Assembly (NCBI RefSeq): GCF_022430525.1
Contig: NZ_CP092519.1
Location: forward strand, 808,454-872,453
Length of the DNA: 64,000 nt
From: Cetobacterium somerae
Lineage (GTDB): Bacteria; Fusobacteriota; Fusobacteriia; Fusobacteriales; Fusobacteriaceae
Reading direction: 5' to 3'
The notes beneath the pieces are model-generated. The model saw only the letters and a list, made by a program, of their open reading frames with translations, searched no databases and had not been told where the DNA came from. Below are positions 1-64,000 of this stretch, one piece after another (positions within the stretch are counted from its first letter, which is position 1; every line of letters begins with the position of its first letter). Both the position numbers and the translations under genes were made by a program.

Positions 1-1797
1 TAAGTTTTCTTCTAAATCCATTTTTGTTAAAACATAGCCGTTTATCTCTTTTTCATCAAACTTAGGAAGCTTTTTAACAATAGAAACGTTAGTTGTAACA
101 GTGCCTGCAACTCCTATAATTTTAAAGTTATTACCTTCAAACTTAATTAATTCGTTAAAAAATCCTTTTAAATAGTTACGAGCAGATAAAAGAGTTTCCT
201 CATTATAGTTTTCATCTGAAAAAAACATCTCTGTTAATTTAACAACTCCAATGGGGAAACTTTTGATATAGTCAATTCCATTGTAATCACCAATGGTAAT
301 TTCACTACTACCGCCTCCTACATCAATAGTTGCTATTTTTTCTCTATAGATGTTGCTATTTCCATTAAAACTTAATTTCGCTTCAATTTCTCCAGGAATA
401 ACTAAAGTATTTATATCAAATTCATTTTTTATTCCTTGAACAAACATACTACCATTGCTAGCCTCTCTTGTAGCAGCAGTAGCAAATGCAATCAGCTCAG
501 TTACGCCCATAGAATCAGCTTTTTCTTTAAATCTTTTAATAATATAGTATGTTTTTTCAATAGATTCTTTTGAAAGAACACCAGTTTGATTAAGGTTTTT
601 TCCCAATCTAGAAACTTCTAAATCCTTATATAATGGTGTAATAATCTCTATTTTATTATCAGTTTTTTCAATCTCTGCAATAAAAAGTCTACAAGAGTTA
701 GTTCCTATATCTATAACACCTTTTAAAATTCTATTTTTAAAAGAGTGGTTAACTTCAGAGATAATCTCTTTAGAAATTGGCATATTTTCAAGAGTTCCAT
801 TTTTATCGATAATAAATTTAATTTTATCATGGGTATTTTTTTTATCTTTTTTCATAACATTTATTAAAGTTTCTTCCTCTATATATATAGGAGTGGGATC
901 AATTTTATAAAGACTGAAAAGTTCTTTGATAGAATTAATGTATTCATCTGTAGAAAAACCTAAAAACTTAGAGATTTGCATTTCAAAAAGTATACCTTTA
1001 GCTACTCCTTCGCCGTGAGAGATATGTTGATAATCAAAAAGAGTTTCTAAAGCATGACCATAAGTATGACCTAGATTTAAAAAGGCACGATCACCTTTCT
1101 CAAATTCATCTTTTTCAACAAACTCTTTTTTTATTTTACAAGATTCATAAATCATTTCAATTAAAACTTCAGGTTTTAACTTTAAAATATCTCTATATGA
1201 TTCAATTAAGAAGTTAAAATAACTTTTATCTTTTGCAATGATACTATGTTTAATAACCTCTCCCATACCAGACCTAAATTGGCATAAAGGTAGAGTTTTT
1301 AAAAAATTAATATCTATAATAACTCCAATAGGTTGTTTAAAAGAACCGATTAAGTTTTTTCCAAGAGAGTGATTAATGGCAACCTTACCTCCAATACTAG
1401 CATCAACTTGAGCTAATAAAGAAGTGGGAACTTGTAAAAAATCAAGACCTCTCATGAAAGTAGAAGCAATAAATCCTCCTAAATCGCAAACAACTCCACC
1501 TCCAACACATATGATTAAAGAGTTTCTAGAAAAATTATTCTCTATTAAAAATGAAAAAATTTCCATAGAAGTTTCCATATTCTTATATACTTCACCGTCT
1601 TCAATTTTATAGACATAGGTTTTTTTCTTTGGAAGATTACTTAAAATCTTTTGACCATAAAGTTCACCTATAGTTTTATTTGTAAGTAGTAGTATTTTGT
1701 CATAATTTTCAGTAAAATCATTAAGTCTATCTATTGTATTTTGTCCAATAAAAATGTCGTATGAATTTATAGAAGTCTTCATAACTAAATTTTTCAT
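1..1797 (-). CDS. aroB-ppx: Fused 3-dehydroquinate synthase / Ppx-GppA phosphatase (partial, C-terminus beyond window)
   Basis: One open frame of 599 codons runs from ATG at 1797 off the left edge with no stop. Residues 1 to about 345 are 3-dehydroquinate synthase (shikimate pathway, DAHP to 3-dehydroquinate). The NAD-binding GGGVVCDLGG lies near 99-108, and the metal ligands sit in GEVIKHS (about 179-185), NLGHTYGHALE (about 241-251) and H261. From about residue 360 an exopolyphosphatase/GppA domain begins with GVIDIGTNSCR and continues with FATAATREASNG (about 438-449) and DVGGGSSE (about 492-499), so both active sites look intact. I followed the frame through the junction (about 720-840) and it is continuous. 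A GGAGACC ribosome site at 1804-1810 supports the start. A fusion of these two enzymes is unusual. Cytoplasmic. Confidence 0.9.
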   Translation of the reverse strand, partial: MKNLVMKTSINSYDIFIGQNTIDRLNDFTENYDKILLLTNKTIGELYGQKILSNLPKKKTYVYKIEDGEVYKNMETSMEIFSFLIENNFSRNSLIICVGGGVVCDLGGFIASTFMRGLDFLQVPTSLLAQVDASIGGKVAINHSLGKNLIGSFKQPIGVIIDINFLKTLPLCQFRSGMGEVIKHSIIAKDKSYFNFLIESYRDILKLKPEVLIEMIYESCKIKKEFVEKDEFEKGDRAFLNLGHTYGHALETLFDYQHISHGEGVAKGILFEMQISKFLGFSTDEYINSIKELFSLYKIDPTPIYIEEETLINVMKKDKKNTHDKIKFIIDKNGTLENMPISKEIISEVNHSFKNRILKGVIDIGTNSCRLFIAEIEKTDNKIEIITPLYKDLEVSRLGKNLNQTGVLSKESIEKTYYIIKRFKEKADSMGVTELIAFATAATREASNGSMFVQGIKNEFDINTLVIPGEIEAKLSFNGNSNIYREKIATIDVGGGSSEITIGDYNGIDYIKSFPIGVVKLTEMFFSDENYNEETLLSARNYLKGFFNELIKFEGNNFKIIGVAGTVTTNVSIVKKLPKFDEKEINGYVLTKMDLEENL

Positions 1798-1880
1798 AAT
1801 ATTGGTCTCCTTTTGTTTAATTTTCTATAGTTAAAGTATAATATTTTTATAAAAAAAAAGCAAATTTACCAAAAAAATGT

Positions 1881-1908
1881 TTGCAGAAAAGACAAAAAAT
1901 ATTATAAT
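1881..1908 (+). promoter_or_regulatory. Sigma-70-type promoter for the flavin reductase gene
   Basis: TTGCAG at 1881-1886 and TATAAT at 1903-1908 are separated by 16 bp. The predicted start near 1914 lies downstream of the ATG at 1909, which argues that translation begins at the ATG at 1939. Confidence 0.6.
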
Positions 1909-1938
1909 ATGAACATACAAATGATTTTGGAGGGGAAA

Positions 1939-3531
1939 ATGAAAAGGAAAGTATTATTTTTTACAGCATTGAGTGTACTGGCGTTTGGTCAAAGTGAGAA
2001 ATCTTATATTGGAAAAGGAAATGGTTATGGTGGTGAGTTAAAAGTAAATGTAAAAACAAAAGGGGAAGAGATTGTTGATTTAGAATTAATATCTCATAAA
2101 GAAACATCACCAGTTGTAAAAAGAGCATTTCCTGTTATTAAGGAGAGAATCATAGAAGCACAAAGTCCTATTGTGGATAATGTATCAGGGGCAACTTACA
2201 CATCTTTTGGAGTAAAAAGAGCAGTAGCACAAGCTTTAAAAGCTCAAGGAAAAGACTATGGTAAGATTACAGTAAAAACAGGTGGACCAAAAGAGGAAAT
2301 AGCATATTTAGAACCGGTAAATACAGATATAGTTATAGTAGGAGGGGGACCTGCAGGTCTTGCAGCAGCAATATCAGCTAAAGAAGCTGGAGCTAAAAAT
2401 ATAATATTAATAGAAAAATTAGATATTTTAAGTGGAAATGGAAAGTTTGATATGAACTTTTTTGATTTAATAAATTCAGAAGCACAAAAGAAAAATGGAA
2501 CATTTGATACTGTAGAAGCTTTTGTAAAAGATAAGGCAAATAAAATGGATACGATTGAAAGAACTCAAGCTCAAGCTGAAGGAGCATTTAAACTTGATGC
2601 TTGGTTAAGAAGTATGGGAATAGAATTAAACCATAACTACGGTTTAAGAAATCATATGGCTGAGAAAGATGCATATGCTGGAGAAGAGATTCAAGATGGG
2701 CTAGAAAAGAAAGTAAAAGAGTTAGGAATAGATGTAAGAACAGGAACAAAAGGTTTAGACTTAATTGTAAAAGATGGAGAAGTAACAGGAGTTAAGGTTC
2801 AAAACAAAAATAAATTTTATGATATAAATGCTAAGGCAGTTATCCTTGCAACAGGAGGATTTTCTCATAATAAAGAACTACTTGCAAAATATGCACCTGG
2901 TTCAGAGACGTTAGCAACATCAAATCAAATGTCAGCAACAGGAGATTTTATTCCTGTATTTGAAAAGAATAATTTAAAGATGGATAACTTAGATATTTTA
3001 AGCATATTCTCTTTTATACTTGTTCCAAGTAGAGATTTAACAGGAGGAGGAGACGGGTATATACTAGTTAACCAAGAGGGAAAAACATTCTTAAAAGATA
3101 AACCAACGAGTATGGAAAGAGCTAAATCTATTGAAGCTCAAACTGGTAGTTATGCTTATTATATATATGATCAAGATTTATATGATTCTTTTTATCGTTT
3201 ACAAAAACATAATAATTTAGGACTTCATACAAAGGCTAAAACAATTGAAGAGTTAGCTAAAAAGTTAAATATTCCAGTGGAAGAGTTAAAAAATTCAACA
3301 AAAACATTGAGAAAAGAGGGACCTTATTATGGAGCTAAGGTTCAATCAGCTATTCATATGACAAAAGGTGGAGTAGTAGCTGACGAAAAAACACAAGTTA
3401 TAAATACAAAAGGTGAAAAGGTAAAAGGACTTTATGCAGCTGGAGAAGTTACAAGTACTAGTGCAGCATATAGTGCAGCAGTTGTATTTGGACGTATTGC
3501 AGGTGAAGAGGCTGCAAACTCTATAAAATAG
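1939..3531 (+). CDS. Exported FAD-dependent fumarate reductase-like flavoprotein with FMN-binding domain
   Basis: A 530-residue protein with an N-terminal signal peptide (about 1-18). An FMN-binding domain follows, carrying D80-N-V-S-G-A-T86, the site at which ApbE attaches FMN covalently to threonine in this family. The FAD-binding GGGPAG motif is at about 135-140. Family members reduce fumarate, urocanate, acrylates or similar acceptors outside the membrane. The substrate loop is atypical: HMTKGGV is present, but the usual late HGANRLGG-type segment reads TSTSAAYSAA, so the substrate cannot be assumed to be fumarate. The start at 1939 is chosen over 1909 because GGAGGGG sits just upstream and the promoter start falls after 1909. 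It is monocistronic, with a hairpin following. Confidence 0.85.
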   Translation: MKRKVLFFTALSVLAFGQSEKSYIGKGNGYGGELKVNVKTKGEEIVDLELISHKETSPVVKRAFPVIKERIIEAQSPIVDNVSGATYTSFGVKRAVAQALKAQGKDYGKITVKTGGPKEEIAYLEPVNTDIVIVGGGPAGLAAAISAKEAGAKNIILIEKLDILSGNGKFDMNFFDLINSEAQKKNGTFDTVEAFVKDKANKMDTIERTQAQAEGAFKLDAWLRSMGIELNHNYGLRNHMAEKDAYAGEEIQDGLEKKVKELGIDVRTGTKGLDLIVKDGEVTGVKVQNKNKFYDINAKAVILATGGFSHNKELLAKYAPGSETLATSNQMSATGDFIPVFEKNNLKMDNLDILSIFSFILVPSRDLTGGGDGYILVNQEGKTFLKDKPTSMERAKSIEAQTGSYAYYIYDQDLYDSFYRLQKHNNLGLHTKAKTIEELAKKLNIPVEELKNSTKTLRKEGPYYGAKVQSAIHMTKGGVVADEKTQVINTKGEKVKGLYAAGEVTSTSAAYSAAVVFGRIAGEEAANSIK

Positions 3532-3538
3532 CTAAAAG

Positions 3539-3576
3539 AAGAGGGATATTAGATTAAATATATCCCTCTGTTTATT
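3539..3576 (+). terminator. Probable intrinsic terminator
   Basis: GAGGGATA (3541-3548) pairs with TATCCCTC (3561-3568). The following T-tract is interrupted (TGTTTATTT), so efficiency is uncertain. Confidence 0.55.
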
Positions 3577-3636
3577 TACAAAAAATAAAAAATATGGTAC
3601 TTTATAGAAAAAAGTCAAAAAGACTGGAGGTAAAAA

Positions 3637-4473
3637 ATGCAAGGTTTTAAAACGTTTATATTAATGCTAGTAATGACCTTATTGCTATTATTTATAGGAG
3701 GAGCTATTGGTGGAAAAACAGGAATGACAATAGCTTTAGTTTTAGCAGGAGTAATGAATTTTGTATCATATTGGTTTAGTGATAAAATTGTACTATCAAT
3801 GTATGGAGCGCAAGAGATACCAGAAAACAATAAAGTTTATTGGATAACAAAGAAGTTAGCTGACAATGCAGGATTACCTATGCCAAAAGTATATATGATA
3901 AATCAAAGTCAGCCAAATGCATTTGCAACAGGAAGAAATCCTCATCATGCAGCAGTTGCAGTAACAAGAGGATTGGTTGAACTTATGGACGATAATGAGT
4001 TAGCAGGAGTAATAGGACATGAATTAGGACACGTTTCTCATAGAGATATACTAATTCAAAGTGTGGCAGCAACTTTAGCAGGAGCTATTGCATATATGGC
4101 TAATATGGCAAAGTGGGCAGCTATTTTTGGTGGGGGAAGAAGAGATGAGGATGATAATCATGGTGGAATTTTTGGGTTATTGGCAATAAGTATTTTTGCA
4201 CCTTTAGCAGCAATGTTGGTTCAAATGGCTATATCTAGAAGTAGAGAGTATAAGGCTGATAATTTTGGTGGGAAAATTTGTGGTCATCCAAGATATTTAG
4301 CAAATGCTTTAAGAAAATTAGAGTCATATGCTACAAGAATTCCCATGGATGCAGCACCAGCTACAGAAAATATGTTTATTGTTTCACCTTTGGCAGGAAG
4401 TAAGATGGCAAATTTATTTAGTACTCATCCAAGTACTGCTGATAGAATAAGAAGATTAGAGGAAATGGAATAA
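3637..4473 (+). CDS. htpX: HtpX-type membrane zinc metalloprotease (M48)
   Basis: A 278-residue membrane protease of the HtpX/M48 family, which degrades misfolded membrane proteins with its active site facing the cytoplasm. Two hydrophobic segments lie at about 5-25 and 28-52. The zinc motif HELGH is at 138-142, followed by another hydrophobic region (about 150-205) and the third zinc-ligand region SREYKADNFGG. The length fits the family. CTGGAGG precedes the ATG at 3637. It appears to stand alone, between a terminator-like hairpin and a separate promoter. Confidence 0.93.
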   Translation: MQGFKTFILMLVMTLLLLFIGGAIGGKTGMTIALVLAGVMNFVSYWFSDKIVLSMYGAQEIPENNKVYWITKKLADNAGLPMPKVYMINQSQPNAFATGRNPHHAAVAVTRGLVELMDDNELAGVIGHELGHVSHRDILIQSVAATLAGAIAYMANMAKWAAIFGGGRRDEDDNHGGIFGLLAISIFAPLAAMLVQMAISRSREYKADNFGGKICGHPRYLANALRKLESYATRIPMDAAPATENMFIVSPLAGSKMANLFSTHPSTADRIRRLEEME

Positions 4474-4481
4474 AATAAAAT

Positions 4482-4510
4482 TTGACAAATCCAATAATAT
4501 GAAGTAAATA
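4482..4510 (+). promoter_or_regulatory. Promoter for the 50-aa ORF
   Basis: TTGACA at 4482-4487 is followed after 17 bp by TAAATA at 4505-4510. The -35 is perfect and the -10 moderate. Confidence 0.5.
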
Positions 4511-4538
4511 TAAAAAGTAAAGAGATGGAGGAATAGTT

Positions 4539-4691
4539 ATGGAAAAAACTGTTATTTCTCAAAAAATTCTACTTATATTTACATTAATATTATTGACTTA
4601 TCTTATTGTTGTTCTATTTGAAAAAGATATAAACACCTTTGATGAATTAGAAAGAATTCTTCTTTTTAGACATTTTAGGCTACATATGTAG
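4539..4691 (+). CDS. Small single-span membrane peptide (50 aa)
   Basis: A 50-codon frame beginning MEKTVISQKILLIF, with one hydrophobic segment (about residues 10-27) followed by a charged tail ending RHFRLHM. It has a GATGGAGG ribosome site at 4523-4530, its own TTGACA promoter and a strong terminator directly after its stop codon. A dedicated promoter, ribosome site and terminator in about 240 bp argue that it is a real gene. I recognise no family. Its function is unknown. Confidence 0.6.
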   Translation: MEKTVISQKILLIFTLILLTYLIVVLFEKDINTFDELERILLFRHFRLHM

Positions 4692-4719
4692 AGAGTCAGA
4701 GTTATATCTGACTCTTTTT
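4692..4719 (+). terminator. Intrinsic terminator after the small membrane peptide
   Basis: AGAGTCAGA (4692-4700) pairs with TCTGACTCT (4707-4715) around a 6-nt loop, and a T-run follows. Confidence 0.8.
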
Positions 4720-4722
4720 AAT

Positions 4723-4751
4723 TTGACACTAAAGCCTTATTGGTATATACT
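4723..4751 (+). promoter_or_regulatory. Promoter for the DUF2156-pepA operon
   Basis: TTGACA (4723-4728), a 17-bp spacer and TATACT (4746-4751). It sits between the preceding terminator and the DUF2156 gene. Confidence 0.75.
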
Positions 4752-4782
4752 TGCAATAGTATATTAAGGCGGTGTAGAATAA

Positions 4783-5631
4783 ATGGACTGGAAAAAATTA
4801 ACAATAGATAGTAGAGAGGAACTACAAAAGTTTTTAAAAAATAAGTTTGAAACTTCAGATATGAATTTTACAAATCTTTTTTTATGGAGTTTTAGTGAAA
4901 ACATTCAATATATAGTTGAAAATGAGATACTGTATATAAAAGGATTTTATGAAGGTAATGAATACTATTTTTCACCTGTTTCAAAAGATGATAATAAAGA
5001 TAAGATGATAGATGCTGTAAAAAAAATTAAAGAAAAGAATGGGAAGATACTTTTCATTCCTGAAATATATAAAGAGTTCTTAAAAGAGGATTTTATAGTG
5101 ACAGAGGAGAGAGATTCCTTTGATTATATCTATTTGCAAGAAGATTTAGCAGAACTTAAAGGAAGAAAATTTTCTTCTAAAAAAAATAAAATAAATAAAT
5201 TTAAAAAAACATATAATTTTACCTATGAAAAAATATCAAGAGAAAATATAGAGGATATAAGAATTTTTCAAAGAAAATGGACTGAAAATAGAAAAGAGGA
5301 TACAATTATAGTATCTGAAACTATGGGTATAGAAGAGCTTCTTAATAACTACGAAATTTTAGAATTAAGAGGAGGAGTTATAAAAGTTGATGGGAAAATA
5401 GTGGCTTATGCTATTGGAGAAAAATTAACAGAAAATATGGGAGTTATCCATATTGAAAAAGGGATATTTGATTACCAAGGAAGTTATCAGATGATAAATA
5501 TGTATGTTGCAAAAGAGGAGTTTTCAGATGTTAAACTTATGAATAGAGAAGATGATTTTGGAAGCTTAGGATTAAGAGAAGCAAAACTTTCTTATCAACC
5601 AATTGAATTTATAAAAAAATACAGTATATAG
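4783..5631 (+). CDS. DUF2156 (phosphatidylglycerol lysyltransferase C-terminal-like) protein
   Basis: A 282-residue soluble protein resembling the DUF2156 family, the GNAT-like fold found in the catalytic part of MprF-type aminoacyl-phosphatidylglycerol synthases and in free-standing proteins of unknown role. The N-terminal stretch (SDMNFTNLFLWS) and the later KFSSKKNKINKFKK and ENMGVIHIEKG segments fit this family. No membrane-spanning domain is present, so it is not a full MprF. It leads an apparent operon with leucyl aminopeptidase, whose start is 12 nt after its stop. The aminoacyl-transfer role is only a family-level inference. Confidence 0.75.
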   Translation: MDWKKLTIDSREELQKFLKNKFETSDMNFTNLFLWSFSENIQYIVENEILYIKGFYEGNEYYFSPVSKDDNKDKMIDAVKKIKEKNGKILFIPEIYKEFLKEDFIVTEERDSFDYIYLQEDLAELKGRKFSSKKNKINKFKKTYNFTYEKISRENIEDIRIFQRKWTENRKEDTIIVSETMGIEELLNNYEILELRGGVIKVDGKIVAYAIGEKLTENMGVIHIEKGIFDYQGSYQMINMYVAKEEFSDVKLMNREDDFGSLGLREAKLSYQPIEFIKKYSI

Positions 5632-5643
5632 AGGAGGAGTGCT

Positions 5644-7062
5644 ATGTTTAAAGTTATCAACAAAATTGAAAAAGGTTATGATTTAAATATTGTATTATGT
5701 TTTGAGGGACAAGTTAATATTTGTGAACACATATCTTCAACAAACAAGGATTTAATAGAAAAGTTAATAAATAAAAAAGAGTTTACAGGGAAAAAAGGTG
5801 AAACTTTAAAAGTTGAATTTTTAGAAGGAACATACTTAATTTCAATGATTTTTGTAGGAATGGGTAAAGAGGAAGAGTTTAATTTAGATATATATAGAGA
5901 GGTAATGTTTGATGTATTGTCTAAAGAGAAAGGTTCAGTTTTAATATCAGCAGAGAATGAAAAATTACTAAACTATAATGTTTTAGGAGAAATTTCGTCA
6001 AATGTAAATTATAACTTTGATACATTTAAAGAGAAAAAAGGTGAAACTTTAGAAATAGAGCTATTTATTCCTGGAGAAGAAAAAGATTTTTCAGAAACAA
6101 TTCTTTTAGGAGAAGCAACAGATATAGCTAGAGATTTAGTAGATCAACCTGCAAACGTGATTAATCCAATAACTTTAGCTGAAAAAGCTGTTGAACTTGG
6201 GAAAAAATATGGATTTGAAGTTGAGATTTTAGATGAAAAAGAGATTGAAAAATTAGGTATGAATCTTCTTTTAGCAGTTGGTAGAGCATCTATAACAAAA
6301 CCAAGACTTATTGTAATGAGATATCTAAATGGAAAAGATAACAATGAAAAGATAGGATTAGTAGGAAAAGGATTAACATATGATACAGGTGGGCTTTGTA
6401 TAAAGCCAGCAGACTCTATGTTTGAAATGAAAAGCGATATGGCAGGAGCAGCTTCTGTAATAGGTGCTATGTGTGCTATTGCTAAAGGAAAAGTTGAAAA
6501 GAATGTAGTTGCAATAGTTCCAGCATGTGAAAATGCTATAAATGAAAATGCTTATAGACCAGGAGATATTATAAAATCAATGAATGGAAAAACTGTTGAA
6601 ATTATAAATACAGATGCAGAGGGAAGATTAGCACTAGCAGATGCATTAACTTATGCTGTAAGAAATGAAAAGGTGACAGAAGTTGTTGATTTAGCAACAC
6701 TTACTGGGGCAATTCTTGTTGCATTAGGAACAATTACAACAGGAGTATTTTCAAATAATGATGAAAAATATGCTATGTTAGAAAAAAGTAGTAAGCTATA
6801 TGGAGAAAAAGTTTGGAGAATGCCAATATTCGATGAGTATAGCGAATTATTAAAATCAACTGTTGCAGATGTAAAACATACTGGTGGAAGAATGGGTGGA
6901 TCAATAACTGCAGCTAAGTTTTTAGAAGGATTTGTTGAAGGATTACCATGGATACATATGGATATAGCAGGAACTGCATTTAATAGTGGTGTAAAATGGT
7001 TTAAAAAAGGTGCTACAGGAGTTGGAGTAAAAGCACTTTATAGCTATGTAAAAAATAGATAA
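5644..7062 (+). CDS. pepA: Leucyl aminopeptidase (M17)
   Basis: A 472-residue cytosolic aminopeptidase that releases N-terminal residues from peptides, using two metal ions. The C-terminal catalytic domain carries GKGLTYDTGG, IKPADSMFEMKSDMAGA and the family signature NTDAEGRLALADAL, which together hold the metal ligands and the catalytic lysine and arginine. The N-terminal ~160 residues form the usual variable domain. GAGGAGG precedes the ATG. Cotranscribed with the DUF2156 gene and ended by a strong hairpin at 7067. It would supply free amino acids to this amino-acid fermenter. Confidence 0.95.
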   Translation: MFKVINKIEKGYDLNIVLCFEGQVNICEHISSTNKDLIEKLINKKEFTGKKGETLKVEFLEGTYLISMIFVGMGKEEEFNLDIYREVMFDVLSKEKGSVLISAENEKLLNYNVLGEISSNVNYNFDTFKEKKGETLEIELFIPGEEKDFSETILLGEATDIARDLVDQPANVINPITLAEKAVELGKKYGFEVEILDEKEIEKLGMNLLLAVGRASITKPRLIVMRYLNGKDNNEKIGLVGKGLTYDTGGLCIKPADSMFEMKSDMAGAASVIGAMCAIAKGKVEKNVVAIVPACENAINENAYRPGDIIKSMNGKTVEIINTDAEGRLALADALTYAVRNEKVTEVVDLATLTGAILVALGTITTGVFSNNDEKYAMLEKSSKLYGEKVWRMPIFDEYSELLKSTVADVKHTGGRMGGSITAAKFLEGFVEGLPWIHMDIAGTAFNSGVKWFKKGATGVGVKALYSYVKNR

Positions 7063-7066
7063 AATA

Positions 7067-7095
7067 AAAAGGTGAGAAATTCTCACCTTTTCTTA
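7067..7095 (+). terminator. Intrinsic terminator after pepA
   Basis: AAAAGGTGAGA (7067-7077) pairs with TCTCACCTTTT (7081-7091) around a 3-nt loop. The ATG at 7072 lies inside this hairpin, so it is not the start of the next gene. Confidence 0.75.
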
Positions 7096-7113
7096 TATAA
7101 GGTAGGTGGGAAA

Positions 7114-8256
7114 ATGATAAAAAATCAATTGAAAGTTTTATGGAAGGATCTTTTTAATGATGAGTTAGATTATATAAATTGGTATTTTGATAATGTTTAT
7201 AATGAAGAAAATACAAAGATATTTTTAAAAAATAATAAAGTTTATGGGATGCTATTTGAAAATAGTTACCATATATCAATTGGTGAAGATAGATTTATGG
7301 GAAGATATCTTGTAGGTGTAGGAGTAACTCCTGAAAAAAGAGGAGAGGGGGTTATGAAAGAGTTACTTTTAAAAAGCTTAAAAGAAGCATATGACTTTGG
7401 TGAAGAGTTTATATATTTAACGCCAATTGATAAAAAAATATATGAAAGATTTGGATTTGCGTATATTTCAACACTTTCTAAATATGAACTAGAGTTTCCT
7501 GTATTATGTGATTTTAAAAAAGAGTTTAAAATTGAGAAAATACAAGATGAAAGTTATGACCAAAACATTTTAATAAAATTAAAAGAGTTTTATAGAGAAG
7601 TTTCTCAAGAATATTATATAAAAGTTGCTAGGGAAAAAGAGAACTATAAGAAGATATTATCAGAAATTTTTTGTGAAGATGGCTTAATCTATATTAGCTA
7701 TGATATAGCAGGAAAAATAAATGGTTATATGAGTTTAGTTAAGTCTGAAAGTATATATGTAAAAGAAATTTTATTTAAGGATAAAGATACTTTAGAAGGA
7801 TTATTATCTATTTTATATGGATATAAGGATTACTATAAAAAAATAGAGATTATTCTTCCTGAAAATACATATTTAGAAGATTATTTAGATAGTGAAAATT
7901 TAGTTAAAAAAACTCTAAAAAATAAAGTACAGGTAAGAATTTTACATGTTGAAAAAGTATTAAAAAGATTAAGTAAAAGTTTAAAAGAGAATGAAGAGAT
8001 TAAAATATATATACAAGACAAATATATAGAATCTAATACAGGAGTATTTAAAATAAATAAAAATGAAGTTAAGAAGATAGAGGGAGAGTTTGATTTAAGT
8101 GTGCATATAAATGATTTAGCAACCTTAGCTTATGGATTTAGAGATTATAAATCTTTAAAAAAAATAGAGAGTTTTTATATAAAAAATAAGGATAAAGAGC
8201 AAATATTAAGTAATATATTTATGAGAAGAGTAAACTATTTTAATCAAGATTTTTAG
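7114..8256 (+). CDS. Eis-like GNAT N-acetyltransferase
   Basis: A 380-residue protein with an N-terminal GNAT domain. The acetyl-CoA loop is VGVGVTPEKRGEGVMKELLLKSL (about residues 66-88, quoted in part), and F-x-Y-I-S-T-x-S-K-Y-E-L follows near 120-135. The length and the C-terminal region (about 290-375, beginning near the RLSKSLKENEEIK stretch) match the Eis/YokD type with an SCP2-like end domain. Such enzymes acetylate amines, but the substrate here is unknown. The start at 7114 has GGTAGGTGGG just upstream. The upstream in-frame ATG at 7072 lies in the pepA terminator and is rejected. Confidence 0.75.
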   Translation: MIKNQLKVLWKDLFNDELDYINWYFDNVYNEENTKIFLKNNKVYGMLFENSYHISIGEDRFMGRYLVGVGVTPEKRGEGVMKELLLKSLKEAYDFGEEFIYLTPIDKKIYERFGFAYISTLSKYELEFPVLCDFKKEFKIEKIQDESYDQNILIKLKEFYREVSQEYYIKVAREKENYKKILSEIFCEDGLIYISYDIAGKINGYMSLVKSESIYVKEILFKDKDTLEGLLSILYGYKDYYKKIEIILPENTYLEDYLDSENLVKKTLKNKVQVRILHVEKVLKRLSKSLKENEEIKIYIQDKYIESNTGVFKINKNEVKKIEGEFDLSVHINDLATLAYGFRDYKSLKKIESFYIKNKDKEQILSNIFMRRVNYFNQDF

Positions 8257-8281
8257 AACTTTAAATAGCTAAGGAGGGACT

Positions 8282-8749
8282 ATGGAGAGTAGAATAGAAT
8301 ATGTAGAAAAACATCTAGGAAGTTTAGAAGACTTTGTAAGAAAAAATTCCAAATATTACTTAGAAAGTTGGAGAAGTGAAAAGATTAAATTTAATTTTGC
8401 AGCATTTCTATTTGAAACACTATGGTTTGCCTATCGGAAAATGTATAAAAGTGCAGTTGTACTTTTACTTACGAATCTACTTATAAATTTAGCAACATTT
8501 TTATTTTTAATAAAAACAAATTTTTTTATGGGAGGAACTATTTTAGTTCTATTTATTAGGATATATATTGGCTTTAAAGCCAATGATTTTTACTTTATGA
8601 AAGCAGAAAAAATTCTTGAAAAAAGAGGTTTTGAACCAGAAGATAGAGATTGTGGAACAAGTATGTTAGGAGTAGTAATAATAATATTTATAGCAATTGT
8701 TTTTCAAGTGTTATTAGATTTTTATTTAGGAGTGACTTTATATTATTAA
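8282..8749 (+). CDS. DUF2628 membrane protein
   Basis: A 155-residue protein with the DUF2628 hallmark FNFAAFLFETLWFAYRKMY (about 39-57), then about three hydrophobic segments (about 58-80, 82-98 and 123-150). The family is a small inner-membrane protein of unknown function. AAGGAGGG lies just before the ATG. It follows the acetyltransferase by 25 nt and is probably in the same transcript, which ends at the shared hairpin. Confidence 0.75.
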   Translation: MESRIEYVEKHLGSLEDFVRKNSKYYLESWRSEKIKFNFAAFLFETLWFAYRKMYKSAVVLLLTNLLINLATFLFLIKTNFFMGGTILVLFIRIYIGFKANDFYFMKAEKILEKRGFEPEDRDCGTSMLGVVIIIFIAIVFQVLLDFYLGVTLYY

Positions 8750-8754
8750 AATTA

Positions 8755-8786
8755 AAAAACAGCTGATTTCTCAGCTGCTTTTTTTA
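8755..8786. terminator. Bidirectional terminator between convergent genes
   Basis: CAGCTGA (8760-8766) pairs with TCAGCTG (8771-8777). An A-run lies to the left and a T-run to the right, so it can serve the DUF2628 transcript (+) and the SIMPL gene (-). Confidence 0.8.
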
Positions 8787-9461
8787 TTTTTCCATATAGA
8801 AAATTACATTCATACTTGCAGTAACATCAACATCATTTGGAACTGTTAAAGGAATTGGAGTATCATCGGCTTTAGCTGCTGAGTTTAACATAAAAGATAT
8901 TGGTCTAGGCATTGAGTAATTTAAATCAATATTTTTAGGAGAAACTTTAAAGTCATCTATGCCTGCGATTAAAGAAGCTTTATATTTAGCATTTTCATAG
9001 GCTAATTTATATGCTTTATCCTCTAACTCTTTTCTATCAGCTATAAAAAAGTTAATCTCTCCAATATTATTTACACCACCATTATTAAGAGCAGTAAGTA
9101 CAGTACCAGCTTTATCTAAATCATTACTAGTGATTAAAATTTGATTTCTAACAAAGTACTTCATCTCTCCATCTTTTACATTATAATCATTTCTATAATT
9201 TAAAGAGTAATTTTCAGTTTTTATATTATTTTCTTTTAAACCACTTTTCTTTAATAAACCGATGGCTTTATTAATAATATCTGTATTTTCACTAATAGCT
9301 GTTTGTGAATTTTTATTTGTTGTTTCAACAGTAGCTATTATGCTAAAAGTATCAGGTTTTCCTGAAACAGTTCCTGTTCCAGTAACAGAGATTGTAGGCG
9401 TTTCATTAGCTAAAGAGAAAGCCGAAGTTAAAAGAAATAAAGTTCCGATTGTTTTTTTCAT
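8784..9461 (-). CDS. Exported SIMPL/DUF541-domain protein
   Basis: A 225-residue protein with a clear signal peptide (about 1-18, cleaved near SLA-NE) followed by ISVTGTGTVSGKPD, the opening of SIMPL (DUF541) proteins. Later segments such as ALNNGGVNNIGEINF and AYENAKYKASLIAGI match the family, which adopts an oligomeric periplasmic or membrane-associated fold; its biochemical role is poorly defined. AGGAGG lies 5 nt upstream of the start. It follows the nitroreductase gene by 9 nt and is probably cotranscribed with it. Confidence 0.85.
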   Translation of the reverse strand: MKKTIGTLFLLTSAFSLANETPTISVTGTGTVSGKPDTFSIIATVETTNKNSQTAISENTDIINKAIGLLKKSGLKENNIKTENYSLNYRNDYNVKDGEMKYFVRNQILITSNDLDKAGTVLTALNNGGVNNIGEINFFIADRKELEDKAYKLAYENAKYKASLIAGIDDFKVSPKNIDLNYSMPRPISFMLNSAAKADDTPIPLTVPNDVDVTASMNVIFYMEK

Positions 9462-9470
9462 AAAATCCTC

Positions 9471-10049
9471 CTAGAATTTTTTTAAAATCAAAGTTTCTAG
9501 AGAAAGTTTAGGCACATAGTGTACATTTTCCTCTACATCTCTATGATACTTTAAATTACCAATATTTCCTTTAGTTAAAATAACTTTATCAGTTGGTTTT
9601 CCTAGGGCTACTAAAATTTGAGGATTGTAAGTATCCATATCTAAATCAAGAGTTTTAGATACATCTAATTTATTAAAAGCTCCAATTAAACATCCACCAA
9701 AACCTAGTTCTGTAGCTTTTAAAAGAATATTTTGGCATGCAATTCCAATATCAATACCTAAAGTTATTGGGGATAAAAGGTTTTCTTTAAGAGTACTAAT
9801 AAGGACATAAGCTTTGGGTCCCTCTTCTAAAGTTGGACTCCAAGGAATAGCTCCTGCCCAAGCTGTATGAGGAAAAATTTTGTGACATAAACTTTGAGAA
9901 CTAACAAGGGTGTATCTAAGTGTTTGGCTATTTCTAGCAGATCCACCTAGATGAGCAGCATTGATTAAACTTTCTAAAGTTTCAATATCAATTTCTGTAG
10001 AATCGAAAGTTCTGTGAGAACGAGTTTTGATTAATAGTTCATTTAACAT
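9471..10049 (-). CDS. Nitroreductase family protein
   Basis: A 192-residue FMN-dependent nitroreductase-fold protein. The FMN-binding N-terminus is TRSHRTFDSTEID (about 6-18), with GGSARNSQ near 31-38 and the family-typical LGFGGCLIGAF near 111-121. Members reduce nitro compounds, quinones or flavins with NAD(P)H; no substrate can be assigned. I start at ATG 10049 with GGAGGTTATCC directly upstream. The TTG five codons earlier lies within that ribosome site. It is transcribed with the SIMPL gene downstream. Confidence 0.85.
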   Translation of the reverse strand: MLNELLIKTRSHRTFDSTEIDIETLESLINAAHLGGSARNSQTLRYTLVSSQSLCHKIFPHTAWAGAIPWSPTLEEGPKAYVLISTLKENLLSPITLGIDIGIACQNILLKATELGFGGCLIGAFNKLDVSKTLDLDMDTYNPQILVALGKPTDKVILTKGNIGNLKYHRDVEENVHYVPKLSLETLILKKF

Positions 10050-10077
10050 GGATAACCTCCTCAATTATTTTAACACA

Positions 10078-10106
10078 ATACTACTTTATAAATACTAAAA
10101 AGTCAA
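10078..10106 (-). promoter_or_regulatory. Promoter for the nitroreductase-SIMPL operon
   Basis: On the minus strand, TTGACT (10101-10106) and TAGTAT (10078-10083) are separated by 17 bp. Confidence 0.55.
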
Positions 10107-10124
10107 CATGTTAAGAGGAAAAAG

Positions 10125-10153
10125 TGGACAATTGGTGTAAGTTATTATAGAAT
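10125..10153 (+). promoter_or_regulatory. Probable promoter for the first acyl-ligase fusion
   Basis: TGGACA (10125-10130), a 17-bp spacer and TAGAAT (10148-10153). Confidence 0.45.
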
Positions 10154-10189
10154 AAGTTGTTATTTTTACAAATTAGGGAGGGAAAATTT

Positions 10190-12700
10190 ATGAATTTTAT
10201 ATACGACAGAAAAAAAACTGCGGTAATTTATAAAGATAAAGAGCATTCGTACTATGAACTTATAAAGATGGCAAAGATATATTCGAGTTTAATGAATATA
10301 GAAAAAGAGGATAGAGTAGCTATTTTTATGGAGAATAGACCGGAGTATATGGGAGCTGTACTAGGAGTATGGGATAAGAAAGGGACGTGTACTAACTTAG
10401 ATGCAAGTTATAATGTAGATCAATTGATATATGTTTTCAATGATTCTCATCCTAAATATATAATTACTTCTAATGAGAATATAGAGGTAGTTAAAAAAGC
10501 TAAAGAGGAATCAAATTCAAGTATAAATATATTGAATGTTGATGAAATAGATATAACAAAAGACATAGAGATTGAAAATGTGGCTGTAGAATGTTTAGAA
10601 AAAGATGCAGTAGCAGTTATGCTGTATACATCAGGGACAACAGGAAATCCAAAAGGTGTAATGTTAACTTTTGATAATATAATGTCCAATGTAGATGCTA
10701 TAGAAGAGATAAAAATGGTAACACCTGAAGATAGATTACTAGCATTACTTCCATTTCATCATATACTACCACTATCTTTTACAGTATTAATGCCACTAAA
10801 ATTTGGATGTTTAGTTGTTATTTTAGATGAGTTATCATCAGAAGCGATAAAAAGAAACTTACAAAAGTATAAAATAACTATTGTGATAGGAGTACCAAGA
10901 GTTTGGGAGATGTTCCACAAGGGAATTAAAGGTAAAATTAAAGAGAGTGCTTTAAGTTATAAACTTTTTAATATATGTAAATCTTTAAATATTATGCCTT
11001 TAAATAAAATTGTGTTTAAAAAAATTCAAGATGCTTTTGGAGGAAATATAAAATTCTTAGTTTCAGGTGGAGCTAAGTTAGATAAAGAGATTTGTGAAGA
11101 TTTTAATATATTTGGATTTAAAATGTTAGAGGGATATGGGTTAACAGAAACGTCACCAATTATATCTTTCAATAGGATAGATAATGTTGTTGCTGGTACA
11201 GTTGGAACCCCTTTACCAGGAGTTAAAGTTAAGTTAGAAGAGGATGGAGAAATTGTTGTAAAAGGTAGAAATGTTATGAAAGGTTATTATAACAAACCTG
11301 AAGCAACAGCTGAAGCTATAGATAGTGAAGGATGGTTCCATACAGGAGATTTAGGACAGTTTGATGGAGATCATTTAAAAATAATTGGTAGAAAAAAAGA
11401 AATGATAGTTTTATCAAATGGTAAGAACATTAATCCTTCAGATATTGAAGCTGAAATTATGAAAGGAACTAATTTAATTCAAGAAGTTGCTGTAACAGAG
11501 GATGAAAAACATCTAATAGCAATTGTTTATCCTGATTTTAAAGTTTTAGAAGAGAAGAAAATTGCAAATGCTAAAGAAGCTATTAAATGGGAAGTTATAG
11601 ATAAATATAATGTAACAGCACCAAAATATAAAAAAATATTAGATATAGTTATAGTAAAAGAGGAGTTGCCAAAAACAAAGCTTGGAAAACTTAGAAGATT
11701 TATGTTAAAAGATTTACTGAAAGGAAGTAATTTAATTAAAGGAATACCAGATGAAATAGTACCAGAGAAAGAGGTTGAAAAAAGAGGATCTACATCTAAA
11801 GAGATTAATACTCAAGAGTTTAAAGCAATTTCAAAATTTATTGGAACTCTTCATGATGAAATAGAGATAATTCCAGAATCACACTTAGAAATTGATTTAG
11901 GACTAGATTCGTTAGATATAGTTGAAATAATAACATTTATTCAAAATACTTTTGGTGTTGATATTTCAGAAGAGGATTTCTCAAGAATAAAAACTGTAGA
12001 AGCTCTTTGTCAATATGTAAGAGAAAAAGGTGGAAATTTTGAAGAGAAAGAGATTAATTGGAAGAAGATATTTGAGGAACCAGTTGATTTAAAAATGCCT
12101 AGTTCAAAATATGTTATTCCAATAACAACGATATTAAAACCTTTATTTACTTGGTATATAAAATTAGAAAAAAATATAAATAAATTGGAAAAAACATCTC
12201 CTGTTATATATATAGGAAACCATCAAAGTATGTTAGATGCTTTTGCTTTTGGACAAGCCTTACCAAAGGATATATTAAAAAATACATATTTCTTAGCTAT
12301 AAATATTCATTTTGAAGGTAAAATAAAGAAATATTTAGCAGAAAATGGAAATGTTATTTTAATTGATGTTAATAAAAATTTAAAAGAAACATTGAAAATA
12401 GCAGCTAAAGTTTTAAAGGAAGGGAAAAATTTAGTGATATTTCCAGAGGGAGCTAGAACAAGAGATGGAGAGTTACAAGATTTCAAAAAAACATTTGCTA
12501 TGTTATCAAAAGAGCTTGATATTCCAGTCGTTCCTTTTGCAATAAATGGAGCTTATGATTTAATGCCATATGGAAAAGGAGTTCCAAGTTCAGGAAAAAT
12601 GAGTATTACGATTTTAGATAAAATATTACCTGGAAATAAATCAGTAGAAGAGATTGTAAAAGTAACTAGAGACTCAATAGAAAAAAGTATAAATAACTAA
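10190..12700 (+). CDS. Acyl ligase-ACP-acyltransferase fusion, copy 1
   Basis: An 836-residue three-domain protein. Residues about 1-510 are an AMP-forming acyl ligase with YTSGTTGNPKG (about 146-156), GYGLTET and GWFHTGDLG. Residues about 545-620 are an acyl carrier domain with the phosphopantetheine serine in LGLDSLD. Residues about 640-836 are a PlsC acyltransferase with NHQSMLD (HX4D) and FPEGARTRDG. By family logic it activates a fatty acid, loads it on its own carrier and transfers it to a lysophospholipid or glycerol phosphate, so salvage or remodelling of membrane lipids is likely. The start at 10190 has TTAGGGAGGG upstream. A paralogue follows downstream under its own promoter. Confidence 0.85.
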   Translation: MNFIYDRKKTAVIYKDKEHSYYELIKMAKIYSSLMNIEKEDRVAIFMENRPEYMGAVLGVWDKKGTCTNLDASYNVDQLIYVFNDSHPKYIITSNENIEVVKKAKEESNSSINILNVDEIDITKDIEIENVAVECLEKDAVAVMLYTSGTTGNPKGVMLTFDNIMSNVDAIEEIKMVTPEDRLLALLPFHHILPLSFTVLMPLKFGCLVVILDELSSEAIKRNLQKYKITIVIGVPRVWEMFHKGIKGKIKESALSYKLFNICKSLNIMPLNKIVFKKIQDAFGGNIKFLVSGGAKLDKEICEDFNIFGFKMLEGYGLTETSPIISFNRIDNVVAGTVGTPLPGVKVKLEEDGEIVVKGRNVMKGYYNKPEATAEAIDSEGWFHTGDLGQFDGDHLKIIGRKKEMIVLSNGKNINPSDIEAEIMKGTNLIQEVAVTEDEKHLIAIVYPDFKVLEEKKIANAKEAIKWEVIDKYNVTAPKYKKILDIVIVKEELPKTKLGKLRRFMLKDLLKGSNLIKGIPDEIVPEKEVEKRGSTSKEINTQEFKAISKFIGTLHDEIEIIPESHLEIDLGLDSLDIVEIITFIQNTFGVDISEEDFSRIKTVEALCQYVREKGGNFEEKEINWKKIFEEPVDLKMPSSKYVIPITTILKPLFTWYIKLEKNINKLEKTSPVIYIGNHQSMLDAFAFGQALPKDILKNTYFLAINIHFEGKIKKYLAENGNVILIDVNKNLKETLKIAAKVLKEGKNLVIFPEGARTRDGELQDFKKTFAMLSKELDIPVVPFAINGAYDLMPYGKGVPSSGKMSITILDKILPGNKSVEEIVKVTRDSIEKSINN

Positions 12701-12705
12701 AAATA

Positions 12706-12738
12706 AAAGCTGACATAGAAAATATGTCAGCTTTTTAC
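12706..12738 (+). terminator. Intrinsic terminator between the two paralogues
   Basis: AAAGCTGACATA (12706-12717) pairs with TATGTCAGCTTT (12723-12734), followed by T residues. It separates transcription of the two copies. Confidence 0.85.
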
Positions 12739-12751
12739 TTACTTCATGATA

Positions 12752-12780
12752 TTGAAATAATAACACAATTATGCTATAAT
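12752..12780 (+). promoter_or_regulatory. Strong promoter for acyl-ligase copy 2
   Basis: TTGAAA (12752-12757), a 17-bp spacer and TATAAT (12775-12780) with an extended TG element just upstream. Transcription should begin near 12787. Confidence 0.8.
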
Positions 12781-12825
12781 CACTTGATGATTAAAAAAAC
12801 ACCTGTAATAATTTGGGAGGAAAAA

Positions 12826-15288
12826 TTGGAATTTGTAAAGAATCATAATAAAACAGCGATATTTTATGAGGGGAAAGAATATTCGTATAAAGAGTTAATT
12901 GCTGGAGCTAAAGAGTATGCATCACTTTTAGATTTAGCAAAAGAGGAAAAAGCAGTAATATTTATGGAAAATAGACCAGAACTACTATATGCTTTTTTAG
13001 GGATTTGGGATAAAAAAGGAACGTGTGTATGTTTAGATGCTGCTTCAAAAGTATCTGAGTTTCAATATTTTATAGAGGATTGCACACCTAAATACATATT
13101 TGTTTCAAATAATACTTATGACATAGCAAAAGAAGCGATTGATCTATCTGGAGTCCAAACAATAGTTTTAAATGTAGATGAGATAGATTTATCAAAAGCA
13201 GATAAAGAGGGAATTATTTATGCTCCAGATAGAGAGGCAGTGGCATTAATACTATATACATCTGGAACAACTGGAAGTCCAAAAGGAGTAATGTTAACTT
13301 TTGATAATATATTGGTAAATATAGAGGGGTTAAATAAATATAAAATGTATGAACCAACAGATAGAGTTTTAGCACTATTACCAATGCATCATATATTCCC
13401 ACTTTTAGGATCTGGAATTGTTCCGTTACAACAAGGAGCAACAATAGCATTCTTAAAAGAGTTATCATCTCAAGCAATGGTAGATGCTTTGAAAAATTAT
13501 AAGATAACTATGATGATTGGAGTACCTAGACTTTGGGAGATGTTACATAAAAAAATAATGGAAAAAATAAACTCAAATAAAGTTATAAAATCATTGTTTA
13601 AATTATGTGAAAAGCTCGATAATAAAGAGCTAAGTAAGAAAATCTTTAAAAAGGTTCACGAAGGATTTGGAGGAAATATAAGATTTTTTGTATCGGGAGG
13701 ATCTAAACTAAATCCAGAAGTATCGAGAGATTTTAAAACTTTAGGAATAGATGTATGTGAAGGATATGGACTTACAGAAACAGCACCGATGATATCTTTT
13801 ACACCTATAAATCAAGTAGTACCTGGGTCAGCTGGTAAAATAATGGATGGAGTTCAGGTAAAAATAGCTGAAGATGGTGAAATTTTATCTAAGGGTAGAA
13901 ACCTAATGAAAGGGTACTATAAAAAACCTGAGGCAACAGCAGAGGTTATAGATTCAGAGGGATGGTTCCACACAGGAGATTTAGGAGAGTTAAAAAATGA
14001 TTATCTTTTTGTAACAGGAAGAAAAAAAGAGATGATAGTTTTATCAAATGGAAAAAATATAAATCCTGTAGAAATTGAGCAGTTTATTTTATCAAAAACA
14101 GATTTAATAGAAGAGATGGTTGTAATAGAGTATAACTCTTTACTTACAGCAGTTATATACCCTAATTTTACTAAGGTAAAAGAGCATAGAGTTACAAATA
14201 TAGCTGAGACACTAAAAACTGGTATAATAGATAAGTATAATGGTTCTACACCAAATTACAAAAAGATTTTAGATTTAAAAATAGTACAACAAGAGTTACC
14301 AAAAACAAAGATTGGAAAGATAAGAAGATTTATGGTTCCGGCTCTTTTAGAAGGTAAAATAGAAGAGGAAAAAGAGGAAAATATTCCAACTTTTGAAGAG
14401 TATAAGGCTATTTCAGATTATTTAACGAACTTAAAAGGTAAAAAAGTTATGTCAAATGCTCATCTTGAGTTAGACTTAGGATTAGATTCTTTGGATTTAG
14501 TTGAATTTATAGCTTTTGTTGAAAGTAGCTTCGGAGTTACTTTGACAGAGGAGGTTTTAACAGAAAATCCTACAGTAATTAAAATTGCAGAATATTTAAA
14601 GGAAAATTCAACAAGTTTAGAGATAAAGGATGTTGATTGGAAAAAAATATTAGAAAAAGATAATTTTGAAGGATTACCAAAATCCAACTCTATGGGAAAA
14701 TTAGTAAAAGCACTATTTAAACCACTATTTTCATTATATATAAAGATAGAAAAAGAAGGTTTAGAGAATTCTAAAGTTACAAAGCCAACAGTATTTGTTG
14801 GAAATCATCAAAGTTTTTTAGATGGTTTTATATTTACTCAAAGTATAGATAATAAAACTTTAGATAATACATATTTCTTAGCAAAAGTAGCACACTTTAA
14901 AAAAGGATTTATGAGTTATTTAGGAGAAAATTCTAATATTATGTTAATTGATATTAATAAAAATTTAGCAGAAACACTACAGTGTGCTGCAACAGCTTTA
15001 AGACAGGGGAAAAATATAGTTATATTCCCTGAAGGAACAAGAAGTAGAGATGGAGAGATGAGAGAGTTTAAAAAGTTCTATGGAATATTAGCTAAAGAAT
15101 TAAATGCAGATATAGTTCCTTTTGGAATAAAAGGAGCATATGAGTTATTCCCAGCTCATAGAAAAATGCCAAAAAGTGGAACAGTAAAAATAAAATTCTT
15201 CCCTAGAGTTTCTTCTGAAACTTTACCTGTTGAAGATATTGTAAAAAACAACTTTAATGAGATTAAAGAGTGGGTAGATAAGATATAA
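12826..15288 (+). CDS. Acyl ligase-ACP-acyltransferase fusion, copy 2
   Basis: An 820-residue paralogue of the preceding gene with the same order: AMP-forming ligase (YTSGTTGSPKG, GYGLTET, GWFHTGDLG), acyl carrier domain (LGLDSLD) and PlsC acyltransferase (NHQSFLD, FPEGTRSRDG). All catalytic motifs are present in both copies, so neither looks degraded. The start is taken as TTG at 12826 because GGGAGG lies 5 nt upstream and the first residues (LEFVKNHNKTAIFY) align with the start of copy 1 (MNFIYDRKKTAVIY). Upstream in-frame ATGs fall in the terminator and promoter. A leaderless start at ATG 12787 is possible but less likely. The copies may differ in fatty acid specificity (inference). Confidence 0.82.
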   Translation: MEFVKNHNKTAIFYEGKEYSYKELIAGAKEYASLLDLAKEEKAVIFMENRPELLYAFLGIWDKKGTCVCLDAASKVSEFQYFIEDCTPKYIFVSNNTYDIAKEAIDLSGVQTIVLNVDEIDLSKADKEGIIYAPDREAVALILYTSGTTGSPKGVMLTFDNILVNIEGLNKYKMYEPTDRVLALLPMHHIFPLLGSGIVPLQQGATIAFLKELSSQAMVDALKNYKITMMIGVPRLWEMLHKKIMEKINSNKVIKSLFKLCEKLDNKELSKKIFKKVHEGFGGNIRFFVSGGSKLNPEVSRDFKTLGIDVCEGYGLTETAPMISFTPINQVVPGSAGKIMDGVQVKIAEDGEILSKGRNLMKGYYKKPEATAEVIDSEGWFHTGDLGELKNDYLFVTGRKKEMIVLSNGKNINPVEIEQFILSKTDLIEEMVVIEYNSLLTAVIYPNFTKVKEHRVTNIAETLKTGIIDKYNGSTPNYKKILDLKIVQQELPKTKIGKIRRFMVPALLEGKIEEEKEENIPTFEEYKAISDYLTNLKGKKVMSNAHLELDLGLDSLDLVEFIAFVESSFGVTLTEEVLTENPTVIKIAEYLKENSTSLEIKDVDWKKILEKDNFEGLPKSNSMGKLVKALFKPLFSLYIKIEKEGLENSKVTKPTVFVGNHQSFLDGFIFTQSIDNKTLDNTYFLAKVAHFKKGFMSYLGENSNIMLIDINKNLAETLQCAATALRQGKNIVIFPEGTRSRDGEMREFKKFYGILAKELNADIVPFGIKGAYELFPAHRKMPKSGTVKIKFFPRVSSETLPVEDIVKNNFNEIKEWVDKI

Positions 15289-15318
15289 AAAAAGGTTGCC
15301 AATAGGCAACCTTTTTAA
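15288..15318. terminator. Bidirectional terminator
   Basis: AAAAGGTTGCC (15290-15300) pairs with GGCAACCTTTT (15305-15315) between convergent genes. Confidence 0.85.
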
Positions 15319-15324
15319 TTACTA

Positions 15325-15669
15325 TTAAATTGATAGCATAGGACCAAGGTGTTGTCCACCTAACAAATGGAAATGTAAGTGAAACACTTCCTGTCCTCCA
15401 TGAGTATTGCAGTTTGCAATAACTCTATATCCATCTTCAGAAATATTTAAATCCTTAGCAATATCTTTAATAGCTAGATACATAGCAGTTAAATATTCAG
15501 AATCCTCAGCAGTAATATCATTTAAAGTTGGTATCTCTTTTTTAGGTACAACTAGAATATGAATTGGAGCTTGAGGATTTATATCTTTAAAAGCTATAAC
15601 TTTATCATTTTCAAAAATGATAGAAGCTGGAATCTCTCTATTTATAATTTTAGTAAATATAGTAGCCAT
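15325..15669 (-). CDS. hinT: HIT-family nucleotide hydrolase (HinT)
   Basis: A 114-residue HIT protein with the catalytic histidine triad HLHFH at 97-101 followed by LLGG. The N-terminus (TIFTKIINREIPA) and DINPQAPIHILVVPKK are typical of the Hint branch, cytosolic purine nucleoside phosphoramidases. The length is normal for the family. It is the last gene of an apparent minus-strand unit with slyD and rpiB, 25 nt after rpiB. Confidence 0.93.
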   Translation of the reverse strand: MATIFTKIINREIPASIIFENDKVIAFKDINPQAPIHILVVPKKEIPTLNDITAEDSEYLTAMYLAIKDIAKDLNISEDGYRVIANCNTHGGQEVFHLHFHLLGGQHLGPMLSI

Positions 15670-15694
15670 TGTATTTTACTCCTTTAATAAAAGA

Positions 15695-16123
15695 TTAAAG
15701 TTCGATAGCTTGGATTCTTGTTAAGTGTCTTCCACCTAAGAATTCAGTTTTTAAGAATTCGTCTACAATTTCAAGAGCTAAAACGTCTCCAGTCATTCTA
15801 GCACCAAGGGCAAGAATGTTAGCGTCATTATGCTCTCTAGTTAATTTAGCCATAGTAGTATTTGAACATAAAGCTGCTCTTATTCCTTTAAATCTGTTGG
15901 CTGCAATTGAAATTCCAATTCCAGTACCACAAATAAGGATACCAAAATCTGCTTCTTTATTAAGAATAGAGTTAGCTACAGCTTTTGCATAAACAGGATA
16001 ATCAACTGATTCAGTTGAATAACATCCTTTATCTAAAACTTCAAATCCTTTATCTTCTAAGTGTTTCTTAACAATCTCTTTTAAAGCAAATCCACCATGA
16101 TCTGCACCTAAAGCTATTTTCAT
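15695..16123 (-). CDS. rpiB: Ribose-5-phosphate isomerase B
   Basis: A 142-residue RpiB/LacAB-type sugar phosphate isomerase interconverting ribose 5-phosphate and ribulose 5-phosphate in the pentose phosphate pathway. Seen are ALGADHGGFALKE at the N-terminus, the active-site segment GILICGTGIGISIAANR (about 81-97) with the catalytic cysteine, and LTREHNDANILALGAR. The length is full. It sits between the SlyD-like and HinT genes in the same direction. Confidence 0.95.
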   Translation of the reverse strand: MKIALGADHGGFALKEIVKKHLEDKGFEVLDKGCYSTESVDYPVYAKAVANSILNKEADFGILICGTGIGISIAANRFKGIRAALCSNTTMAKLTREHNDANILALGARMTGDVLALEIVDEFLKTEFLGGRHLTRIQAIEL

Positions 16124-16155
16124 CTATTTATACTCCTTAATTCTTATAGTAATAA

Positions 16156-16641
16156 TTAGTCTTCAAAACCGTGGAAATGAGGATGTCCGTGCTCAATCTC
16201 CTCTTCAGTAGCATCTCTAACATCAGAAACAGTAACTTCAAATCTTAAATCTTTACCTGCAAAAGGATGGTTTCCATCTGCTGTGATAATTTCATCTTCG
16301 ATTTTTGTGATGATAAATGATTGCTCAGAACCATCATCCATATCAGCTATAAAGTCAAGTCCTTCATAGATATCATCAAATTCAACAAACTCAGATTTTT
16401 CCATATCAACGATTAAATCCTCGTCGTACTCTCCGTATCCTTCTTCTGGAGTTAATTCAATAGTAGTAGTATATCCTTTTTCTTTTCCTTCTAAAGCTTC
16501 TTCGATAGCTGGAACAAAGTTTCCAAATCCGTGGATATAGAAAAATGGTCCTACATCTTGTGTGTCCTCTAAAAGTTCTCCGTTGTTTTTGTCGTAAACT
16601 TTAAACTCAAGTGTTACTACTTTTCCTTCTTCTATTTTCAT
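16156..16641 (-). CDS. slyD: SlyD-like FKBP peptidyl-prolyl isomerase
   Basis: A 161-residue FKBP-type isomerase of the SlyD class. The split FKBP domain (FYIHGFGNFVPAIEEALEGK, PEEGYGEYDEDLI) carries the inserted chaperone flap typical of SlyD. The tail is short and histidine-containing (GHPHFHGFED), shorter than the metal-binding tail of E. coli SlyD. It assists folding of cytosolic proteins. ATG 16641 is chosen with AGGTG upstream; the longer upstream frame has no ribosome site and runs into a hairpin. Confidence 0.88.
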   Translation of the reverse strand: MKIEEGKVVTLEFKVYDKNNGELLEDTQDVGPFFYIHGFGNFVPAIEEALEGKEKGYTTTIELTPEEGYGEYDEDLIVDMEKSEFVEFDDIYEGLDFIADMDDGSEQSFIITKIEDEIITADGNHPFAGKDLRFEVTVSDVRDATEEEIEHGHPHFHGFED

Positions 16642-16736
16642 ATAAAACACCTCACTAAAATCCCTATACAAGATAGGGTTATTTGACACTTTAAAGCATA
16701 ACATAAAATACAAGAAATTTCATTAAAAATCTTAAA

Positions 16737-17330
16737 TTATTTAAAAAAATTCATATTTTTTTTAACTACCATACAATTTTCTTGATCAGTTAGTTTTTCA
16801 AGGAGATAAAAAGCTAAATCAATAGCAGTACCAGGACCTGAAGAAGTAATAATGTTATCAGATATTACAATATCTTTTTTAATAGGAATGGCATTATACT
16901 GCTCTAATTGTTTAAAATATCTTTCATTATCTAAGAGGTATGTTGTAGCAGGAATGTTTTTTAAATATCCATGAATTCCAATTGCTAAAGCTCCAGTGCA
17001 TATTCCAATTATAGTTTTTTTATTTGAAATAAAATGATTTAACAAGGAATTTAGTGTTTCTGATTGAATATCATTAAAGAATCCAGCTTTACCAAATCCC
17101 CCAGGAATTATTAAGGCATGAAACTCATTTAGATTAATAGATGTTTTTAATAAGTTAACTTCAGGAATAATTTTTAAATTCCAAGTGGCGCTAAGTACAT
17201 CATGAATGGCACAAATTGTGGGGAAAACTTTTTTAGTTCCAACAATATTATTCCAACCAAAAACATCTATAAATGGCGATAATTCGAGGCTTTCAAAGCC
17301 GTTAGATGCAAAAATTAAAATTTTTTTCAT
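16737..17330 (-). CDS. DJ-1/PfpI-family protein
   Basis: A 197-residue protein of the DJ-1/PfpI superfamily. The start (KKILIFASNGFESLE) contains the conserved glutamate, and GICTGALAIG (about 115-124) contains the nucleophilic-elbow cysteine. The family includes protein-repair, glyoxalase and regulatory members, so no specific activity is assigned. The start is ATG 17330, with AAAGGAA about 11 nt upstream. A weak hairpin (16662-16678) lies between this gene and slyD. Confidence 0.85.
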   Translation of the reverse strand: MKKILIFASNGFESLELSPFIDVFGWNNIVGTKKVFPTICAIHDVLSATWNLKIIPEVNLLKTSINLNEFHALIIPGGFGKAGFFNDIQSETLNSLLNHFISNKKTIIGICTGALAIGIHGYLKNIPATTYLLDNERYFKQLEQYNAIPIKKDIVISDNIITSSGPGTAIDLAFYLLEKLTDQENCMVVKKNMNFFK

Positions 17331-17358
17331 AAATTTTATGGTTCCTTTCAAAAAATAG

Positions 17359-17387
17359 TTGACTTAATTTCCAAAAAGCTCTACAAT
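17359..17387 (+). promoter_or_regulatory. Promoter for the decarboxylase-arginase fusion
   Basis: TTGACT (17359-17364), 17 bp and TACAAT (17382-17387). The predicted 5' leader is about 95 nt. Confidence 0.65.
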
Positions 17388-17487
17388 ATCTCGTATTTTA
17401 AAAGAAATTAATAATGTAAATTATATATTATTTTATAACTTTTTGATATCATTTTTAAGAACAAAATTTATTAAACAAGGAGGTAAG

Positions 17488-19839
17488 ATGACTAAATTAA
17501 ATCAATATCAAACACCTATATTCTCAACACTGAAGGACGTATATGCGAAAAGAGACATAATTCCTTTCCATGTTCCAGGGCATAAGAGAGGAAAGGGAAT
17601 GGATAAAGAGTTTTACGAGTTTATGGGACCTAATCCCTTCTCAATTGATGTAACTATCTTTAAGATGGTTGATGGATTACACAATCCAAAGAGTTGTATA
17701 AAAGAAGCACAAGAGTTAGCAGCTGACGCTTATGGAGTAAAGAAAACCTTTTTCGCTGTCAACGGAACATCAGGAGCGATTCAAGCTATGATTATGTCTG
17801 TTGTAAAGCCAGGAGAGAAAATATTAGTCCCTAGAAATGTGCACAAATCAGTTTCTGGTGGAATTATATTAAGTGGATCAGTTCCAGTATATATGAATCC
17901 TGAAGTAGATGACGAATTAGGAATAGCTCATGGAGTTAGACCAGAAGTTGTTGAAAATATGCTTAAGCAGCATCCAGATACAAAAGCTGTATTAATCATT
18001 AACCCAACATACTATGGAGCGGCAACTGATATCAAAAAGATTGCAGATATAGTTCATAGCTATGATATTCCTTTAATAGTTGATGAGGCTCACGGAGCTC
18101 ACTTACACTTCCATGAAGAGTTACCAATATCAGCAATAGATGCAGGAGCAGATATTTGCTGTCAAAGTACTCATAAAATAATTGGAGCAATGACACAAAT
18201 GTCAATGTTACATGTAAACTCAACAAGAGTAGACGTAAATAGAATACAGCAGATATTAAGTATTCTACATACAACATCACCTTCATATCCACTAATGGCA
18301 TCATTAGATTGTGCTAGAAGACAGATAGCTACAGAAGGAAGAGAGTTATTAACAAGAACATTGAAATTAGCAAGAGATTTAAGAGCAGAAGTTAATAAAA
18401 TTCCAGGAATTTTCTCTTTTGGAAAAGAGATTGTAGGAAGATACGGAATACATGATTTCGATGAAACAAAACTTTCTATATCAGCAAGAGAGTTAGGATT
18501 AACAGGATTTGAGTTAGAAACTTTACTTGTTGACGATTATAATATCCAAGTTGAGTTATCAGATTTCTATAATGTATTGGGACTAATTACATTAGGAGAT
18601 GACGAAGTAAGTACAGGGAAATTACTTGATGCTTTAAAAGATATCAGTAAGAGATTCTTTGGAAAAGGAAAGAAAATAGGGGAATCAGTTGGAAAAATGC
18701 CAACTATACCTGAATCGATCTTAATCCCAAGAGAAGCTTTCTACAGTGAAAATAATAAAATTAAATTCTTAGAAAGCGAAGGAAAAATTTGTGCTGAGAT
18801 GATTATGGCATATCCACCAGGAATTCCAGTAATCTATCCAGGAGAAAGAATTACAAGAGATATAATCACATATATTCAAAACTTAAAGGCAGCAAAACTT
18901 CACGTTCAAGGAATGGAAGACCCTGAGTTAGAGTATATTAAAGTTATAGATGAAGAAGATGCAGTATATTTATATACTGAAAAAATGAAAAATAAAATGT
19001 TTGCTGTTCCAATGAACTTAGGAGCAAATAAAGCAGGTATTGAATTTGGACCAGAAGTTTTAGAGGAGTACTTCCCAGATACATTTGGTGAGATGACTTA
19101 TATAGATATTGAAAAGCAAAGAGAGAATTTTAATGAGTGGTCGTTAAAATATAAAAATACAATACTTAATACTTGTGAGAAGTTAGCAACAGCAGTAAAC
19201 GAAGCAGTAAGAGATGGATATAGACCTATAACTATTGGAGGAGATCACTCAATAGCACTAGGATCAATATCAGGGGTAGCGTTAGAAAAAGAAGTTGGGG
19301 TAGTGTGGATTGATGCTCACGGAGATATGAATACTGATGAAACAACAATGTCAGGAAATATTCATGGAATGCCGTTAGCACTTTTACAAGGAGCTGGAGA
19401 TAGAGATTTAGTAAATTGTTTCTATGAAGGAGCTAAAATTGACAGCAAAAATGTTGTAATTTTAGGAGCAAGAGATTTAGATGTAAAAGAAAGAGACGTT
19501 ATTGAAGAGTTAGGAGTAAAAGTAATTCCTTATGATGAAGTTGTTCATAAAGGATTAGATAATGTTTTAGATGAGATAAGAGACTACTTAAAGATTGATA
19601 ATATCCATATAAGTTTTGATGTGGATTCAGTTGATCCAGAGTTTGCTCCAGGAGTAAGTACACCAGTTAGAAATGGATTCACTCCAGAAGAGATGTTCAA
19701 AACATTTAGATTCTTATTTAAAAACTACTCTATAACATCAGTAGATATAGTAGAATACAATCCAGTAAACGATAAAAATGAGAAGACTATGAATTTTGTA
19801 AATGATTTAACGGAGTTTGTATTAAATCCAAACGTATAA
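17488..19839 (+). CDS. Fused PLP-dependent Orn/Lys/Arg decarboxylase and arginase-family ureohydrolase
   Basis: A 783-residue fusion. Residues 1 to about 500 are a fold-III amino acid decarboxylase of the B. subtilis SpeA type, with IPFHVPGHKRG, DEAHGAH (199-205) and the PLP lysine in STHK (K230). Residues about 503-783 form a complete ureohydrolase with manganese motifs GGDHS (584-588), DAHGD (609-613) and SFDVDSVDP (about 709-717). The DMNT...SGNIHGMPL stretch is arginase-like rather than agmatinase-like. The fused protein could take arginine to ornithine plus urea and then to putrescine, or agmatine chemistry remains possible. The start at ATG 17488 follows AAGGAGG. An RpiR regulator starts 17 nt downstream. 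Confidence 0.88.
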   Translation: MTKLNQYQTPIFSTLKDVYAKRDIIPFHVPGHKRGKGMDKEFYEFMGPNPFSIDVTIFKMVDGLHNPKSCIKEAQELAADAYGVKKTFFAVNGTSGAIQAMIMSVVKPGEKILVPRNVHKSVSGGIILSGSVPVYMNPEVDDELGIAHGVRPEVVENMLKQHPDTKAVLIINPTYYGAATDIKKIADIVHSYDIPLIVDEAHGAHLHFHEELPISAIDAGADICCQSTHKIIGAMTQMSMLHVNSTRVDVNRIQQILSILHTTSPSYPLMASLDCARRQIATEGRELLTRTLKLARDLRAEVNKIPGIFSFGKEIVGRYGIHDFDETKLSISARELGLTGFELETLLVDDYNIQVELSDFYNVLGLITLGDDEVSTGKLLDALKDISKRFFGKGKKIGESVGKMPTIPESILIPREAFYSENNKIKFLESEGKICAEMIMAYPPGIPVIYPGERITRDIITYIQNLKAAKLHVQGMEDPELEYIKVIDEEDAVYLYTEKMKNKMFAVPMNLGANKAGIEFGPEVLEEYFPDTFGEMTYIDIEKQRENFNEWSLKYKNTILNTCEKLATAVNEAVRDGYRPITIGGDHSIALGSISGVALEKEVGVVWIDAHGDMNTDETTMSGNIHGMPLALLQGAGDRDLVNCFYEGAKIDSKNVVILGARDLDVKERDVIEELGVKVIPYDEVVHKGLDNVLDEIRDYLKIDNIHISFDVDSVDPEFAPGVSTPVRNGFTPEEMFKTFRFLFKNYSITSVDIVEYNPVNDKNEKTMNFVNDLTEFVLNPNV

Positions 19840-19856
19840 GTATATAGAGGTGTGAG

Positions 19857-20702
19857 ATGAAAAAGGCGGTATTAGCTAATTTAGAGCAGAATTATTCAAC
19901 GTATAGTAAGAGTTTTAAAAAGATTGTGGACTTTATAAAACATAATCAGAGTATAGTATCATTTATTTCAATAAATGAGCTAGCTAAAGAGACAGGAACA
20001 AGTCCAGCTACAATAACAAGATTTTCAAAAAATTTAGGGTTTAAAGGTTATCCTGATTTCCAAAGAGTTTTTCAAAAAGATGTTGAAATATCAACTTCTC
20101 AAATGAAAGAGTTTAGAGAAGAGATTGACTCAATGTCAGGAGATGGAATACTATCTGAAATCATAACTACGAACATAGAGCTTTTAGAGGAGATAGATAC
20201 TGTAGCTATAGAAGAGCAATTAGAAAAAGCTATGGAAATGATAAAAACTAGTAGAAAGTTATATATATTAGGAGCAAGAGGATCATATGCTCTAGCATAC
20301 TATCTATATTTTATGTTAAAAGAATTAAGAGAAGATGTAGAGTTAATGATATCAGGAGCGTCTGATTTTACAGATAAGCTACTTTATTCAAGCCCGGATG
20401 ATGTACTATTTACAATATCGTTCCATCCATATACAAACTTTACTTGTCAAGTAACTGAGTTTTTTAAAGAGCAAGGAAATAGAATAATTACTATGACTGA
20501 TAAAAAAGATTCTGTATTAGGTAATATATCTGATTTAGTGATCACCACAAAAAATGGAGGAAAAGCTTATACTTTTGTTCCAGGTATAATTATTTTAAAT
20601 GCTTTACTTTTAAAATTTGGAAAACAAAATAAAGAGGAAAGTATTGAAAGATTAGACAAACTAAAGAAAATAACAGATAGATTTAATATCTATCAAAGAT
20701 AA
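19857..20702 (+). CDS. RpiR/MurR-family transcriptional regulator
   Basis: A 281-residue regulator with an N-terminal RpiR-type helix-turn-helix (SINELAKETGTSPATITRF at about 39-57) and a C-terminal SIS domain (about 120-255) that usually senses a phosphosugar. It begins 17 nt after the decarboxylase-arginase gene, preceded by GAGGTG, so it is probably cotranscribed with it. Its ligand is unknown. Control of polyamine genes or of the downstream permease is only a guess from position. Confidence 0.85.
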   Translation: MKKAVLANLEQNYSTYSKSFKKIVDFIKHNQSIVSFISINELAKETGTSPATITRFSKNLGFKGYPDFQRVFQKDVEISTSQMKEFREEIDSMSGDGILSEIITTNIELLEEIDTVAIEEQLEKAMEMIKTSRKLYILGARGSYALAYYLYFMLKELREDVELMISGASDFTDKLLYSSPDDVLFTISFHPYTNFTCQVTEFFKEQGNRIITMTDKKDSVLGNISDLVITTKNGGKAYTFVPGIIILNALLLKFGKQNKEESIERLDKLKKITDRFNIYQR

Positions 20703-20704
20703 AA

Positions 20705-20730
20705 AAAGAGAGCGAAAGCTCTCTTTTTTA
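20705..20730 (+). terminator. Intrinsic terminator after the RpiR regulator
   Basis: AGAGAGC-GAAA-GCTCTCT (20707-20724) followed by a T-run. Its end touches the stop codon of the small convergent ORF. Confidence 0.85.
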
Positions 20731-20865
20731 TCTTTGATATTTTAACTTTATAAATAGATTATCTAAACTTCTTAATATGAGACCAATTAAAAGCAGCGGA
20801 AATAAGTAGAACTTTGCTGAATAATCTACTATAGAGTTATTATTAGTTCTTTTCTTTTCTAACAT
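20728..20865 (-). CDS. Small single-span membrane peptide (45 aa)
   Basis: A 45-codon frame on the minus strand: a polar N-terminus (MLEKKRTNNNSIVDYSAK), a hydrophobic span FYLFPLLLIGLIL (about 19-31) and a basic tail ending IKLKYQR. An excellent promoter (TTGCAT, 17 bp, TATAAT) lies 36 bp upstream, and AAGGGG precedes the start, though at a longish spacing. The promoter has no other gene to serve before the convergent terminator. I recognise no family. Its function is unknown. Confidence 0.55.
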   Translation of the reverse strand: MLEKKRTNNNSIVDYSAKFYLFPLLLIGLILRSLDNLFIKLKYQR

Positions 20866-20900
20866 TTTGATTTTGTTCACCCCTTTTATTTACAAAAGTA

Positions 20901-20929
20901 ATTATATACCACTTTTTCCATTTATGCAA
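20901..20929 (-). promoter_or_regulatory. Strong minus-strand promoter for the 45-aa ORF
   Basis: TTGCAT (20924-20929), 17 bp and TATAAT (20901-20906), both on the minus strand. Confidence 0.7.
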
Positions 20930-20943
20930 GAAATAAAAAATAC

Positions 20944-20972
20944 TTGTTTTGAAAGGTGAATTGTGATAAAAT
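20944..20972 (+). promoter_or_regulatory. Probable promoter for the APC permease
   Basis: TTGTTT (20944-20949), 17 bp and TAAAAT (20967-20972). Divergent from the minus-strand promoter at 20901. Confidence 0.45.
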
Positions 20973-21046
20973 GTTTAATCGAAAAGTGCTTTAAAATAAG
21001 TAAAGAAATACTAAAAAAGTAGAATACATTAACAAGGAGAAAAGAA

Positions 21047-22375
21047 ATGAGTGAAAATTTAGAAAAAAGATACGGCTTTTCAGTAGCTTTTTCAATGGTT
21101 GTAGGAATTGTTATTGGAATTGGAATCTTCTTTAAAGCTGGTCAAATTTTAGTAGCAGCTAATATGAATCCAAAAATTGCAATTGCAGCTTGGGTGCTTG
21201 GAGGTATTATATCAATATTATCAGGTCTTACTGCAGCAGAAGTTGGAGCAGCTATTCCTGAAACAGGTGGTATGATTGCATGGATTAAGAAAATTTATGG
21301 AAAAAGAATAGCCTTTTTAGTTGGATGGGCTCAATTAATAATATATTTTCCAGCTTTAATAGGTTTAATTGCATATTATTTTGCAGTATTTACAGGAAAT
21401 TTTTTAAATATAGATCCTAGTAATACTATGTTTTTAGGAGGAACAGCATTTGTTGCTATATCTTTCCTATTTGCAATAAATATATTTACTAAAAATGTAG
21501 GTGGAAAAATTCAAACACTAGCTACAGTAGCTAAAATTGTACCACTATTATTGATAACTATATTTGGATTTTTATCTGGAGATAATTCATCTGGAATGTT
21601 TTATATGACAGAGATTACAAGAGAAGCTACATCTTCATCACCTTTAGTTTTATTAGGATTATCATTAGTGCCAATTATGTTTGCTTTTGATGGATGGATA
21701 TATGTTGGAACAATTGCAGGAGATTTAAAAAATGTAAAAAAAGATCTTCCTAGAGCAATTATATTAGGATTAGGATTTATAGCGATATTTTATGTGGCAT
21801 TAAACCTAGCACTATTAAACGTATTCACAGCAGAGGAGATTGTAAAAGTTGGAATGTTTGGAGTAGCTACAAAATTATTTGGACCAATGGGAGCTAAGTT
21901 TATATTCTTAGGAATTATGATATCAGCATTTGGTGGACTAAATGGTATGATATTAGCATCAACAAGAATACCGTATACTTTAGCAATAGAGGGACACCTT
22001 CCAAAGAAGGAGTTTTTTGCTAAAATAGATGATAAACATAAACAACCTATAAATTCTTCAGTAGTTATGTATCTATTATCAGTTTTCTTCTTAATAGCTA
22101 TGATTATAACAGGAAATCCAGATGTATTTGGTGATATTCCAGTAGCATTATTTTGGTTATTCTACTGTTTAGTATTTTTAGGATTATTTATTTTAAGAAA
22201 AAATGAACCAAATTTAGAAAGACCATACAGAGTTCCATTCTATCCAGTTGTGCCAATACTTGCATTAATAGGTGGAGCATCAATATTTATTTATGCAGCT
22301 ATATCAAATCCAACGTATATGGCAGTATCAGTGGCATTAACTTTAACAGGTCTTTTTGTTTATAGAGAAAATTAA
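21047..22375 (+). CDS. APC-family amino acid permease
   Basis: A 442-residue integral membrane protein with about 12 hydrophobic segments. The APC hallmark near the N-terminus is SMVVGIVIGIGIFFKAG (about 17-33), and GGMIAWIKKIYGKR and the C-terminal EPNLERPYRVPFYPVVP are typical of the superfamily. It imports or exchanges an amino acid. Position beside the arginine/ornithine decarboxylase fusion makes a basic amino acid or polyamine precursor a fair guess, but sequence alone does not decide it. AAGGAG precedes the ATG, and a strong hairpin follows. Confidence 0.88.
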   Translation: MSENLEKRYGFSVAFSMVVGIVIGIGIFFKAGQILVAANMNPKIAIAAWVLGGIISILSGLTAAEVGAAIPETGGMIAWIKKIYGKRIAFLVGWAQLIIYFPALIGLIAYYFAVFTGNFLNIDPSNTMFLGGTAFVAISFLFAINIFTKNVGGKIQTLATVAKIVPLLLITIFGFLSGDNSSGMFYMTEITREATSSSPLVLLGLSLVPIMFAFDGWIYVGTIAGDLKNVKKDLPRAIILGLGFIAIFYVALNLALLNVFTAEEIVKVGMFGVATKLFGPMGAKFIFLGIMISAFGGLNGMILASTRIPYTLAIEGHLPKKEFFAKIDDKHKQPINSSVVMYLLSVFFLIAMIITGNPDVFGDIPVALFWLFYCLVFLGLFILRKNEPNLERPYRVPFYPVVPILALIGGASIFIYAAISNPTYMAVSVALTLTGLFVYREN

Positions 22376-22383
22376 TAAGATAT

Positions 22384-22416
22384 AAAAAAAGGTTGCTTTA
22401 AAGCAACCTTTTTTTA
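22384..22416. terminator. Bidirectional terminator
   Basis: GGTTGCTT (22391-22398) pairs with AAGCAACC (22401-22408), flanked by A- and T-runs between convergent genes. Confidence 0.85.
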
Positions 22417-22417
22417 T

Positions 22418-23800
22418 TTATAGGAAAGTTAATCCTAACATAATAATGATACCAGAGTAAATTGTAATAATTACTCCATATCCCATAATATCTTTTGCAC
22501 CTAACTTAGCAATACCTAAGGCAGGTAGAGCCCAGAACGGTTGAATCATATTAGTCCAAGCATCTCCCCAAGCTATAGCCATTCCAGTTTTTGCTGTTGA
22601 AACTCCAAGTTCCACACTTGCTGGCATCATAATAGGAGCCTGAACAGCCCATTGTCCACCACCAGAAGGAACAAAGAAGTTTACAATTCCAGCACTTAAA
22701 AAAGTTAAGCTTGGGAATGAAAGAGCTGTAGATGAGCTTATAAAACTTTGTGATATAATACCTGCTAAAGAAGCGCCATCACTATTTTGTCCAACCATCA
22801 TTCCCATAATTCCAGCATAAAAAGGAAATTGTAATATAATTCCAGCTGCTCCTTTACATGCATTTCCAAAAGCTAAAAGAAGATTTTTAGGAGTTTTATG
22901 AGCAATTATAGCAGTAACTAAAAAAATCATATTAACAATATTAAGATTCAAATCAAATCCCTTTTGAAGAAAATATCCAATTATATATGTATATCCAAGA
23001 ACACCAATTAAAATGTTAACAACTGGACTATTTTCAATTTTGTCAGCAGGAGTCATTTCAGTTTTATCAAAAGTAACCGATTGTACATCATCTTCTAATA
23101 ACGTAGGATCAACTTGAAAAACATCCTCTTTATTTTTAGGGTGCATAGCAGCATTTAATAAAGGAAGCGTAAATAATAAAGTAAAAAGAATGATTAAGTT
23201 ATATGATGAAAATAGAGTTTGAGATGTACTAATTCCTTTATCTAAAGCTCCAGCAGTAGCTTTTGAAAGGTTTCCAGAAGCTAAAGTAAGAGGAATAGAT
23301 CCAGAAATTCCTCCATGCCATAACAAGAAACCAGAGTAAGCAGAAGCAATAAGAAGACGATAGTCAACACCTTTAATTTTCTTTGCAATCTCTTTAGCAT
23401 AGATTGCTCCAATAACAAGTCCAAATCCCCAGTTTAAAATACAAGCTACTCCAGATACAAAAGTAACATACATAATAGCTTGAATAGGAGATTTTGGAAG
23501 ATTAGAAAGCTTATCTAAGATTCTTTTGAAAAAAGGAGCAGTTGCTAAAGTATGACCTGTTACAAGAACCATAACCATTTGCATAGAAAAAGCTAAAAGA
23601 GACCAAACACCATTACCCCAATGCATAGCTATTTGGAAAGGTGATTGTTTAGTCATTATAGTTGCAGCAATAAAAACAATAAAAGTAAGGATTGCTGCAA
23701 AAAGGAAAGCATCAGGAAGATACTTTTGCATTATAGTAACACAAAGTTGAGTGAATTTTTCAAAAAGATTAAACTGTTTATTTTTAACTGTATTATCCAA
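22418..23800 (-). CDS. atoE: AtoE-type short-chain fatty acid transporter
   Basis: A 460-residue membrane protein of the short-chain fatty acid transporter (AtoE) family with about 12 spans. The N-terminal FTQLCVTIMQKYLPDAFLFA and the conserved FFVPSGGGQWAVQAPIM (about 369-385) are seen. It likely moves butyrate or acetoacetate, fitting its place after the butyrate genes. The only in-frame start with a ribosome site is TTG at 23800, 8 nt after GGGGG. An ATG two codons upstream is out of frame. A terminator separates it from etfA, so expression may depend on readthrough. Confidence 0.88.
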   Translation of the reverse strand: MDNTVKNKQFNLFEKFTQLCVTIMQKYLPDAFLFAAILTFIVFIAATIMTKQSPFQIAMHWGNGVWSLLAFSMQMVMVLVTGHTLATAPFFKRILDKLSNLPKSPIQAIMYVTFVSGVACILNWGFGLVIGAIYAKEIAKKIKGVDYRLLIASAYSGFLLWHGGISGSIPLTLASGNLSKATAGALDKGISTSQTLFSSYNLIILFTLLFTLPLLNAAMHPKNKEDVFQVDPTLLEDDVQSVTFDKTEMTPADKIENSPVVNILIGVLGYTYIIGYFLQKGFDLNLNIVNMIFLVTAIIAHKTPKNLLLAFGNACKGAAGIILQFPFYAGIMGMMVGQNSDGASLAGIISQSFISSSTALSFPSLTFLSAGIVNFFVPSGGGQWAVQAPIMMPASVELGVSTAKTGMAIAWGDAWTNMIQPFWALPALGIAKLGAKDIMGYGVIITIYSGIIIMLGLTFL

Positions 23801-23830
23801 TTTTCATACCCCCATATCTTATTTAAAAAA

Positions 23831-23855
23831 GCAAAGGATATTTTTTATCCTTTGC
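23831..23855 (-). terminator. Intrinsic terminator after etfA
   Basis: GCAAAGGATA (23846-23855 on the minus strand) pairs with TATCCTTTGC (23831-23840), and a T-run follows in the minus direction. Confidence 0.8.
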
Positions 23856-23878
23856 TTTAAAGTGGTAACTTTTAAGGT

Positions 23879-24886
23879 TTATTTTTCAGCTTTTGCTTTT
23901 CTAATCTCTTCAACTAAATAAGTTGCTGTTTTTCCTAAATCAGTTACTAATCCTAAATCTGCTACTCCAAAAATAGGTGCCGCTTTATCCTTATTTATAG
24001 CTATTATGTACTCTGACTCTTCCATTCCAGCTAAGTGCTGTATTGCTCCAGAGATTCCAAATGCAAAGTATACATCTGGTCTAACTGTTTTTCCTGTTTG
24101 TCCAACTTGTCTATCGTGGCTTACTATTCCAGCATCAACTAACGCTCTAGAAGCCGCGGCTACTCCACCAAGTTCATTTGCAAGAAGTTCTAAGTTGTCA
24201 AATCCACCTTGAGCTCCAACTCCTCTTCCTCCTGAAACTAGTATTTTAGCCTCTGTAATATCTACTTTTGCTTTTGCTTCTTTTATTATATTTAAAACTT
24301 TTACTTTCATTTTTGAATAATCAAAGTTAACTTTGAAATCTGTAATTTTTCCATCTCTATTCTCATCTTTTGATAATCTTGTCATAACTCCAGGTCTAAC
24401 CGTTGACATTTGAGGTCTATGATCAGGACAGATGATAGTGGCCATTAAGTTTCCACCAAAAGCTGGTCTTGTCATTAAAAACTCTCTATTTTCTCCAATT
24501 TCTAACATTGTACAATCAGCTGTAAGTCCTGTTTCAATTCTAGATGAGATTCTAGGTCCTAAATCTCTTCCAAGTGTAGTTGCTCCAATTAATACAATCT
24601 CAGGTTTTCTTTCGTTAATAACTGCTGAAAAGGCTTGTGTATAAGCTTCAGTATCATATATTGCTAACTCTTTTGAATCAACTACTACAACTTCGTCAGC
24701 ACCATAAGCAACTAACTCTTTAGCTAAATTTTGGATGTTATATCCTAAAAGTACAGCTGTAACTTTCTCATCAAGAGATTTAGCTAACTCTTTTCCTTTA
24801 CCGATTAACTCTAATCCAACATTTTGTAGTACTCCCTCTCTTTGCTCAGCAAAAACAAGGATCCCTCTATATTCATTTAAATTCAT
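23879..24886 (-). CDS. etfA: Electron transfer flavoprotein alpha subunit
   Basis: A 335-residue EtfA. The C-terminal FAD domain shows GGRGVGAQGGF, RQVGQTGKTVRPDVYFAFGI (about 254-273) and GISGAIQHLAGM, all standard. Paired with EtfB and the acyl-CoA dehydrogenase immediately upstream, it would form the complex that reduces crotonyl-CoA to butyryl-CoA, in anaerobes often with electron bifurcation to ferredoxin. It is the last gene before a terminator in the atoD-atoA-thl-bcd-etfB-etfA unit. Confidence 0.95.
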   Translation of the reverse strand: MNLNEYRGILVFAEQREGVLQNVGLELIGKGKELAKSLDEKVTAVLLGYNIQNLAKELVAYGADEVVVVDSKELAIYDTEAYTQAFSAVINERKPEIVLIGATTLGRDLGPRISSRIETGLTADCTMLEIGENREFLMTRPAFGGNLMATIICPDHRPQMSTVRPGVMTRLSKDENRDGKITDFKVNFDYSKMKVKVLNIIKEAKAKVDITEAKILVSGGRGVGAQGGFDNLELLANELGGVAAASRALVDAGIVSHDRQVGQTGKTVRPDVYFAFGISGAIQHLAGMEESEYIIAINKDKAAPIFGVADLGLVTDLGKTATYLVEEIRKAKAEK

Positions 24887-24908
24887 GACATTCTCCTTCT
24901 TTAAAATT

Positions 24909-25694
24909 TTAGATTATAAATTTTTCCTTTAATTTTTCAACAATAATTTTCGCTGCTTCTTGAGGGTCAACTTCATAAAGTTGTCCAACTGCTTTAACAC
25001 CTTTAGTAAATGATTTTTTAACTTTTGTTGGAGAACCTTTAAGTCCTAATTTTTCTTCGTCTATATCAGATAATCTATCTACTCCCCAAACTTCAACCTC
25101 TTTATTGAAAGCTTCTACAATGTTTTTAACGTTCATGTATCTTGGTTTATTTGCTTCTGCTAAGATTGTCATTAAACAAGGTTTTTGAACTTGAAGTAAC
25201 ATGTATCCCTCTTCAGTAGCTCTTTTTACTTCAAATGTATCTTTTCCATCAAACTTAATATCATTTACATATGTAATTTGTGGAAGGTTTAAAAACTCGG
25301 CAATTTGTGGCCCAACTTGTGCAGTATCTCCATCAATAGCTTGTCTTCCTGCAATAATAAGATCGTAATCTAACTCTTTTAAAGCTGCTGATATTGCATG
25401 AGATGTAGCTAATGTATCAGCTCCAGCAAATTTTCTATCAGTTAAAAGTATCGCTCTATCTACTCCCATAGCAATAGCTTCTCTTAAAGCTGAATCAGCT
25501 TGAGGAGGTCCCATTGTTATAGCAGTAACGTGAGCTCCAAATTTATCTTTTAATCTTAATGCTTCTTCTAATCCACCTTTATCATCTGGATTTATGATAC
25601 TAGGTACTCCATCTCTAATAAGAGTTCCTTTAACAGGATCTAATCTAATCTCTGTAGTATCAGGTACTTGTTTTATACATACAACTATTTTCAT
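24909..25694 (-). CDS. etfB: Electron transfer flavoprotein beta subunit
   Basis: A 261-residue EtfB. The start MKIVVCIKQVPDT, the nucleotide-binding AGRQAIDGDTAQVGPQIAE region (about 115-133) and VKRATEEGYMLLQVQKPCL are family signatures. It is the partner of EtfA, 22 nt downstream, and of the butyryl-CoA dehydrogenase 19 nt upstream. NADH is the expected electron donor in the anaerobic Bcd-Etf complex (family knowledge). Confidence 0.95.
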   Translation of the reverse strand: MKIVVCIKQVPDTTEIRLDPVKGTLIRDGVPSIINPDDKGGLEEALRLKDKFGAHVTAITMGPPQADSALREAIAMGVDRAILLTDRKFAGADTLATSHAISAALKELDYDLIIAGRQAIDGDTAQVGPQIAEFLNLPQITYVNDIKFDGKDTFEVKRATEEGYMLLQVQKPCLMTILAEANKPRYMNVKNIVEAFNKEVEVWGVDRLSDIDEEKLGLKGSPTKVKKSFTKGVKAVGQLYEVDPQEAAKIIVEKLKEKFII

Positions 25695-25713
25695 TCTGTT
25701 TAATCCTCCTAAT

Positions 25714-26859
25714 TTACTTTAGTAATGATCCTGCGATAACCATTCTTTGAACTTCTGAAGTTCCCTCATAAATCTCAGTAATTTTAGCATCTCTCATCAT
25801 TCTCTCAACAGGATACTCTCTTGTATATCCATATCCTCCATGAAGTTGAACAGCTTTTGTTGTTACATCCATAGCTGTTTCAGCAGCAAATAGTTTTGCT
25901 GTAGCAGCATCAACTGAGTAGTTTTCTTTTCTAGATTTTTTCCAAGCAGCTTTGTAAACTAGGTGTTTTGAAGCTTCCACTTTTGCATACATATCAGCAA
26001 TTTGGAACTGTGTATTTTGGAATTGAGAAAGAGCTCTTCCAAATTGTTTTCTCTCTTTTACATATTTAATAGTTTCATCTAAAGCTCCACCAGCAATTCC
26101 AAGAGCTTGAGCAGCAATTCCAATTCTTCCTCCATCAAGAGTCATCATTGCAATTTTAAATCCTTTTCCAATAGCTCCAACTAAGTTTTCCTTTGGAATT
26201 CTACAATCTTCAAAGATTAACTCACAAGTAGCTGAACCTTTAATTCCAAGCTTTTTCTCTTTTTTACCTACAGAGAATCCAGGAGTATCAGCTTCAACTA
26301 TGAAAGTAGAGATACCTTTTAAACCAGCTGATTTATCAGTCATGGCAAATATAATATAAACGTGAGCATATCCAGCATTTGTTATGAATATTTTAGAACC
26401 GTTTAATACCCACTCATTAGTTTTTTCATCAAACCAAGCAGTAGTTTGTTGTCCAGCAGCGTCAGTACCAGCGTTTGGTTCAGTTAAACCAAAAGCACCA
26501 ATCCATTCACCAGAAGCCATTTTAGGAAGATACTTTTGCTTTTGCTCCTCAGTTCCAAACTCTAAAATAGGAGCAACTCCTAAAGATGTATGAGCAGAAA
26601 GGATAACTCCAGTAGTACCACAAACTTTTGAAAGCTCTTCAACAGCCATAGTATACATAATTTGGTCTCCACCAGCACCACCGTATTGAGTAGGAATAAC
26701 AATTCCCATAAGACCAGTTTTACTCATTTTTTCAACAGTTTCAACAGGGAATCTCTCTTCCTCATCAATTTCAGCAGCAAGAGGTTTAACTTCATTTTCA
26801 GCAAAAGCTGTAATCATTTGCTTAAAAAGTTCTTGCGATTTAGTTAATGTAAAATCCAT
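25714..26859 (-). CDS. bcd: Butyryl-CoA-type acyl-CoA dehydrogenase
   Basis: A 381-residue short-chain acyl-CoA dehydrogenase. Seen are FGLTEPNAGTDAAGQQT (about 128-144), the FAD-binding FGRALSQFQNTQFQIADM and the catalytic glutamate in TEIYEGTSEVQR (about 360-371). Lying between thiolase and EtfBA, it is best read as the crotonyl-CoA-reducing enzyme of the butyrate branch. It is full length. Confidence 0.93.
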   Translation of the reverse strand: MDFTLTKSQELFKQMITAFAENEVKPLAAEIDEEERFPVETVEKMSKTGLMGIVIPTQYGGAGGDQIMYTMAVEELSKVCGTTGVILSAHTSLGVAPILEFGTEEQKQKYLPKMASGEWIGAFGLTEPNAGTDAAGQQTTAWFDEKTNEWVLNGSKIFITNAGYAHVYIIFAMTDKSAGLKGISTFIVEADTPGFSVGKKEKKLGIKGSATCELIFEDCRIPKENLVGAIGKGFKIAMMTLDGGRIGIAAQALGIAGGALDETIKYVKERKQFGRALSQFQNTQFQIADMYAKVEASKHLVYKAAWKKSRKENYSVDAATAKLFAAETAMDVTTKAVQLHGGYGYTREYPVERMMRDAKITEIYEGTSEVQRMVIAGSLLK

Positions 26860-26879
26860 TTATTTCCTCCTAATATATT

Positions 26880-28088
26880 TTATTGAACATTTTTTACTAT
26901 TATTGCAGTCCCCATTCCTCCACCGATACAAAGACTTGCTAAACCATATTCAGATTTTCTTTTTTTCATTTCATGTACAAGGGTAGTTAGTATTCTAGCT
27001 CCACTAGCACCAACAGGGTGTCCTAAAGCAATTGCACCACCGTTAACATTAGTTTTATCGTTAAACCAAGCAGGGTCTATTGAATACATTTCACAAAGCT
27101 CTTTCATAACTCCAAGAGATTGAACTGCAAAAGCTTCATTAAGTTCTAAGATATCCATATCTTCTAATTTCATTCCAGTTTTATCTAAAACATTTTTTAT
27201 AGCTGGAACAGGTCCAAGCCCCATAACTAAAGGATCAACTCCTCCTTGTCCAACTCCAACAATCTCAACTAAAGGAGTTAAGTTATATTTTTTAACAGCT
27301 GATTCAGAAGCTATAAGTAAAATCGCAGCTCCATCATTTATACCAGAAGCGTTTCCAGCTGTAACAGAACCATCTTTTTTGAATGCAGGTCTAAGTTGAG
27401 AAAGCTTTTCTAAAGATGTTTTTCTATTTGGATATTCATCTGTATCAACAACTATTGTTTCTTTTCTATCCTTTACTTCAATAGGAACAATCTCATCTTT
27501 GAAACGTCCACTATCAATTGCAGTAATTGCCTTTTGTTGAGACTCTATAGAAAAATGATCTTGCTCTTCTCTAGAGATATTATGCTTTTCAGCTATATTT
27601 TCAGCAGTTATTCCCATGTGAATTCCATGGAAAGCATCTGTTAAAGCATCTAAAATCATATGATCTTTAGCTAAAGAATCTCCCATTTTAATTCCTGTTC
27701 TGATGTTGTGATTAAGTAGATGTGGAGCTTGTGACATAGATTCAGTTCCACCTGCTAAAATAAGAGAAGCTTCACCAGATTTTATAATTTGATATGCTGA
27801 CATAACAGCTTTCATTCCACTTCCGCAGATAATATTTAAAGAGTAAGCTGGAACTGAGTAAGGAACTCCTCCTCTAATAGCTGATTGTCTTCCAACTCCT
27901 TGAGCATGTCCAGCAGATAAAACATTTCCAATAATAACTTCATCTAAGTTATTAGGATCAACTTTAGTTTCTTCAAGAATATTTTTTATAACTTCTCCAG
28001 CTAAATGGCTTGGAGATATTTTGTTTAAAGAACCTAAAAAAGATCCAATGGGAGTTCTTTTTGCAGCTACAATATAGATTTTTTCCAT
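26880..28088 (-). CDS. thl: Acetyl-CoA acetyltransferase (thiolase)
   Basis: A 402-residue thiolase condensing or cleaving acetoacetyl-CoA. The acyl-accepting cysteine is in NIICGSGMKAV (about 84-94), with NVNGGAIALGHPVGASGARI (about 348-367, active-site His) and CIGGGMGTAI (about 386-395, proton-transfer Cys). In lysine fermentation acetoacetate is activated by the CoA-transferase and thiolysed here to two acetyl-CoA. Its place directly after atoA supports that role. Confidence 0.95.
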   Translation of the reverse strand: MEKIYIVAAKRTPIGSFLGSLNKISPSHLAGEVIKNILEETKVDPNNLDEVIIGNVLSAGHAQGVGRQSAIRGGVPYSVPAYSLNIICGSGMKAVMSAYQIIKSGEASLILAGGTESMSQAPHLLNHNIRTGIKMGDSLAKDHMILDALTDAFHGIHMGITAENIAEKHNISREEQDHFSIESQQKAITAIDSGRFKDEIVPIEVKDRKETIVVDTDEYPNRKTSLEKLSQLRPAFKKDGSVTAGNASGINDGAAILLIASESAVKKYNLTPLVEIVGVGQGGVDPLVMGLGPVPAIKNVLDKTGMKLEDMDILELNEAFAVQSLGVMKELCEMYSIDPAWFNDKTNVNGGAIALGHPVGASGARILTTLVHEMKKRKSEYGLASLCIGGGMGTAIIVKNVQ

Positions 28089-28112
28089 TTATTTAAAAAC
28101 CTCCTAGTAAAT

Positions 28113-28778
28113 TTATACTTCCATAACTTTTAAATCTTCATCAATAATTAAAGTAGCTTCAGTAGAGTTTTTAATATCCTCAATAGATGAGTATGGACTA
28201 AGTTCTTTTAAAATAATACCTTTATCAGTAACTTCCATAACACCTTTTTCTGTAATAATCATATTAACTTCACTAGCGGCTGTAAGAGGTAACGTACAGT
28301 TTTTTAAGATTTTTGGAGCTCCTTTAGCTGTATGTTCCATAGCAATAATAACTTTTTTAGCTCCCACAACTAAATCCATAGCTCCTCCCATTCCAGGAAC
28401 CATTTTCCCAGGAACCATCCAGTTTGCTAGGTTTCCTTTTTCATCAACTTGTAAAGCTCCTAAAACAGTGGCATCTACATGCCCACCACGAATGATTCCA
28501 AATGATGTGAAGCTATCAAAGAAACATCCCCCAGGAGCAATAGTAACTAATGATCCTCCTGCATTAGATATTCTACAATCCTTTTCAGCTTCACAAGGAG
28601 TAGGCCCCATACCAATTAAACCATTTTCAGATTGTAGTGCAACATATATAGAATCGGGGATATAGTTAGCAACTTCTGTAGGTAATCCAATTCCTAAATT
28701 AACTACGTCTCCATCTTTAAATTCTTTAGCAACTCTTCTAGCTATAATCTCTCTAACTCTTTCTTTTGTAAGTTCCAT
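28113..28778 (-). CDS. atoA: Butyrate/acetoacetate CoA-transferase beta subunit
   Basis: A 221-residue family I CoA-transferase beta subunit. The catalytic glutamate is in [12 protein letters not shown] (about 48-59). The N-terminus carries [19 protein letters not shown], and [13 protein letters not shown] follows. It transfers CoA between butyryl-CoA and acetoacetate, the activating step for acetoacetate made by Kce. It begins immediately after the alpha-subunit stop codon, indicating translational coupling. Confidence 0.93.
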
Positions 28779-29429
28779 TTATCTTCCTCCCTTAACGATA
28801 TAGTCCACAAATATTCCTGGAATAACCACTTCGTTAGGATCTAAGCATCCATCAATAATTTCTTCAGCTTCAACAATTACTGTATCAGCAGCAGTAGCCA
28901 TTATAGTATTAAAGTTTCTAGTTGAACCGTGAAATGATACGTTTCCAAAAGAATCAACTTTTGTTCCGTAAATAAGTGCTACATCAGCTCTTAATGGTTT
29001 TTCAAGAAGATATTTCTTTCCATCTACTTCAATAACCTCTTTTCCCTCTTGAACAACAGTTCCAATTCCAGTTGGAGTTAAAATCCCACCAAGTCCAGCT
29101 CCAGCAGCTCGAATTCTTTCAGCAAGAGTTCCTTGAGGAACTAGCACAACTTCCATTTCACCACTATGCATCTGTTTACCAGTTTCAGGATTAGTACCAA
29201 TGTGAGATACAATAGCTTTTTTAATTCTTTTGTTAACAACAAGCTTTCCTCTTTCAAAATCTGGAAAACTTGTATCATTGGCAATAAGAGTTAAGTCCTT
29301 AGTACCATTTTCCAATAATTTTTCGATAACCTCCTTAGGAGAGCCACACTTTAAAAAACCTCCAGTCATAAGAGATGAACCGTCTTTAATAAGTGATGCT
29401 GCAAAATCAACAGAGACCAATTTTTTCAT
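28779..29429 (-). CDS. atoD: Butyrate/acetoacetate CoA-transferase alpha subunit
   Basis: A 216-residue family I CoA-transferase alpha subunit. LIKDGSSLMTGGFLKCGSPK (about 13-32), GAGLGGILTPTGIGT and YGTKVDSFGNVSFHGSTRN are characteristic. First gene of the atoD-atoA-thl-bcd-etfB-etfA operon. Its promoter (29486-29515) and a palindrome just downstream of the start site (29454-29469) resemble those in front of the lysine-degradation operon. Confidence 0.93.
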   Translation of the reverse strand: MKKLVSVDFAASLIKDGSSLMTGGFLKCGSPKEVIEKLLENGTKDLTLIANDTSFPDFERGKLVVNKRIKKAIVSHIGTNPETGKQMHSGEMEVVLVPQGTLAERIRAAGAGLGGILTPTGIGTVVQEGKEVIEVDGKKYLLEKPLRADVALIYGTKVDSFGNVSFHGSTRNFNTIMATAADTVIVEAEEIIDGCLDPNEVVIPGIFVDYIVKGGR

Positions 29430-29453
29430 AACTTCACTCCTTTGTTTAAGTTA

Positions 29454-29469
29454 GCAAGTACATACTTGC
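29454..29469. promoter_or_regulatory. Palindromic operator downstream of the atoD start site
   Basis: A 7-2-7 inverted repeat, GCAAGTACATACTTGC, lies at about +10 to +25 relative to the predicted atoD start. Its minus-strand reading aligns with the palindrome at 32198-32213 in the lysine operon as GYAAGYAYKYACTTRC. The divergent TetR gene nearby is the natural candidate to bind it (inference). Confidence 0.6.
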
Positions 29470-29485
29470 CTATTTTCAGTATGAA

Positions 29486-29515
29486 TATATACCTCATATA
29501 GAAAGTAAAAGTCAA
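29486..29515 (-). promoter_or_regulatory. Promoter of the atoD operon
   Basis: On the minus strand, TTGACT (29510-29515), an 18-bp spacer ending GAGG, and TATATA (29486-29491). The spacer end and -10 match those of the crt, tetR and lysine operon promoters. Confidence 0.65.
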
Positions 29516-29623
29516 TAGTGAAATAAAAAATATTTTTTTTCGAACATAAAAAAGGTGTTACAAACATATAATTAGAGAGAGTTTTTTAAAATAAAAAAAT
29601 ATTTTTATTTTTCCAAAAAATAT

Positions 29624-29653
29624 TTGACAAAAGAGTCAAAAGTAAGGTATATA
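29624..29653 (+). promoter_or_regulatory. Promoter of the tetR gene
   Basis: TTGACA (29624-29629), an 18-bp spacer ending AAGG, and TATATA (29648-29653). It belongs to the same promoter set as atoD, crt and the lysine operon. Confidence 0.65.
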
Positions 29654-29694
29654 TTGGGATAACATTTAAAAATATGGGCAGAACTGGAGGAATG

Positions 29695-30267
29695 ATGAAA
29701 ACACGGGATAAAATTTTAGATTGTGCACAAAGACTCTTTTCAGAAGAGGGATTTGATAAAGTTTCAACAAAACGTATTGCCAAGGAAGCAGAGTGTAATG
29801 AAGTTACTATTTTTAGATTGTTTGGAACTAAAAATAGAGTTTTAGAGGAGATAATAAATAAATTTGTAGAGGAGAGTAAAATTATTCGTTCTTTACACGA
29901 AAGTTTAACGGGAGAGCTAGAACAAGATATAGCTAAAAGTATATTACTTTATCAAAATTTCTTACATCAACATGAGATAATTTTTAGACTTCAACTAAAA
30001 TTGTCAGATAGTGAGAATCAAAAATTTCTTAGAACAATTGATTTTAAAAACTACTTAGTAGATCATTTTATTGGAGTTTTTCACGAACATAAAATTCATT
30101 ATTCTCCTGAAATTTTTGTAAATGATATGTTAAGTAGTGTAATGGGTAGTTTTCTTTTAAAAATTTTAACGCAGGGAAAATTCACAGGAGAAAGGGATGG
30201 GCATTTTTTAAGTGAAAAAATTAAATTTTATCAAAATTCAATTAATCAATATAAAAAAACTGAGTAA
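29695..30267 (+). CDS. TetR-family transcriptional regulator
   Basis: A 190-residue TetR-type repressor. The N-terminal DNA-binding domain runs TRDKILDCAQRLFSEEGFDK and KRIAKEAECNEVTIFRLFGT (about 3-46); the C-terminal part is the variable ligand domain. It sits divergently from atoD and between the two halves of the butyrate gene set, and its own promoter resembles theirs. It is therefore the likely regulator of butyrate and perhaps lysine fermentation, sensing an acyl-CoA or related intermediate (inference). I take ATG 29695, four nt after GGAGG. The ATG at 29674 lacks a ribosome site. Confidence 0.83.
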   Translation: MKTRDKILDCAQRLFSEEGFDKVSTKRIAKEAECNEVTIFRLFGTKNRVLEEIINKFVEESKIIRSLHESLTGELEQDIAKSILLYQNFLHQHEIIFRLQLKLSDSENQKFLRTIDFKNYLVDHFIGVFHEHKIHYSPEIFVNDMLSSVMGSFLLKILTQGKFTGERDGHFLSEKIKFYQNSINQYKKTE

Positions 30268-30277
30268 AGAAAAGTAA

Positions 30278-30316
30278 AAAAGAGAAAACCCTAAAAGCAG
30301 GTTTTCTCTTTTTTTA
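30278..30316. terminator. Terminator between tetR and hbd
   Basis: AGAGAAAACC (30281-30290) pairs with GGTTTTCTCT (30300-30309), with A- and T-runs on the two sides, serving convergent genes. Confidence 0.85.
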
Positions 30317-31156
30317 TTAGTATTTATAGAATCCTTCACCAGATTTTCTTCCAAGTTTTCCAGCTCTAACCATTTTCTTTAAAAGTGAGTGAGCTCTATA
30401 CTTAGGGTCTCCAAACTCTGTAGCTAAAACATCCATAATTGCTAAAACAACATCAAGTCCAACTAAATCTCCTAAAGCTAGTGGTCCAATTGGGTGATTT
30501 GCACCGTATTTCATAGCGTTATCAATATCTTCAGCAGTAGCAACACCATCAGCTAAAATTCCAATAGCTTCGTTAATCATAGGAATTAAAACTCTATTTA
30601 CAACAAATCCAGGAGCTTCTTCACATAAAACAGGTTCTTTTCCAAGTTCTTTAGAAAGTTTTAAAATAGTTTCATAAACTTCTTGACTTGTAGTATAGCC
30701 TTTAATAATTTCAATAAGCTTCATAACAGGAGCAGGATTGAAGAAGTGCATTCCTATAACTCTTTCAGGATGCTTTGTAGCACACGCAATCTCAGTTATA
30801 GAAAGCGAAGATGTATTAGTTGCAAATATAGCTTTCTCAGAACAGATTTCATCTAATTTAGAAAATAATTCTTTTTTAATATTCATTCTTTCAGATACAG
30901 CTTCAATAACTAAATCAGCATCTTTTGCATCAGCAATATTTGAAGTTGTATGGATCTTTGCTAAAATCTCATTTTTTCTATCCTCTGTAATTTTCTCTTT
31001 TTCAACTAACTTACTTAAACTTTTTACAAAACCTTTTTTTGCTTTTTCAAGAGCTTCAGCACAAATGTCTGTCATTAAAACCTCATGACCACCCGTTGCA
31101 AAAACTTGAGCAATACCACTTGCCATAACTCCAGCACCTACAATAAATACTTTCAT
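30317..31156 (-). CDS. hbd: 3-hydroxybutyryl-CoA dehydrogenase
   Basis: A 279-residue NAD(P)-dependent dehydrogenase. The Rossmann motif GAGVMASGIAQVFATGG (about 7-23), the catalytic region GMHFFNPAPVMKLIEII (about 137-153) and ANHPIGPLALGDLVGLD (about 222-238) are all intact. It interconverts acetoacetyl-CoA and 3-hydroxybutyryl-CoA. It follows crt by 27 nt in the same transcript. Together with Crt it supplies the classic acetyl-CoA route to crotonyl-CoA. Confidence 0.95.
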   Translation of the reverse strand: MKVFIVGAGVMASGIAQVFATGGHEVLMTDICAEALEKAKKGFVKSLSKLVEKEKITEDRKNEILAKIHTTSNIADAKDADLVIEAVSERMNIKKELFSKLDEICSEKAIFATNTSSLSITEIACATKHPERVIGMHFFNPAPVMKLIEIIKGYTTSQEVYETILKLSKELGKEPVLCEEAPGFVVNRVLIPMINEAIGILADGVATAEDIDNAMKYGANHPIGPLALGDLVGLDVVLAIMDVLATEFGDPKYRAHSLLKKMVRAGKLGRKSGEGFYKY

Positions 31157-31183
31157 TGTTCCTCCTTATAACTTTTGTATAGT

Positions 31184-31963
31184 TTATTTGTTAATAAAGT
31201 TTGCTTTTCTTTTTTCTAAAAATGCAGACATACCCTCTTTTTGATCCTCTGTTGAGAAACAAAGTCCAAATAAGCTGCTTTCAATGAACATTGACGTAGT
31301 TTCATCCACTTGAATTCCTTTATTTATAGCTTCTTTTGAATACTGAACTGCCAATTTAGCATTAGAACTAATTTTATTTGCCATATTTAGTGCATATTCC
31401 ATAAGTTTATCATGCTCAATAACTTGATTAACTAAACCGATAGATTTAGCTTCTTGAGCATCAATAATATTACCTGTATATATAAGCTCTTTAGCTTTAG
31501 CTAGACCAACTAATCGAGGAAGTCTTTGAGTTCCACCTGAACCTGGAGTAATACCAAGTGTAACCTCAGGTTGCCCAAGTTTTGCTTTATCAGAAGCAAT
31601 TCTAATATCACAAGACATAGCAAGTTCGCATCCACCACCAAGAGCAAATCCATTAATAACAGCAATAACAACTTTATTGATATTTTCCACTGCATTAAAA
31701 GCATTTGTACCTAAAATACCGAATTCTTTAGCCTCTTTTGTACTTAAATCTTTCATAAAAGAGATGTCAGCTCCTGCCACAAAAGAACGCCCCTCACCTG
31801 TTAGTAAAATAACATCAATCTCATCATTTTTTTCTAACTGAGAAAAGCACTGGTGAATCTCTTTGTAAGTTTCTTCGTTTAAAGCATTTAAAGATTCAGG
31901 TCTGTTAATTTTAACTATACAGATTTTTCCATGAATTTCAGTTAAAAGATTTTTAAATACCAT
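31184..31963 (-). CDS. crt: Enoyl-CoA hydratase (crotonase)
   Basis: A 259-residue crotonase. GLLTGEGRSF-type and AGADISFM segments form the oxyanion hole. Catalytic glutamates lie in GGGCELAMSCD and GQPEVTLGITPGSGG. It hydrates crotonyl-CoA or runs in reverse. I start at ATG 31963, ten nt after GGAGG; an upstream in-frame extension of seven codons includes the ribosome site. First gene of the crt-hbd unit, with a TTGACA promoter at 32015-32044. Confidence 0.93.
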   Translation of the reverse strand: MVFKNLLTEIHGKICIVKINRPESLNALNEETYKEIHQCFSQLEKNDEIDVILLTGEGRSFVAGADISFMKDLSTKEAKEFGILGTNAFNAVENINKVVIAVINGFALGGGCELAMSCDIRIASDKAKLGQPEVTLGITPGSGGTQRLPRLVGLAKAKELIYTGNIIDAQEAKSIGLVNQVIEHDKLMEYALNMANKISSNAKLAVQYSKEAINKGIQVDETTSMFIESSLFGLCFSTEDQKEGMSAFLEKRKANFINK

Positions 31964-32014
31964 TTTTTCCTCCTTGTTACACAAATTGTAGTTAAAAAAT
32001 ACTTAACGAGACCC

Positions 32015-32044
32015 TTATTACCTCATAAAAGTTAAATTTGTCAA
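32015..32044 (-). promoter_or_regulatory. Promoter of crt-hbd
   Basis: On the minus strand, TTGACA (32039-32044), an 18-bp spacer ending ATGAGG, and TAATAA (32015-32020). The ATGAGGTA stretch is shared with the atoD promoter. Confidence 0.65.
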
Positions 32045-32097
32045 ATTTTTTTATTTTAAAAAAATTTTTTAATGACCAGAAGTGTCTGCAATAGGAA

Positions 32098-32113
32098 GTT
32101 TTAGTACTAAAAC
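32098..32113. repeat. 16-bp perfect palindrome upstream of the lysine operon promoter
   Basis: GTTTTAGTACTAAAAC reads the same on both strands and lies about 35 bp upstream of the -35 box. It could be an activator or repressor site. No direct evidence for a binding protein. Confidence 0.45.
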
Positions 32114-32148
32114 AAAACTTAGTAAAAGAAAAAAGTTTTAAATTACTA

Positions 32149-32177
32149 TTGACTTAGAAAAAAACGTGAGGTATATA
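32149..32177 (+). promoter_or_regulatory. Promoter of the lysine fermentation operon
   Basis: TTGACT (32149-32154), a 17-bp spacer ending GTGAGG, and TATATA (32172-32177). The start is predicted near 32184. Confidence 0.7.
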
Positions 32178-32197
32178 TAGCTACTGACAAAACTAAA

Positions 32198-32213
32198 GTA
32201 AGCACTCACTTAC
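32198..32213. promoter_or_regulatory. Palindromic operator downstream of the lysine operon start site
   Basis: GTAAGCACTCACTTAC lies at about +14 to +29. It matches the atoD palindrome at 29454-29469 in sequence and in position relative to the promoter. Confidence 0.6.
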
Positions 32214-32261
32214 ATCCTACTTGAAAAATTTATGAGAAATTAAACATTCTAGGAGGAAAAT

Positions 32262-33758
32262 ATGGGAACGGTAACGGCGATAATAAAGCTTAGTCCAGTT
32301 TTAGTTTTGGCAGGACTAATGATGAGTGGGTATGATGCATTATTAGCAGCACCTTTAGCAACAGTATATGCAGCACTTGTAGCATCACTTGTGGCAAAGA
32401 AAAAAATAAGTGATATTATAGATGCTTGTATAAAAAATGCAAGAGAGATGCAAATAGCCTTTTTTATCCTAATGATGGCATATGCAATGGCAGAAGCTTT
32501 TATGTCAACAGGAGTTGGAGCTTCTATAATTAACATAGCTTTAGGGTTTGGATTAACAGCTAGAACTGTTGCAGTAGTTGGAGTTATAGTAACATCGATT
32601 CTATCAATTGCTACAGGAACAAGTTGGGGAACGTTTGCAGCATGTGCACCAATATTCTTATGGCTAAACCATATAGTTCAAGGAAATATGTTCTTAACTT
32701 TAGCAGCAATAGCTGGCGGAGCATGTTTTGGAGATAACATTGGTCTTATATCAGATACAACAATAGTAAGTTCTGGAATTCAAAGAGTTGAAGTTGTAAA
32801 AAGAATAAGACATCAAGGGGTTTGGTCAGGTTTAGTACTTGTGTGTGCAGTAATAACTTTCTATGTAGTGAGTGTTGCTATGGGATTACCAACAGAGGTT
32901 GGAAGTCCAGTTGAGGCTATAAATCAAATACCTGAATCAGCATGGGCCGCTCTAGCAGAAAAAAGAGAGAGTGCAGTAGCATTGCTTAATCAAGTTAAAA
33001 GTGGAGTACCTTATTATATGGTTATTCCTCTAATTCTAGTTTTAGTTTCAGCATTTAAAGGAGTAAATACACTATTATGTTTATTCCTTGGAATTTTTGC
33101 ATCTTTTGTATGTGGAACTTTTGCTGGAACTGTTGAAAGTCCATCAGCGTTTTTAGATCTAATCTACACAGGATTTGAAGGAGCAGGATCTTGGGTTATC
33201 GTAATGATGATGTGGGTTGCAGCATTTGGTGGAATAATGAAAATTATGGATGCCTTCAGACCGGTATCGATTCTTATTAAAAGGATTTCTGGAAATGTTA
33301 GACAACTTATGTTTTACAATGGTGTTTTATCAGTATTAGGAAACGCTGCTTTAGCAGATGAAATGGCACAAATTGTGACTATAGGACCAATTATAAAAGA
33401 ACTTGTTGAAAAAAATGTAAAAGGAAGTCCACAAGATATTGAGACTTTAAGACTTAGAAACGCAACATTTAGTGATGCATTAGGAGTTTTTGGATCTCAA
33501 CTAATTCCATGGCACGTTTACATAGGGTTCTACTTAGGAATTGCAAATGCAGTGTATCCTTTAGCATCATTTACAGCAATGAGTATTATAAAGTTTAACT
33601 TTATGGCTTACATAGCTGTTGGAAGTATTTTAATACTTACTTTAACAGGGCTTGATAGATTTATTCCAAGATTTGCGTTACCATCAGAGCCAAATGTGCA
33701 GTTAGCAGGAGAAAACGAAGAGGTAGAAGTAGCAGCAGAAACAGAAGAGTTAGCATAA
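32262..33758 (+). CDS. NhaC-type Na+/H+ antiporter family transporter in the lysine operon
   Basis: A 498-residue membrane protein with about 11-12 spans, of the NhaC superfamily. Characteristic segments are TSILSIATGTSWGTFAACAP (about 93-112) and GGACFGDNIGLISDTTIV (about 147-164). It is the first gene of the lysine cluster, so a role in lysine uptake or exchange, or in sodium/proton balance during fermentation, is likely; the sequence does not decide between them. The acidic C-terminal tail (EVEVAAETEELA) is cytosolic. AGGAGGA precedes the ATG. Confidence 0.82.
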   Translation: MGTVTAIIKLSPVLVLAGLMMSGYDALLAAPLATVYAALVASLVAKKKISDIIDACIKNAREMQIAFFILMMAYAMAEAFMSTGVGASIINIALGFGLTARTVAVVGVIVTSILSIATGTSWGTFAACAPIFLWLNHIVQGNMFLTLAAIAGGACFGDNIGLISDTTIVSSGIQRVEVVKRIRHQGVWSGLVLVCAVITFYVVSVAMGLPTEVGSPVEAINQIPESAWAALAEKRESAVALLNQVKSGVPYYMVIPLILVLVSAFKGVNTLLCLFLGIFASFVCGTFAGTVESPSAFLDLIYTGFEGAGSWVIVMMMWVAAFGGIMKIMDAFRPVSILIKRISGNVRQLMFYNGVLSVLGNAALADEMAQIVTIGPIIKELVEKNVKGSPQDIETLRLRNATFSDALGVFGSQLIPWHVYIGFYLGIANAVYPLASFTAMSIIKFNFMAYIAVGSILILTLTGLDRFIPRFALPSEPNVQLAGENEEVEVAAETEELA

Positions 33759-33788
33759 TAAAAAACATGTGAAGGAGAGATAGGAGTT

Positions 33789-34175
33789 ATGACAAAATCA
33801 ATGATAAGATTAAGAATGAGTTCAGCAGATGCTCATTATGGTGGAAATTTAGTAGACGGAGCAAGAATTTTACAGTTATTTGGAGACGTAGCAACAGAGC
33901 TACTTATAAAGCATGATGGGGATGAAGGTTTATTCAAGGCTTATAGTGAGGTAGAGTTCATGGCTCCTGTATATGCTGGAGATTATTTAGAGGTTGTAGG
34001 AGAGATTACAAAAGTTGGGAATACTTCAAGAGCTATGAGTTTTGAAGCTAGAAAAGTAATTATTCCAAGAGCTGATATTTGTGATTCAGCAGCAGATTTT
34101 TTAGAAGAACCTATTGTAGTGTGTAAAGCAGTTGGTACTTGTGTTGTTCCAAAAGCTGTTCAGAGAAAGGGGTAG
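33789..34175 (+). CDS. kal: 3-aminobutyryl-CoA ammonia lyase
   Basis: A 128-residue hot-dog-fold protein corresponding to Kal, which removes ammonia from L-3-aminobutyryl-CoA to give crotonyl-CoA. Seen are [20 protein letters not shown] (about 7-26) and [20 protein letters not shown], typical of the family. The gene lies immediately before kce (3 nt gap) in the order known from F. nucleatum. Its product feeds the acyl-CoA dehydrogenase encoded at 25714-26859. Confidence 0.9.
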
Positions 34176-34178
34176 ACT

Positions 34179-34997
34179 ATGGAAAAGTTGATAATAACAG
34201 CAGCAATTTGTGGTGCTGAAGTAACAAAAGAACACAATCCAGCTGTACCGTATACAGTAGAAGAGATTGCTAGAGAAGCTTACAGTGCATATAAAGCGGG
34301 AGCGAGTGTTATCCATCTTCATGTTAGAGAGGACGATGGAACTCCAACTCAAAGAAAAGAAAGATATGATGAGTGCATAAAAGCTATAAAAGAGAGATGT
34401 CCAGATGTAATAGTTCAACCTTCTACAGGGGGGTCAGTGGGGATGACCTCAGCTGAAAGATTGGAGCCAGTTGATTTAAAACCAGAGATGGCAACATTAG
34501 ATTGTGGAACATTAAACTTTGGTGGCGACGAAATTTTTGTGAACACTGAGAATATGATTAAAGAGTTTGGAAAAAAGATGATAGATTTGGGTGTTAAGCC
34601 AGAGGTTGAAGTTTTTGATAAATCAATGATAGACATGGCAATTAGATTGTGCAAAAAAGGATTTATTAAAGAGCCGATTCACTTTAGTTTTGTAATGGGA
34701 GTAAATGGTGGAATTTCTGGAGATTTAAGAGATTTCATATTTTTAAAAGAGAGCATACCTTGTGGATCTACATATTCAGTTGCTGGAATTGGAAGATTTG
34801 AATTCACTCTTGCGGCGGCTTCTATAATATCAGGAGGTCACGTAAGAGTTGGATTTGAAGACAATGTATATATTGAAAAAGGTGTATTAGCAAAAAGTAA
34901 TGGTGAATTAGTTGAAAAAGTTGTAAGACTTGCAAAGGAGTTTGGAAGAGAGATTGCAAATCCAACTGAGGCAAGAAAAATATTAGGTTTAAATTAA
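34179..34997 (+). CDS. kce: 3-keto-5-aminohexanoate cleavage enzyme
   Basis: A 272-residue zinc-dependent enzyme of the DUF849/BKACE family. The metal-binding HLHVREDDGTPT lies at about 46-57 and the N-terminal TAAICGAEVTKEHNPAVPYT carries family residues. Kce combines 3-keto-5-aminohexanoate with acetyl-CoA to give acetoacetate and 3-aminobutyryl-CoA, a ketone cleavage without an aldol step. Its length and its place between kal and kdd match the established cluster. Confidence 0.93.
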   Translation: MEKLIITAAICGAEVTKEHNPAVPYTVEEIAREAYSAYKAGASVIHLHVREDDGTPTQRKERYDECIKAIKERCPDVIVQPSTGGSVGMTSAERLEPVDLKPEMATLDCGTLNFGGDEIFVNTENMIKEFGKKMIDLGVKPEVEVFDKSMIDMAIRLCKKGFIKEPIHFSFVMGVNGGISGDLRDFIFLKESIPCGSTYSVAGIGRFEFTLAAASIISGGHVRVGFEDNVYIEKGVLAKSNGELVEKVVRLAKEFGREIANPTEARKILGLN

Positions 34998-35007
34998 GGA
35001 GGATATT

Positions 35008-36042
35008 ATGAAAAAGGGATGCAAATTTGGAACACACAGAGTAATAGAGCCTGTTGGATCATTACCACAAGGAGCATTAAAAATATCTAATGATATGGAG
35101 ATTATGTCAAATGAAGTATTAATTAATGTACAAACTCTAAATATTGATTCAGCTAGTTTTACACAAATTAAAGAAGCATGTAATAAAGATGAGAAAAAAA
35201 TGGCAGAGATGATTGAAAGTATCGTAGCAGAGAGAGGAAAAATGCAAAATCCTGTTACAGGGTCAGGAGGAATGTTAATTGGAACTATTGAAAAAATAGG
35301 ACCAGATTTCCCGGATAAAAACTTAAAGGTTGGAGATAAAATAGCAACTTTAGTTTCTCTTTCGTTAACGCCTTTAAAAATAGAGAAGATTAAAAAGATT
35401 AATATTTCAAATGATCAAGTAGACGTAGATGCAAAAGCAATTTTATTTGAAAGTGGAATATATGCTGTTTTACCAAATGATGTTCCTGAAAAATTAGCAC
35501 TTGCAGCACTAGATGTAGCTGGAGCACCTGCTCAAGTTGAAAAGTTAGTTAAAGAGGGAGATACAGTTTGTATAATTGGTGGAGGAGGAAAATCAGGAAT
35601 CCTTTGCTGTTATCAAGCTATGAAAAATGTAGGGAAAACTGGAAAAGTTATAGTATTTGAATATTCAGAAGCAAATGCTCAAAGAATTAGAGACTTAGGA
35701 CTTGCTCATGCTGTATTAGTAGGAGACGCAACAAAGCCAGTAGAAATCTATAATAAAATAAATGAAATCACAAATGGGGAGTTATGTGATGTTGTAATAA
35801 ATAACGTAAATGTTCCTGGAACAGAGATGTCATCAATATTAATAACAAAAGATGATGGAGTAGTTTACTTCTTCTCAATGGCCACATCATTTACAAAAGC
35901 TGCTTTAGGAGCAGAGGGTGTAGGTAAAGATGTAACTATGATAGTTGGAAATGGATATACAAAAGGACATGCTAATTTAACTTTAGAAATTATAAGAGAA
36001 TCAAAATCAATTAGAGAGTTGTTTGAAAAGCTATACGTTTAA
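35008..36042 (+). CDS. kdd: 3,5-diaminohexanoate dehydrogenase
   Basis: A 344-residue NAD(P)-dependent dehydrogenase oxidising 3,5-diaminohexanoate to 3-keto-5-aminohexanoate. The Rossmann region VCIIGGGGKSGILCCYQAMK (about 188-207) and the N-terminal GCKFGTHRVIEPVGSLPQGA are typical of Kdd. It begins 10 nt after kce with AAGGAGG upstream. In the pathway it acts after KamDE and before Kce. Confidence 0.93.
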   Translation: MKKGCKFGTHRVIEPVGSLPQGALKISNDMEIMSNEVLINVQTLNIDSASFTQIKEACNKDEKKMAEMIESIVAERGKMQNPVTGSGGMLIGTIEKIGPDFPDKNLKVGDKIATLVSLSLTPLKIEKIKKINISNDQVDVDAKAILFESGIYAVLPNDVPEKLALAALDVAGAPAQVEKLVKEGDTVCIIGGGGKSGILCCYQAMKNVGKTGKVIVFEYSEANAQRIRDLGLAHAVLVGDATKPVEIYNKINEITNGELCDVVINNVNVPGTEMSSILITKDDGVVYFFSMATSFTKAALGAEGVGKDVTMIVGNGYTKGHANLTLEIIRESKSIRELFEKLYV

Positions 36043-36102
36043 TTAAAAAATTTATTAAAAAATAAAAAAGGTTTCGATAGAAAATTTTGGAGGAGTTTAT
36101 CA

Positions 36103-37344
36103 ATGATGAATTTGAGAGAAAGATTTAACGTAACAGATGAGCAGTGGAATGACTGGAGATGGCAAGTTAGAAATAGAATAGAGACTTTAGAGCAACTTGA
36201 AAGTTTAATGACATTAACAGAGCAAGAGAAAGAGGGGATTAAAAAGTCTTTAGAAACTATTAGAATGGGAATTACTCCATACTATTTAAGTATAATGGAT
36301 CCTAATGATCCTAAGTGCCCAGTTAGAATGCAAGCAGTACCATCTATAAATGAGCTACATAAATCAGCGGCAGATCAATTGGATCCACTTCATGAAGATG
36401 GGGACTCACCTGTTCCAGGATTAACTCATAGATATCCAGATAGAGTATTACTTTTAGTAACTGATATGTGTTCGATGTATTGTAGACACTGCACAAGAAG
36501 AAGATTTGCAGGGCAAACAGACCATGCTTTACCAATGGAAAGAATTGAAAAAGCTATTGAATATATAAGAAATACACCTCAAGTAAGAGATGTACTACTT
36601 TCTGGAGGAGATCCATTACTTTTATCTGATGAGAACTTAGAGCATATCATTAGTAAATTAAGAGAGATTCCTCACGTTGAAATTGTAAGAATTGGATCAA
36701 GAACTCCAGTTGTTATGCCTCAAAGAATAACTCCAGAACTTTGTAACATGTTAAAAAAATACCACCCAATCTGGTTAAATACTCACTTTAATCACTCTAA
36801 AGAGATAACTCCAGAAGCAATTAAAGCTTGTAATATGCTAGCAGATGCAGGAGTTCCTTTAGGAAATCAATCAGTTTTATTAAAAGGAGTAAACGATTGT
36901 GTGCATATAATGAAAGATTTAGTTCACAACTTAGTTAAAATGAGAGTTAGACCATACTACATCTATCAATGTGACTTATCAATGGGAATTGAGCACTTTA
37001 GAACACCTGTATCTAAGGGTATTGAAATCATTGAAGGATTAAGAGGTCATACATCAGGATATGCAGTGCCTACATTTGTTGTAGATGCTCCAGGTGGAGG
37101 TGGAAAAACTCCAGTTATGCCAAACTACATAATCTCTCAATCTCCAGATAAAGTTGTTCTTAGAAACTTTGAGGGAGTAATCACAACATATACTCAACCT
37201 ACAAACTATGAGAATACTTGTGAATGTGATGTTTGTAAAGGTGAAACAAAGAAAAAACAAGTTGGAGTTGCAGGACTTATGAGTGGATGTGAAGAGACTT
37301 TAGAGCCAAGACAACTTGATAGAAAACAAAGAAACGCTCATTAA
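36103..37344 (+). CDS. kamA: L-lysine 2,3-aminomutase
   Basis: A 413-residue radical-SAM, PLP-dependent enzyme making beta-lysine. The iron-sulfur CxxxCxxC is C123, C127 and C130 ([12 protein letters not shown]). The PLP lysine lies in [15 protein letters not shown]-terminal cysteines (CECDVC) provide the structural zinc site. The length matches characterised enzymes. Preceded by GGAGGAG; ATG 36103 or 36106 could serve. A 60-nt gap separates it from kdd with no clear terminator, so it is likely in the same operon. Confidence 0.95.
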
Positions 37345-37372
37345 TATATAGAAAGCTTGAAAGGAGAGAATC

Positions 37373-38395
37373 ATGCCCTTTATAAAAGATATAAAAAATT
37401 ATAAAAGCATAGCAACTATTGGATTAGAAAAAAATGTTGGTAAGACAGAAACTATGAATTATATCTTAAAAAGATTGAAGGATGAAGGGGTTACAACAGC
37501 CGTTACCTCAATAGGAATAGATGGAGAAACAGTTGACATAGTGACAGATACATCAAAACCTGAAATAACAATCTATGAAGGGATGATTTTTGTAACTAGT
37601 GAAAAACACTATATAAAAAAGAGATTTCAAGCTGAAATTTTAGATGTTAGTGAAAAATCCACTGCTCTAGGGCGTCTTGTAACAGCAAGAGCCCTAGGAG
37701 AGGGAAAAGTTTTACTATCTGGACCATCTAATGGAACTTGGGTAAAAGATATTATAGAGGAAGTTCTAGAAAAAGGTGTAGACAGTGTATTAGTAGATGG
37801 GGCCCTATCACGTTTAAGTGTGGGGTCTCCTATTATTACAGAGGGAATAGTTCTATCAACAGGAGCGGCAGTTTCTATTAATAGTAAAGAGGTTATAAAA
37901 AAAACAAAGCATGTTATAAATCTTTTAAAATTAGATAGTTTAGAGAGGGAAAGAAAAGAGAAAATAATAGATTTAGAGGATGGAATTTATAAAATTATAT
38001 GGGAAAAAGATATTATAAATAAACTACCAATTAAATCAATACTAAATTTTTCACAGTTGGAAGAAAATATATTTCAAGAGAATTGTTCTCTTTATATAAC
38101 AGGAGTTTTAACAGAAAGATTTATAGAGAGCTTAACAAAGCAGAGTTTTTTAAAAAACATAGAGATAGTTGTAAAAGATTTTACCAAAGTATTTGTATCT
38201 GGAGAGATACTAAGTAGATTTATAAGAAAAGGTGGGAAATTAAAGGTATTATTAAAAACAAAACTAGTAGCAATAACAGTTAATCCAGTGGCTCCAACAG
38301 GGCAGATATTAGATTCAAAGGAGCTCATAAAAGCTATAGAGGAGTTTACAGAGGTACCTGTTGTTAATCTAAGGGAGGAAGGTTATGAACTTTGA
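37373..38395 (+). CDS. kamB: KamB: predicted lysine 5,6-aminomutase reactivase subunit
   Basis: A 340-residue protein with an N-terminal P-loop-like GLEKNVGKT (residues 17-25) and LSGPSNGTWVKDIIEEV near 115-131. It overlaps the MutS-like kamC by 11 nt and always sits with kamD/kamE in lysine fermenters, as far as I recall. Adenosylcobalamin mutases are inactivated during catalysis and need ATP-driven chaperones to exchange cofactor. KamB and KamC are thought to fill that role, but I know of no detailed biochemistry for this pair. The assignment rests on context and family naming. Confidence 0.72.
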   Translation: MPFIKDIKNYKSIATIGLEKNVGKTETMNYILKRLKDEGVTTAVTSIGIDGETVDIVTDTSKPEITIYEGMIFVTSEKHYIKKRFQAEILDVSEKSTALGRLVTARALGEGKVLLSGPSNGTWVKDIIEEVLEKGVDSVLVDGALSRLSVGSPIITEGIVLSTGAAVSINSKEVIKKTKHVINLLKLDSLERERKEKIIDLEDGIYKIIWEKDIINKLPIKSILNFSQLEENIFQENCSLYITGVLTERFIESLTKQSFLKNIEIVVKDFTKVFVSGEILSRFIRKGGKLKVLLKTKLVAITVNPVAPTGQILDSKELIKAIEEFTEVPVVNLREEGYEL

Positions 38396-39719
38396 AAAAA
38401 TAGGATTTGATTATATAATTGACACCTTAGATATAGTTAGTAGATTGGGAAAAAGAACATTAAAAAGTGTTGAGTTTTCAAAAGATATTTTGAAATTGGA
38501 AAAAGAGTTTGAAAATTTACAAAGTGTAATAACTCTTTTAGAAAATAATCCCAAGATTTATACTACACTAAAGAGAAAATTATCAGCATTAAAAGATATT
38601 GAGAGTATTATAAATAGATTGTCTAATGGATATATATTAGATGATGTTGAACTTTTTGAAATTAAAATTTTTTCCATGATCTCCCAAGAGATATATGAAA
38701 TTTTGAGTGAAAATTATAAATTTTTAGCTCCTCAAAATTTGGAAAAAGTAATTGATATATTGGATCCAGATAAACTTAGAATAGCAAGTTTTCATATATA
38801 TAGTTCCTACTCCATAGAATTATCTGAAGTTAGAAAAGCAATAAAAGAAACTAAAGATGAGACATTATATGAAACTGAGATGCAGTTGGAAGATGATGTA
38901 AGAAAGGTTATTAGTAGGAAATTATCAAACTATAATCAAGTTTTAAAAAGTTCTATAAAAAGATTAGGATATTTAGATTTAATTTTAGCAAAAGCACACC
39001 AAGCTCAGAAATTAAATTTAGTGAAACCTATATTTACAAATAAAACTGAGATTAAAGGTGTTTTCAATCCAAAGGTTTTAAAAATATTAGAGGATAAAGA
39101 CAAGACATACCAAAAGGTTGATATAACATTGCACAATGGCGTGACAGTTATAACTGGAGCAAATATGTCTGGAAAAACTCTTACATTGAAAACTTTAGGA
39201 TTGGTACAAAATATGGCACAAATGGGATTTTATATTCCAGCAATAGAGGGAAAAATACAACTTGTTGATGAGATATGCTTATCAATTGGAGATACTCAAT
39301 CTTTAGAAGAGGGACTATCATCTTTTGCAGCAGAGATGTTAGAGATAGATAGAATAGTTAAAAAGATAAAAAAAGGTGTAAGGCCTCTTGTCTTAATAGA
39401 TGAATTAGCAAGAACGACTAATCCACAAGAAGGTAGAGCTCTTTTAAAAAGTGTAATAACGATTCTTAATAATTATTTTATAGAGTCTGTAATAACAACT
39501 CATTATGATCAAGTTGGAGAAGATGTTGTAAAGCTAAGAGTTAAAGGGATTAAAAAAACAGAAATAGAAGAGGATGTAAACTGTAAAAATATTGAAGATT
39601 ATATAGATTACTCTCTAATTGAAGTAGATGATGATAGTGTTCCAGAAGAAGCATTGACAATAGGAAAACTATTAAAAATAGATGAAGATATTATAAATAA
39701 CGCATATAAGTATTTATAA
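38385..39719 (+). CDS. kamC: KamC: MutS-like ATPase, predicted lysine 5,6-aminomutase reactivase
   Basis: A 444-residue protein with only the MutS core and ATPase domains. Walker A is TGANMSGKTLTLKTLG (about 259-274). LVLIDELARTTNPQEGRAL carries Walker B and D-loop, and VITTHYDQ follows. It lacks the mismatch-binding domain of MutS and the Smr domain of MutS2, so a DNA repair role is unlikely. Placed between kamB and kamD with tight spacing (11 nt overlap, then 11 nt gap), it most likely uses the MutS clamp ATPase to service the KamDE enzyme. Confidence 0.78.
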   Translation: MNFEKIGFDYIIDTLDIVSRLGKRTLKSVEFSKDILKLEKEFENLQSVITLLENNPKIYTTLKRKLSALKDIESIINRLSNGYILDDVELFEIKIFSMISQEIYEILSENYKFLAPQNLEKVIDILDPDKLRIASFHIYSSYSIELSEVRKAIKETKDETLYETEMQLEDDVRKVISRKLSNYNQVLKSSIKRLGYLDLILAKAHQAQKLNLVKPIFTNKTEIKGVFNPKVLKILEDKDKTYQKVDITLHNGVTVITGANMSGKTLTLKTLGLVQNMAQMGFYIPAIEGKIQLVDEICLSIGDTQSLEEGLSSFAAEMLEIDRIVKKIKKGVRPLVLIDELARTTNPQEGRALLKSVITILNNYFIESVITTHYDQVGEDVVKLRVKGIKKTEIEEDVNCKNIEDYIDYSLIEVDDDSVPEEALTIGKLLKIDEDIINNAYKYL

Positions 39720-39730
39720 GGAGGACGTTA

Positions 39731-41290
39731 ATGTTTAAAAGTAAGTTAGGTTTAGATTTTAATAAGGTAGATAAAGCTAGAGGACTAGCTAAAGATATAG
39801 CAGTAGATGTGCAAAAATTTGTAGACTCATATACAACTGTTGCAGTTGAAAGAACAATTTGTAGATTGTTAGAGATAGATGGAGTAGATTGTGACGAGGT
39901 ACCATTACCAAACATTGTGGTAGATCATTTAAAAGATAAGGGTGTTTTATCAGAAGGGGTAATGTATTTTATAGGAAACGCTATGCTAGAAACAGGAATG
40001 TCTCCTCAAGAGATAGCTGAAAAAGTAAGTTCTGGAGAGTTGGATCTAACTAAGATTAAACAACATAGTAAAGATGAGGTTCAAAAAGCAGTAGAACCTG
40101 TTGTAAACAAAGTTGTAGAAAGAATCAAATCAAATAGAGAGCAAAGAGATAAGTATTTAACAACTATTGGAGAGGGACCAAAACCTTATCTATATGTAAT
40201 AGTTGCAACAGGAAACATATATGAGGACGTTATACAAGCTCAAGCTGCAGCAAGACAAGGAGCAGATATAATAGCTGTTATTAGAACTACAGGACAAAGT
40301 TTATTAGACTATGTTCCTTATGGAGCCACAACAGAAGGGTTTGGAGGAACTTTTGCGACTCAAGAAAACTTTAGAATTATGAGAAAAGCTTTAGACGAAG
40401 TTGGAGAAGAGGTAGGAAGATATATAAGACTTTGTAACTATTGTTCAGGTCTTTGTATGCCAGAGATTGCAGCTATGGGAGCTTTAGAAAGACTTGATGT
40501 AATGTTAAATGACGCATTATATGGAATTTTGTTTAGAGATATAAATATGCAAAGAACATTAGTTGACCAGTTCTTCTCAAGAGTAATAAATGGATTTGCA
40601 GGAGTTATAATAAATACAGGAGAGGACAACTACTTAACAACAGCTGATGCAGTGGAAAATGCTCATACAGTTTTAGCATCAGATTTAATAAATGAGCAAT
40701 TAGCATTTATGGCAGGTCTTCCTGAAGAGCAGATGGGATTAGGACATGCATTTGAAATGGATCCAGAGTTAGAAAATGGATTCTTACTAGAATTAGCACA
40801 AGCACAAATGACTAGAGAGATCTTCCCTAAGGCACCATTAAAATATATGCCACCTACAAAGTTTATGACAGGAAATATATTTAAAGGGCACATTCAAGAT
40901 GCACTATTTAATCAAGTTGCAATAATGACAGGACAAGGACTTCAACTGTTAGGAATGATGACAGAGGCTATTCATACACCATTTATGTCAGATAGATATT
41001 TATCAATAGAAAATGCAAGATATATATTTAACAATATGAGAGATTTTGGATCTGAAATTGAGTTTAAAGCAGATGGAATAATTCAAAAAAGAGCTCAGCT
41101 TGTTTTAGATGAATCAGTGGAGCTACTTGAGAAAATGGTTGAAGATGGACTATTTAATTCACTAGAAAAGGGAACTTTTGCAGATATAAAAAGAAGTAGA
41201 ACAGGTGGAAAAGGATTAGCTGGAGTTGTAGAAAAGGGTTCTAGCTATATGAATCTGTTTATTCCAAAAATGTTAGGAGGGGTTAAGTAA
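39731..41290 (+). CDS. kamD: Lysine 5,6-aminomutase alpha subunit
   Basis: A 519-residue KamD, the catalytic subunit of the adenosylcobalamin- and PLP-dependent aminomutase that converts beta-lysine to 3,5-diaminohexanoate (and D-lysine to 2,5-diaminohexanoate). It is full length, with family segments such as VATGNIYEDVIQAQAAARQG and PYGATTEGFGGTFATQENFR. AAGGAGG precedes the ATG. Its TAA overlaps the kamE ATG by one base (TAATG), which ensures coupled synthesis of the two subunits. Confidence 0.95.
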   Translation: MFKSKLGLDFNKVDKARGLAKDIAVDVQKFVDSYTTVAVERTICRLLEIDGVDCDEVPLPNIVVDHLKDKGVLSEGVMYFIGNAMLETGMSPQEIAEKVSSGELDLTKIKQHSKDEVQKAVEPVVNKVVERIKSNREQRDKYLTTIGEGPKPYLYVIVATGNIYEDVIQAQAAARQGADIIAVIRTTGQSLLDYVPYGATTEGFGGTFATQENFRIMRKALDEVGEEVGRYIRLCNYCSGLCMPEIAAMGALERLDVMLNDALYGILFRDINMQRTLVDQFFSRVINGFAGVIINTGEDNYLTTADAVENAHTVLASDLINEQLAFMAGLPEEQMGLGHAFEMDPELENGFLLELAQAQMTREIFPKAPLKYMPPTKFMTGNIFKGHIQDALFNQVAIMTGQGLQLLGMMTEAIHTPFMSDRYLSIENARYIFNNMRDFGSEIEFKADGIIQKRAQLVLDESVELLEKMVEDGLFNSLEKGTFADIKRSRTGGKGLAGVVEKGSSYMNLFIPKMLGGVK

Positions 41291-42078
41291 TGAGTGGTGG
41301 ATTATATTCAATGGAAGAAAGAACATTTGATACAACACTAGATTTAAAAGCAGTTAAACCATATGGAGATACAATGAACGATGGAAAAACTCAACTTTCA
41401 TTTACTTTACCAGTTCCAGCAGGAGCAGAGGGAGTTGAAGCAGCTAAACAACTTATGAAGAAAATGGGATTTGAAAATCCACAAGTTTCATACTTTAAAG
41501 AGTTAACAGATGGATTTACATTTTTTAACTGTTATGGAAACTGTACTCATACAGTTGATTATGAGTCTATCTATGTTCCAAAAGTAGAATCAACAACTTG
41601 GTCAATGGAGGAAACTGATAAGTTTGTAAAAGAAAATATTGGAAGAAAAATAGTTGTATTAGGTGCAAGTACAGGAACAGATGCGCATACTGTTGGAATA
41701 GATGCTGTAATGAACATGAAAGGTTATGCAGGACACTATGGATTAGAAAGATATGAAATGATAGAGGCTTTAAATATGGGGAGTCAGGTTTTAAATGAGG
41801 ACTTTATAGCTAAAGCTATTGAAATAGGTGCTGATGTGCTTTTAGTTTCTCAAACAGTTACTCAAAAGGATGTTCATATTAAAAACTTAATTGAGCTTAT
41901 TGAAATGTTAGAGGCAGAGGGATTAAGAGATAAGATGTTGGTAATTTGTGGTGGAGCTAGAATCACTCATGAGTTAGCTAAAGAGTTGGGATATGATGCT
42001 GGATTTGGAACTGGAACATATGCAGATGATGTAGCTTCATACGCTGTTCAAGAGTTAGCAAAAAGACTGAATAAATAA
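41290..42078 (+). CDS. kamE: Lysine 5,6-aminomutase beta subunit
   Basis: A 262-residue KamE with the cobalamin-binding D-A-H-T-V-G motif, whose histidine is residue 133, and the PLP-binding lysine K144 in MNMKGYAGHYG. Both positions agree with the numbering known for the C. sticklandii enzyme. C-terminal CGGARITHELAKELGYDAGFG completes the B12-binding Rossmann domain. Last gene of the lysine operon, ended by a hairpin at 42087. Confidence 0.95.
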   Translation: MSGGLYSMEERTFDTTLDLKAVKPYGDTMNDGKTQLSFTLPVPAGAEGVEAAKQLMKKMGFENPQVSYFKELTDGFTFFNCYGNCTHTVDYESIYVPKVESTTWSMEETDKFVKENIGRKIVVLGASTGTDAHTVGIDAVMNMKGYAGHYGLERYEMIEALNMGSQVLNEDFIAKAIEIGADVLLVSQTVTQKDVHIKNLIELIEMLEAEGLRDKMLVICGGARITHELAKELGYDAGFGTGTYADDVASYAVQELAKRLNK

Positions 42079-42086
42079 AAAGAATT

Positions 42087-42115
42087 GGGTGTACTTATGT
42101 ATACCCTTTTATTTT
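42087..42115 (+). terminator. Terminator of the lysine operon
   Basis: GGGTGTAC (42087-42094) pairs with GTATACCC (42099-42106, one G-U pair), followed by T-rich sequence. Confidence 0.65.
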
Positions 42116-42129
42116 TAAAAAGGAGAGTT

Positions 42130-42924
42130 ATGGAGTTTGTAGTTAATGTTTTTACACATAATGGAAAAGGTGGGAATAAAGCTGGAGTAGTAATGTTAAA
42201 AGAGGATATTTCAAAAGAGGAGTGTCAAAAAAAAGCTAAAGATTTGGGATTTTCAGAGACAGTTTTTGTAAAAAAAATATCTGAAAAAATATTTGAATTA
42301 AAATTTTATACTCCTCAGTGTGAAATAGAGTTTTGTGGTCATGCTTCTTTAGGAGCTTTTTATATTTTGAAAAAAACTGGCATTATTGGAGAGGGGGAGT
42401 ATATAGAAAGGTTGGATTTTAAGGATTTAAAAGTTAGAGTAGAAGAAAGAGAGATATTTTTAGAACAAGATAGTATAAAAATAGAGAAGATATCAGAAAT
42501 AGAGAAAATATTGAACTCCATAGGAGTAAAAAAAGAGGAGTTACATGAAAATTTAGAAATAGTTATTGGATATAGTGGATTAAGAGATATATTGATTCCA
42601 GTTAAAAATAGAAAGGTATTAAATAATTTAAAGATTGTTTTAGAAAAAATAAAGTATATATCAAAAGATTATAATGCAGTGGGATATCACGTATATACTA
42701 TTGAAAACAATAGAGTTTATTGTAGAAATTTTGCACCACTTTATGGAATAGATGAGGAAGCAGCAACTGGAAGTTCAAATGGAGCACTTTTTGGATATTT
42801 AAATACAATTGAAAGATATAAAAGTGATTATTTGGAGTTTTTTCAAGGAGAAAACTATGGAGCTTGTTCTAAAATAACAGGTAGAGTTATTGATGGTAAG
42901 ATATATGTAGGGAGCGAGTTTTAA
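42130..42924 (+). CDS. PhzF-family epimerase/isomerase-like protein
   Basis: A 264-residue PhzF-superfamily protein, the diaminopimelate-epimerase fold used in phenazine synthesis and in several uncharacterised isomerases. CEIEFCGHASLGAFYILKKT (about 62-81, quoted whole) and EEAATGSSNGALFGYL are the family motifs, with the conserved catalytic glutamate near FSETVF. The start is ATG 42130 with AGGAG upstream; the longer in-frame start lies in the kamE terminator. Its substrate is unknown. Its last codons form half of an inverted repeat with the convergent ABC gene. Confidence 0.82.
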   Translation: MEFVVNVFTHNGKGGNKAGVVMLKEDISKEECQKKAKDLGFSETVFVKKISEKIFELKFYTPQCEIEFCGHASLGAFYILKKTGIIGEGEYIERLDFKDLKVRVEEREIFLEQDSIKIEKISEIEKILNSIGVKKEELHENLEIVIGYSGLRDILIPVKNRKVLNNLKIVLEKIKYISKDYNAVGYHVYTIENNRVYCRNFAPLYGIDEEAATGSSNGALFGYLNTIERYKSDYLEFFQGENYGACSKITGRVIDGKIYVGSEF

Positions 42925-42940
42925 GCAAAGCTTAAAACTC
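42916..42940. terminator. Inverted repeat carrying the stop codons of two convergent genes
   Basis: GAGTTTTAAGC (42916-42926) pairs with GCTTAAAACTC (42930-42940) around AAA. The stop codons of the PhzF gene (+) and the ABC ATPase (-) both lie in the stem. T-tracts are weak on both sides, so termination strength is uncertain. Confidence 0.55.
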
Positions 42941-43525
42941 AATTATTCTAGTTGAGATTTTATTAACAAAATCCATTTCATGACTAACAATAACCATAGT
43001 CATATCTTTATTATCTTTTAACTCTTCAATAACTTTTAAAACTTCTGCAGTCATAAAAGGGTCTAAAGCTGAAGTAGGTTCATCAAAAAGTAAAACTTCA
43101 GGGTCTTTTGCTAGAGCACGAGCAATAGCGACTCTTTGTTTTTGTCCACCAGAAAGATATTTGGGATAAGTATTTTCCTTATCAGATAATCCAACTCTTT
43201 CTAGAAGTTTTTTAGCTTTTTCAATGGCAGTAGCTTTTTCAATTTTATCAACTAATATAAGAGGTTCAGTAATATTTTCTAATACTGTTTTATTTGGAAA
43301 AAGGTTAAAATTTTGAAAAACCATACCCATTCTTTTTCGATTGCATATAATTTCACCAGAACCAAACTCTTCAAGGCCAATTAGACATCTCAAAAATGTT
43401 GATTTTCCTTTTCCAGAAGGTCCAATAATTGAGACAATCTCTCCTTTTTTTATTTCTAGAGTTAAATTATTAAAAACATTGTTCTCTCCAAAAGATTTAT
43501 TTAAATTTTTAACTTGAATAGCCAT
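42932..43525 (-). CDS. Amino acid ABC transporter ATP-binding protein (short)
   Basis: A 197-residue ABC ATPase of the polar amino acid (GlnQ/HisP) type, with Walker A GPSGKGKST (about 35-43), Q-loop VFQNFNLFPN, signature LSGGQKQRVAIARAL, Walker B LLFDEPTSALD and H-loop SHEMD. It is about 45 residues shorter than usual: it ends soon after the H-loop, and a segment of roughly 15-20 residues before the Q-loop is missing. All catalytic motifs remain, so it may be functional. The start is ATG 43525, sharing one base with the permease stop (TAATG). Third gene of a predicted histidine transporter. Confidence 0.85.
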   Translation of the reverse strand: MAIQVKNLNKSFGENNVFNNLTLEIKKGEIVSIIGPSGKGKSTFLRCLIGLEEFGSGEIICNRKRMGMVFQNFNLFPNKTVLENITEPLILVDKIEKATAIEKAKKLLERVGLSDKENTYPKYLSGGQKQRVAIARALAKDPEVLLFDEPTSALDPFMTAEVLKVIEELKDNKDMTMVIVSHEMDFVNKISTRIIEF

Positions 43526-44151
43526 TATATAGTCACCTTCTTCTCGATATTTTTTAAAATTAAAATGATAACAGTTGATAATCCTAAGTAGATTCCAGCA
43601 CATATAATAAATGGCGTAATTGTAAACTCTCTTGTAACAATCTCTTTTGAATTTCTTAGTATTTCAGCCATTCCAATAGCAGAAACTAAAGAGGTATCTT
43701 TAATAAGAGCAATAGCTTCATTTGAAAGAGCTGGTAAAGCTGTAATTAAGCTCTGTGGAAGAATTATTTTAAACATAGTTTGCCAATAACTATAACCTAA
43801 AACTTGAGCAGCTTCAAATTGCCCAGAATCAACTCCTAAAATACTTCCTCTAAAAATTTCAGATATATATGCAGCATAATTAATTGTAAAAGTTATAAGT
43901 GCTGCATGAAAAGGTTCTAAAACAACTCCAAAAACAGGTAAACCATAATAAACGAAGAAAAGTTGTAATAAAAGAGGTGTTCCTCTAAATATCCATGTGT
44001 ATATTTGAATTCCAACATTTAATATTTTATTTTTTGAAACTCTTCCAAGAGAAAGTAAAATTCCTAAAGGTAAAGATAAAATCAAAGTAAAGAAGTAAAG
44101 TTTTAAAGTTAGAGTTAATCCTTGTAGTATATAAAATAAATTGTTTTCCAT
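43525..44151 (-). CDS. Amino acid ABC transporter permease
   Basis: A 208-residue membrane permease of the HisMQ/GlnP type with about four to five spans. The signature reads QGLTLTLKLYFFTLILSLPL at the N-terminus, and the coupling-helix region is AAQVLGYSYWQTMFKIILPQ (about 139-158). The RGTPLLLQLFFVYYGLP stretch is diagnostic. It pairs with the ATPase downstream and the binding protein upstream. A single permease gene implies a homodimeric channel. Confidence 0.92.
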   Translation of the reverse strand: MENNLFYILQGLTLTLKLYFFTLILSLPLGILLSLGRVSKNKILNVGIQIYTWIFRGTPLLLQLFFVYYGLPVFGVVLEPFHAALITFTINYAAYISEIFRGSILGVDSGQFEAAQVLGYSYWQTMFKIILPQSLITALPALSNEAIALIKDTSLVSAIGMAEILRNSKEIVTREFTITPFIICAGIYLGLSTVIILILKNIEKKVTI

Positions 44152-44177
44152 AAATAATCCTTCCTTAAAATAAAGTT

Positions 44178-44939
44178 TTAGTTATTACCAAACCATTTTT
44201 GGTAAATTTTATTAAATGAACCGTCAGCTTTCATATTAGCTAAAGTTTCATCTATTTTATTTTTTAGTGATAAATCTTGCTTTCTCATACCAATTCCCAT
44301 TTGTTGTTTATCTAAAATTTCATTTAAAACAACAAAGTCACCTTTTTTAGCAACATAGTATTTACCGACAACAGCATCAATAACAACAGCATCAGTTCTA
44401 CCTGCTTCTAAATCTAAAAGAGCTTCAACATTTGTAGAGTATTTATTAACTTTACCAGTTGTTTTAGATAAAGGCGAATTTTCAAAGGCAAAGTATGAAG
44501 CACTACCTAATTGGACACCAATATTTTTCCCTTTTAAATCTTCAAAAGATTTTATATTAGGATTTCTAACAATAACAATTTGATCATCATCAAAATAAGG
44601 TGTAGAAAAAGCTATTTGCTGCTCTCTTTGAGGAGTTATAGTAAGACCATTCCAAATTAAATCAATCTTTTTACTTCTTAAATCAAATATTATTCCATCC
44701 CATTCGCATGGTTTAAAGATAGCTTTAACTCCCATTCTATTAGCAACTTCATTAGCTAAATCAATATCAAAGCCAATGATATTTCCTTTTTCATCTCTAA
44801 ATCCCATAGGAGCAAAAGTATCGTCAAGACCAATAACCATCTCTCCTTTTTCTTGAAGATTTTTTAAAGCATTATCCTTAGCAAAAGATATTGAAAATAT
44901 AGTGAAAGTCAATAATAAAAGTTTAAATATTTTTTTCAT
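44178..44939 (-). CDS. Amino acid ABC transporter substrate-binding protein (histidine predicted)
   Basis: A 253-residue family 3 solute-binding protein with a signal peptide (about 1-20). Seen are GLDDTFAPMGFRDEKGNIIG and FDIDLANEVANRMGV (about 37-70), the signature of the family, and LIWNGLTITPQREQQIAFS. It lacks a lipobox cysteine, consistent with a free periplasmic protein. Ligand choice cannot be read from the fold, but the leader upstream carries four consecutive histidine codons, which makes histidine the leading candidate. Confidence 0.88.
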   Translation of the reverse strand: MKKIFKLLLLTFTIFSISFAKDNALKNLQEKGEMVIGLDDTFAPMGFRDEKGNIIGFDIDLANEVANRMGVKAIFKPCEWDGIIFDLRSKKIDLIWNGLTITPQREQQIAFSTPYFDDDQIVIVRNPNIKSFEDLKGKNIGVQLGSASYFAFENSPLSKTTGKVNKYSTNVEALLDLEAGRTDAVVIDAVVGKYYVAKKGDFVVLNEILDKQQMGIGMRKQDLSLKNKIDETLANMKADGSFNKIYQKWFGNN

Positions 44940-44968
44940 AAAATTCCTCCTTAATAGATTATTAAAAA

Positions 44969-45001
44969 CAAAAAAGCCACCTAGAACGTATCTAGATGGC
45001 T
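44969..45001 (-). terminator. Attenuator terminator in the transporter leader
   Basis: In the minus-strand RNA, AGCCAUCUAGA pairs with UCUAGGUGGCU around UACGU, followed by six U residues. It lies between the leader peptide and the binding-protein gene, where a regulatory terminator would sit. Confidence 0.8.
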
Positions 45002-45036
45002 TTAAAAGAAGAGATATTTTTCTTTTTCGTTGTCAT

Positions 45037-45084
45037 CATAGATACAGACTCAAGTTTGCAATACAACAAGAGTCTGTATCTATG
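45037..45084 (-). promoter_or_regulatory. Leader hairpin (candidate antiterminator or pause structure)
   Basis: The two arms, catagatacagactc at 45037-45051 and its exact complement at 45070-45084, form a perfect 15-bp stem with an 18-nt loop. The downstream arm can alternatively pair 12 bp with the His-codon stretch of the leader peptide and about 7 bp (GUAUCUA/UAGAUAC) with the terminator, so mutually exclusive structures are possible. Confidence 0.7.
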
Positions 45085-45105
45085 AAAAATTCACAGGAAC
45101 AAACT

Positions 45106-45159
45106 CTAATATCTATGATGATGATGTAATGAGTTTAAAACAACGAACAATTGCGACAT
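45106..45159 (-). CDS. Histidine leader peptide, 17 aa
   Basis: The frame encodes MSQLFVVLNSLHHHHRY and then TAG. AGGAGGA (45163-45170) sits 5 nt upstream of the ATG, and a TTGACA promoter lies about 30 nt further up. Four consecutive His codons in a 17-codon frame, followed by a long hairpin and a terminator in front of an amino acid transporter, is the arrangement of classical ribosome-mediated attenuation (as in hisL). Histidine starvation would stall the ribosome on these codons. The peptide itself probably has no function. Confidence 0.8.
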   Translation of the reverse strand: MSQLFVVLNSLHHHHRY

Positions 45160-45196
45160 ATCTTCCTCCTAAATTTTTTTTGTTTTATGTTTTATA

Positions 45197-45225
45197 ATAA
45201 TACTGCTAAATTTTTAATATGTCAA
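45197..45225 (-). promoter_or_regulatory. Promoter of the histidine leader and transporter operon
   Basis: On the minus strand, TTGACA (45220-45225), a 17-bp spacer and TATTAT (45197-45202). Confidence 0.75.
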
Positions 45226-45245
45226 GAAAAAATAAAAAAATATTT

Positions 45246-45692
45246 TTATTTTTTAGTAGGTTTTAAAGTTTCTTGTAAAGTTTTTACAGAGAATTCAACC
45301 TCTTTTGGTGCTCCACCAGTATTTAACATAATATTTTGTTTATAATTTGCAGAAAGAACAAAAGCGTAATTTTTTATAGTTGGATTAGTAAAAACTAATA
45401 TACCATTTCCAAAGTCACACTCTTGAGGAACTAGTTTAAATCCTTTTTCTTCTAATAAGTTTATAGAGTTAGCTATAGCATCATTTAACTTAGCATAATT
45501 TTTATAATCTGTAACTTCAACATGAGAATCCCCTTTTTTAAAACTGAATCCCTCATCTTTTTTCACATACTCTAATTTATAACCATCTTTTTCCATTTTT
45601 TCTTTTAGCTTAGGAAAGTTGTAATTGTCACTACTAGCTAGTATACTTGCAGAAAGAGTAAGAGAGAATAAAAATAATAATATTTTTTTCAT
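45246..45692 (-). CDS. Exported protein of unknown function (148 aa)
   Basis: A 148-residue protein with a signal peptide (KKILLFLFSLTLSASILAS, about 2-20) and a soluble, lysine-rich domain (FPKLKEKMEKDGYKLEYVKK, GFSFKKGDSHVEVTDY). No family is recognised. AGGAGG lies upstream of the ATG at 45692. It follows the glycine-zipper lipoprotein gene by 14 nt and is likely cotranscribed, suggesting an envelope function. Confidence 0.7.
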   Translation of the reverse strand: MKKILLFLFSLTLSASILASSDNYNFPKLKEKMEKDGYKLEYVKKDEGFSFKKGDSHVEVTDYKNYAKLNDAIANSINLLEEKGFKLVPQECDFGNGILVFTNPTIKNYAFVLSANYKQNIMLNTGGAPKEVEFSVKTLQETLKPTKK

Positions 45693-45706
45693 TGAAAACC
45701 TCCTAA

Positions 45707-45958
45707 TTAATAATAGTATCTGTTTCTATAATAGTTTTTTTGTCTTTCATTTCCAATAGCAGCTCCAGCAAGAGCACCTACTCCAGCACCAATCAAAGTA
45801 CCAGCAGTATTTCTACCAATAAGTTGACCAGCTATTGCACCAACAGCAGCTCCACCAAGTGCATCTCTTCTAACCATTGGAGTGTTATAAAAACCATTAT
45901 TTGCACATCCAACTAAAGCAGAGACTAAAACTGATAAAAAAATAAATCTCTTAAGCAT
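45707..45958 (-). CDS. Glycine-zipper lipoprotein
   Basis: An 83-residue protein with a lipoprotein signal peptide ending LVGC (cysteine about residue 18) and a glycine-zipper region GGAAVGAIAGQLIGRN through AGVGALAGAAIGNE (about 35-70), then a tyrosine/arginine-rich tail. It resembles small outer-membrane glycine-zipper lipoproteins such as the SlyB/YgdR types. AGGAGG precedes the ATG. First gene of the pair with the 148-aa exported protein. Confidence 0.75.
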   Translation of the reverse strand: MLKRFIFLSVLVSALVGCANNGFYNTPMVRRDALGGAAVGAIAGQLIGRNTAGTLIGAGVGALAGAAIGNERQKNYYRNRYYY

Positions 45959-46058
45959 ATAAGATACCTCCTTAAAATTATTAAAAAAATTTGGATACTA
46001 AACTTTAAATTATTTACGGATAAAGATAAAGTATTCCTTTAAAAAAATAGAAAAGTTA

Positions 46059-46087
46059 TTGACAAAGCTCTCTAATTGGTATAAAAT
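46059..46087 (+). promoter_or_regulatory. Promoter of tRNA-Leu
   Basis: TTGACA (46059-46064), 17 bp and TAAAAT (46082-46087), with a start expected a few bases before the tRNA. Confidence 0.7.
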
Positions 46088-46098
46088 AACAACGAAAG

Positions 46099-46185
46099 GC
46101 CTGAGTGACGGAATTGGTAGACGTAGCGGACTCAAAATCCGCCGGTGTTTGCACCTTGGGGGTTCGAGTCCCCCCTCAGGCACCA
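46099..46185 (+). tRNA. tRNA-Leu (CAA anticodon)
   Basis: An 87-nt class II tRNA including an encoded CCA. The acceptor stem is GCCTGAG (46099-46105) with CTCAGGC (46175-46181). The anticodon stem GCGGA/TCCGC holds loop CTCAAAA, giving anticodon CAA (reads UUG). A long variable arm (GGTGTTTGCACC) and the T arm GGGGGTTCGAGTCCCCC are present, as expected for leucine. Confidence 0.95.
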
Positions 46186-46195
46186 ATAAGTTTTT

Positions 46196-46265
46196 AATCA
46201 TATATATTTTATTAAAATTATACTAAAAAGTATTATTTAAATAGAATATATATGATTTTTTTTTT
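46196..46265 (+). terminator. Terminator after tRNA-Leu
   Basis: AATCATATATATT (46196-46208) pairs perfectly with AATATATATGATT (46245-46257) across a 36-nt loop, followed by a run of ten T residues. Confidence 0.65.
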
Positions 46266-46282
46266 AGTAATAGGGGGATAAA

Positions 46283-47680
46283 ATGAATGATACTAATATT
46301 AGAATATTAATGCTTTTATTACAAGATAGTTTTATATTGGAAGAACTCTCAATGTATTTAGATTTAGAGAAGAGTTCTATAAGTAAATCAATAAAGCAGA
46401 TAAATAATTTTTTAGAAGAGAAAAACTACCCAAAAATAAAATTAAATGAGGATAGATATATTATTTTTTTATCAAAACAACAACAAGAGGAGTTATTTAA
46501 TAAAAAAATATTAATGACTTCAGATGAAATACATGATTATTTGTATGTAAAATTTGTTCATAATAGATTTATAAATTTAGAAGAGGAGAGAGATAAACTT
46601 GCTTTATCAAGAAGTACTATTTTTAGAATTTTTACAAAAGTAAAAGATAGTTTAAATAAAAATGGATCAAAGTATATATATGTTCATGGGAAAGGAATGG
46701 AACTATATTATATTTCTCCTACAGATTTACATATTTTTTTTAAAACTTTAGTTAAATATTTTTTTAAAATTGACTTTTCTTTAAATAGAGTCAATCTTTT
46801 AGATGAAGTTTTAAAAAATTATAATATAACAGAATTGACTATTAATTTAGGAAAAGTTTTTAAAGAGAATAAAATTTCTTTTAGTAGTTTTTTAATTGCA
46901 TTTTTATCTGCTTTAAATATCTGTGTTAAAGTATTTGAAAATATTGATTTAAAGTTAGATGAAGATTATCGTAAATATGATAATCTTAGAAATAGTTTAA
47001 ATAATCATTTGAAAGAATTTGATTTAAAATATAAAGAACAAGTTTTTTATTTTTTAGCGAATAATTTAAGTAGTGCGGTACCATTCGAGCCAGAAATTTT
47101 ATCCAAGGCCAAAAAAATTTTACCAAGTATAAAAGAAATATTTAATTTAGAATATATAGAAGATAATTATAAAAAAATGTTATTAAAAAAACTATGTTAT
47201 TCTATTTTTAAATATGAAGGAAAAATATTAAAAGTTAAAAAATTTGATTTAAAAAATATTGATTTGATATTTTTAAATATTTTTAATGATATTTTAAAGA
47301 AAGAAAATATGGAAATATATTTTAGTGATAAAGTTAAGATGATTCAAATATTGAAAAGAATCATTTTAGATAAAAATAAAATGAACTCTAGTAAAATTTT
47401 ATTATTATTTAATGAAGTAAATATAATAGATGATACTTTTTTAAGAAATGAATTGAAAAGATATTTTATTAATTGTGAGTTTACAATAGAACCATCATTT
47501 TTTTATAAAATAAATAGAGAAATTTATAATAATAAGTTTGACTTAATATTGAGTGATGAAGCGAGTTTAAAAAATAATACAAATATTATAAATATTTTAG
47601 ATTTAAATGACATTATTGAAAAAATTAATAATTATATTTTAGAAAATCATTTAAAAAGGAGAAAAGCCTCTATGAATTAG
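46283..47680 (+). CDS. BglG/Mga-like transcriptional regulator, orphan
   Basis: A 465-residue protein with an N-terminal helix-turn-helix (LEELSMYLDLEKSSISKSIK, about 17-36), a second HTH-like segment (LALSRSTIFRIFTKVK, about 106-121), a long helical middle resembling PRD-type domains, and a C-terminal stretch (ILLLFNEVNIIDD through FDLILSD, about 372-425) shaped like the EIIB-like domain of Mga/MtlR regulators but without a phosphorylatable cysteine at the usual place. It has no PTS genes beside it. Very AT-rich even for this genome. AGGGGG precedes the ATG. Targets unknown. Confidence 0.6.
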   Translation: MNDTNIRILMLLLQDSFILEELSMYLDLEKSSISKSIKQINNFLEEKNYPKIKLNEDRYIIFLSKQQQEELFNKKILMTSDEIHDYLYVKFVHNRFINLEEERDKLALSRSTIFRIFTKVKDSLNKNGSKYIYVHGKGMELYYISPTDLHIFFKTLVKYFFKIDFSLNRVNLLDEVLKNYNITELTINLGKVFKENKISFSSFLIAFLSALNICVKVFENIDLKLDEDYRKYDNLRNSLNNHLKEFDLKYKEQVFYFLANNLSSAVPFEPEILSKAKKILPSIKEIFNLEYIEDNYKKMLLKKLCYSIFKYEGKILKVKKFDLKNIDLIFLNIFNDILKKENMEIYFSDKVKMIQILKRIILDKNKMNSSKILLLFNEVNIIDDTFLRNELKRYFINCEFTIEPSFFYKINREIYNNKFDLILSDEASLKNNTNIINILDLNDIIEKINNYILENHLKRRKASMN

Positions 47681-47690
47681 AGGCTTTTTT
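47664..47690 (+). terminator. Terminator overlapping the end of the regulator gene
   Basis: AAGCCTCTA (47664-47672) pairs with TAGAGGCTT (47678-47686), followed by T residues. The stop codon lies in the stem. Confidence 0.8.
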
Positions 47691-47755
47691 AGGGATTAAT
47701 TATTTTTATCTTTTAACACTTATAAACTTTAGACTATTAAAATAGTTAAAAAAGT

Positions 47756-47789
47756 TTTAAAATTATAATAAATTTATTATAATTTTAAA
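47756..47789. repeat. 34-bp perfect AT-only palindrome
   Basis: Seventeen bases on each side of the centre between 47772 and 47773 are perfectly complementary, all A or T. It contains TATAAT at 47778-47783, so it may overlap the promoter of the AIM24-family gene. Confidence 0.7.
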
Positions 47790-47828
47790 TTTAGTGTAGT
47801 TTTATAAAAATATTACGAGGTGAGAAAA

Positions 47829-48521
47829 TTGAAAATAGTTCAAACATCATCAACAAGTGCATCTCTTGTTGAATTTCAGTTAGAAAAGGGAGAAAGTATT
47901 CGAATTGAACCAGGTTGTATGGTTTATAAAGATGGATGTATAAATTTAGAGGGGAAAGTTAATGGTGGTTTTTTTGCAGCTATAGGGAAAGCATTTTTAG
48001 GAGGAGAAAGCTTTTTTACATCTGTAGCTACAGCTAAATCTTCGGGAAGAGTTGCAGTTGCTCCAAAAGGATTTGGAAATATAAAAGTTTTAAATGTATC
48101 TTCAGGAAATCAATGGTATATTAATGATGGAGCATTTTTAGCATGTAATACTTCAGTTGATTATACATCGACAAGACAAAAAAGACTTTTAAACTCTATT
48201 TTAGGAGGAACAGGTGGATTTTTTATTTTAAAATCTAAAGGGGAAGGTGAACTTTTAGTCAATGGATTTGGAGATTTAATTGAGATAGAGTTAGATGGTT
48301 CACAACCTTTTCAAATAGACAATGGTCATGTAGTTTGTTGGCAAGAAACACTAGATTATAGATTAGAAATAGCAAGTGGTTTATTTGGATTTAAATCAGG
48401 AGAGGGATTATTAAATACATTTAAGGGGAGAGGAAAAGTAATTATTCAAACGAGAAACATTCAATCTTTCGTGGATATTTTAGTTGATTATATACCATTT
48501 CCAAAGCAGGATAAGAACTAG
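47829..48521 (+). CDS. AIM24/TIGR00266-family protein
   Basis: A 230-residue protein of the TIGR00266/AIM24 family, beta-rich proteins of unclear function often linked to stress or to membrane attachment. SASLVEFQLEKGESIRIEPG and CMVYKDGCINLEGKVNGG at the N-terminus, then GGESFFTSVATAKSSG, fit the family well. I choose TTG 47829, with GAGGTGAG ending 4 nt upstream. GTG 47820 is in frame but sits inside the ribosome site. Flanked by a palindrome upstream and a hairpin downstream, so it is monocistronic. Confidence 0.83.
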   Translation: MKIVQTSSTSASLVEFQLEKGESIRIEPGCMVYKDGCINLEGKVNGGFFAAIGKAFLGGESFFTSVATAKSSGRVAVAPKGFGNIKVLNVSSGNQWYINDGAFLACNTSVDYTSTRQKRLLNSILGGTGGFFILKSKGEGELLVNGFGDLIEIELDGSQPFQIDNGHVVCWQETLDYRLEIASGLFGFKSGEGLLNTFKGRGKVIIQTRNIQSFVDILVDYIPFPKQDKN

Positions 48522-48530
48522 ATAGTTAGT

Positions 48531-48560
48531 AAAGATGTGAGAGATCACATCTTTTTTTAT
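48531..48560 (+). terminator. Intrinsic terminator after the AIM24-family gene
   Basis: AAAGATGTGA (48531-48540) pairs with TCACATCTTT (48545-48554), and more T residues follow. Confidence 0.85.
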
Positions 48561-48569
48561 CTAATTAAT

Positions 48570-48598
48570 TTGACAAAATATATGAAAAGTGTTAAAGT
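48570..48598 (+). promoter_or_regulatory. Promoter of the MATE-gshF operon
   Basis: TTGACA (48570-48575), 17 bp and TAAAGT (48593-48598). Confidence 0.6.
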
Positions 48599-48636
48599 CA
48601 TATTAGAAAAAACTAATATACTTTGAAGGAGATTTT

Positions 48637-49959
48637 ATGAAAAAAGTAGATTTAACAACAGGAGACATAAAAAAAATACTACTCTCATTAGCTTTTCCAA
48701 TAATGGGATCATCATTTTTACAGATGATATATGGATTAGTAGATATGTTTTGGGTGGGTAAAATAGGTAGTAATGCTGTAGCAGCAGTTGGAACTGCAAG
48801 TTTTTTTATAAATTTAGGATATGCAATTAACTCAATGATTGTAATAGGAGCAGGAATAAAAGTTTCTCATGTAATAGGGGCGAAGGATATTGAAAGTACT
48901 AAAGAGTATATAAAAGCATCATGTACCTTAAATTTTTTAATGGCAATATTATTTATTCTTCCGATTGTAATTTTTTCTAAAAATTTAGTAAAATTTTTTA
49001 ATTTAGAAAATGAAGTTGAAAAAATGGCTCAAATATATCTAATTATTGGTGGAGTTGGATTGATTTTCAAGTTTTTTAATTTCTTATATACAAGAATTTT
49101 AAATAGTTATGGTGAAAGTAAGTTACCTTTTAAAATAAGTAGTGTGGGAGTTATTTTAAATATAATTTTAGATCCTATATTTATTTTTGTGTTCGATTGG
49201 GGAGTAGCTGGTGCTGCAATAGCTACAGTTTTAGCTGAGGGAATAAATACATATTTATTTGTAAAAAAATCAAAAGATTATTTTAGACTTGAAAGTTATA
49301 TATCAAAAAGTTGGAATAAAATGAAAGAGATGATGATTTTAGGAACTCCAATTGCTATTCAAAGAGTTTTATTTACAGGATTTGGAATAGCTATAGCAAA
49401 AATAATATCTCAGTGGGGACCAGATGCTATTGCGGCTCAAAAAATTGGTTTACAAATAGAGTCTATAACTTTTATGACTATAGCTGGTCTACAAGGTGCT
49501 ATTTCAAGTTTTATAGGTCAAAATTATGGTGCACGTCTAGACGATAGAATAAAATCTGGATATAAGACAGCTATGTATCTTTGTACAGGAATTGGAGTGA
49601 TAACTACTGGAATATTTATATTTTTTCCTGGATATTTAGTTAAAATATTTGTAGAAAAACCTGAAACAGTAGAGATTTCTATAAATTATATGAGAATAAT
49701 AGGATTATCTCAATTATTTATGTGTTATGAGATAGTAACAAATGGAGCTTTCAGTGGAATTGGGAAACCAAAAGTACCATCAATAATAAGTATAATATTT
49801 ACATCGTTAAGAATACCAGCTGCTTTGATTTTATCAAGAGAAGAGTATTTTGGATTAAATGGAGTATGGATAAGTATAGCGTTATCGAGTGTAGTGAAAG
49901 GAATTTTATCACCATTGATTTTTAAAAAATACTTAAATGAAGGAGTTGATAAAAAATGA
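48637..49959 (+). CDS. MATE-family efflux transporter
   Basis: A 440-residue MATE (NorM/DinF type) exporter with 12 hydrophobic segments. Typical stretches are PIMGSSFLQMIYGLVDMFWVGKIG (quoted in part: PIMGSSFLQMIYG at about 20-32) and the internal repeat IAIQRVLFTGFGIA. It uses a Na+ or H+ gradient to expel organic molecules. Its stop overlaps the gshF start by 4 nt (ATGA), so the two are translationally coupled, and a substrate connected to thiol metabolism or detoxification is plausible. Confidence 0.9.
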   Translation: MKKVDLTTGDIKKILLSLAFPIMGSSFLQMIYGLVDMFWVGKIGSNAVAAVGTASFFINLGYAINSMIVIGAGIKVSHVIGAKDIESTKEYIKASCTLNFLMAILFILPIVIFSKNLVKFFNLENEVEKMAQIYLIIGGVGLIFKFFNFLYTRILNSYGESKLPFKISSVGVILNIILDPIFIFVFDWGVAGAAIATVLAEGINTYLFVKKSKDYFRLESYISKSWNKMKEMMILGTPIAIQRVLFTGFGIAIAKIISQWGPDAIAAQKIGLQIESITFMTIAGLQGAISSFIGQNYGARLDDRIKSGYKTAMYLCTGIGVITTGIFIFFPGYLVKIFVEKPETVEISINYMRIIGLSQLFMCYEIVTNGAFSGIGKPKVPSIISIIFTSLRIPAALILSREEYFGLNGVWISIALSSVVKGILSPLIFKKYLNEGVDKK

Positions 49960-52283
49960 ATACAATAGAAAAAATTATTAAAGAAAATTCTTTAGGGGCA
50001 GATATAAAAAAGGGAAGATTTGGAATTGAAAAAGAAAGTGTGAGGGTAAATGAAAACGGAGAGCTAGCTACAACACCTCATCCAGAGATTTTTGGAGAAA
50101 AAACAGAAAATCCTTATATAACAGTTGATTTTTCTGAAAGTCAAATTGAAATGATTACTCCTACAGTAAATAGTGTAGAAAAAGCTTATGATTTTTTAAG
50201 AAATATTCATGAGATAGTTGCAACAAATTTAAAAGATGAATATTTATGGTCTCAAAGTGTACCTCCAATATTACCATCTGAGGAGTTAATTCCACTTGGA
50301 AAGTTTCCTCAAAATAAAGAGTTAGAGAGATATAGAGAAAAGTTAGCATTAAAATATGGTAGAAAAAAACAACTTTTATCAGGAATACATTTTAATTTTT
50401 CTTTTGACGATGAATTTTTAAAGGAGCTATATGAGTTATCTAAGGAGAAAATATCATTTAAAGAGTTTAAAAATAATATTTATTTAAAAATATCTAGAAA
50501 TTACTTTAAATATGGTTGGATGATTATATATCTATTAGGTGCAAGCCCTGTTATTCATGAGACATACCTTCAAAAATGTATAGACAAAATGAAAAAATTT
50601 ACTGATGATACATACTATTTTGAAAATTTAGTTTCTTTTAGAAATGGTAGCTGTGGTTATAGAAATGAAAAAGATTTTTTTGTAAATTATGAAAATGTAG
50701 ATAAATATGTTGAAAGCTTGGAGAAGTTAATAGAAAAAGAGAGTATTTCAAGTGCAAAAGAGTACTATAGTCCAATTAGATTAAAAACAAAAAACCCTAA
50801 AGAGATATTAAAAGAGTTAAAAAATAGTGGAATTGAGTATTTAGAGTTTAGATCAATAGATTTAAATCCATTTTCAGAGATAGGAATAGAGAAAGTAGAT
50901 TTAGAATTTTTACATCTATTTATATTATTTTTATTCTTAAAAGATGATGAGCCTTTTGAGGAGAAAGATTATTTTAGATATTTAAAAAATCAAGAGATAC
51001 TTGCAAATAGAGGAAATTCAGATGAATTTAGATTAATTTGCTGTGAGGATAAAAGTGTTTCACCTAAAGAATACTCTATGGTTATTTTAGAAGAGATAGA
51101 AAGACATTTAAAAAATATAGGAGTATTTACAAGTAAAGATGAGAGTACTTTACAATACCAAAAGAATAAAGTTTTATCTAATACTTTATATTCAGATTTA
51201 GTTTTAAAAGGAGTAAGAACAAAAGGATTTGTAAAATTTCATATAGATAAAGCTAAAAAGTTTTTACTTGAGATGAAAAAAACTCCATATACTCTTAAAG
51301 GATTTGAAGATTTGGAATTATCTACTCAGATACTATTAAAAGCAGCTATAAAAAATGGAGTTAAATTTGAAATTTTAGATAGAGATGAAAATTTTGTATA
51401 TTTAGAAAAAAATGGGAAAGTAGAATATGTGAAACAAGCTACTAAGACATCTTTAGATTCATATGTGACTATGCTTATTATGGAGAACAAAGTTGTAACT
51501 AAAAAAGTTTTGGAAAAAGAGAATATTATAGTTCCTCAAGGAAAAGATTATTTTAATATTGAAGAAGCTAAAAGTGACTATAGAAAATATGGAGCTGGAA
51601 CAGTTATAAAACCTAAATCTACAAATTTTGGACTTGGTATTACAATATTTAAAGAGGAGTTTTCAAAAGAGGATTATGAAAAAGCATTGGAAATAGCTTT
51701 TAAAGAGGATAATGCAATTCTTATAGAGAAATTTGTAAAAGGAAAAGAGTATAGAATTTTTGTTATAGGAGATGAAGTAGTTGGTATTTTACACAGAGTT
51801 CCTGCCAATGTAAGAGGAGATGGAGAGAGAAGCATAAAAGAGCTCGTAGAAGAAAAAAATTTAGATCCGTTGAGAGGTATTGGGTATAAAACTCCTTTAG
51901 AGAAGATAAAATTAGAGGATCCAGAAAAACTATTTTTAAAAGGACAGGGATTAACGATGGAATATATTCCTAAAAAGGATGAAGTTGTATACCTAAGAGA
52001 AAATTCAAATATAAGTACAGGTGGGGATAGCTTAGACTACACAGATGATATTTTAGATACGTATAAAGAGATTGCTATAAAGGCTTCTAAAGCCGTGGGG
52101 GCTAGAATATGTGGTGTAGATATGATGATAGAGGATATAAAAAATCCAAATCCAAAGGAAAATTACGCTATAATAGAGTTAAATTTTAATCCAGCAATAC
52201 ATATCCACTGCTATCCATATAAGGGTAAAAATAGAAATTTAGGAGAAAAGATATTAAAAGCATTGGGATATATTGAAGAATAA
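49956..52283 (+). CDS. gshF: Bifunctional glutamate-cysteine ligase / glutathione synthetase
   Basis: A 775-residue GshF (GshAB). The N-terminal ~450 residues are glutamate-cysteine ligase (FGIEKESVRVNENGELATTPH near 24-44, quoted in part; SGIHFNFSF near 142-150). The C-terminal ATP-grasp domain (about 500-775) makes glutathione, with VIKPKSTNFGLGITIF and NFNPAIHIHCYPY. One protein therefore makes glutathione from Glu, Cys and Gly. Full length, in an operon with the MATE exporter and followed 21 nt later by an L,D-transpeptidase-like gene. Confidence 0.93.
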   Translation: MNTIEKIIKENSLGADIKKGRFGIEKESVRVNENGELATTPHPEIFGEKTENPYITVDFSESQIEMITPTVNSVEKAYDFLRNIHEIVATNLKDEYLWSQSVPPILPSEELIPLGKFPQNKELERYREKLALKYGRKKQLLSGIHFNFSFDDEFLKELYELSKEKISFKEFKNNIYLKISRNYFKYGWMIIYLLGASPVIHETYLQKCIDKMKKFTDDTYYFENLVSFRNGSCGYRNEKDFFVNYENVDKYVESLEKLIEKESISSAKEYYSPIRLKTKNPKEILKELKNSGIEYLEFRSIDLNPFSEIGIEKVDLEFLHLFILFLFLKDDEPFEEKDYFRYLKNQEILANRGNSDEFRLICCEDKSVSPKEYSMVILEEIERHLKNIGVFTSKDESTLQYQKNKVLSNTLYSDLVLKGVRTKGFVKFHIDKAKKFLLEMKKTPYTLKGFEDLELSTQILLKAAIKNGVKFEILDRDENFVYLEKNGKVEYVKQATKTSLDSYVTMLIMENKVVTKKVLEKENIIVPQGKDYFNIEEAKSDYRKYGAGTVIKPKSTNFGLGITIFKEEFSKEDYEKALEIAFKEDNAILIEKFVKGKEYRIFVIGDEVVGILHRVPANVRGDGERSIKELVEEKNLDPLRGIGYKTPLEKIKLEDPEKLFLKGQGLTMEYIPKKDEVVYLRENSNISTGGDSLDYTDDILDTYKEIAIKASKAVGARICGVDMMIEDIKNPNPKENYAIIELNFNPAIHIHCYPYKGKNRNLGEKILKALGYIEE

Positions 52284-52304
52284 CTATCTAGAAGGAGAGG
52301 TATT

Positions 52305-53204
52305 ATGAAAAAAATAATCATCGGTCTTTTTACTTTATTTAGTTTAACTTTTTCAAATGAAGTTATTTTAAAAAAAGAGTTAACTTATAATAAATACACT
52401 TTAGAAAATTTTTATAAATATAAAAATACATCTAGAGAGTTTCAATGGGAAAAAATTGAGAATAAAATATCAGCCATAGAGAGATTTAAAAGTAAATATC
52501 CTAAAATAGGAACTTTAAGAAATTTTAAAAATTCAAATGGTAATCCAGCTCAATTAGAAAGTTTTTTAACATCTCCAGAAAGAGATAAATATGGTGTTAG
52601 AAGATATCAAGGTATACCACTATATCAATCGTTAGATAAAAAACCATTAAGATATGGATGGGATGGATCTTTAGTGGGGATTATAGAAGAAAAGGATGGT
52701 TTTGTAAAAATAAAAATAAAGGGTATAGATGGAGAGTGGTGGACACCAAAGAGGTATGTAAAACAGATATTAAATGAACCTACAGATAAATTAATATTTA
52801 TAGATAGGAGAAATCAAAATATAGTTACTTTACAGAACAATAATGATGTTTGGTTAATTAGAAGTATGAATCCAGCTACTACAGGGTTAGATAAGTTACC
52901 TCATAACTATCCAACACCTTTAGGAACTTTTGTTGTTCAAGATAAAAAACCTAGAATGAATTATTTAAAACTAGGAAGTTCATCTGAAATTGCTGGATTT
53001 GCACCATATGCAACTAGATTTTCAGGTGGAGGATATATTCATGGAATACCAGTAGAGCTACCTAGAACAGAGATTATTGAATACTCTCCAACTTTAGGGT
53101 CAACACCTAGATCTAGAATGTGTGTTAGGAACGCTTCATCTCATGCTAAATATGTTTACGAGTGGGTTAAACCCCTTAGAACTATTATTGTTATCATTGA
53201 ATAA
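52305..53204 (+). CDS. Exported YkuD-like L,D-transpeptidase with altered active-site motif
   Basis: A 299-residue protein with a signal peptide (about 1-17) and a C-terminal YkuD-type domain (about 160-299). Seen are NYPTPLGTFVV, GGGYIHGIPV (H246) and the cysteine motif SRMCVR (270-275, C273). The usual motif is S-H-G-C-x-R, so the histidine-glycine pair is replaced by Arg-Met. Such enzymes cross-link peptidoglycan or attach proteins to it. Activity is possible but should not be assumed. AAGGAGAGG precedes the ATG. Last gene of the MATE-gshF run. Confidence 0.75.
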   Translation: MKKIIIGLFTLFSLTFSNEVILKKELTYNKYTLENFYKYKNTSREFQWEKIENKISAIERFKSKYPKIGTLRNFKNSNGNPAQLESFLTSPERDKYGVRRYQGIPLYQSLDKKPLRYGWDGSLVGIIEEKDGFVKIKIKGIDGEWWTPKRYVKQILNEPTDKLIFIDRRNQNIVTLQNNNDVWLIRSMNPATTGLDKLPHNYPTPLGTFVVQDKKPRMNYLKLGSSSEIAGFAPYATRFSGGGYIHGIPVELPRTEIIEYSPTLGSTPRSRMCVRNASSHAKYVYEWVKPLRTIIVIIE

Positions 53205-53242
53205 TTCATAATTTAAATGTGAGATAAGAAAGTTATTAAATA

Positions 53243-53284
53243 AAAAGAGCTTTAAAGTTGACTAAACTCTAAAGCTCTTTTTTA
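53243..53284. terminator. Bidirectional terminator
   Basis: AAAAGAGCTTTA (53243-53254) pairs with TAAAGCTCTTTT (53270-53281) between convergent genes. Confidence 0.8.
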
Positions 53285-53297
53285 TAAATTGATATCT

Positions 53298-54815
53298 TTA
53301 ATTTCTTATATATAATTTTACTAAATCTCTAAAGTGAATTATTACTCGCTTATATAGTGTTAATATTTTTAAATTTTCTAAACTTGTCTCTTTCTCTTGA
53401 AAAGCTACTATCTCTTTTTCTAAAAACGTTATATTTTCTAAAGTATCATCTAATCCATTAGTTTTCTTATCCTCATAAGATTCTCTAATATCATTAAAGA
53501 TAATATTTAAGATTTTATAAAAATTTGTAATTTCTTTTTTTTGATTCTCTTTTGATAAAGTTTTCTTTATTTTTAGTAAATATTTAGCAATGGTTTTCAA
53601 TTCAGATAAAATTTTAATATACCGATATATTTTAAAACTATCTATATTTTTTTCTAAAGTACCTGATTTTAAAATAAAATATTCTGTAATCTCTTTATCT
53701 ATTAGCACTATTTTTTTATAGCTTTCATTCTCTTCATTTTTTGAAAAAATATCTTCAATAATCTTCATAACTTTTACTATCTCTTTGTTAAAGATGTTTA
53801 TCATTGTATTTGATGTTATCTCTAAAAATGTATTTAATTCTGTCTCTGAAATGGATACTTTATCAATCTTACCTTTATAAATATTAGAAAATACTCTTTC
53901 TATCGTTCCAAAAAAAGGTAAAAATATAACAGTATTTATTACATTTACAAAAGTATTTGCCACTGCTGTTTTTATTGCTATTCCACTAGATACTGTTAAA
54001 GTCTCTATAATTTTTACATATACAGGAAATATCAAAATAAAGAATATCGCCAAAATAAATTTTATAAAAAAACAAAGCATAGCTGTTCTTTTAGCTTCAT
54101 AATTACTATTTAAAGCTGATATAATTGGTGTTATTGTTGTTCCTATATTGGCTCCTAACACTAAAGCTAATATTGTTTCTAAGTTTATTAGCCCTTGAAG
54201 ACCTAGTGCTAAAATAATCCCCACTGCTGCAGATGATGATTGAATTATCGCTGTTACAACTGCTCCTATGGCAACAACTTTTATTATATTAAAATATGTG
54301 TCAGCTTTGAAAAGTGTAAAAAGAGCTATAAAGTTAGGATCATTTCTCAGTGGGTTTATAGAGTTACTCATATATTGAAGACCTAAAAGTAGCAACCCAA
54401 ATCCAAAGATAAACTTTCCTTTTGATTTCTTTACTTCTTTATTTGAGAAAAAATAAATTATACTACCCACAGATATTAGAGGTATTGAAAAAGCTGTTAT
54501 TTTAATGCTAAATATCCATCCTGTTACTGTAGTTCCTATATTCGTTCCTAAAATTAATCCTATTGAATCTCTTAAATTTAAAATTCCTGAATTTACCAAG
54601 TTAACAATTAAAACTGATACAACTGAAGAGGACTGAACTATACCTGTTACAATAGCTCCTGTAGCAATAGCCTTATATTTATTTTCAGTTAATCTTTTTA
54701 AATATTCTTTTATATTTTCTCCAAAAACTTTTTGACTTTCCTTTGACACTAATTCTAGTGCATATAAAAATATCCCTAAACTTCCTATGAAATCAATTAA
54801 AATAGCCCAAATCAT
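53298..54815 (-). CDS. Na/Pi cotransporter family protein with PhoU-like tail
   Basis: A 505-residue protein. The membrane domain (about 1-310) has the two repeats typical of NptA/PF02690 proteins: TGIVQSSSVVSVLIVNLVN (about 58-76) and TAIIQSSSAAVGIILALG (about 190-207), each with the QSSS motif. The C-terminal ~190 residues are helical and PhoU-like. It probably imports phosphate with sodium, or moves another anion. The start is ATG 54815, close after GAGGTG. It is downstream of a decayed ZIP gene on the same strand. Confidence 0.85.
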   Translation of the reverse strand: MIWAILIDFIGSLGIFLYALELVSKESQKVFGENIKEYLKRLTENKYKAIATGAIVTGIVQSSSVVSVLIVNLVNSGILNLRDSIGLILGTNIGTTVTGWIFSIKITAFSIPLISVGSIIYFFSNKEVKKSKGKFIFGFGLLLLGLQYMSNSINPLRNDPNFIALFTLFKADTYFNIIKVVAIGAVVTAIIQSSSAAVGIILALGLQGLINLETILALVLGANIGTTITPIISALNSNYEAKRTAMLCFFIKFILAIFFILIFPVYVKIIETLTVSSGIAIKTAVANTFVNVINTVIFLPFFGTIERVFSNIYKGKIDKVSISETELNTFLEITSNTMINIFNKEIVKVMKIIEDIFSKNEENESYKKIVLIDKEITEYFILKSGTLEKNIDSFKIYRYIKILSELKTIAKYLLKIKKTLSKENQKKEITNFYKILNIIFNDIRESYEDKKTNGLDDTLENITFLEKEIVAFQEKETSLENLKILTLYKRVIIHFRDLVKLYIRN

Positions 54816-54829
54816 ACGCACCTCTTCTT

Positions 54830-55027
54830 CTATAATAAACTAATTGCCATAACAATCATTCCACTAATCAACCCATAAATAGACAAATGATGCTCTCCAT
54901 TTTTTTCTCCAGCACCACTAATAAGAGCTTCTTGAGCTTTAGGAAAAATCTCTATAAATGAAACCTAAATCATAACACCAGCAGAAAATCCTAGTGTTAA
55001 AAGAAAGGAAAATAAAATATTATCCAA
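54830..55027 (-). pseudogene. ZIP-family metal transporter remnant
   Basis: Minus-strand translation from TTG 55027 gives LDNILFSFLLTLGFSAGVMI, then a TAG stop, then VSFIEIFPKAQEALISGAG and, after a few residues, IYGLISGMIVMAISLL and a stop. These match the helix LGFSAGVMIYVSFVEIFPKA and the final helix of ZupT/ZIP zinc transporters, but the first helix and most of the middle are gone, and the stop replaces the expected tyrosine. A GGAGGAGG ribosome site survives at about 55033-55040. It is clearly broken. Confidence 0.75.
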
Positions 55028-55210
55028 ATAAAATCCTCCTCCAAAACTTATTTTATAGTAAGTATCTAGTTAAAAGTTTTTCTTGATATAGTTTTTCAAA
55101 TAAAAAATAAAAATCCTTGTAAATAAATCTAAATAAAAAAAGATTATTATCTATTCTAAAGTAATAAATAAAATAAGTATACTTTTAAAATGTATAGCAG
55201 GGAGGGTAAA

Positions 55211-55954
55211 ATGAAAAAAGCGATGGTTATTTTTAAAAATACAAATGATTTAAACTATCTAATAGAAAGTTGTAAATTTTTAAAAGAAAATTATGGTTAT
55301 GTTATAAAACCAGTATATATGGTAAATCCTGCAATTATTGATTTAAGTAAAGATAATTTAAAAGATATAGTTAATAAAGTTGAGGATAAATTTTTTAAAA
55401 ATTTAAACATAAAATTAAGAGAGGAAAATTTAACAGGTGAGTATATATCTTTAATAGATGAAAATAGTAATTCAGTAAAAGAGTTGTTAAAAACTACTGA
55501 TATTATCCTAATCAGTGAAGAACCTGGACTAAATAACTTTATATTAGAAATTTTAAAGAAGCTATATAAACCAATGATTATTTTAAAGGGAAAGAAGTTA
55601 AGCTTTGATAATATTGTGTTAACAAGTGATAATGGAGTAAAGATAAATAAAAGTTTTCATGATTTTTATTTAAATTTTTATAAAGAGGATATAAAAAAAA
55701 TAGATGTGTTAACATGGAATTATACTGAATTAGATCACAGTTTAATTGAGCTAATAGAGAGTAAAAATATAAAAGTTGAACTTTATAAGTATTTTCCAAA
55801 AGAGAATAGTTTAAATGAATTTATTGAAAAAATAGATGGGGAAGATTTATTGATAATGGGAAATTTAAGTAAAAGATTTTTTCTAGAAAAAGTTATGAAT
55901 AAATTAGGAGTCCAAATTTTAGAGAGAGTAAAGACTAATATATTTATAAGTTAG
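55211..55954 (+). CDS. USP-like soluble protein paired with antiporter
   Basis: A 247-residue protein beginning KKAMVIFKNTNDLNYLIESC. It looks like two weakly similar alpha/beta halves, reminiscent of tandem universal stress protein domains (second half from about KLSFDNIVLTSDNGVKINKS, residue 130), but without a clear nucleotide-binding glycine motif. I choose ATG 55211 with GGGAGGG upstream. It is 9 nt before the antiporter gene, so it may regulate that transporter, as USP-like proteins do elsewhere (inference). Confidence 0.55.
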   Translation: MKKAMVIFKNTNDLNYLIESCKFLKENYGYVIKPVYMVNPAIIDLSKDNLKDIVNKVEDKFFKNLNIKLREENLTGEYISLIDENSNSVKELLKTTDIILISEEPGLNNFILEILKKLYKPMIILKGKKLSFDNIVLTSDNGVKINKSFHDFYLNFYKEDIKKIDVLTWNYTELDHSLIELIESKNIKVELYKYFPKENSLNEFIEKIDGEDLLIMGNLSKRFFLEKVMNKLGVQILERVKTNIFIS

Positions 55955-55963
55955 GAGGAAAAT

Positions 55964-57646
55964 ATGATAGGAATTGATGAGACTAATATATTTTATCTAC
56001 TACTTCAGTTATCAATAATCTTTATATTAACAAATTTTGTAAATAGTTTTTTAAAAAAAATTAATCAGCCAACTATAACGGGGGATTTATTGGTAGGTAT
56101 TATTTTAGGACCCACTATATTAGGGTCATTTTTTCCTAAAATATATAACTTTATATTTCCCCGAAATCTTGTTCAAGTAGCTATGTTAGATACATTAGGA
56201 TGGTTTGGACTATTTTTAGTTCTTTTATCAACTGGAATAGAGGTAGATTTTTCAAGTATTTGGAAACAAAGGAAAAATGCTCTAGTTATTTCAACTTTAG
56301 ATATAATAGTACCTATAATATTTTCAATGGCTTTCATATATTTTTTACCAAGTAGGTATTTTGAATTTAGTGATAATAAGTTTATAACCTCATTTTTTAT
56401 CTCAGTTATTATGACTATAAGTGCTTTGCCCATAGCTATTAGAGCTTTAAGAGAAGTTGGAATAATGAAAAGTGATTTGGGATTTTTAATAATATCAGCA
56501 CTAACAATTAACGATATTATAGGTTGGATTATATTTACTCTTTTACTTTCTCTTTTTTCAATGAAATTTTTTGATTGGGAGATAGCTATAAAAATAACTC
56601 TATACACAGGTGTATTTACATTTTTAGCTTTAAATGTAGGGAAAAAAGTTGTAAATTGGCTTTTTTCAAAAGTTGTAAATCAAGATAGTGATGGAGTTCA
56701 AGGAGTATTAGCTGTTTTAATATCAACTGGAGTTGTTTTTGGACTGATAACTTTAGAGATTGGAATTCATACACTTTTTGGTTTTTTTATAGCTGGAATT
56801 GTAGCTGGAGATTCACCAATTTTTACAAAAAGTGCTAGAAATACTGTACATAATTTTGTCTACTCTATATTTGCATCTCTGTTCTTTGTAAATATAGGAC
56901 TTAAGATTAATTTTTTTGAAAGTTTTAATCTGTTTTTAGCTCTCTTTATAACATTTGTAGGTATTATAGGAAGGTATTTAGGAGCATGGATTGGCTCAAC
57001 TTTATCGAAGAATATAAAGTATAGAAATATAATTTCAATAGCTCATACTCCTGGAGGAGAGATGCATATAGTTGTAAGTTTGATAGCTTTAAGCTTTGGG
57101 TTATTAAATAAAGAACTTTTTGTAGCCATAGTTTTTGCAGCAATTTTATCATCTATAATTAATGGTCCTTGGCTAGCAGTTGCATCTAAGCGTTTTAATT
57201 ATTTAGAGAGTTTCGAAGTATTAGTGTATCCAGGTATAAAGTTAGAAGCTCAATATAAAGAGCAAGTAATTAGTAAACTCTTAGATTTATTGAAATTAGA
57301 ATATAGAGAAGTTAATATTTTAGAAAATGTTTTAGATAGAGAGGATATTGTTTGTTCTGGATTACAGAATAGTATAGCTATTCCCAAAGGAAATATGGAG
57401 GATGAAACTAAAACTAAAATAATATATGCACGTTTGGAAAATCCTATAAACTGGAACTCATTAGATGGAAAATTAACTAAAAATATATTTTTAATATTAA
57501 CTTCAAGGGAGGAAGAGGAAAATCAAATTAAAGTTGTAAAAAAAATTACAAATTTTTCTAAAAAATGTGATGAAATAAAAGAGTTAGATGAGTTATCTAC
57601 AGAGAAAAACATTGAGGATTATATAACAAAAATATTATCAGATTAA
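55964..57646 (+). CDS. CPA2-type cation/proton antiporter with degenerate PTS EIIA-like domain
   Basis: A 560-residue protein. Residues about 1-410 form a CPA2 (NapA/KefB-like) antiporter of about 12 spans with STGIEVD (89-95) and the ion-binding Asn-Asp pair in TINDIIGW (about 181-188). Residues about 425-560 resemble a fructose/mannitol-type PTS EIIA domain (REDIVCSGLQNSIAIPKG, then an INWNSLDGKLTKNIFLILT stretch). Where EIIA has the phosphorylated histidine (IAIPHG), this one has lysine (K475). Phosphorylation is therefore unlikely, and the domain may sense or bind instead. AGGAGG precedes the ATG. Confidence 0.8.
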   Translation: MIGIDETNIFYLLLQLSIIFILTNFVNSFLKKINQPTITGDLLVGIILGPTILGSFFPKIYNFIFPRNLVQVAMLDTLGWFGLFLVLLSTGIEVDFSSIWKQRKNALVISTLDIIVPIIFSMAFIYFLPSRYFEFSDNKFITSFFISVIMTISALPIAIRALREVGIMKSDLGFLIISALTINDIIGWIIFTLLLSLFSMKFFDWEIAIKITLYTGVFTFLALNVGKKVVNWLFSKVVNQDSDGVQGVLAVLISTGVVFGLITLEIGIHTLFGFFIAGIVAGDSPIFTKSARNTVHNFVYSIFASLFFVNIGLKINFFESFNLFLALFITFVGIIGRYLGAWIGSTLSKNIKYRNIISIAHTPGGEMHIVVSLIALSFGLLNKELFVAIVFAAILSSIINGPWLAVASKRFNYLESFEVLVYPGIKLEAQYKEQVISKLLDLLKLEYREVNILENVLDREDIVCSGLQNSIAIPKGNMEDETKTKIIYARLENPINWNSLDGKLTKNIFLILTSREEEENQIKVVKKITNFSKKCDEIKELDELSTEKNIEDYITKILSD

Positions 57647-57673
57647 AAAAAGAGGTTATATAACCTCTTTTTC
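57647..57673. terminator. Bidirectional terminator
   Basis: AGAGGTT-ATAT-AACCTCT (57651-57668) with A- and T-runs between convergent genes. Confidence 0.8.
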
Positions 57674-58870
57674 TTTGTTTAAGATACTTTCCATAATAAC
57701 TGCACATGAAGCATCTCCTAAGATGTTAGTAGAAGTTCTCATCATATCCATTATTCTATCAATTCCAAATACCAGTGGAAGAGCTATAACAGGAACCCCA
57801 GCAGCAGCTAAAACAGCAACAACAAGTAGTGATGGACCAGGAACCCCAGCAGTTCCAACAGCCCCAAGAACAGATGTAAGAACTATTGCTACATATTCAC
57901 TTGGTCCAAGATCTACTCCAAACATCTGAGCAAAGAACATTGTTACAAGTCCATAAAGCATAGCATTTCCATTCATATTAACAGTAGCTCCCAAAGGTAA
58001 TATAAATGAAGCAGTTGAGTTTTTTACTCCAAGCTTTTTACAACACTCAGTATTAACTGGCAGTGTAGCCATAGATGAAGCAGTTGAAAATGCTAAAATC
58101 TGTGCAGGAGCAGTTTTCTTAATAAATTTAATTGGTGATATTCCAGTAAACAATTTAACAAATCCTGGTAACATAATAAAATGTATTAAACCAAGAGCTA
58201 AAGAGAATACTAAAAATAATTTTGTAACTAATAAAAGTATATTAATACCAAAAAGCGCAATAGAGTTAGCCATCAGTGCAAAAACACCAAGTGGAGCTAA
58301 AAGAAGAATCTTTTCAATCATTTTTATTAAAGTTTCATTAACTGTTTCTAAAAGATCTATAATTGGTTTTTGTTTTTCATCAGATACTTTAGATAAACAT
58401 AGTCCAAAGAATAGTGAAAAGAAAATAATTTGTAAAATATTTCCTTCGATTAATGATTTAAAAGGATTATCAGGTATTATATTGATAATAGTTCCCCAAA
58501 AATCTAATCCAGAGTTTGCACCTGCATAGGCACCCTCTTTTGCTAACAGTGATGCAGGAACTATAACTCCAACTCCAGGATTGAATATATATCCAGCTCC
58601 AATTCCAATAACAACAGCGATACACGATGTAAATAGATAGTATCCTAAAGTTAAAAGTCCAACTTTTCCAGCAGATTTTGTTTTACCTAAAGATATAGCT
58701 CCAAGAATGATGTTAAAAAATACTAGTGGAACTATAAGCATTGTAATTAATTTTAAAAATATATCTCCTAATGGTGCAAATATAGCTGCCTTATCCTGTA
58801 AAAGAATTCCAGCAATTATACCTAAAAACATAGAAATAATTATAGTTGTACTGTTACTAAGTTTCTTCAT
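57656..58870 (-). CDS. Dicarboxylate/amino acid:cation symporter (DAACS)
   Basis: A 404-residue DAACS transporter. Characteristic stretches are FSTASSMATLPVNTECCKKLG (about 255-275, quoted in part; the serine-rich hairpin) and LPLGATVNMNGNAMLYG (about 283-299; the NMxG motif region). The family moves glutamate, aspartate, serine, cystine or C4-dicarboxylates with Na+ or H+. The NMNGNAM variant does not let me name the substrate. The start at 58870 has a GGAGAAAA ribosome site upstream. Confidence 0.88.
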   Translation of the reverse strand: MKKLSNSTTIIISMFLGIIAGILLQDKAAIFAPLGDIFLKLITMLIVPLVFFNIILGAISLGKTKSAGKVGLLTLGYYLFTSCIAVVIGIGAGYIFNPGVGVIVPASLLAKEGAYAGANSGLDFWGTIINIIPDNPFKSLIEGNILQIIFFSLFFGLCLSKVSDEKQKPIIDLLETVNETLIKMIEKILLLAPLGVFALMANSIALFGINILLLVTKLFLVFSLALGLIHFIMLPGFVKLFTGISPIKFIKKTAPAQILAFSTASSMATLPVNTECCKKLGVKNSTASFILPLGATVNMNGNAMLYGLVTMFFAQMFGVDLGPSEYVAIVLTSVLGAVGTAGVPGPSLLVVAVLAAAGVPVIALPLVFGIDRIMDMMRTSTNILGDASCAVIMESILNKEKEVI

Positions 58871-58984
58871 AAAATTTTTTCTCCTATTTATAAAATTATA
58901 TTGTTAATTTTATCACATTATAAATAAAAAGTAAAATTTTAATTTTAAAAATATTGAAAAAAGTTTTTCAAAAAAATAAGAAGA

Positions 58985-59022
58985 TATTAAAAGCAGTTAG
59001 TTTTAACTAACTGCTTTTAATT
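58985..59022 (-). terminator. Terminator of the purine permease gene
   Basis: TTAAAAGCAGTTAGTT (58987-59002) pairs with AACTAACTGCTTTTAA (59005-59020), with T-rich sequence beyond in the minus direction. Confidence 0.75.
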
Positions 59023-59027
59023 TAGAA

Positions 59028-60359
59028 TTATAAAATTATATTAATGAAAGATAAAATTCCAATAATCCAAAGAGTTTTAGAAATTTTATCATATTCTTTA
59101 CAAGCTACATTAATGATAATGTAAGAAATAAATCCAAAACTTAAACCAATGGCAATACTGTGAGTCATAGGCATAAGAATAATTGTCATAAAAGCTGGAA
59201 TAGCCTCTTTCATATCCTTAAAGTTTAAATATGAAACTTTTCTAAACATAAAAATTCCAACAATAACTAAAGATGGAGCAACAGCAAATACAGGAACACT
59301 TTCAACTAAAGGTGAAACAAAAAGTGAAAGTAAAAATAAGAAACCTGTAACAATTGAAGCTAAACCTGTTCTAGCTCCAGCTGTAATACCAGCAACAGAC
59401 TCACCATAAGTAGTAACTGTACTTGTTCCAAGTAAAGAACCAATCATAGTTGAGATAACATCAGCATAAAGCATTCTTCCAAGACCTTTTTTTCTTTCCT
59501 CTTCATTTCTAAAAGGAATCTCTTTATAGCAAGATAAAAGAACACTTAAAGAGTCAAAAAGATCTATGAACATAAATGAGAATATAGCTCCAAGAAGAGA
59601 TGGTCTTAAAACATTGATAATATTAAGTTTCATTGCAACAGGAGCTATGCTAGGTGGAGATGATAAAATCATACTAGGAAGAGAAACCTCTCCAAAGATT
59701 ACTCCTAACAGTGAAACAATAGCTATACTAATAAGCATTCCACCTCTAACTTTTTTTAAATCAAATATAAACATTAAAAATAATCCCAAAATAGATAATG
59801 CAACAGGTGTTGTAATCTTTCCGAAGGCTACAAGAGTACTAGCATTAGGAATAGCTACACCCATACTTTTTAAACCGATTAAAGATAAGAAAAGTCCAAT
59901 TCCAACAGTAGAAGCTATACCCAAGCTTTTAGGAATAGCACTAATTATTTTTTCTCTTATTCCTCCAAAAGCTAAAACTAAATAGAAAACTCCAGATAGA
60001 AAAACAATTCCAAGAGAGTCTTGCCAACTTAAACCATTTCCCATAACAAGAGTAAAGGTAAAAAAGGCATTTAATCCCATACCCGGTGCAAGAGCGATAG
60101 GAACATTCCCTAAAACTCCCCCTAAAATAGATCCAATAGCTGTAGCTAAACATGTAACAGTAACAAGTGCACCTTTATCCATACCAGTTAATGCAAGAAT
60201 AGTTGGATTAACAAAAATAACATAAGAGATTGTTAAAAATGTTGTAAATCCACCTAGAATCTCTCTTTTTAAGCTACTATCTCTTTCGCTTATTTGAAAA
60301 TAACTATCTATTTTATCATAAGCTCTAGTTTTAACATTTTGATTTAATACTTTTTCCAT
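59028..60359 (-). CDS. AzgA-type purine permease (NCS2)
   Basis: A 443-residue permease of the AzgA branch of the nucleobase:cation symporters, with about 12 spans. ILGGFTTFLTISYVIFVNP (about 35-53), ALAPGMGLNAFFTF (about 87-100) and TSTVTTYGESVAGI (the conserved region near 325) mark it as a guanine/hypoxanthine/adenine importer. I start at ATG 60359 with GGAGGA upstream. The longer frame upstream simply translates the riboswitch. A guanine-type riboswitch at 60382-60448 predicts control by guanine or hypoxanthine. Confidence 0.9.
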   Translation of the reverse strand: MEKVLNQNVKTRAYDKIDSYFQISERDSSLKREILGGFTTFLTISYVIFVNPTILALTGMDKGALVTVTCLATAIGSILGGVLGNVPIALAPGMGLNAFFTFTLVMGNGLSWQDSLGIVFLSGVFYLVLAFGGIREKIISAIPKSLGIASTVGIGLFLSLIGLKSMGVAIPNASTLVAFGKITTPVALSILGLFLMFIFDLKKVRGGMLISIAIVSLLGVIFGEVSLPSMILSSPPSIAPVAMKLNIINVLRPSLLGAIFSFMFIDLFDSLSVLLSCYKEIPFRNEEERKKGLGRMLYADVISTMIGSLLGTSTVTTYGESVAGITAGARTGLASIVTGFLFLLSLFVSPLVESVPVFAVAPSLVIVGIFMFRKVSYLNFKDMKEAIPAFMTIILMPMTHSIAIGLSFGFISYIIINVACKEYDKISKTLWIIGILSFINIIL

Positions 60360-60381
60360 TGTTTTGAATTCCTCCGATTTT

Positions 60382-60448
60382 TTTAGTAGTAGGCAATTTA
60401 CGGCTGCCTGTAGAAACATTTGATCCCTATTATCAACTTTATACTAAA
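60382..60448 (-). promoter_or_regulatory. Guanine-class purine riboswitch
   Basis: The 67-nt RNA on the minus strand folds as the purine aptamer. P1 is UUUAGUA (60442-60448) with UACUAAA (60382-60388). P2 has a 7-nt loop ending GGG. J2/3 is GUUUCUAC (60410-60417). P3 carries loop CCGUAAA (60397-60403). The specificity base opposite the ligand is C (60389), which predicts guanine or hypoxanthine rather than adenine. The ribosome site begins 6 nt after P1 and no terminator intervenes, so control of translation is likely. Confidence 0.88.
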
Positions 60449-60452
60449 CAAT

Positions 60453-60932
60453 CTATTTCCAGAAAGTTCTATGTATCTTAACTATCTCCTCTTGTAAATC
60501 AACATCATTAATTGGACCGATAACTTCGATATTTTTTTGTCCTTTAGCTAAAACTTCTCTACATGGAACGTCAAAGGTAGGATTTTTCTCATGGCTACCA
60601 GTAAGCTCAAGAAGTTGTTTTTCTGTTATTCCAAATACGACTCTTCCAACATTTCCCCAATAGATAGCTCCAGTACACATACAACAAGGTTCAGCAGTTG
60701 TGTAAAGAGTACAATCCCGTAAAAACTCCTTAGAATAAAGTTTAGTAGCTTTTCTCATAACTGTTGTTTCAGCATGACCTGTACAATCTTTTTCAGTAAT
60801 TTCGATATTACCAGATTCTACGATAATATCTCCTTTAGAATCTACTAGAAGTGCTCCAAATGGATTATTTCCACTAGCAACTGCTTCATCTGCAATTTCA
60901 ATACATCTTCGTAAGTAAAGTTTGTGATCCAT
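60453..60932 (-). CDS. Nucleobase deaminase (guanine deaminase-like, CDA fold)
   Basis: A 159-residue zinc deaminase of the cytidine deaminase superfamily. H53 and E55 in TGHAETTVM and the cysteines in EPCCMC (C83, C86) bind zinc and activate water. The length and NNPFGALLVDSKGDIIVE resemble B. subtilis GuaD more than the tRNA deaminase TadA. With a purine permease downstream, guanine to xanthine is the likely reaction, though a related purine or pyrimidine is possible. I start at ATG 60932 with AGGAGGA upstream. Its stop lies 4 nt before the guanine riboswitch. Confidence 0.78.
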   Translation of the reverse strand: MDHKLYLRRCIEIADEAVASGNNPFGALLVDSKGDIIVESGNIEITEKDCTGHAETTVMRKATKLYSKEFLRDCTLYTTAEPCCMCTGAIYWGNVGRVVFGITEKQLLELTGSHEKNPTFDVPCREVLAKGQKNIEVIGPINDVDLQEEIVKIHRTFWK

Positions 60933-60964
60933 AATAAAATTCCTCCTGATAAAAAATAATAAAT

Positions 60965-60992
60965 AAAAAAAGGTAATCCTAGGATTACCTTT
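60965..60992 (-). terminator. Terminator in the deaminase leader
   Basis: AAAGGTAATCC (60982-60992 in the minus direction) pairs with GGATTACCTTT (60969-60979), followed by T residues, between the structured leader and the start codon. Its location implies regulated readthrough. Confidence 0.8.
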
Positions 60993-61096
60993 GCTAACGA
61001 TACACTTCACCCTAGCAAGATGAGCTGTTATAAAACAACCTAATGAGTCTCTTGTGGGCGCCATGTTGCACTAAAGTACAACTTTATTCAATTTAC
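60993..61096 (-). promoter_or_regulatory. Structured leader upstream of the deaminase gene, possible riboswitch of unidentified class
   Basis: The minus-strand RNA from the predicted start near 61096 holds a 7-bp hairpin (61065-61082, loop UUUA), a longer element whose CAAGA/UCUUG arms enclose about 30 nt, and a GCUA/UAGC-closed element just before the terminator. Such a leader plus terminator in front of a purine gene suggests a ligand-sensing RNA. It lacks the GUUUCUAC core of purine riboswitches, and I cannot match it to a class I know. Confidence 0.5.
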
Positions 61097-61102
61097 ACAG
61101 TA

Positions 61103-61131
61103 ATAATATCCGAAAATTTTACATTTGTCAA
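61103..61131 (-). promoter_or_regulatory. Promoter of the deaminase-permease unit
   Basis: On the minus strand, TTGACA (61126-61131), 17 bp and TATTAT (61103-61108). Confidence 0.75.
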
Positions 61132-61139
61132 TTAAAATC

Positions 61140-61167
61140 TTGACTTACTTTAAAATACAAGTATACT
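61140..61167 (+). promoter_or_regulatory. Promoter of the FMN-binding-like protein gene
   Basis: TTGACT (61140-61145), 16 bp and TATACT (61162-61167). It is divergent from the deaminase promoter, the two -35 boxes lying 8 bp apart. Confidence 0.6.
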
Positions 61168-61195
61168 ATTTGTAGAAAAAGTTTTGGAGGGTAAA

Positions 61196-62065
61196 GTGAA
61201 AAAAATATTTTTATTAAGTATGTTAACATTTGTATCGTCACTTTCTATGGGTGAAACAAAAGTACCTAATTGGACAGTTCAACCTAAAGAGGGAGTTGTA
61301 AAAGGGGATTATTACAAAATTGAAGAGAGATTTCGTCAAGGACATTTAGGCACTTTAGAAGTGGTAAAAAATAATGGTAAGTTAGTCCATATAGAGTTTA
61401 ATGAATTAACAAGACCTAACTATTATAATCGTTTTTATCAAAATGTATCAAAAAGATTATCACCATACAATTTTTCAATGGCAGAAAAAAGTGGAGTAGC
61501 TTGGATAGAGGGAGTTTTAGTTGCTGAAAATCAAATGATAAAAGAGCAAAGATTAACTGGAACTTTTGATATGGTAGCAGGGGCATCAAATAGTATTCAG
61601 CAATCTATGGTTCCACTAGCAGAAAAATTAAACACTCAAATGGATAAAAAATCTAACTCTAAATATTATAGCGTTTCTGAAAACTTTGGAAATGGTTTAA
61701 CTGGAGTTTTAAAAGTTATTATTGAAAAAGGTAAAATAGTAGAGTGTAGATATGATGAAATTTTTGCAGATAGTAAAGATGAGATAAAAGATAAAAAGTT
61801 AAAAGAGTTTTATAGACAATCGAAATACTGGAGTATTATGTATGATGAACCTTCACGTATTGGATTTAACGTTCAGATGGATGCTTTAAATGATAAAGTG
61901 GTAAAAACACAAAATCTTTTAGATTTAACAGATTTACCAGCTACAGAAAAATCAGGAAATTATAAGCAAAGTGGATTTACTAGAAGAAATACTGCTTGGG
62001 ATAACTATTTAAAACTAGCAGAAAAAATGAAAAATGAATTAGAAAAAGATAAAATATTAAAGTAA
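61196..62065 (+). CDS. Exported FMN-binding-like protein with two degenerate repeats
   Basis: A 289-residue protein with a signal peptide (about 1-18). Two similar halves follow, GDYYKIEERFRQGHLGTLEV (about 37-56) and KYYSVSENFGNGLTGVLKV (about 158-176), as in extracellular flavoproteins with paired FMN-binding domains. The first half ends with D125-M-V-A-G-A-S131, close to the ApbE flavinylation motif D-x-x-S-G-A-T but with serine at the acceptor position. The second half has no such motif. It may be a flavoprotein or a relative that has lost flavin. The start is GTG 61196 with GGAGGG upstream. Confidence 0.65.
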   Translation: MKKIFLLSMLTFVSSLSMGETKVPNWTVQPKEGVVKGDYYKIEERFRQGHLGTLEVVKNNGKLVHIEFNELTRPNYYNRFYQNVSKRLSPYNFSMAEKSGVAWIEGVLVAENQMIKEQRLTGTFDMVAGASNSIQQSMVPLAEKLNTQMDKKSNSKYYSVSENFGNGLTGVLKVIIEKGKIVECRYDEIFADSKDEIKDKKLKEFYRQSKYWSIMYDEPSRIGFNVQMDALNDKVVKTQNLLDLTDLPATEKSGNYKQSGFTRRNTAWDNYLKLAEKMKNELEKDKILK

Positions 62066-62096
62066 AAAGTGCGAGAGTAAATCTCGCACTTTTTTA
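62064..62096 (+). terminator. Intrinsic terminator
   Basis: AAAAGTGCGAGA (62065-62076) pairs with TCTCGCACTTTT (62082-62093), followed by a T-run. Confidence 0.85.
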
Positions 62097-62164
62097 TTAA
62101 AAACAAGGAAAGGTAAGACATATTTTCTATATCTGTTTAAATAAAGAGTTAGGAGGTCTTACTT

Positions 62165-64000
62165 ATGAAAGAAAAGAAAAAAGAGTTTTATAATAGGGAC
62201 TTAAGTTGGTTAGAGTTTAATAGTAGAGTAGTATATGAATCAAAATATGAAAGAAACCCACTTCTAGAAAGAGCTATGTTTTTAGCAATAGCATCAACAA
62301 ATTTAGATGAATTTTTCATGGTTAGAATACCTAAAAAAAGAGAAAAAAAAGAGAGAGAAAAAATTTATAATTCTATAAAAAAAATGGTGGATAATATCTA
62401 CAACGAGTATAATCTATATTTAAAAGATTTGAAAAAAGAGACAGATATTGAAATAAAAGAGTATTTAAATTTAAGTAGAAAAGAGAAAGAGTTAGCAGAT
62501 AATTATTTTAATAGATTGATTCAGCCGATATTAGAAATAATTGAGATTGATTCATTTCATCCAATACCAAGAATAGCTTCTGGAAATTTAGTTTTATTAG
62601 GAATGATTGAAAAGAAAAAAACAAAAGAAAAAAAAGTTATTATGATTGAGTTAAGAGGAGAGTTTGAAAGAATCATAAAGCTTGAAGAGGATAAAAATCA
62701 TTTTATTTTAATAGAGGAATTAATAAAAGGGAATTTGAGTGTTCAACTAGAGGATTTTGAAATAAAAGAGATTGGAATTTTTAGATTAACAAGAGATGAA
62801 GGAATTGAGATTTTAGAGGATTCAAAAGTAAATGCAGATATTATAAAAGAAGTTGAAGATCAATTAGAGGAGAGGGAGTGGGGCGAAGTTATTAGGGTTG
62901 AATATGATAAAAAATTATCTAAAGAAATGAAGGATTTTATAACAAAAAACTTTAGTCTTTCAACGACAGAGATATATGAAATATCAGGACCTATAAACTT
63001 AGATTTTTTATGGACAATAGAAGGATTAAAGGGATATGAAAAATATAAGTATGAGCCACTAAATGAAAAGTTTTTAAAAAAGATGAAGGGAGAAAATATA
63101 TTTGAAACTTTAAAGAAAAAAGATAGATTGTTACTACATCCTTATGAATCTTTTGAAGCAGTTACAGAGCTAATTGATACAGCTGCAGATGATCCAGATG
63201 TACTTGGTATAAAACAAACTTTATATAGAGTAAAACATCATGATTCACCAATAATTGATGCATTAGAAAAAGCTTGTAAAAAAGGAAAACAAGTTACGGT
63301 ATTAGTCGAAGCTAAAGCTAGATTTGATGAGGGGGATAATATAGAGTGGGCTAAAAAATTAGAAAGAGTAGGGTGTCATGTCATTTATGGAATAAAAGAT
63401 TTAAAAGTTCATGGAAAAACTCTTTTAATTTTAAGAAAAGAAAATGAAAAAATAAGAAGATATGTTCAGTTAGGAACTGGAAACTACTATAAAGCACCTT
63501 ATGTTGATATCTCTTTATTTACAGCTGATGAAGGAATTGGTGAAGATATTTCCAATCTATTTTCTAATTTGATAAGTCCCCAAGAAAGAAAAAATTGGAA
63601 AGAGATTGGAGTGGGACCACAAGAGTTAGAAGACCGATTTAAAAAACTTGTAGATAGAGAGAGAAGTAACGCTTTAAAAGGAAAAAAAGCAAGAATTATT
63701 GCTAAAATGAATGGATTAACAGATGAAAGTATGATAGATAAACTTTATGATGCTTCAAATGCAGGAGTAAAAATAGTTTTAATTGTTAGAGGAGCATGCT
63801 GTTTATTACCTGGAGTTAAAAATATGAGTGAAAATATAGAGGTTTACAGTATAGTTGGAAGATTTTTAGAGCACAATAGAGTTTATATTTTTGAAAATAA
63901 TGGAGAGAAAGAATACTTTTTATCAAGTGCAGATTGGATGACTAGAAATTTAGAGCGAAGAGTGGAGCTTATGTTTCCTGTAAAAAATAGTAAAAATAGA
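62165..64000 (+). CDS. ppk1: Polyphosphate kinase 1 (partial, 3' end beyond window)
   Basis: A reading frame of 612 codons open to the right edge. It starts FYNRDLSWLEFNSRVVYES (about 8-26), the PPK1 N-terminal signature, followed by LDEFFMVRIP. The autophosphorylated histidine is H416 in LKVHGKTLL and the second active-site histidine is H570 in FLEHNRVYIFENNG. LSSADWMTRN follows. The enzyme polymerises the ATP gamma-phosphate into polyphosphate at the membrane. About 70-80 C-terminal residues should lie beyond the window. AGGAGG precedes the ATG. Confidence 0.95.
   Translation, partial: MKEKKKEFYNRDLSWLEFNSRVVYESKYERNPLLERAMFLAIASTNLDEFFMVRIPKKREKKEREKIYNSIKKMVDNIYNEYNLYLKDLKKETDIEIKEYLNLSRKEKELADNYFNRLIQPILEIIEIDSFHPIPRIASGNLVLLGMIEKKKTKEKKVIMIELRGEFERIIKLEEDKNHFILIEELIKGNLSVQLEDFEIKEIGIFRLTRDEGIEILEDSKVNADIIKEVEDQLEEREWGEVIRVEYDKKLSKEMKDFITKNFSLSTTEIYEISGPINLDFLWTIEGLKGYEKYKYEPLNEKFLKKMKGENIFETLKKKDRLLLHPYESFEAVTELIDTAADDPDVLGIKQTLYRVKHHDSPIIDALEKACKKGKQVTVLVEAKARFDEGDNIEWAKKLERVGCHVIYGIKDLKVHGKTLLILRKENEKIRRYVQLGTGNYYKAPYVDISLFTADEGIGEDISNLFSNLISPQERKNWKEIGVGPQELEDRFKKLVDRERSNALKGKKARIIAKMNGLTDESMIDKLYDASNAGVKIVLIVRGACCLLPGVKNMSENIEVYSIVGRFLEHNRVYIFENNGEKEYFLSSADWMTRNLERRVELMFPVKNSKNR

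What the first reader, a model, noticed from the sequence alone, without database searches (positions are those of the whole stretch)
1..1797. AroB fused in frame to a Ppx/GppA phosphatase
The sequence shows one uninterrupted frame joining a complete 3-dehydroquinate synthase to an exopolyphosphatase/GppA domain with intact ATP-binding and catalytic motifs. DHQ synthase releases phosphate and works in aromatic synthesis, while Ppx/GppA acts on polyphosphate or pppGpp, so linking them is unexpected and could tie aromatic synthesis to phosphate or stringent signalling. I do not recall a described function for this fusion.
Basis: partly seen in the sequence, partly recalled or inferred. Interest (0 to 1): 0.65.

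Follow-up and report, generated by a model that had tools for sequence, protein, structure and literature searches.

The report
AroB–Ppx fusion enzyme of Fusobacteria
Many fusobacteria make the aromatic-synthesis enzyme AroB as one chain with a Ppx/GppA-type phosphatase, and in one lineage the AroB half has lost its active site yet is still preserved by selection, so it seems to serve as something other than an enzyme.

Summary
The fusion is real. The gene lies on the minus strand and runs off the window: 659 aa, of which the window holds 1-599. DHQ synthase is complete and over its curated cut-off; a short Ppx/GppA domain follows.

The fusion is in 40 of 98 Fusobacteriota genomes and in a Fusobacterium vincentii record. 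Fused AroB domains form one clade; Ppx-only versions are scattered among the fused ones, partly in the same chromosomal slot. This fits one fusion and several losses of the AroB half.

In 37 of 40 fusions the DHQ-synthase residues are intact; in 39 of 40 genomes it is the only AroB, so it most likely makes DHQ.

Genus g12 (3 of 3 genomes) lost the shikimate pathway, and its fused AroB lost 10 of 15 catalytic positions. That half still evolves under purifying selection equal to Ppx (dN/dS 0.164 versus 0.166, one pair).

A link to stringent signalling is not shown. Polyphosphate looks less likely as substrate: 23 of 40 lack PPK1 and PPK2. No paper on the fusion was found.

The parts
1..1797 (-). 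aroB::ppx fusion gene, residues 1-599 of 659; the last 60 codons and the stop lie beyond the window's left edge (L003:9772-11751)
778..1797 (-). 3-dehydroquinate synthase (AroB) domain, residues 1-340
   Evidence: Pfam PF01761 and PF24621; TIGR01357 over cut-off; solved DHQ synthases 5hvn, 3zok, 3okf align
1384..1407 (-). VDASIGGK active-site motif (residues 131-138), replaced by INSGTNG(T/I) in genus g12
1054..1077 (-). NLGHTYGH (residues 241-248), zinc-ligand region; lost in genus g12
727..777 (-). junction, residues 341-357; an ATG with a Shine-Dalgarno-like site in the 36 codons around it in only 1 of 40 fused genes
1..726 (-). short Ppx/GppA domain, residues 358-599 (continues to 659 outside the window)
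   Evidence: Pfam PF02541; aligns with 2j4r, 1t6c and other PPX structures
694..711 (-). DIGTNS phosphate loop 1 (residues 363-368)
   Evidence: D363, G365, N367 in 40 of 40
379..393 (-). GEIEA (residues 469-473): conserved Glu472 aligns with the last E of PEQEG in A. aeolicus PPX/GPPA
   Evidence: Glu472 in 40 of 40; alignment; catalytic role of that Glu (E119) is recalled
307..324 (-). DVGGGS phosphate loop 2 (residues 492-497)
   Evidence: D492, G494-G496, S497 in 40 of 40
3637..4473 (+). HtpX-like protease gene, divergent neighbour that marks the conserved slot of the fusion or Ppx-only gene in g1, g2, g4, g5, g12
   Evidence: the name HtpX is recalled from the sequence, no family search was run on it

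Best explanation
The gene makes one bifunctional polypeptide: a catalytically competent DHQ synthase (in this genome the only one, hence the shikimate-pathway enzyme) joined by a short linker to a short-type Ppx/GppA phosphohydrolase. SHOWN by sequence: the join, intact residues in both halves, a single clade of fused AroB, and repeated Ppx-only states nested among the fused. INFERRED: the fusion arose once, probably when ppx joined the 3' end of aroB in an aroK-aroB context (aroK still lies directly upstream in four of the genomes examined), and AroB was later cut away where another aroB served the pathway. INFERRED mechanism: the dimeric DHQ-synthase fold acts as an oligomerising platform that holds and perhaps tunes the Ppx domain, whose job is phosphoanhydride hydrolysis of an alarmone or nucleotide-type substrate rather than polyP. 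In genus g12, which lost the shikimate pathway, only this platform role is left, so the catalytic residues went while the fold stayed under purifying selection.
For: DHQ synthase: TIGR01357 over cut-off; 15 catalytic-site positions intact in 37 of 37 non-g12 fusions (residue numbering recalled); only AroB match under E 1e-10 in 39 of 40 fused genomes (the exception is G038); aroA and aroC present in 35 of 40 (tallied); aroK 8-40 nt upstream of the fusion in G062, G044, G039 and G045, with DAHP synthase before it in G062. Ppx: motif residues in 40 of 40. Single origin: fused AroB (41 rows) one clade, SH-aLRT 96, with all 13 unfused AroB outside. Loss: fused/Ppx-only label needs 6 changes on the careful Ppx tree, 5-6 over bootstraps, at least 4 forced by strong branches; same HtpX slot with 66-255 bp gaps. 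g12: no aroC, aroA only as a sub-cut-off MurA-like match, no DAHP synthase (the one PF00793 protein is KDO8P synthase in 3 of 3), shikimate kinase absent in 2 of 3 and borderline in the third; AroB half 65% identical between G050 and G051 with dN/dS 0.164 against Ppx 0.166, where a neutral simulation gives about 23% identity and 6 stops.
Against: The platform role is inferred; no structure of the fusion was predicted or solved. Ppx-only versions in g4 (4 genomes read), g5, g14, g10 and g25 show that the Ppx domain can work without AroB. g12 rests on three genomes, and the numerical dN/dS on one unsaturated pair (the two pairs with G052 have saturated dS). G050 and G052 still have an aroE-family gene, which in G052 lies in a TRAP-transporter cluster that looks catabolic (inference). 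Short PPX-GppA proteins of M. tuberculosis show polyP or ATPase but no pppGpp hydrolase activity (PMC3411833), so the substrate stays open.
Confidence: 0.5

Rival explanations
The g12 AroB half persists because the Ppx domain became structurally dependent on its N-terminal neighbour for folding.
For: AroB half lost repeatedly without loss of Ppx; the same locus shows another casual fusion, where Ppx-only genes of g4 are joined at the C-terminus to a small downstream ORF that is separate in fused g4 relatives.
Against: The join is kept over 13 genera with a short linker of fairly constant length outside g12, longer than a neutral join would be expected to last (inference).
Confidence: 0.28
2. 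True metabolic coupling: DHQ synthase state (NAD+, DAHP, released phosphate) regulates alarmone or polyP hydrolysis, tying aromatic supply to the stringent response.
For: RSH present over cut-off in 37 of 40 fused genomes; both active sites intact in 37 of 40.
Against: Fusion kept in g12 without DAHP synthase or any working DHQ-synthase site; Ppx-only states frequent; RSH also present in many genomes with no such Ppx, such as most of family f4.
Confidence: 0.12
3. The Ppx half is the cell's polyphosphatase.
For: Family name; own genome has PPK1 (two copies) and PPK2.
Against: 23 of 40 fused genomes lack PPK1 and PPK2. A second, long Ppx tracks PPK1 instead: 13 of 16 PPK1+ and 0 of 24 PPK1- fused genomes (Fisher p 4.7e-8, not corrected for relatedness; weaker and shorter second matches not counted), and in the own genome it lies close to PPK1.
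Confidence: 0.1

Closest known systems
3-dehydroquinate synthase AroB (TIGR01357; PF01761 + PF24621)
   Same: full domain, score over the equivalog cut-off, all catalytic positions in 37 of 40 fusions
   Different: carries a C-terminal Ppx/GppA domain; in genus g12 the active site is gone
Short Ppx/GppA proteins (A. aeolicus PPX/GPPA 1t6c/2j4r; M. tuberculosis Rv0496 and Rv1026)
   Same: about 300-aa form without the C-terminal domains, with DIGTNS, Glu and DxGGGS motifs
   Different: fused behind AroB; TIGR03706 only below its cut-off, substrate unknown
AroK-AroB bifunctional proteins (NF010627, NF010556) and AROM
   Same: AroB in a multi-enzyme chain
   Different: partner is not a shikimate-pathway enzyme; scores far below those models' cut-offs
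IspH-RPS1 fusions, also in Fusobacterium nucleatum (PMC4746011, passages seen)
   Same: biosynthetic enzyme joined to a protein outside its pathway in fusobacteria, stringent link proposed
   Different: unrelated proteins

Membership tests
3-dehydroquinate synthase (AroB) | score over the curated equivalog cut-off | tested here: met
   TIGR01357 337.3 against 305; not met by the three g12 fusions: 165, 135 and 162 bits
3-dehydroquinate synthase (AroB) | zinc ligands and catalytic residues | tested here: met
   15 positions intact in 37 of 40 fusions including the window's; 10 of 15 lost in g12 (H287 in 2 of 3) (numbering recalled)
3-dehydroquinate synthase (AroB) | pathway context: rest of the shikimate pathway in the genome | tested here: met
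   own genome has aroA, aroC, aroE, shikimate kinase and two PF00793 proteins
Ppx/GppA phosphatase superfamily (PF02541) | family score and active-site motifs | tested here: met
   161 bits against 27; motifs 40 of 40
Exopolyphosphatase, short form (TIGR03706) | score over the curated cut-off | tested here: not met
   199.8 against 307
GppA pppGpp phosphohydrolase (NF008260) | score over cut-off and C-terminal domain | tested here: not met
   81.7 against 624; no Ppx-GppA_III match in the fusion
pppGpp or polyP hydrolase by activity | hydrolysis measured | not testable with these tools
   needs purified protein

The most novel reading that the evidence does not exclude
DHQ synthase has become a non-catalytic regulatory or scaffold module (a pseudo-DHQ-synthase) for a Ppx/GppA phosphohydrolase: in genus g12 the fold is kept under purifying selection after the whole pathway and the active site were lost. 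This would imply that the AroB half already had a non-enzymatic role in the ancestral fusion, so also in the window's genome and in the Fusobacterium nucleatum group.
Probability: 0.4. Interest if true: 0.72.

Novelty: new variant of a known kind. Interest (0 to 1): 0.55.

Why it matters
Enzyme-to-scaffold conversion is usually inferred from single proteins. Here one family gives three outcomes side by side: a working enzyme, AroB cleanly removed, and AroB dead but preserved. That makes the question of whether a fused enzyme domain has a second role directly testable. The fusion also occurs in Fusobacterium vincentii, a human-associated species, and it warns that automatic annotation as AroB would be wrong in g12.

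Tried and rejected
Sequencing artefact or frameshift: rejected by 40 genomes with the open join. Hidden internal start making a free Ppx: ATG with a Shine-Dalgarno-like site in 1 of 40, and 13 of 40 have no ATG/GTG/TTG in the 36 codons examined. AroB relic in front of Ppx-only genes of g4: the extra length is C-terminal and matches a small downstream ORF, not AroB. Loss of the catalytic Ppx Glu (GEIEA for GEEEA): rejected, the variable middle position is Q in A. aeolicus and Glu472 is 40 of 40. A promoter and terminator scan at the gene found no more promoter-like sites than chance (11 against a mean of 13.4).

Literature: searches (listings seen); passages of PMC9026213, PMC4746011 and PMC3411833 and the abstract of PMC3411833. 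No description of the fusion was found; the library is open-access PMC only.

Rows dropped before counts: 9 near-identical fused and 4 Ppx-only rows left out of the careful tree, though all are; only 13 unfused AroB (those fetched); the second-Ppx count leaves out matches with short or broken frames or E above 1e-10 and further weak matches (G018, G002, G004:C18, G010:C3, and the second extra match of G053). aroA of G011 is counted as present from two fragments below the cut-off. G063 (f3) has a Ppx end at a contig edge, so its state is unknown.

Full report
WHAT IS THERE. Window 1-1797, minus strand, is the first 599 codons of a 659-codon gene. Residues 1-340 are a complete DHQ synthase and residues 358-659 a short Ppx/GppA domain. 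The search of the own assembly found one other Ppx-type match: a 504-aa protein next to an HD-domain protein and close to a PPK1 gene. No other AroB match was found in it.

DISTRIBUTION. Of 98 Fusobacteriota genomes held, 40 carry the fusion in one frame without internal stops: 39 of 61 in the window's family f1, in 12 of its 14 genus codes, and the single genome of f2. None of the 33 genomes of family f4 has it. One f3 genome is cut by a contig edge. A Fusobacterium vincentii record carries the fusion too, 664 aa and 72% identical to a g3 member. That g1 may be Cetobacterium is a guess from genome size, not a result.

HISTORY. The fused AroB domains (41 rows) form one clade (SH-aLRT 96, quick method) and the 13 unfused fusobacterial AroB proteins included lie outside. 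On the Ppx tree the Ppx-only rows of g4 (part), g5, g14, g10 and g25 lie among fused rows; the label needs 6 changes, 5-6 across bootstraps, at least 4 forced by strong branches. The tree alone cannot tell gain from loss; the single AroB clade points to one fusion and several losses. At the slot between a divergent HtpX-like gene and the selD-selA-selB genes, g1, g2 and g4 have the fusion, g12 has it beside HtpX in the two genomes that can be read, and part of g4 and g5 have Ppx alone; gaps to HtpX are 66-255 bp either way. In G062, G044, G039 and G045 a shikimate kinase ends 8-40 nt before the fusion, and G062 has DAHP synthase before that.

DHQ SYNTHASE IN THE FUSION. Fifteen positions that correspond to catalytic and metal-binding residues of Aspergillus DHQ synthase (numbering recalled; identity with solved bacterial enzymes seen) are intact in all 37 non-g12 fusions (the position for K250 is residue 223). 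In 39 of 40 fused genomes there is no second AroB match under E 1e-10 (G038 is the exception). aroA and aroC were both found in 35 of 40 (the five others are the three g12 genomes, G045 at 70% and G008 at 67% completeness). The fused copy must then supply DHQ synthase, which is inference from gene content.

THE PSEUDO-AROB OF GENUS G12. G050, G051 and G052 (99, 92 and 97% complete) have no aroC, no aroA over cut-off, only KDO8P synthase in place of DAHP synthase, and no shikimate kinase apart from a borderline 22-bit match in G052. Their AroB half lost R130, D146, K152, K250, R264, N268, H271, H275 and K356 in 3 of 3 and H287 in 2 of 3, and keeps E194, K197 and K161; the Ppx motifs are untouched. 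Its linker is about 26 residues longer. The half is not decaying: G050 and G051 share 65% of AroB residues and 72% of Ppx residues, with dN/dS 0.164 and 0.166; neutral drift at one substitution per site would leave about 23% identity and about six stops. The frame is also open in G052, where gene G+C is 28% against 54-56% in the other two. On the stem the AroB half changed fast (branch 1.59), and between G052 and the others it is less alike than Ppx (50-53% against 66-70%), so constraint is real but looser than on Ppx over the longer span. G050 and G052 keep an aroE-family gene; in G052 it sits in a TRAP-transporter cluster (DctP), so it looks catabolic, by inference.

SUBSTRATE OF THE PPX HALF. 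PPK1 is over cut-off in 16 and PPK2 in 14 of the 40 fused genomes; 23 have neither, and RSH is present in 21 of those 23. A second, long Ppx follows PPK1 (13 of 16 against 0 of 24). This makes polyP a less likely main substrate and an alarmone or nucleotide more likely. However, the fusion's Ppx half is below the cut-offs of both the exopolyphosphatase and GppA models, and tested short PPX-GppA proteins differ in activity (PMC3411833).

VERDICT. The most interesting point, not in the finding, is the preserved dead AroB of g12, which argues for a non-catalytic role of that half.

Noticed in passing
L003:9685-9723 (just left of the window, minus strand): selD downstream of the fusion starts at an ATG behind AAGGAGG and has an in-frame TGA after 12 codons (MKLLLDRCSIGG-TGA-ASKIG), so SelD is itself probably a selenoprotein; selA and selB follow (gene names recalled from sequence).
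   Followed up: partly
window 62186-64000: a second PPK1-family gene (G000:C1:870639-872591) begins here and runs off the window.
   Followed up: no
L045:6907-8097, L046:6931-8136, L047:6214-7404, L048:3461-4690: Ppx-only genes of part of g4 are fused at their C-terminus to an 86-99 aa protein without a Pfam match that is a separate downstream ORF in fused g4 relatives.
   Followed up: partly
L078:8210-8479, L079:7754-8023, L083:8223-8492, L049:5736-6008, L050:7431-7700, L055:6611-6871: an acylphosphatase-like gene directly follows the fusion or the Ppx-only gene in g2, g13, g5, g14 (two tested by profile; the others by eye).
   Followed up: partly
L184:1754-5416: in G002 the EPSP synthase (AroA) is the first third of a 1220-aa open frame whose remaining 800 aa match no Pfam family.
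   Followed up: partly
L042, L043, L044: genus code g12 holds loci of very different G+C, 29% (G052) and 51-52% (G050, G051).
   Followed up: no
L073 (G038:C1:2178000-2191000): G038 has the fusion and a second, distantly related stand-alone AroB; a DAHP-synthase-type match with one in-frame TGA lies nearby.
   Followed up: no

Follow-up and report, generated by a model that had tools for sequence, protein, structure and literature searches.

The amino-acid ABC transporter operon of Cetobacterium somerae on the minus strand of the window (the whole 64,000-nucleotide stretch of DNA analysed here) is preceded by what is very probably a ribosome-mediated transcription attenuator, which senses how much charged His-tRNA is available and controls a transporter that probably takes up histidine. 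This histidine leader is one member of an attenuator family with about ten specificities. Ribosome-mediated attenuation is well supported by sequence comparison, namely by the conservation of the leader, by alternative pairings that recur across relatives and by the matching of leader codons to downstream genes; we infer how events follow one another, which positions the ribosome covers, how the leader responds to histidine and that the transporter carries histidine.

In the 5' to 3' direction the locus consists of promoter, Shine-Dalgarno sequence (SD), leader ORF, the segments D, B and C, a terminator with its U-run, and the genes for substrate-binding protein, permease and ATPase, with the terminator placed between the leader ORF and the first transporter gene. 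The substrate-binding protein is 94% identical to its closest named relative, from Cetobacterium. The features are as follows, with segment A forming part of the leader ORF:

45191..45225, minus strand: promoter, read from the sequence, with -35 TTGACA at 45225-45220, a 17-bp spacer and -10 TATTAT at 45202-45197
45164..45170, minus strand: Shine-Dalgarno sequence AGGAGGA of the leader ORF
45106..45159, minus strand: leader ORF of 17 codons, MSQLFVVLNSLHHHHRY followed by the stop, with ATG at 45159 and TAG at 45108-45106
45126-45115, minus strand: four tandem CAU His codons (HHHH) of the leader ORF
45110..45121, minus strand: segment A, the final His codons and AGAUA, pairing over 12 bp with C (45044-45033), from RNAalifold, pair counts and the swap test
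45099..45106, minus strand: segment D, GAGUUUGU, at and directly after the stop codon, pairing over 8 bp with B (45077-45070)
45096-45090 with 45086-45080, minus strand: inner stem of D and B, 7 bp
45070..45086, minus strand: segment B, UUCAUAGAUACAGACUC, with D or C as partner
45033..45051, minus strand: segment C, GAGUCUGUAUCUAUGAUGA, with A, B or T1 as partner
45085-45070 (B) with 45051-45036 (C), minus strand: B:C hairpin, 16 bp, perfect
44976..45000, minus strand: intrinsic terminator hairpin, T1 at 45000-44988 and T2 at 44985-44976
C with T1, minus strand: alternative pairing of 11 bp (7 bp, then 4 bp past one bulged U)
44964..44975, minus strand: U-rich tract of the terminator
44178..44939, minus strand: substrate-binding protein of the SBP_bac_3 family, of an amino-acid ABC transporter (predicted histidine), preceded by an SD
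43525..44151, minus strand: ABC permease (HEQRo_perm_3TM)
42932..43603, minus strand: ABC ATPase

An earlier note on this DNA had described a promoter, AGGAGGA, a 17-codon frame with HHHH, a hairpin, a terminator and a binding-protein gene, all of which are present on the minus strand. Its 15-bp hairpin is perfect, as claimed, but measures 16 bp. The downstream arm of this hairpin, C, does pair over 12 bp with the His and Arg codons (45121-45110), and the pairing of about 7 bp that it was said to form with the terminator exists but extends by 4 bp past the bulged U. An Rfam scan at gathering scores matched no family at the leader locus, and no further convincing member of the scaffold was found within the 64-kb window.

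The same leader, which the note had proposed looking for in related genomes, was found by blastn in about 35 of 61 genomes of the family, across many genera and with its His codons conserved. All 30 loci read contain a short ORF with an SD and a His-rich end directly before the stop codon. In nearly all of them this end is HHHH or HHHHH followed by Arg, the exceptions being one species with HYH and one with HQHHH, and it is kept while the N-terminal leader residues diverge. Most of the window's genus carries one extra codon after the Arg codon and yet retains the AGAUA bases, so that base pairing explains AGAUA better than the peptide sequence does. Judged by the conservation of the HHHH(H)R leader in many genera, the leader ORF and its hairpins are far beyond chance.

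To cover the phylum, 98 Fusobacteriota genomes were searched with R1, a covariance model for the His leader. It matched in 61 of them and also picked up second and third copies with other codons; a second model of the D-to-C core (R2), built from Fusobacteriota alone, matched in 63 of the 98. Simple sequence patterns recovered too few members, and the collection scan used a protein query instead. The weak R1 matches L186, L190, L191 and L192 were excluded, as they show no plausible leader. With downstream proteins identified by curated HMMs, His leaders stand before SBP3 amino-acid ABC transporters and HisZ, Pro leaders before PutP, Thr leaders (TTTT) before ThrS, Tyr leaders (YYYYY) before TyrS, Trp leaders before TrpS, TrpX and neurotransmitter-type symporters, a Phe/Tyr/Trp leader (WYFYYYF) before DAHP synthase, Met leaders before MetN and MetY, Asn leaders (up to nine Asn in a row) before AsnA, Thr/Ile leaders before Asd and, in a single case, a Cys leader (CMC) before a sulfite/nitrite-reductase-type protein. 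The window's own genome holds a second member, a Pro leader before putP (G000:C1:520886). The regulatory codons form runs of 4-6 and lie in an ORF with an SD.

If a match requires two or more cognate codons among the final 14, the codon run fits the downstream gene in 54 of the 56 representatives with an assigned gene, compared with a mean of 31% and a maximum of 54% for permuted labels; cognate residues were set for each gene family from its known function, except that those of the symporters came partly from the leader and are therefore weaker. Since the specificity of the SBP3 transporters is itself assumed, the fairer test uses the non-His representatives only, of which 97% match (permuted 34%, maximum 64%). 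The presence of the same His scaffold before hisZ, together with the codon-gene matches and the conserved His run, strongly supports two predictions made from the window alone: that the leader attenuates through the ribosome in response to histidine, and that the transporter's likely substrate is histidine. More generally, leader codons would predict substrates for transporters that sequence alone does not resolve.

Several observations accompany these loci. In one genus (L072, L073, L101, L107, L112, L113) a second short conserved ORF of about 17 codons, M-x-KVPR...GLSK-like, lies between the terminator of the Pro attenuator and putP, and might act as an additional leader or serve to couple translation. 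The Cys-codon leaders L161 (MCSHRC, before an amino-acid permease) and L187 (MCMCSRRV, before a sulfite/nitrite-reductase-type gene), each a single case, suggest Cys or Cys/His classes. One genome has a cobalamin riboswitch (L063:2654-2822) close to its Pro-leader putP locus, and close to the Thr/Ile-leader locus L172 there is a glycine-riboswitch match (L172:755-903) that scores below its cut-off.

The alternative pairings were assessed comparatively. Given no structure, RNAalifold folded 24 His leaders into A:C (12 bp), D:B (7 bp) and T1:T2 and did not return B:C; for a diverse set of 43 members D:B was its sole helix. Across the superfamily D:B is better conserved than any other helix, with 97.7% of cells paired (26-56% for slid versions) and 40 double-change cells against 13.1±4.9 in shuffles (0/500). 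Within the His class, A:C is paired in 96.9% of cells, compared with 20-51% for slid versions. In a swap test, which sets each segment against its own and other members' partners, 59 non-redundant Fusobacteriota members gave z-scores of -7.4 for D:B, -10.8 for A:C and -10.8 for C:T1 (each 0/5000), and 46 stricter representatives gave -6.2, -9.4 and -9.3, respectively. The negative controls D:T2, A:T2 and D:T1 were flat; reversed-sequence controls gave little signal for D and T1 and a weak positive one for A (z -3.4), so that composition supplies part of the A:C signal. The best A pairing and the best T1 pairing share one stretch of C in 42 of the 59 members, which makes A:C and C:T1 mutually exclusive, and C:T1 is a conserved, mutually exclusive antiterminator pairing. 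The swap tests thus bear out the alternative folds proposed in the earlier note, and its remark that the pairing order departs from the textbook holds because of the extra segment D. D was absent from that note, which is corrected by this segment, by the five-segment scheme and by the scale of the family; a two-hairpin reading on its coordinates was abandoned once D had been recognised. Most members conserve a few U-rich bases (UUUUGU or GUUGU) in the loop between B and C; these have no partner in the model and could be a pause or tertiary element.

In the switch that we propose, C would be the antiterminator strand: when free, it would seize T1 and block the terminator, and A (the His codons) and B would each be able to withhold it. 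With His-tRNA in short supply, the ribosome would stall on the first His codons, covering A and leaving D free; D would then hold B, C would be released to T1 and transcription would go on. With histidine plentiful, the ribosome would reach the stop codon and cover D, upon which B would capture C, or alternatively A would capture it after ribosome release; with C withheld, T1:T2 would form and transcription would end. If there is no translation, A:C and D:B would form together and so would the terminator. C would accordingly be free solely while the codons are occupied by a ribosome, and not earlier or later. The start of D coincides with the stop codon or falls only a few bases away in most members (median +3), where D would lie beneath a terminating ribosome but clear of a ribosome halted at the first His codons. 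Through this additional segment the leader would act as a comparator of ribosome position, unlike the textbook four-segment scheme.

The folding check that the note had suggested, with and without a ribosome on the His codons, revealed a shift across members but none for the window's member. Folding at the decision point had T1 held by upstream RNA at 0.41 with the codons masked versus 0.10 without a ribosome (p=4e-9), while equilibrium folding across members, with D positioned with care, did not separate a ribosome on the codons from one on the stop (T1 held 0.41 versus 0.35, p=0.36). In the window's own leader B:C is the most stable hairpin, equilibrium folding has T1 free whichever state is modelled (0.01/0.03/0.00), and whole-leader minimum-free-energy folds with ribosome masks gave B:C and the terminator every time, without discriminating the states; the five-segment switch, which we infer, is thus not displayed by equilibrium folding of this member. 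In classical attenuators it is kinetics that decide the fold. On the proposed scheme, the difference between stalled and stop states would have to come from kinetics as well. The barrier of strand exchange from D:B to B:C, estimated for one member (L001) at roughly 6 kcal/mol with saddle values taken as dcal/mol, is modest, and on such modelling kinetic trapping of D:B would be possible.

Among known systems, the His_leader of Proteobacteria (RF00514) likewise combines tandem His codons in a short ORF with alternative hairpins and a terminator before the gene. Its covariance model found no match at the locus, and it differs from the present leader, whose target is a transporter and whose chain D:B / B:C / C:T1 plus A:C goes one layer beyond 1:2, 2:3, 3:4. 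The earlier claim of such attenuation outside the Proteobacteria is correct but not without precedent, as His-codon attenuators were described in bacilli (PMC2965389) and His leader peptides in three Firmicutes lineages, the B. cereus group, Peptostreptococcaceae and Erysipelotrichales (PMC9413887). Some of these stand before hisZ or his operons, and they are described for his and hisS-type genes; the comparison is by description rather than by RNA segments in detail. The T-box (RF00230) resembles the present scaffold in that a single RNA is reused for many amino acids before synthetase, biosynthesis and transport genes, but its sensor is a tRNA bound to a specifier codon, whereas here it would be the ribosome translating a codon run. 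A survey found no T-box in its two Fusobacteria/Thermotogae genomes (PMC2494555). Among our 98 Fusobacteriota genomes, two carry T-boxes over the Rfam cut-off (G023:C53:5272-5519 and G033:C2:400391-400662), so that T-boxes and the scaffold coexist in the phylum; Fusobacteriota, with few T-boxes, would have in this scaffold a general amino-acid control system with about ten specificities. Our literature search, with subscription papers outside its scope, found no account of this system in Fusobacteria; an older survey (Lopatovskaya 2010) may hold related cases.

The closest relative in Rfam is the trpB motif (RF04312, SRC-39-1), an orphan riboswitch candidate known from Firmicutes and Fusobacteria, of which more than 900 examples are on record. 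In the accessible part of its publication it is called a 'strong riboswitch candidate' and described as two hairpins, with the right shoulder of P1 supplying the antiterminator (PMC11109978). In a permissive Rfam scan and the phylum search, RF04312 matches the B:C hairpin and terminator of Fusobacteriota loci below its cut-off of 59 bits, with 46.2 bits in the window and 52.4 at best in the phylum; 38 of the 98 genomes have matches at E<=0.001 and none over the cut-off. On the partial description, P1 corresponds to B:C, the terminator P2 to T1:T2 and the right-arm antiterminator to C (C:T1), and the motif, too, often stands upstream of amino-acid transporters; unlike the motif as described there (PMC11109978), the present loci have a leader ORF and the segments D and A. 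A search of 248 Lactobacillales genomes found RF04312 matches in 137, over the cut-off in 47. Just upstream of the motif, each of the best 30 loci (L267-L296) has a leader ORF in which one or more Trp codons occur close to the end, mostly as ...W-Q-S/N-W-R/H-R, where the window's leader has His codons, and the genes downstream of the best loci are mostly TrpX or TrpB; a further locus, L266, has Tyr/Phe codons before AroE. Visual inspection of the Lactobacillales alignment shows D (AGUUGUAUGUAUGA) to be complementary to B (UCAUAGAUACAACU); RNAalifold chose B:C there. R2, the core model built from Fusobacteriota, detects the Lactobacillales loci, with a best E-value of 3.5e-5 over 98 kb. These similarities suggest a common origin of the two scaffolds, with convergence or transfer as alternatives. 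We consider it likely that the scaffold common to Fusobacteriota and Lactobacillales is a general amino-acid attenuator, which a new codon run (with a matching C end) would turn to another amino acid, which would fill the role of the T-box of Firmicutes and of which, as a ribosome-read switch, the 'trpB motif' would be the 3' half and not a riboswitch. This offers a testable answer for the orphan candidate.

That the leader might instead be a metabolite-binding riboswitch, as proposed for the overlapping two-hairpin trpB motif, is highly improbable given that a codon-matched leader ORF with an SD lies upstream of the motif and that it is codon identity, rather than an aptamer, that tracks the gene; in the accessible text the authors of the motif themselves do not exclude a classic attenuator (PMC11109978). 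Even less credence is due to a T-box or a protein-binding antiterminator. T-boxes do the same job in Firmicutes and a few occur in the phylum, but the T-box model has no match at the locus or elsewhere in the window's genome, and the regulatory codons form a run rather than a single specifier. Least probable of all is a fortuitous His-rich ORF with ordinary hairpins: AT-rich intergenic DNA commonly has short ORFs and hairpins, but conservation and covariation in dozens of genomes contradict chance.

A two-state attenuator deserves more attention, although we regard it as an unlikely reading. Here A and T1 would be rivals for C, which a ribosome occupying the codons would free, and B:C and D would be aids to folding or pausing and no parts of the switch. 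In equilibrium folds T1 is indeed clearly shifted by masking A and by nothing else, and A and T1 target one stretch of C in 42 of 59 representatives. Against it stand the status of D:B as the best conserved helix of the superfamily and the location of D where a terminating ribosome would cover it, neither of which a mere aid would need.

Elsewhere in the window, a purine riboswitch (RF00167) scores above the gathering score at 60367-60466 on the minus strand. Convergent with the transporter operon, genes for the alpha and beta subunits of lysine 5,6-aminomutase and then a PhzF-family gene lie at 39731-42924 on the plus strand.
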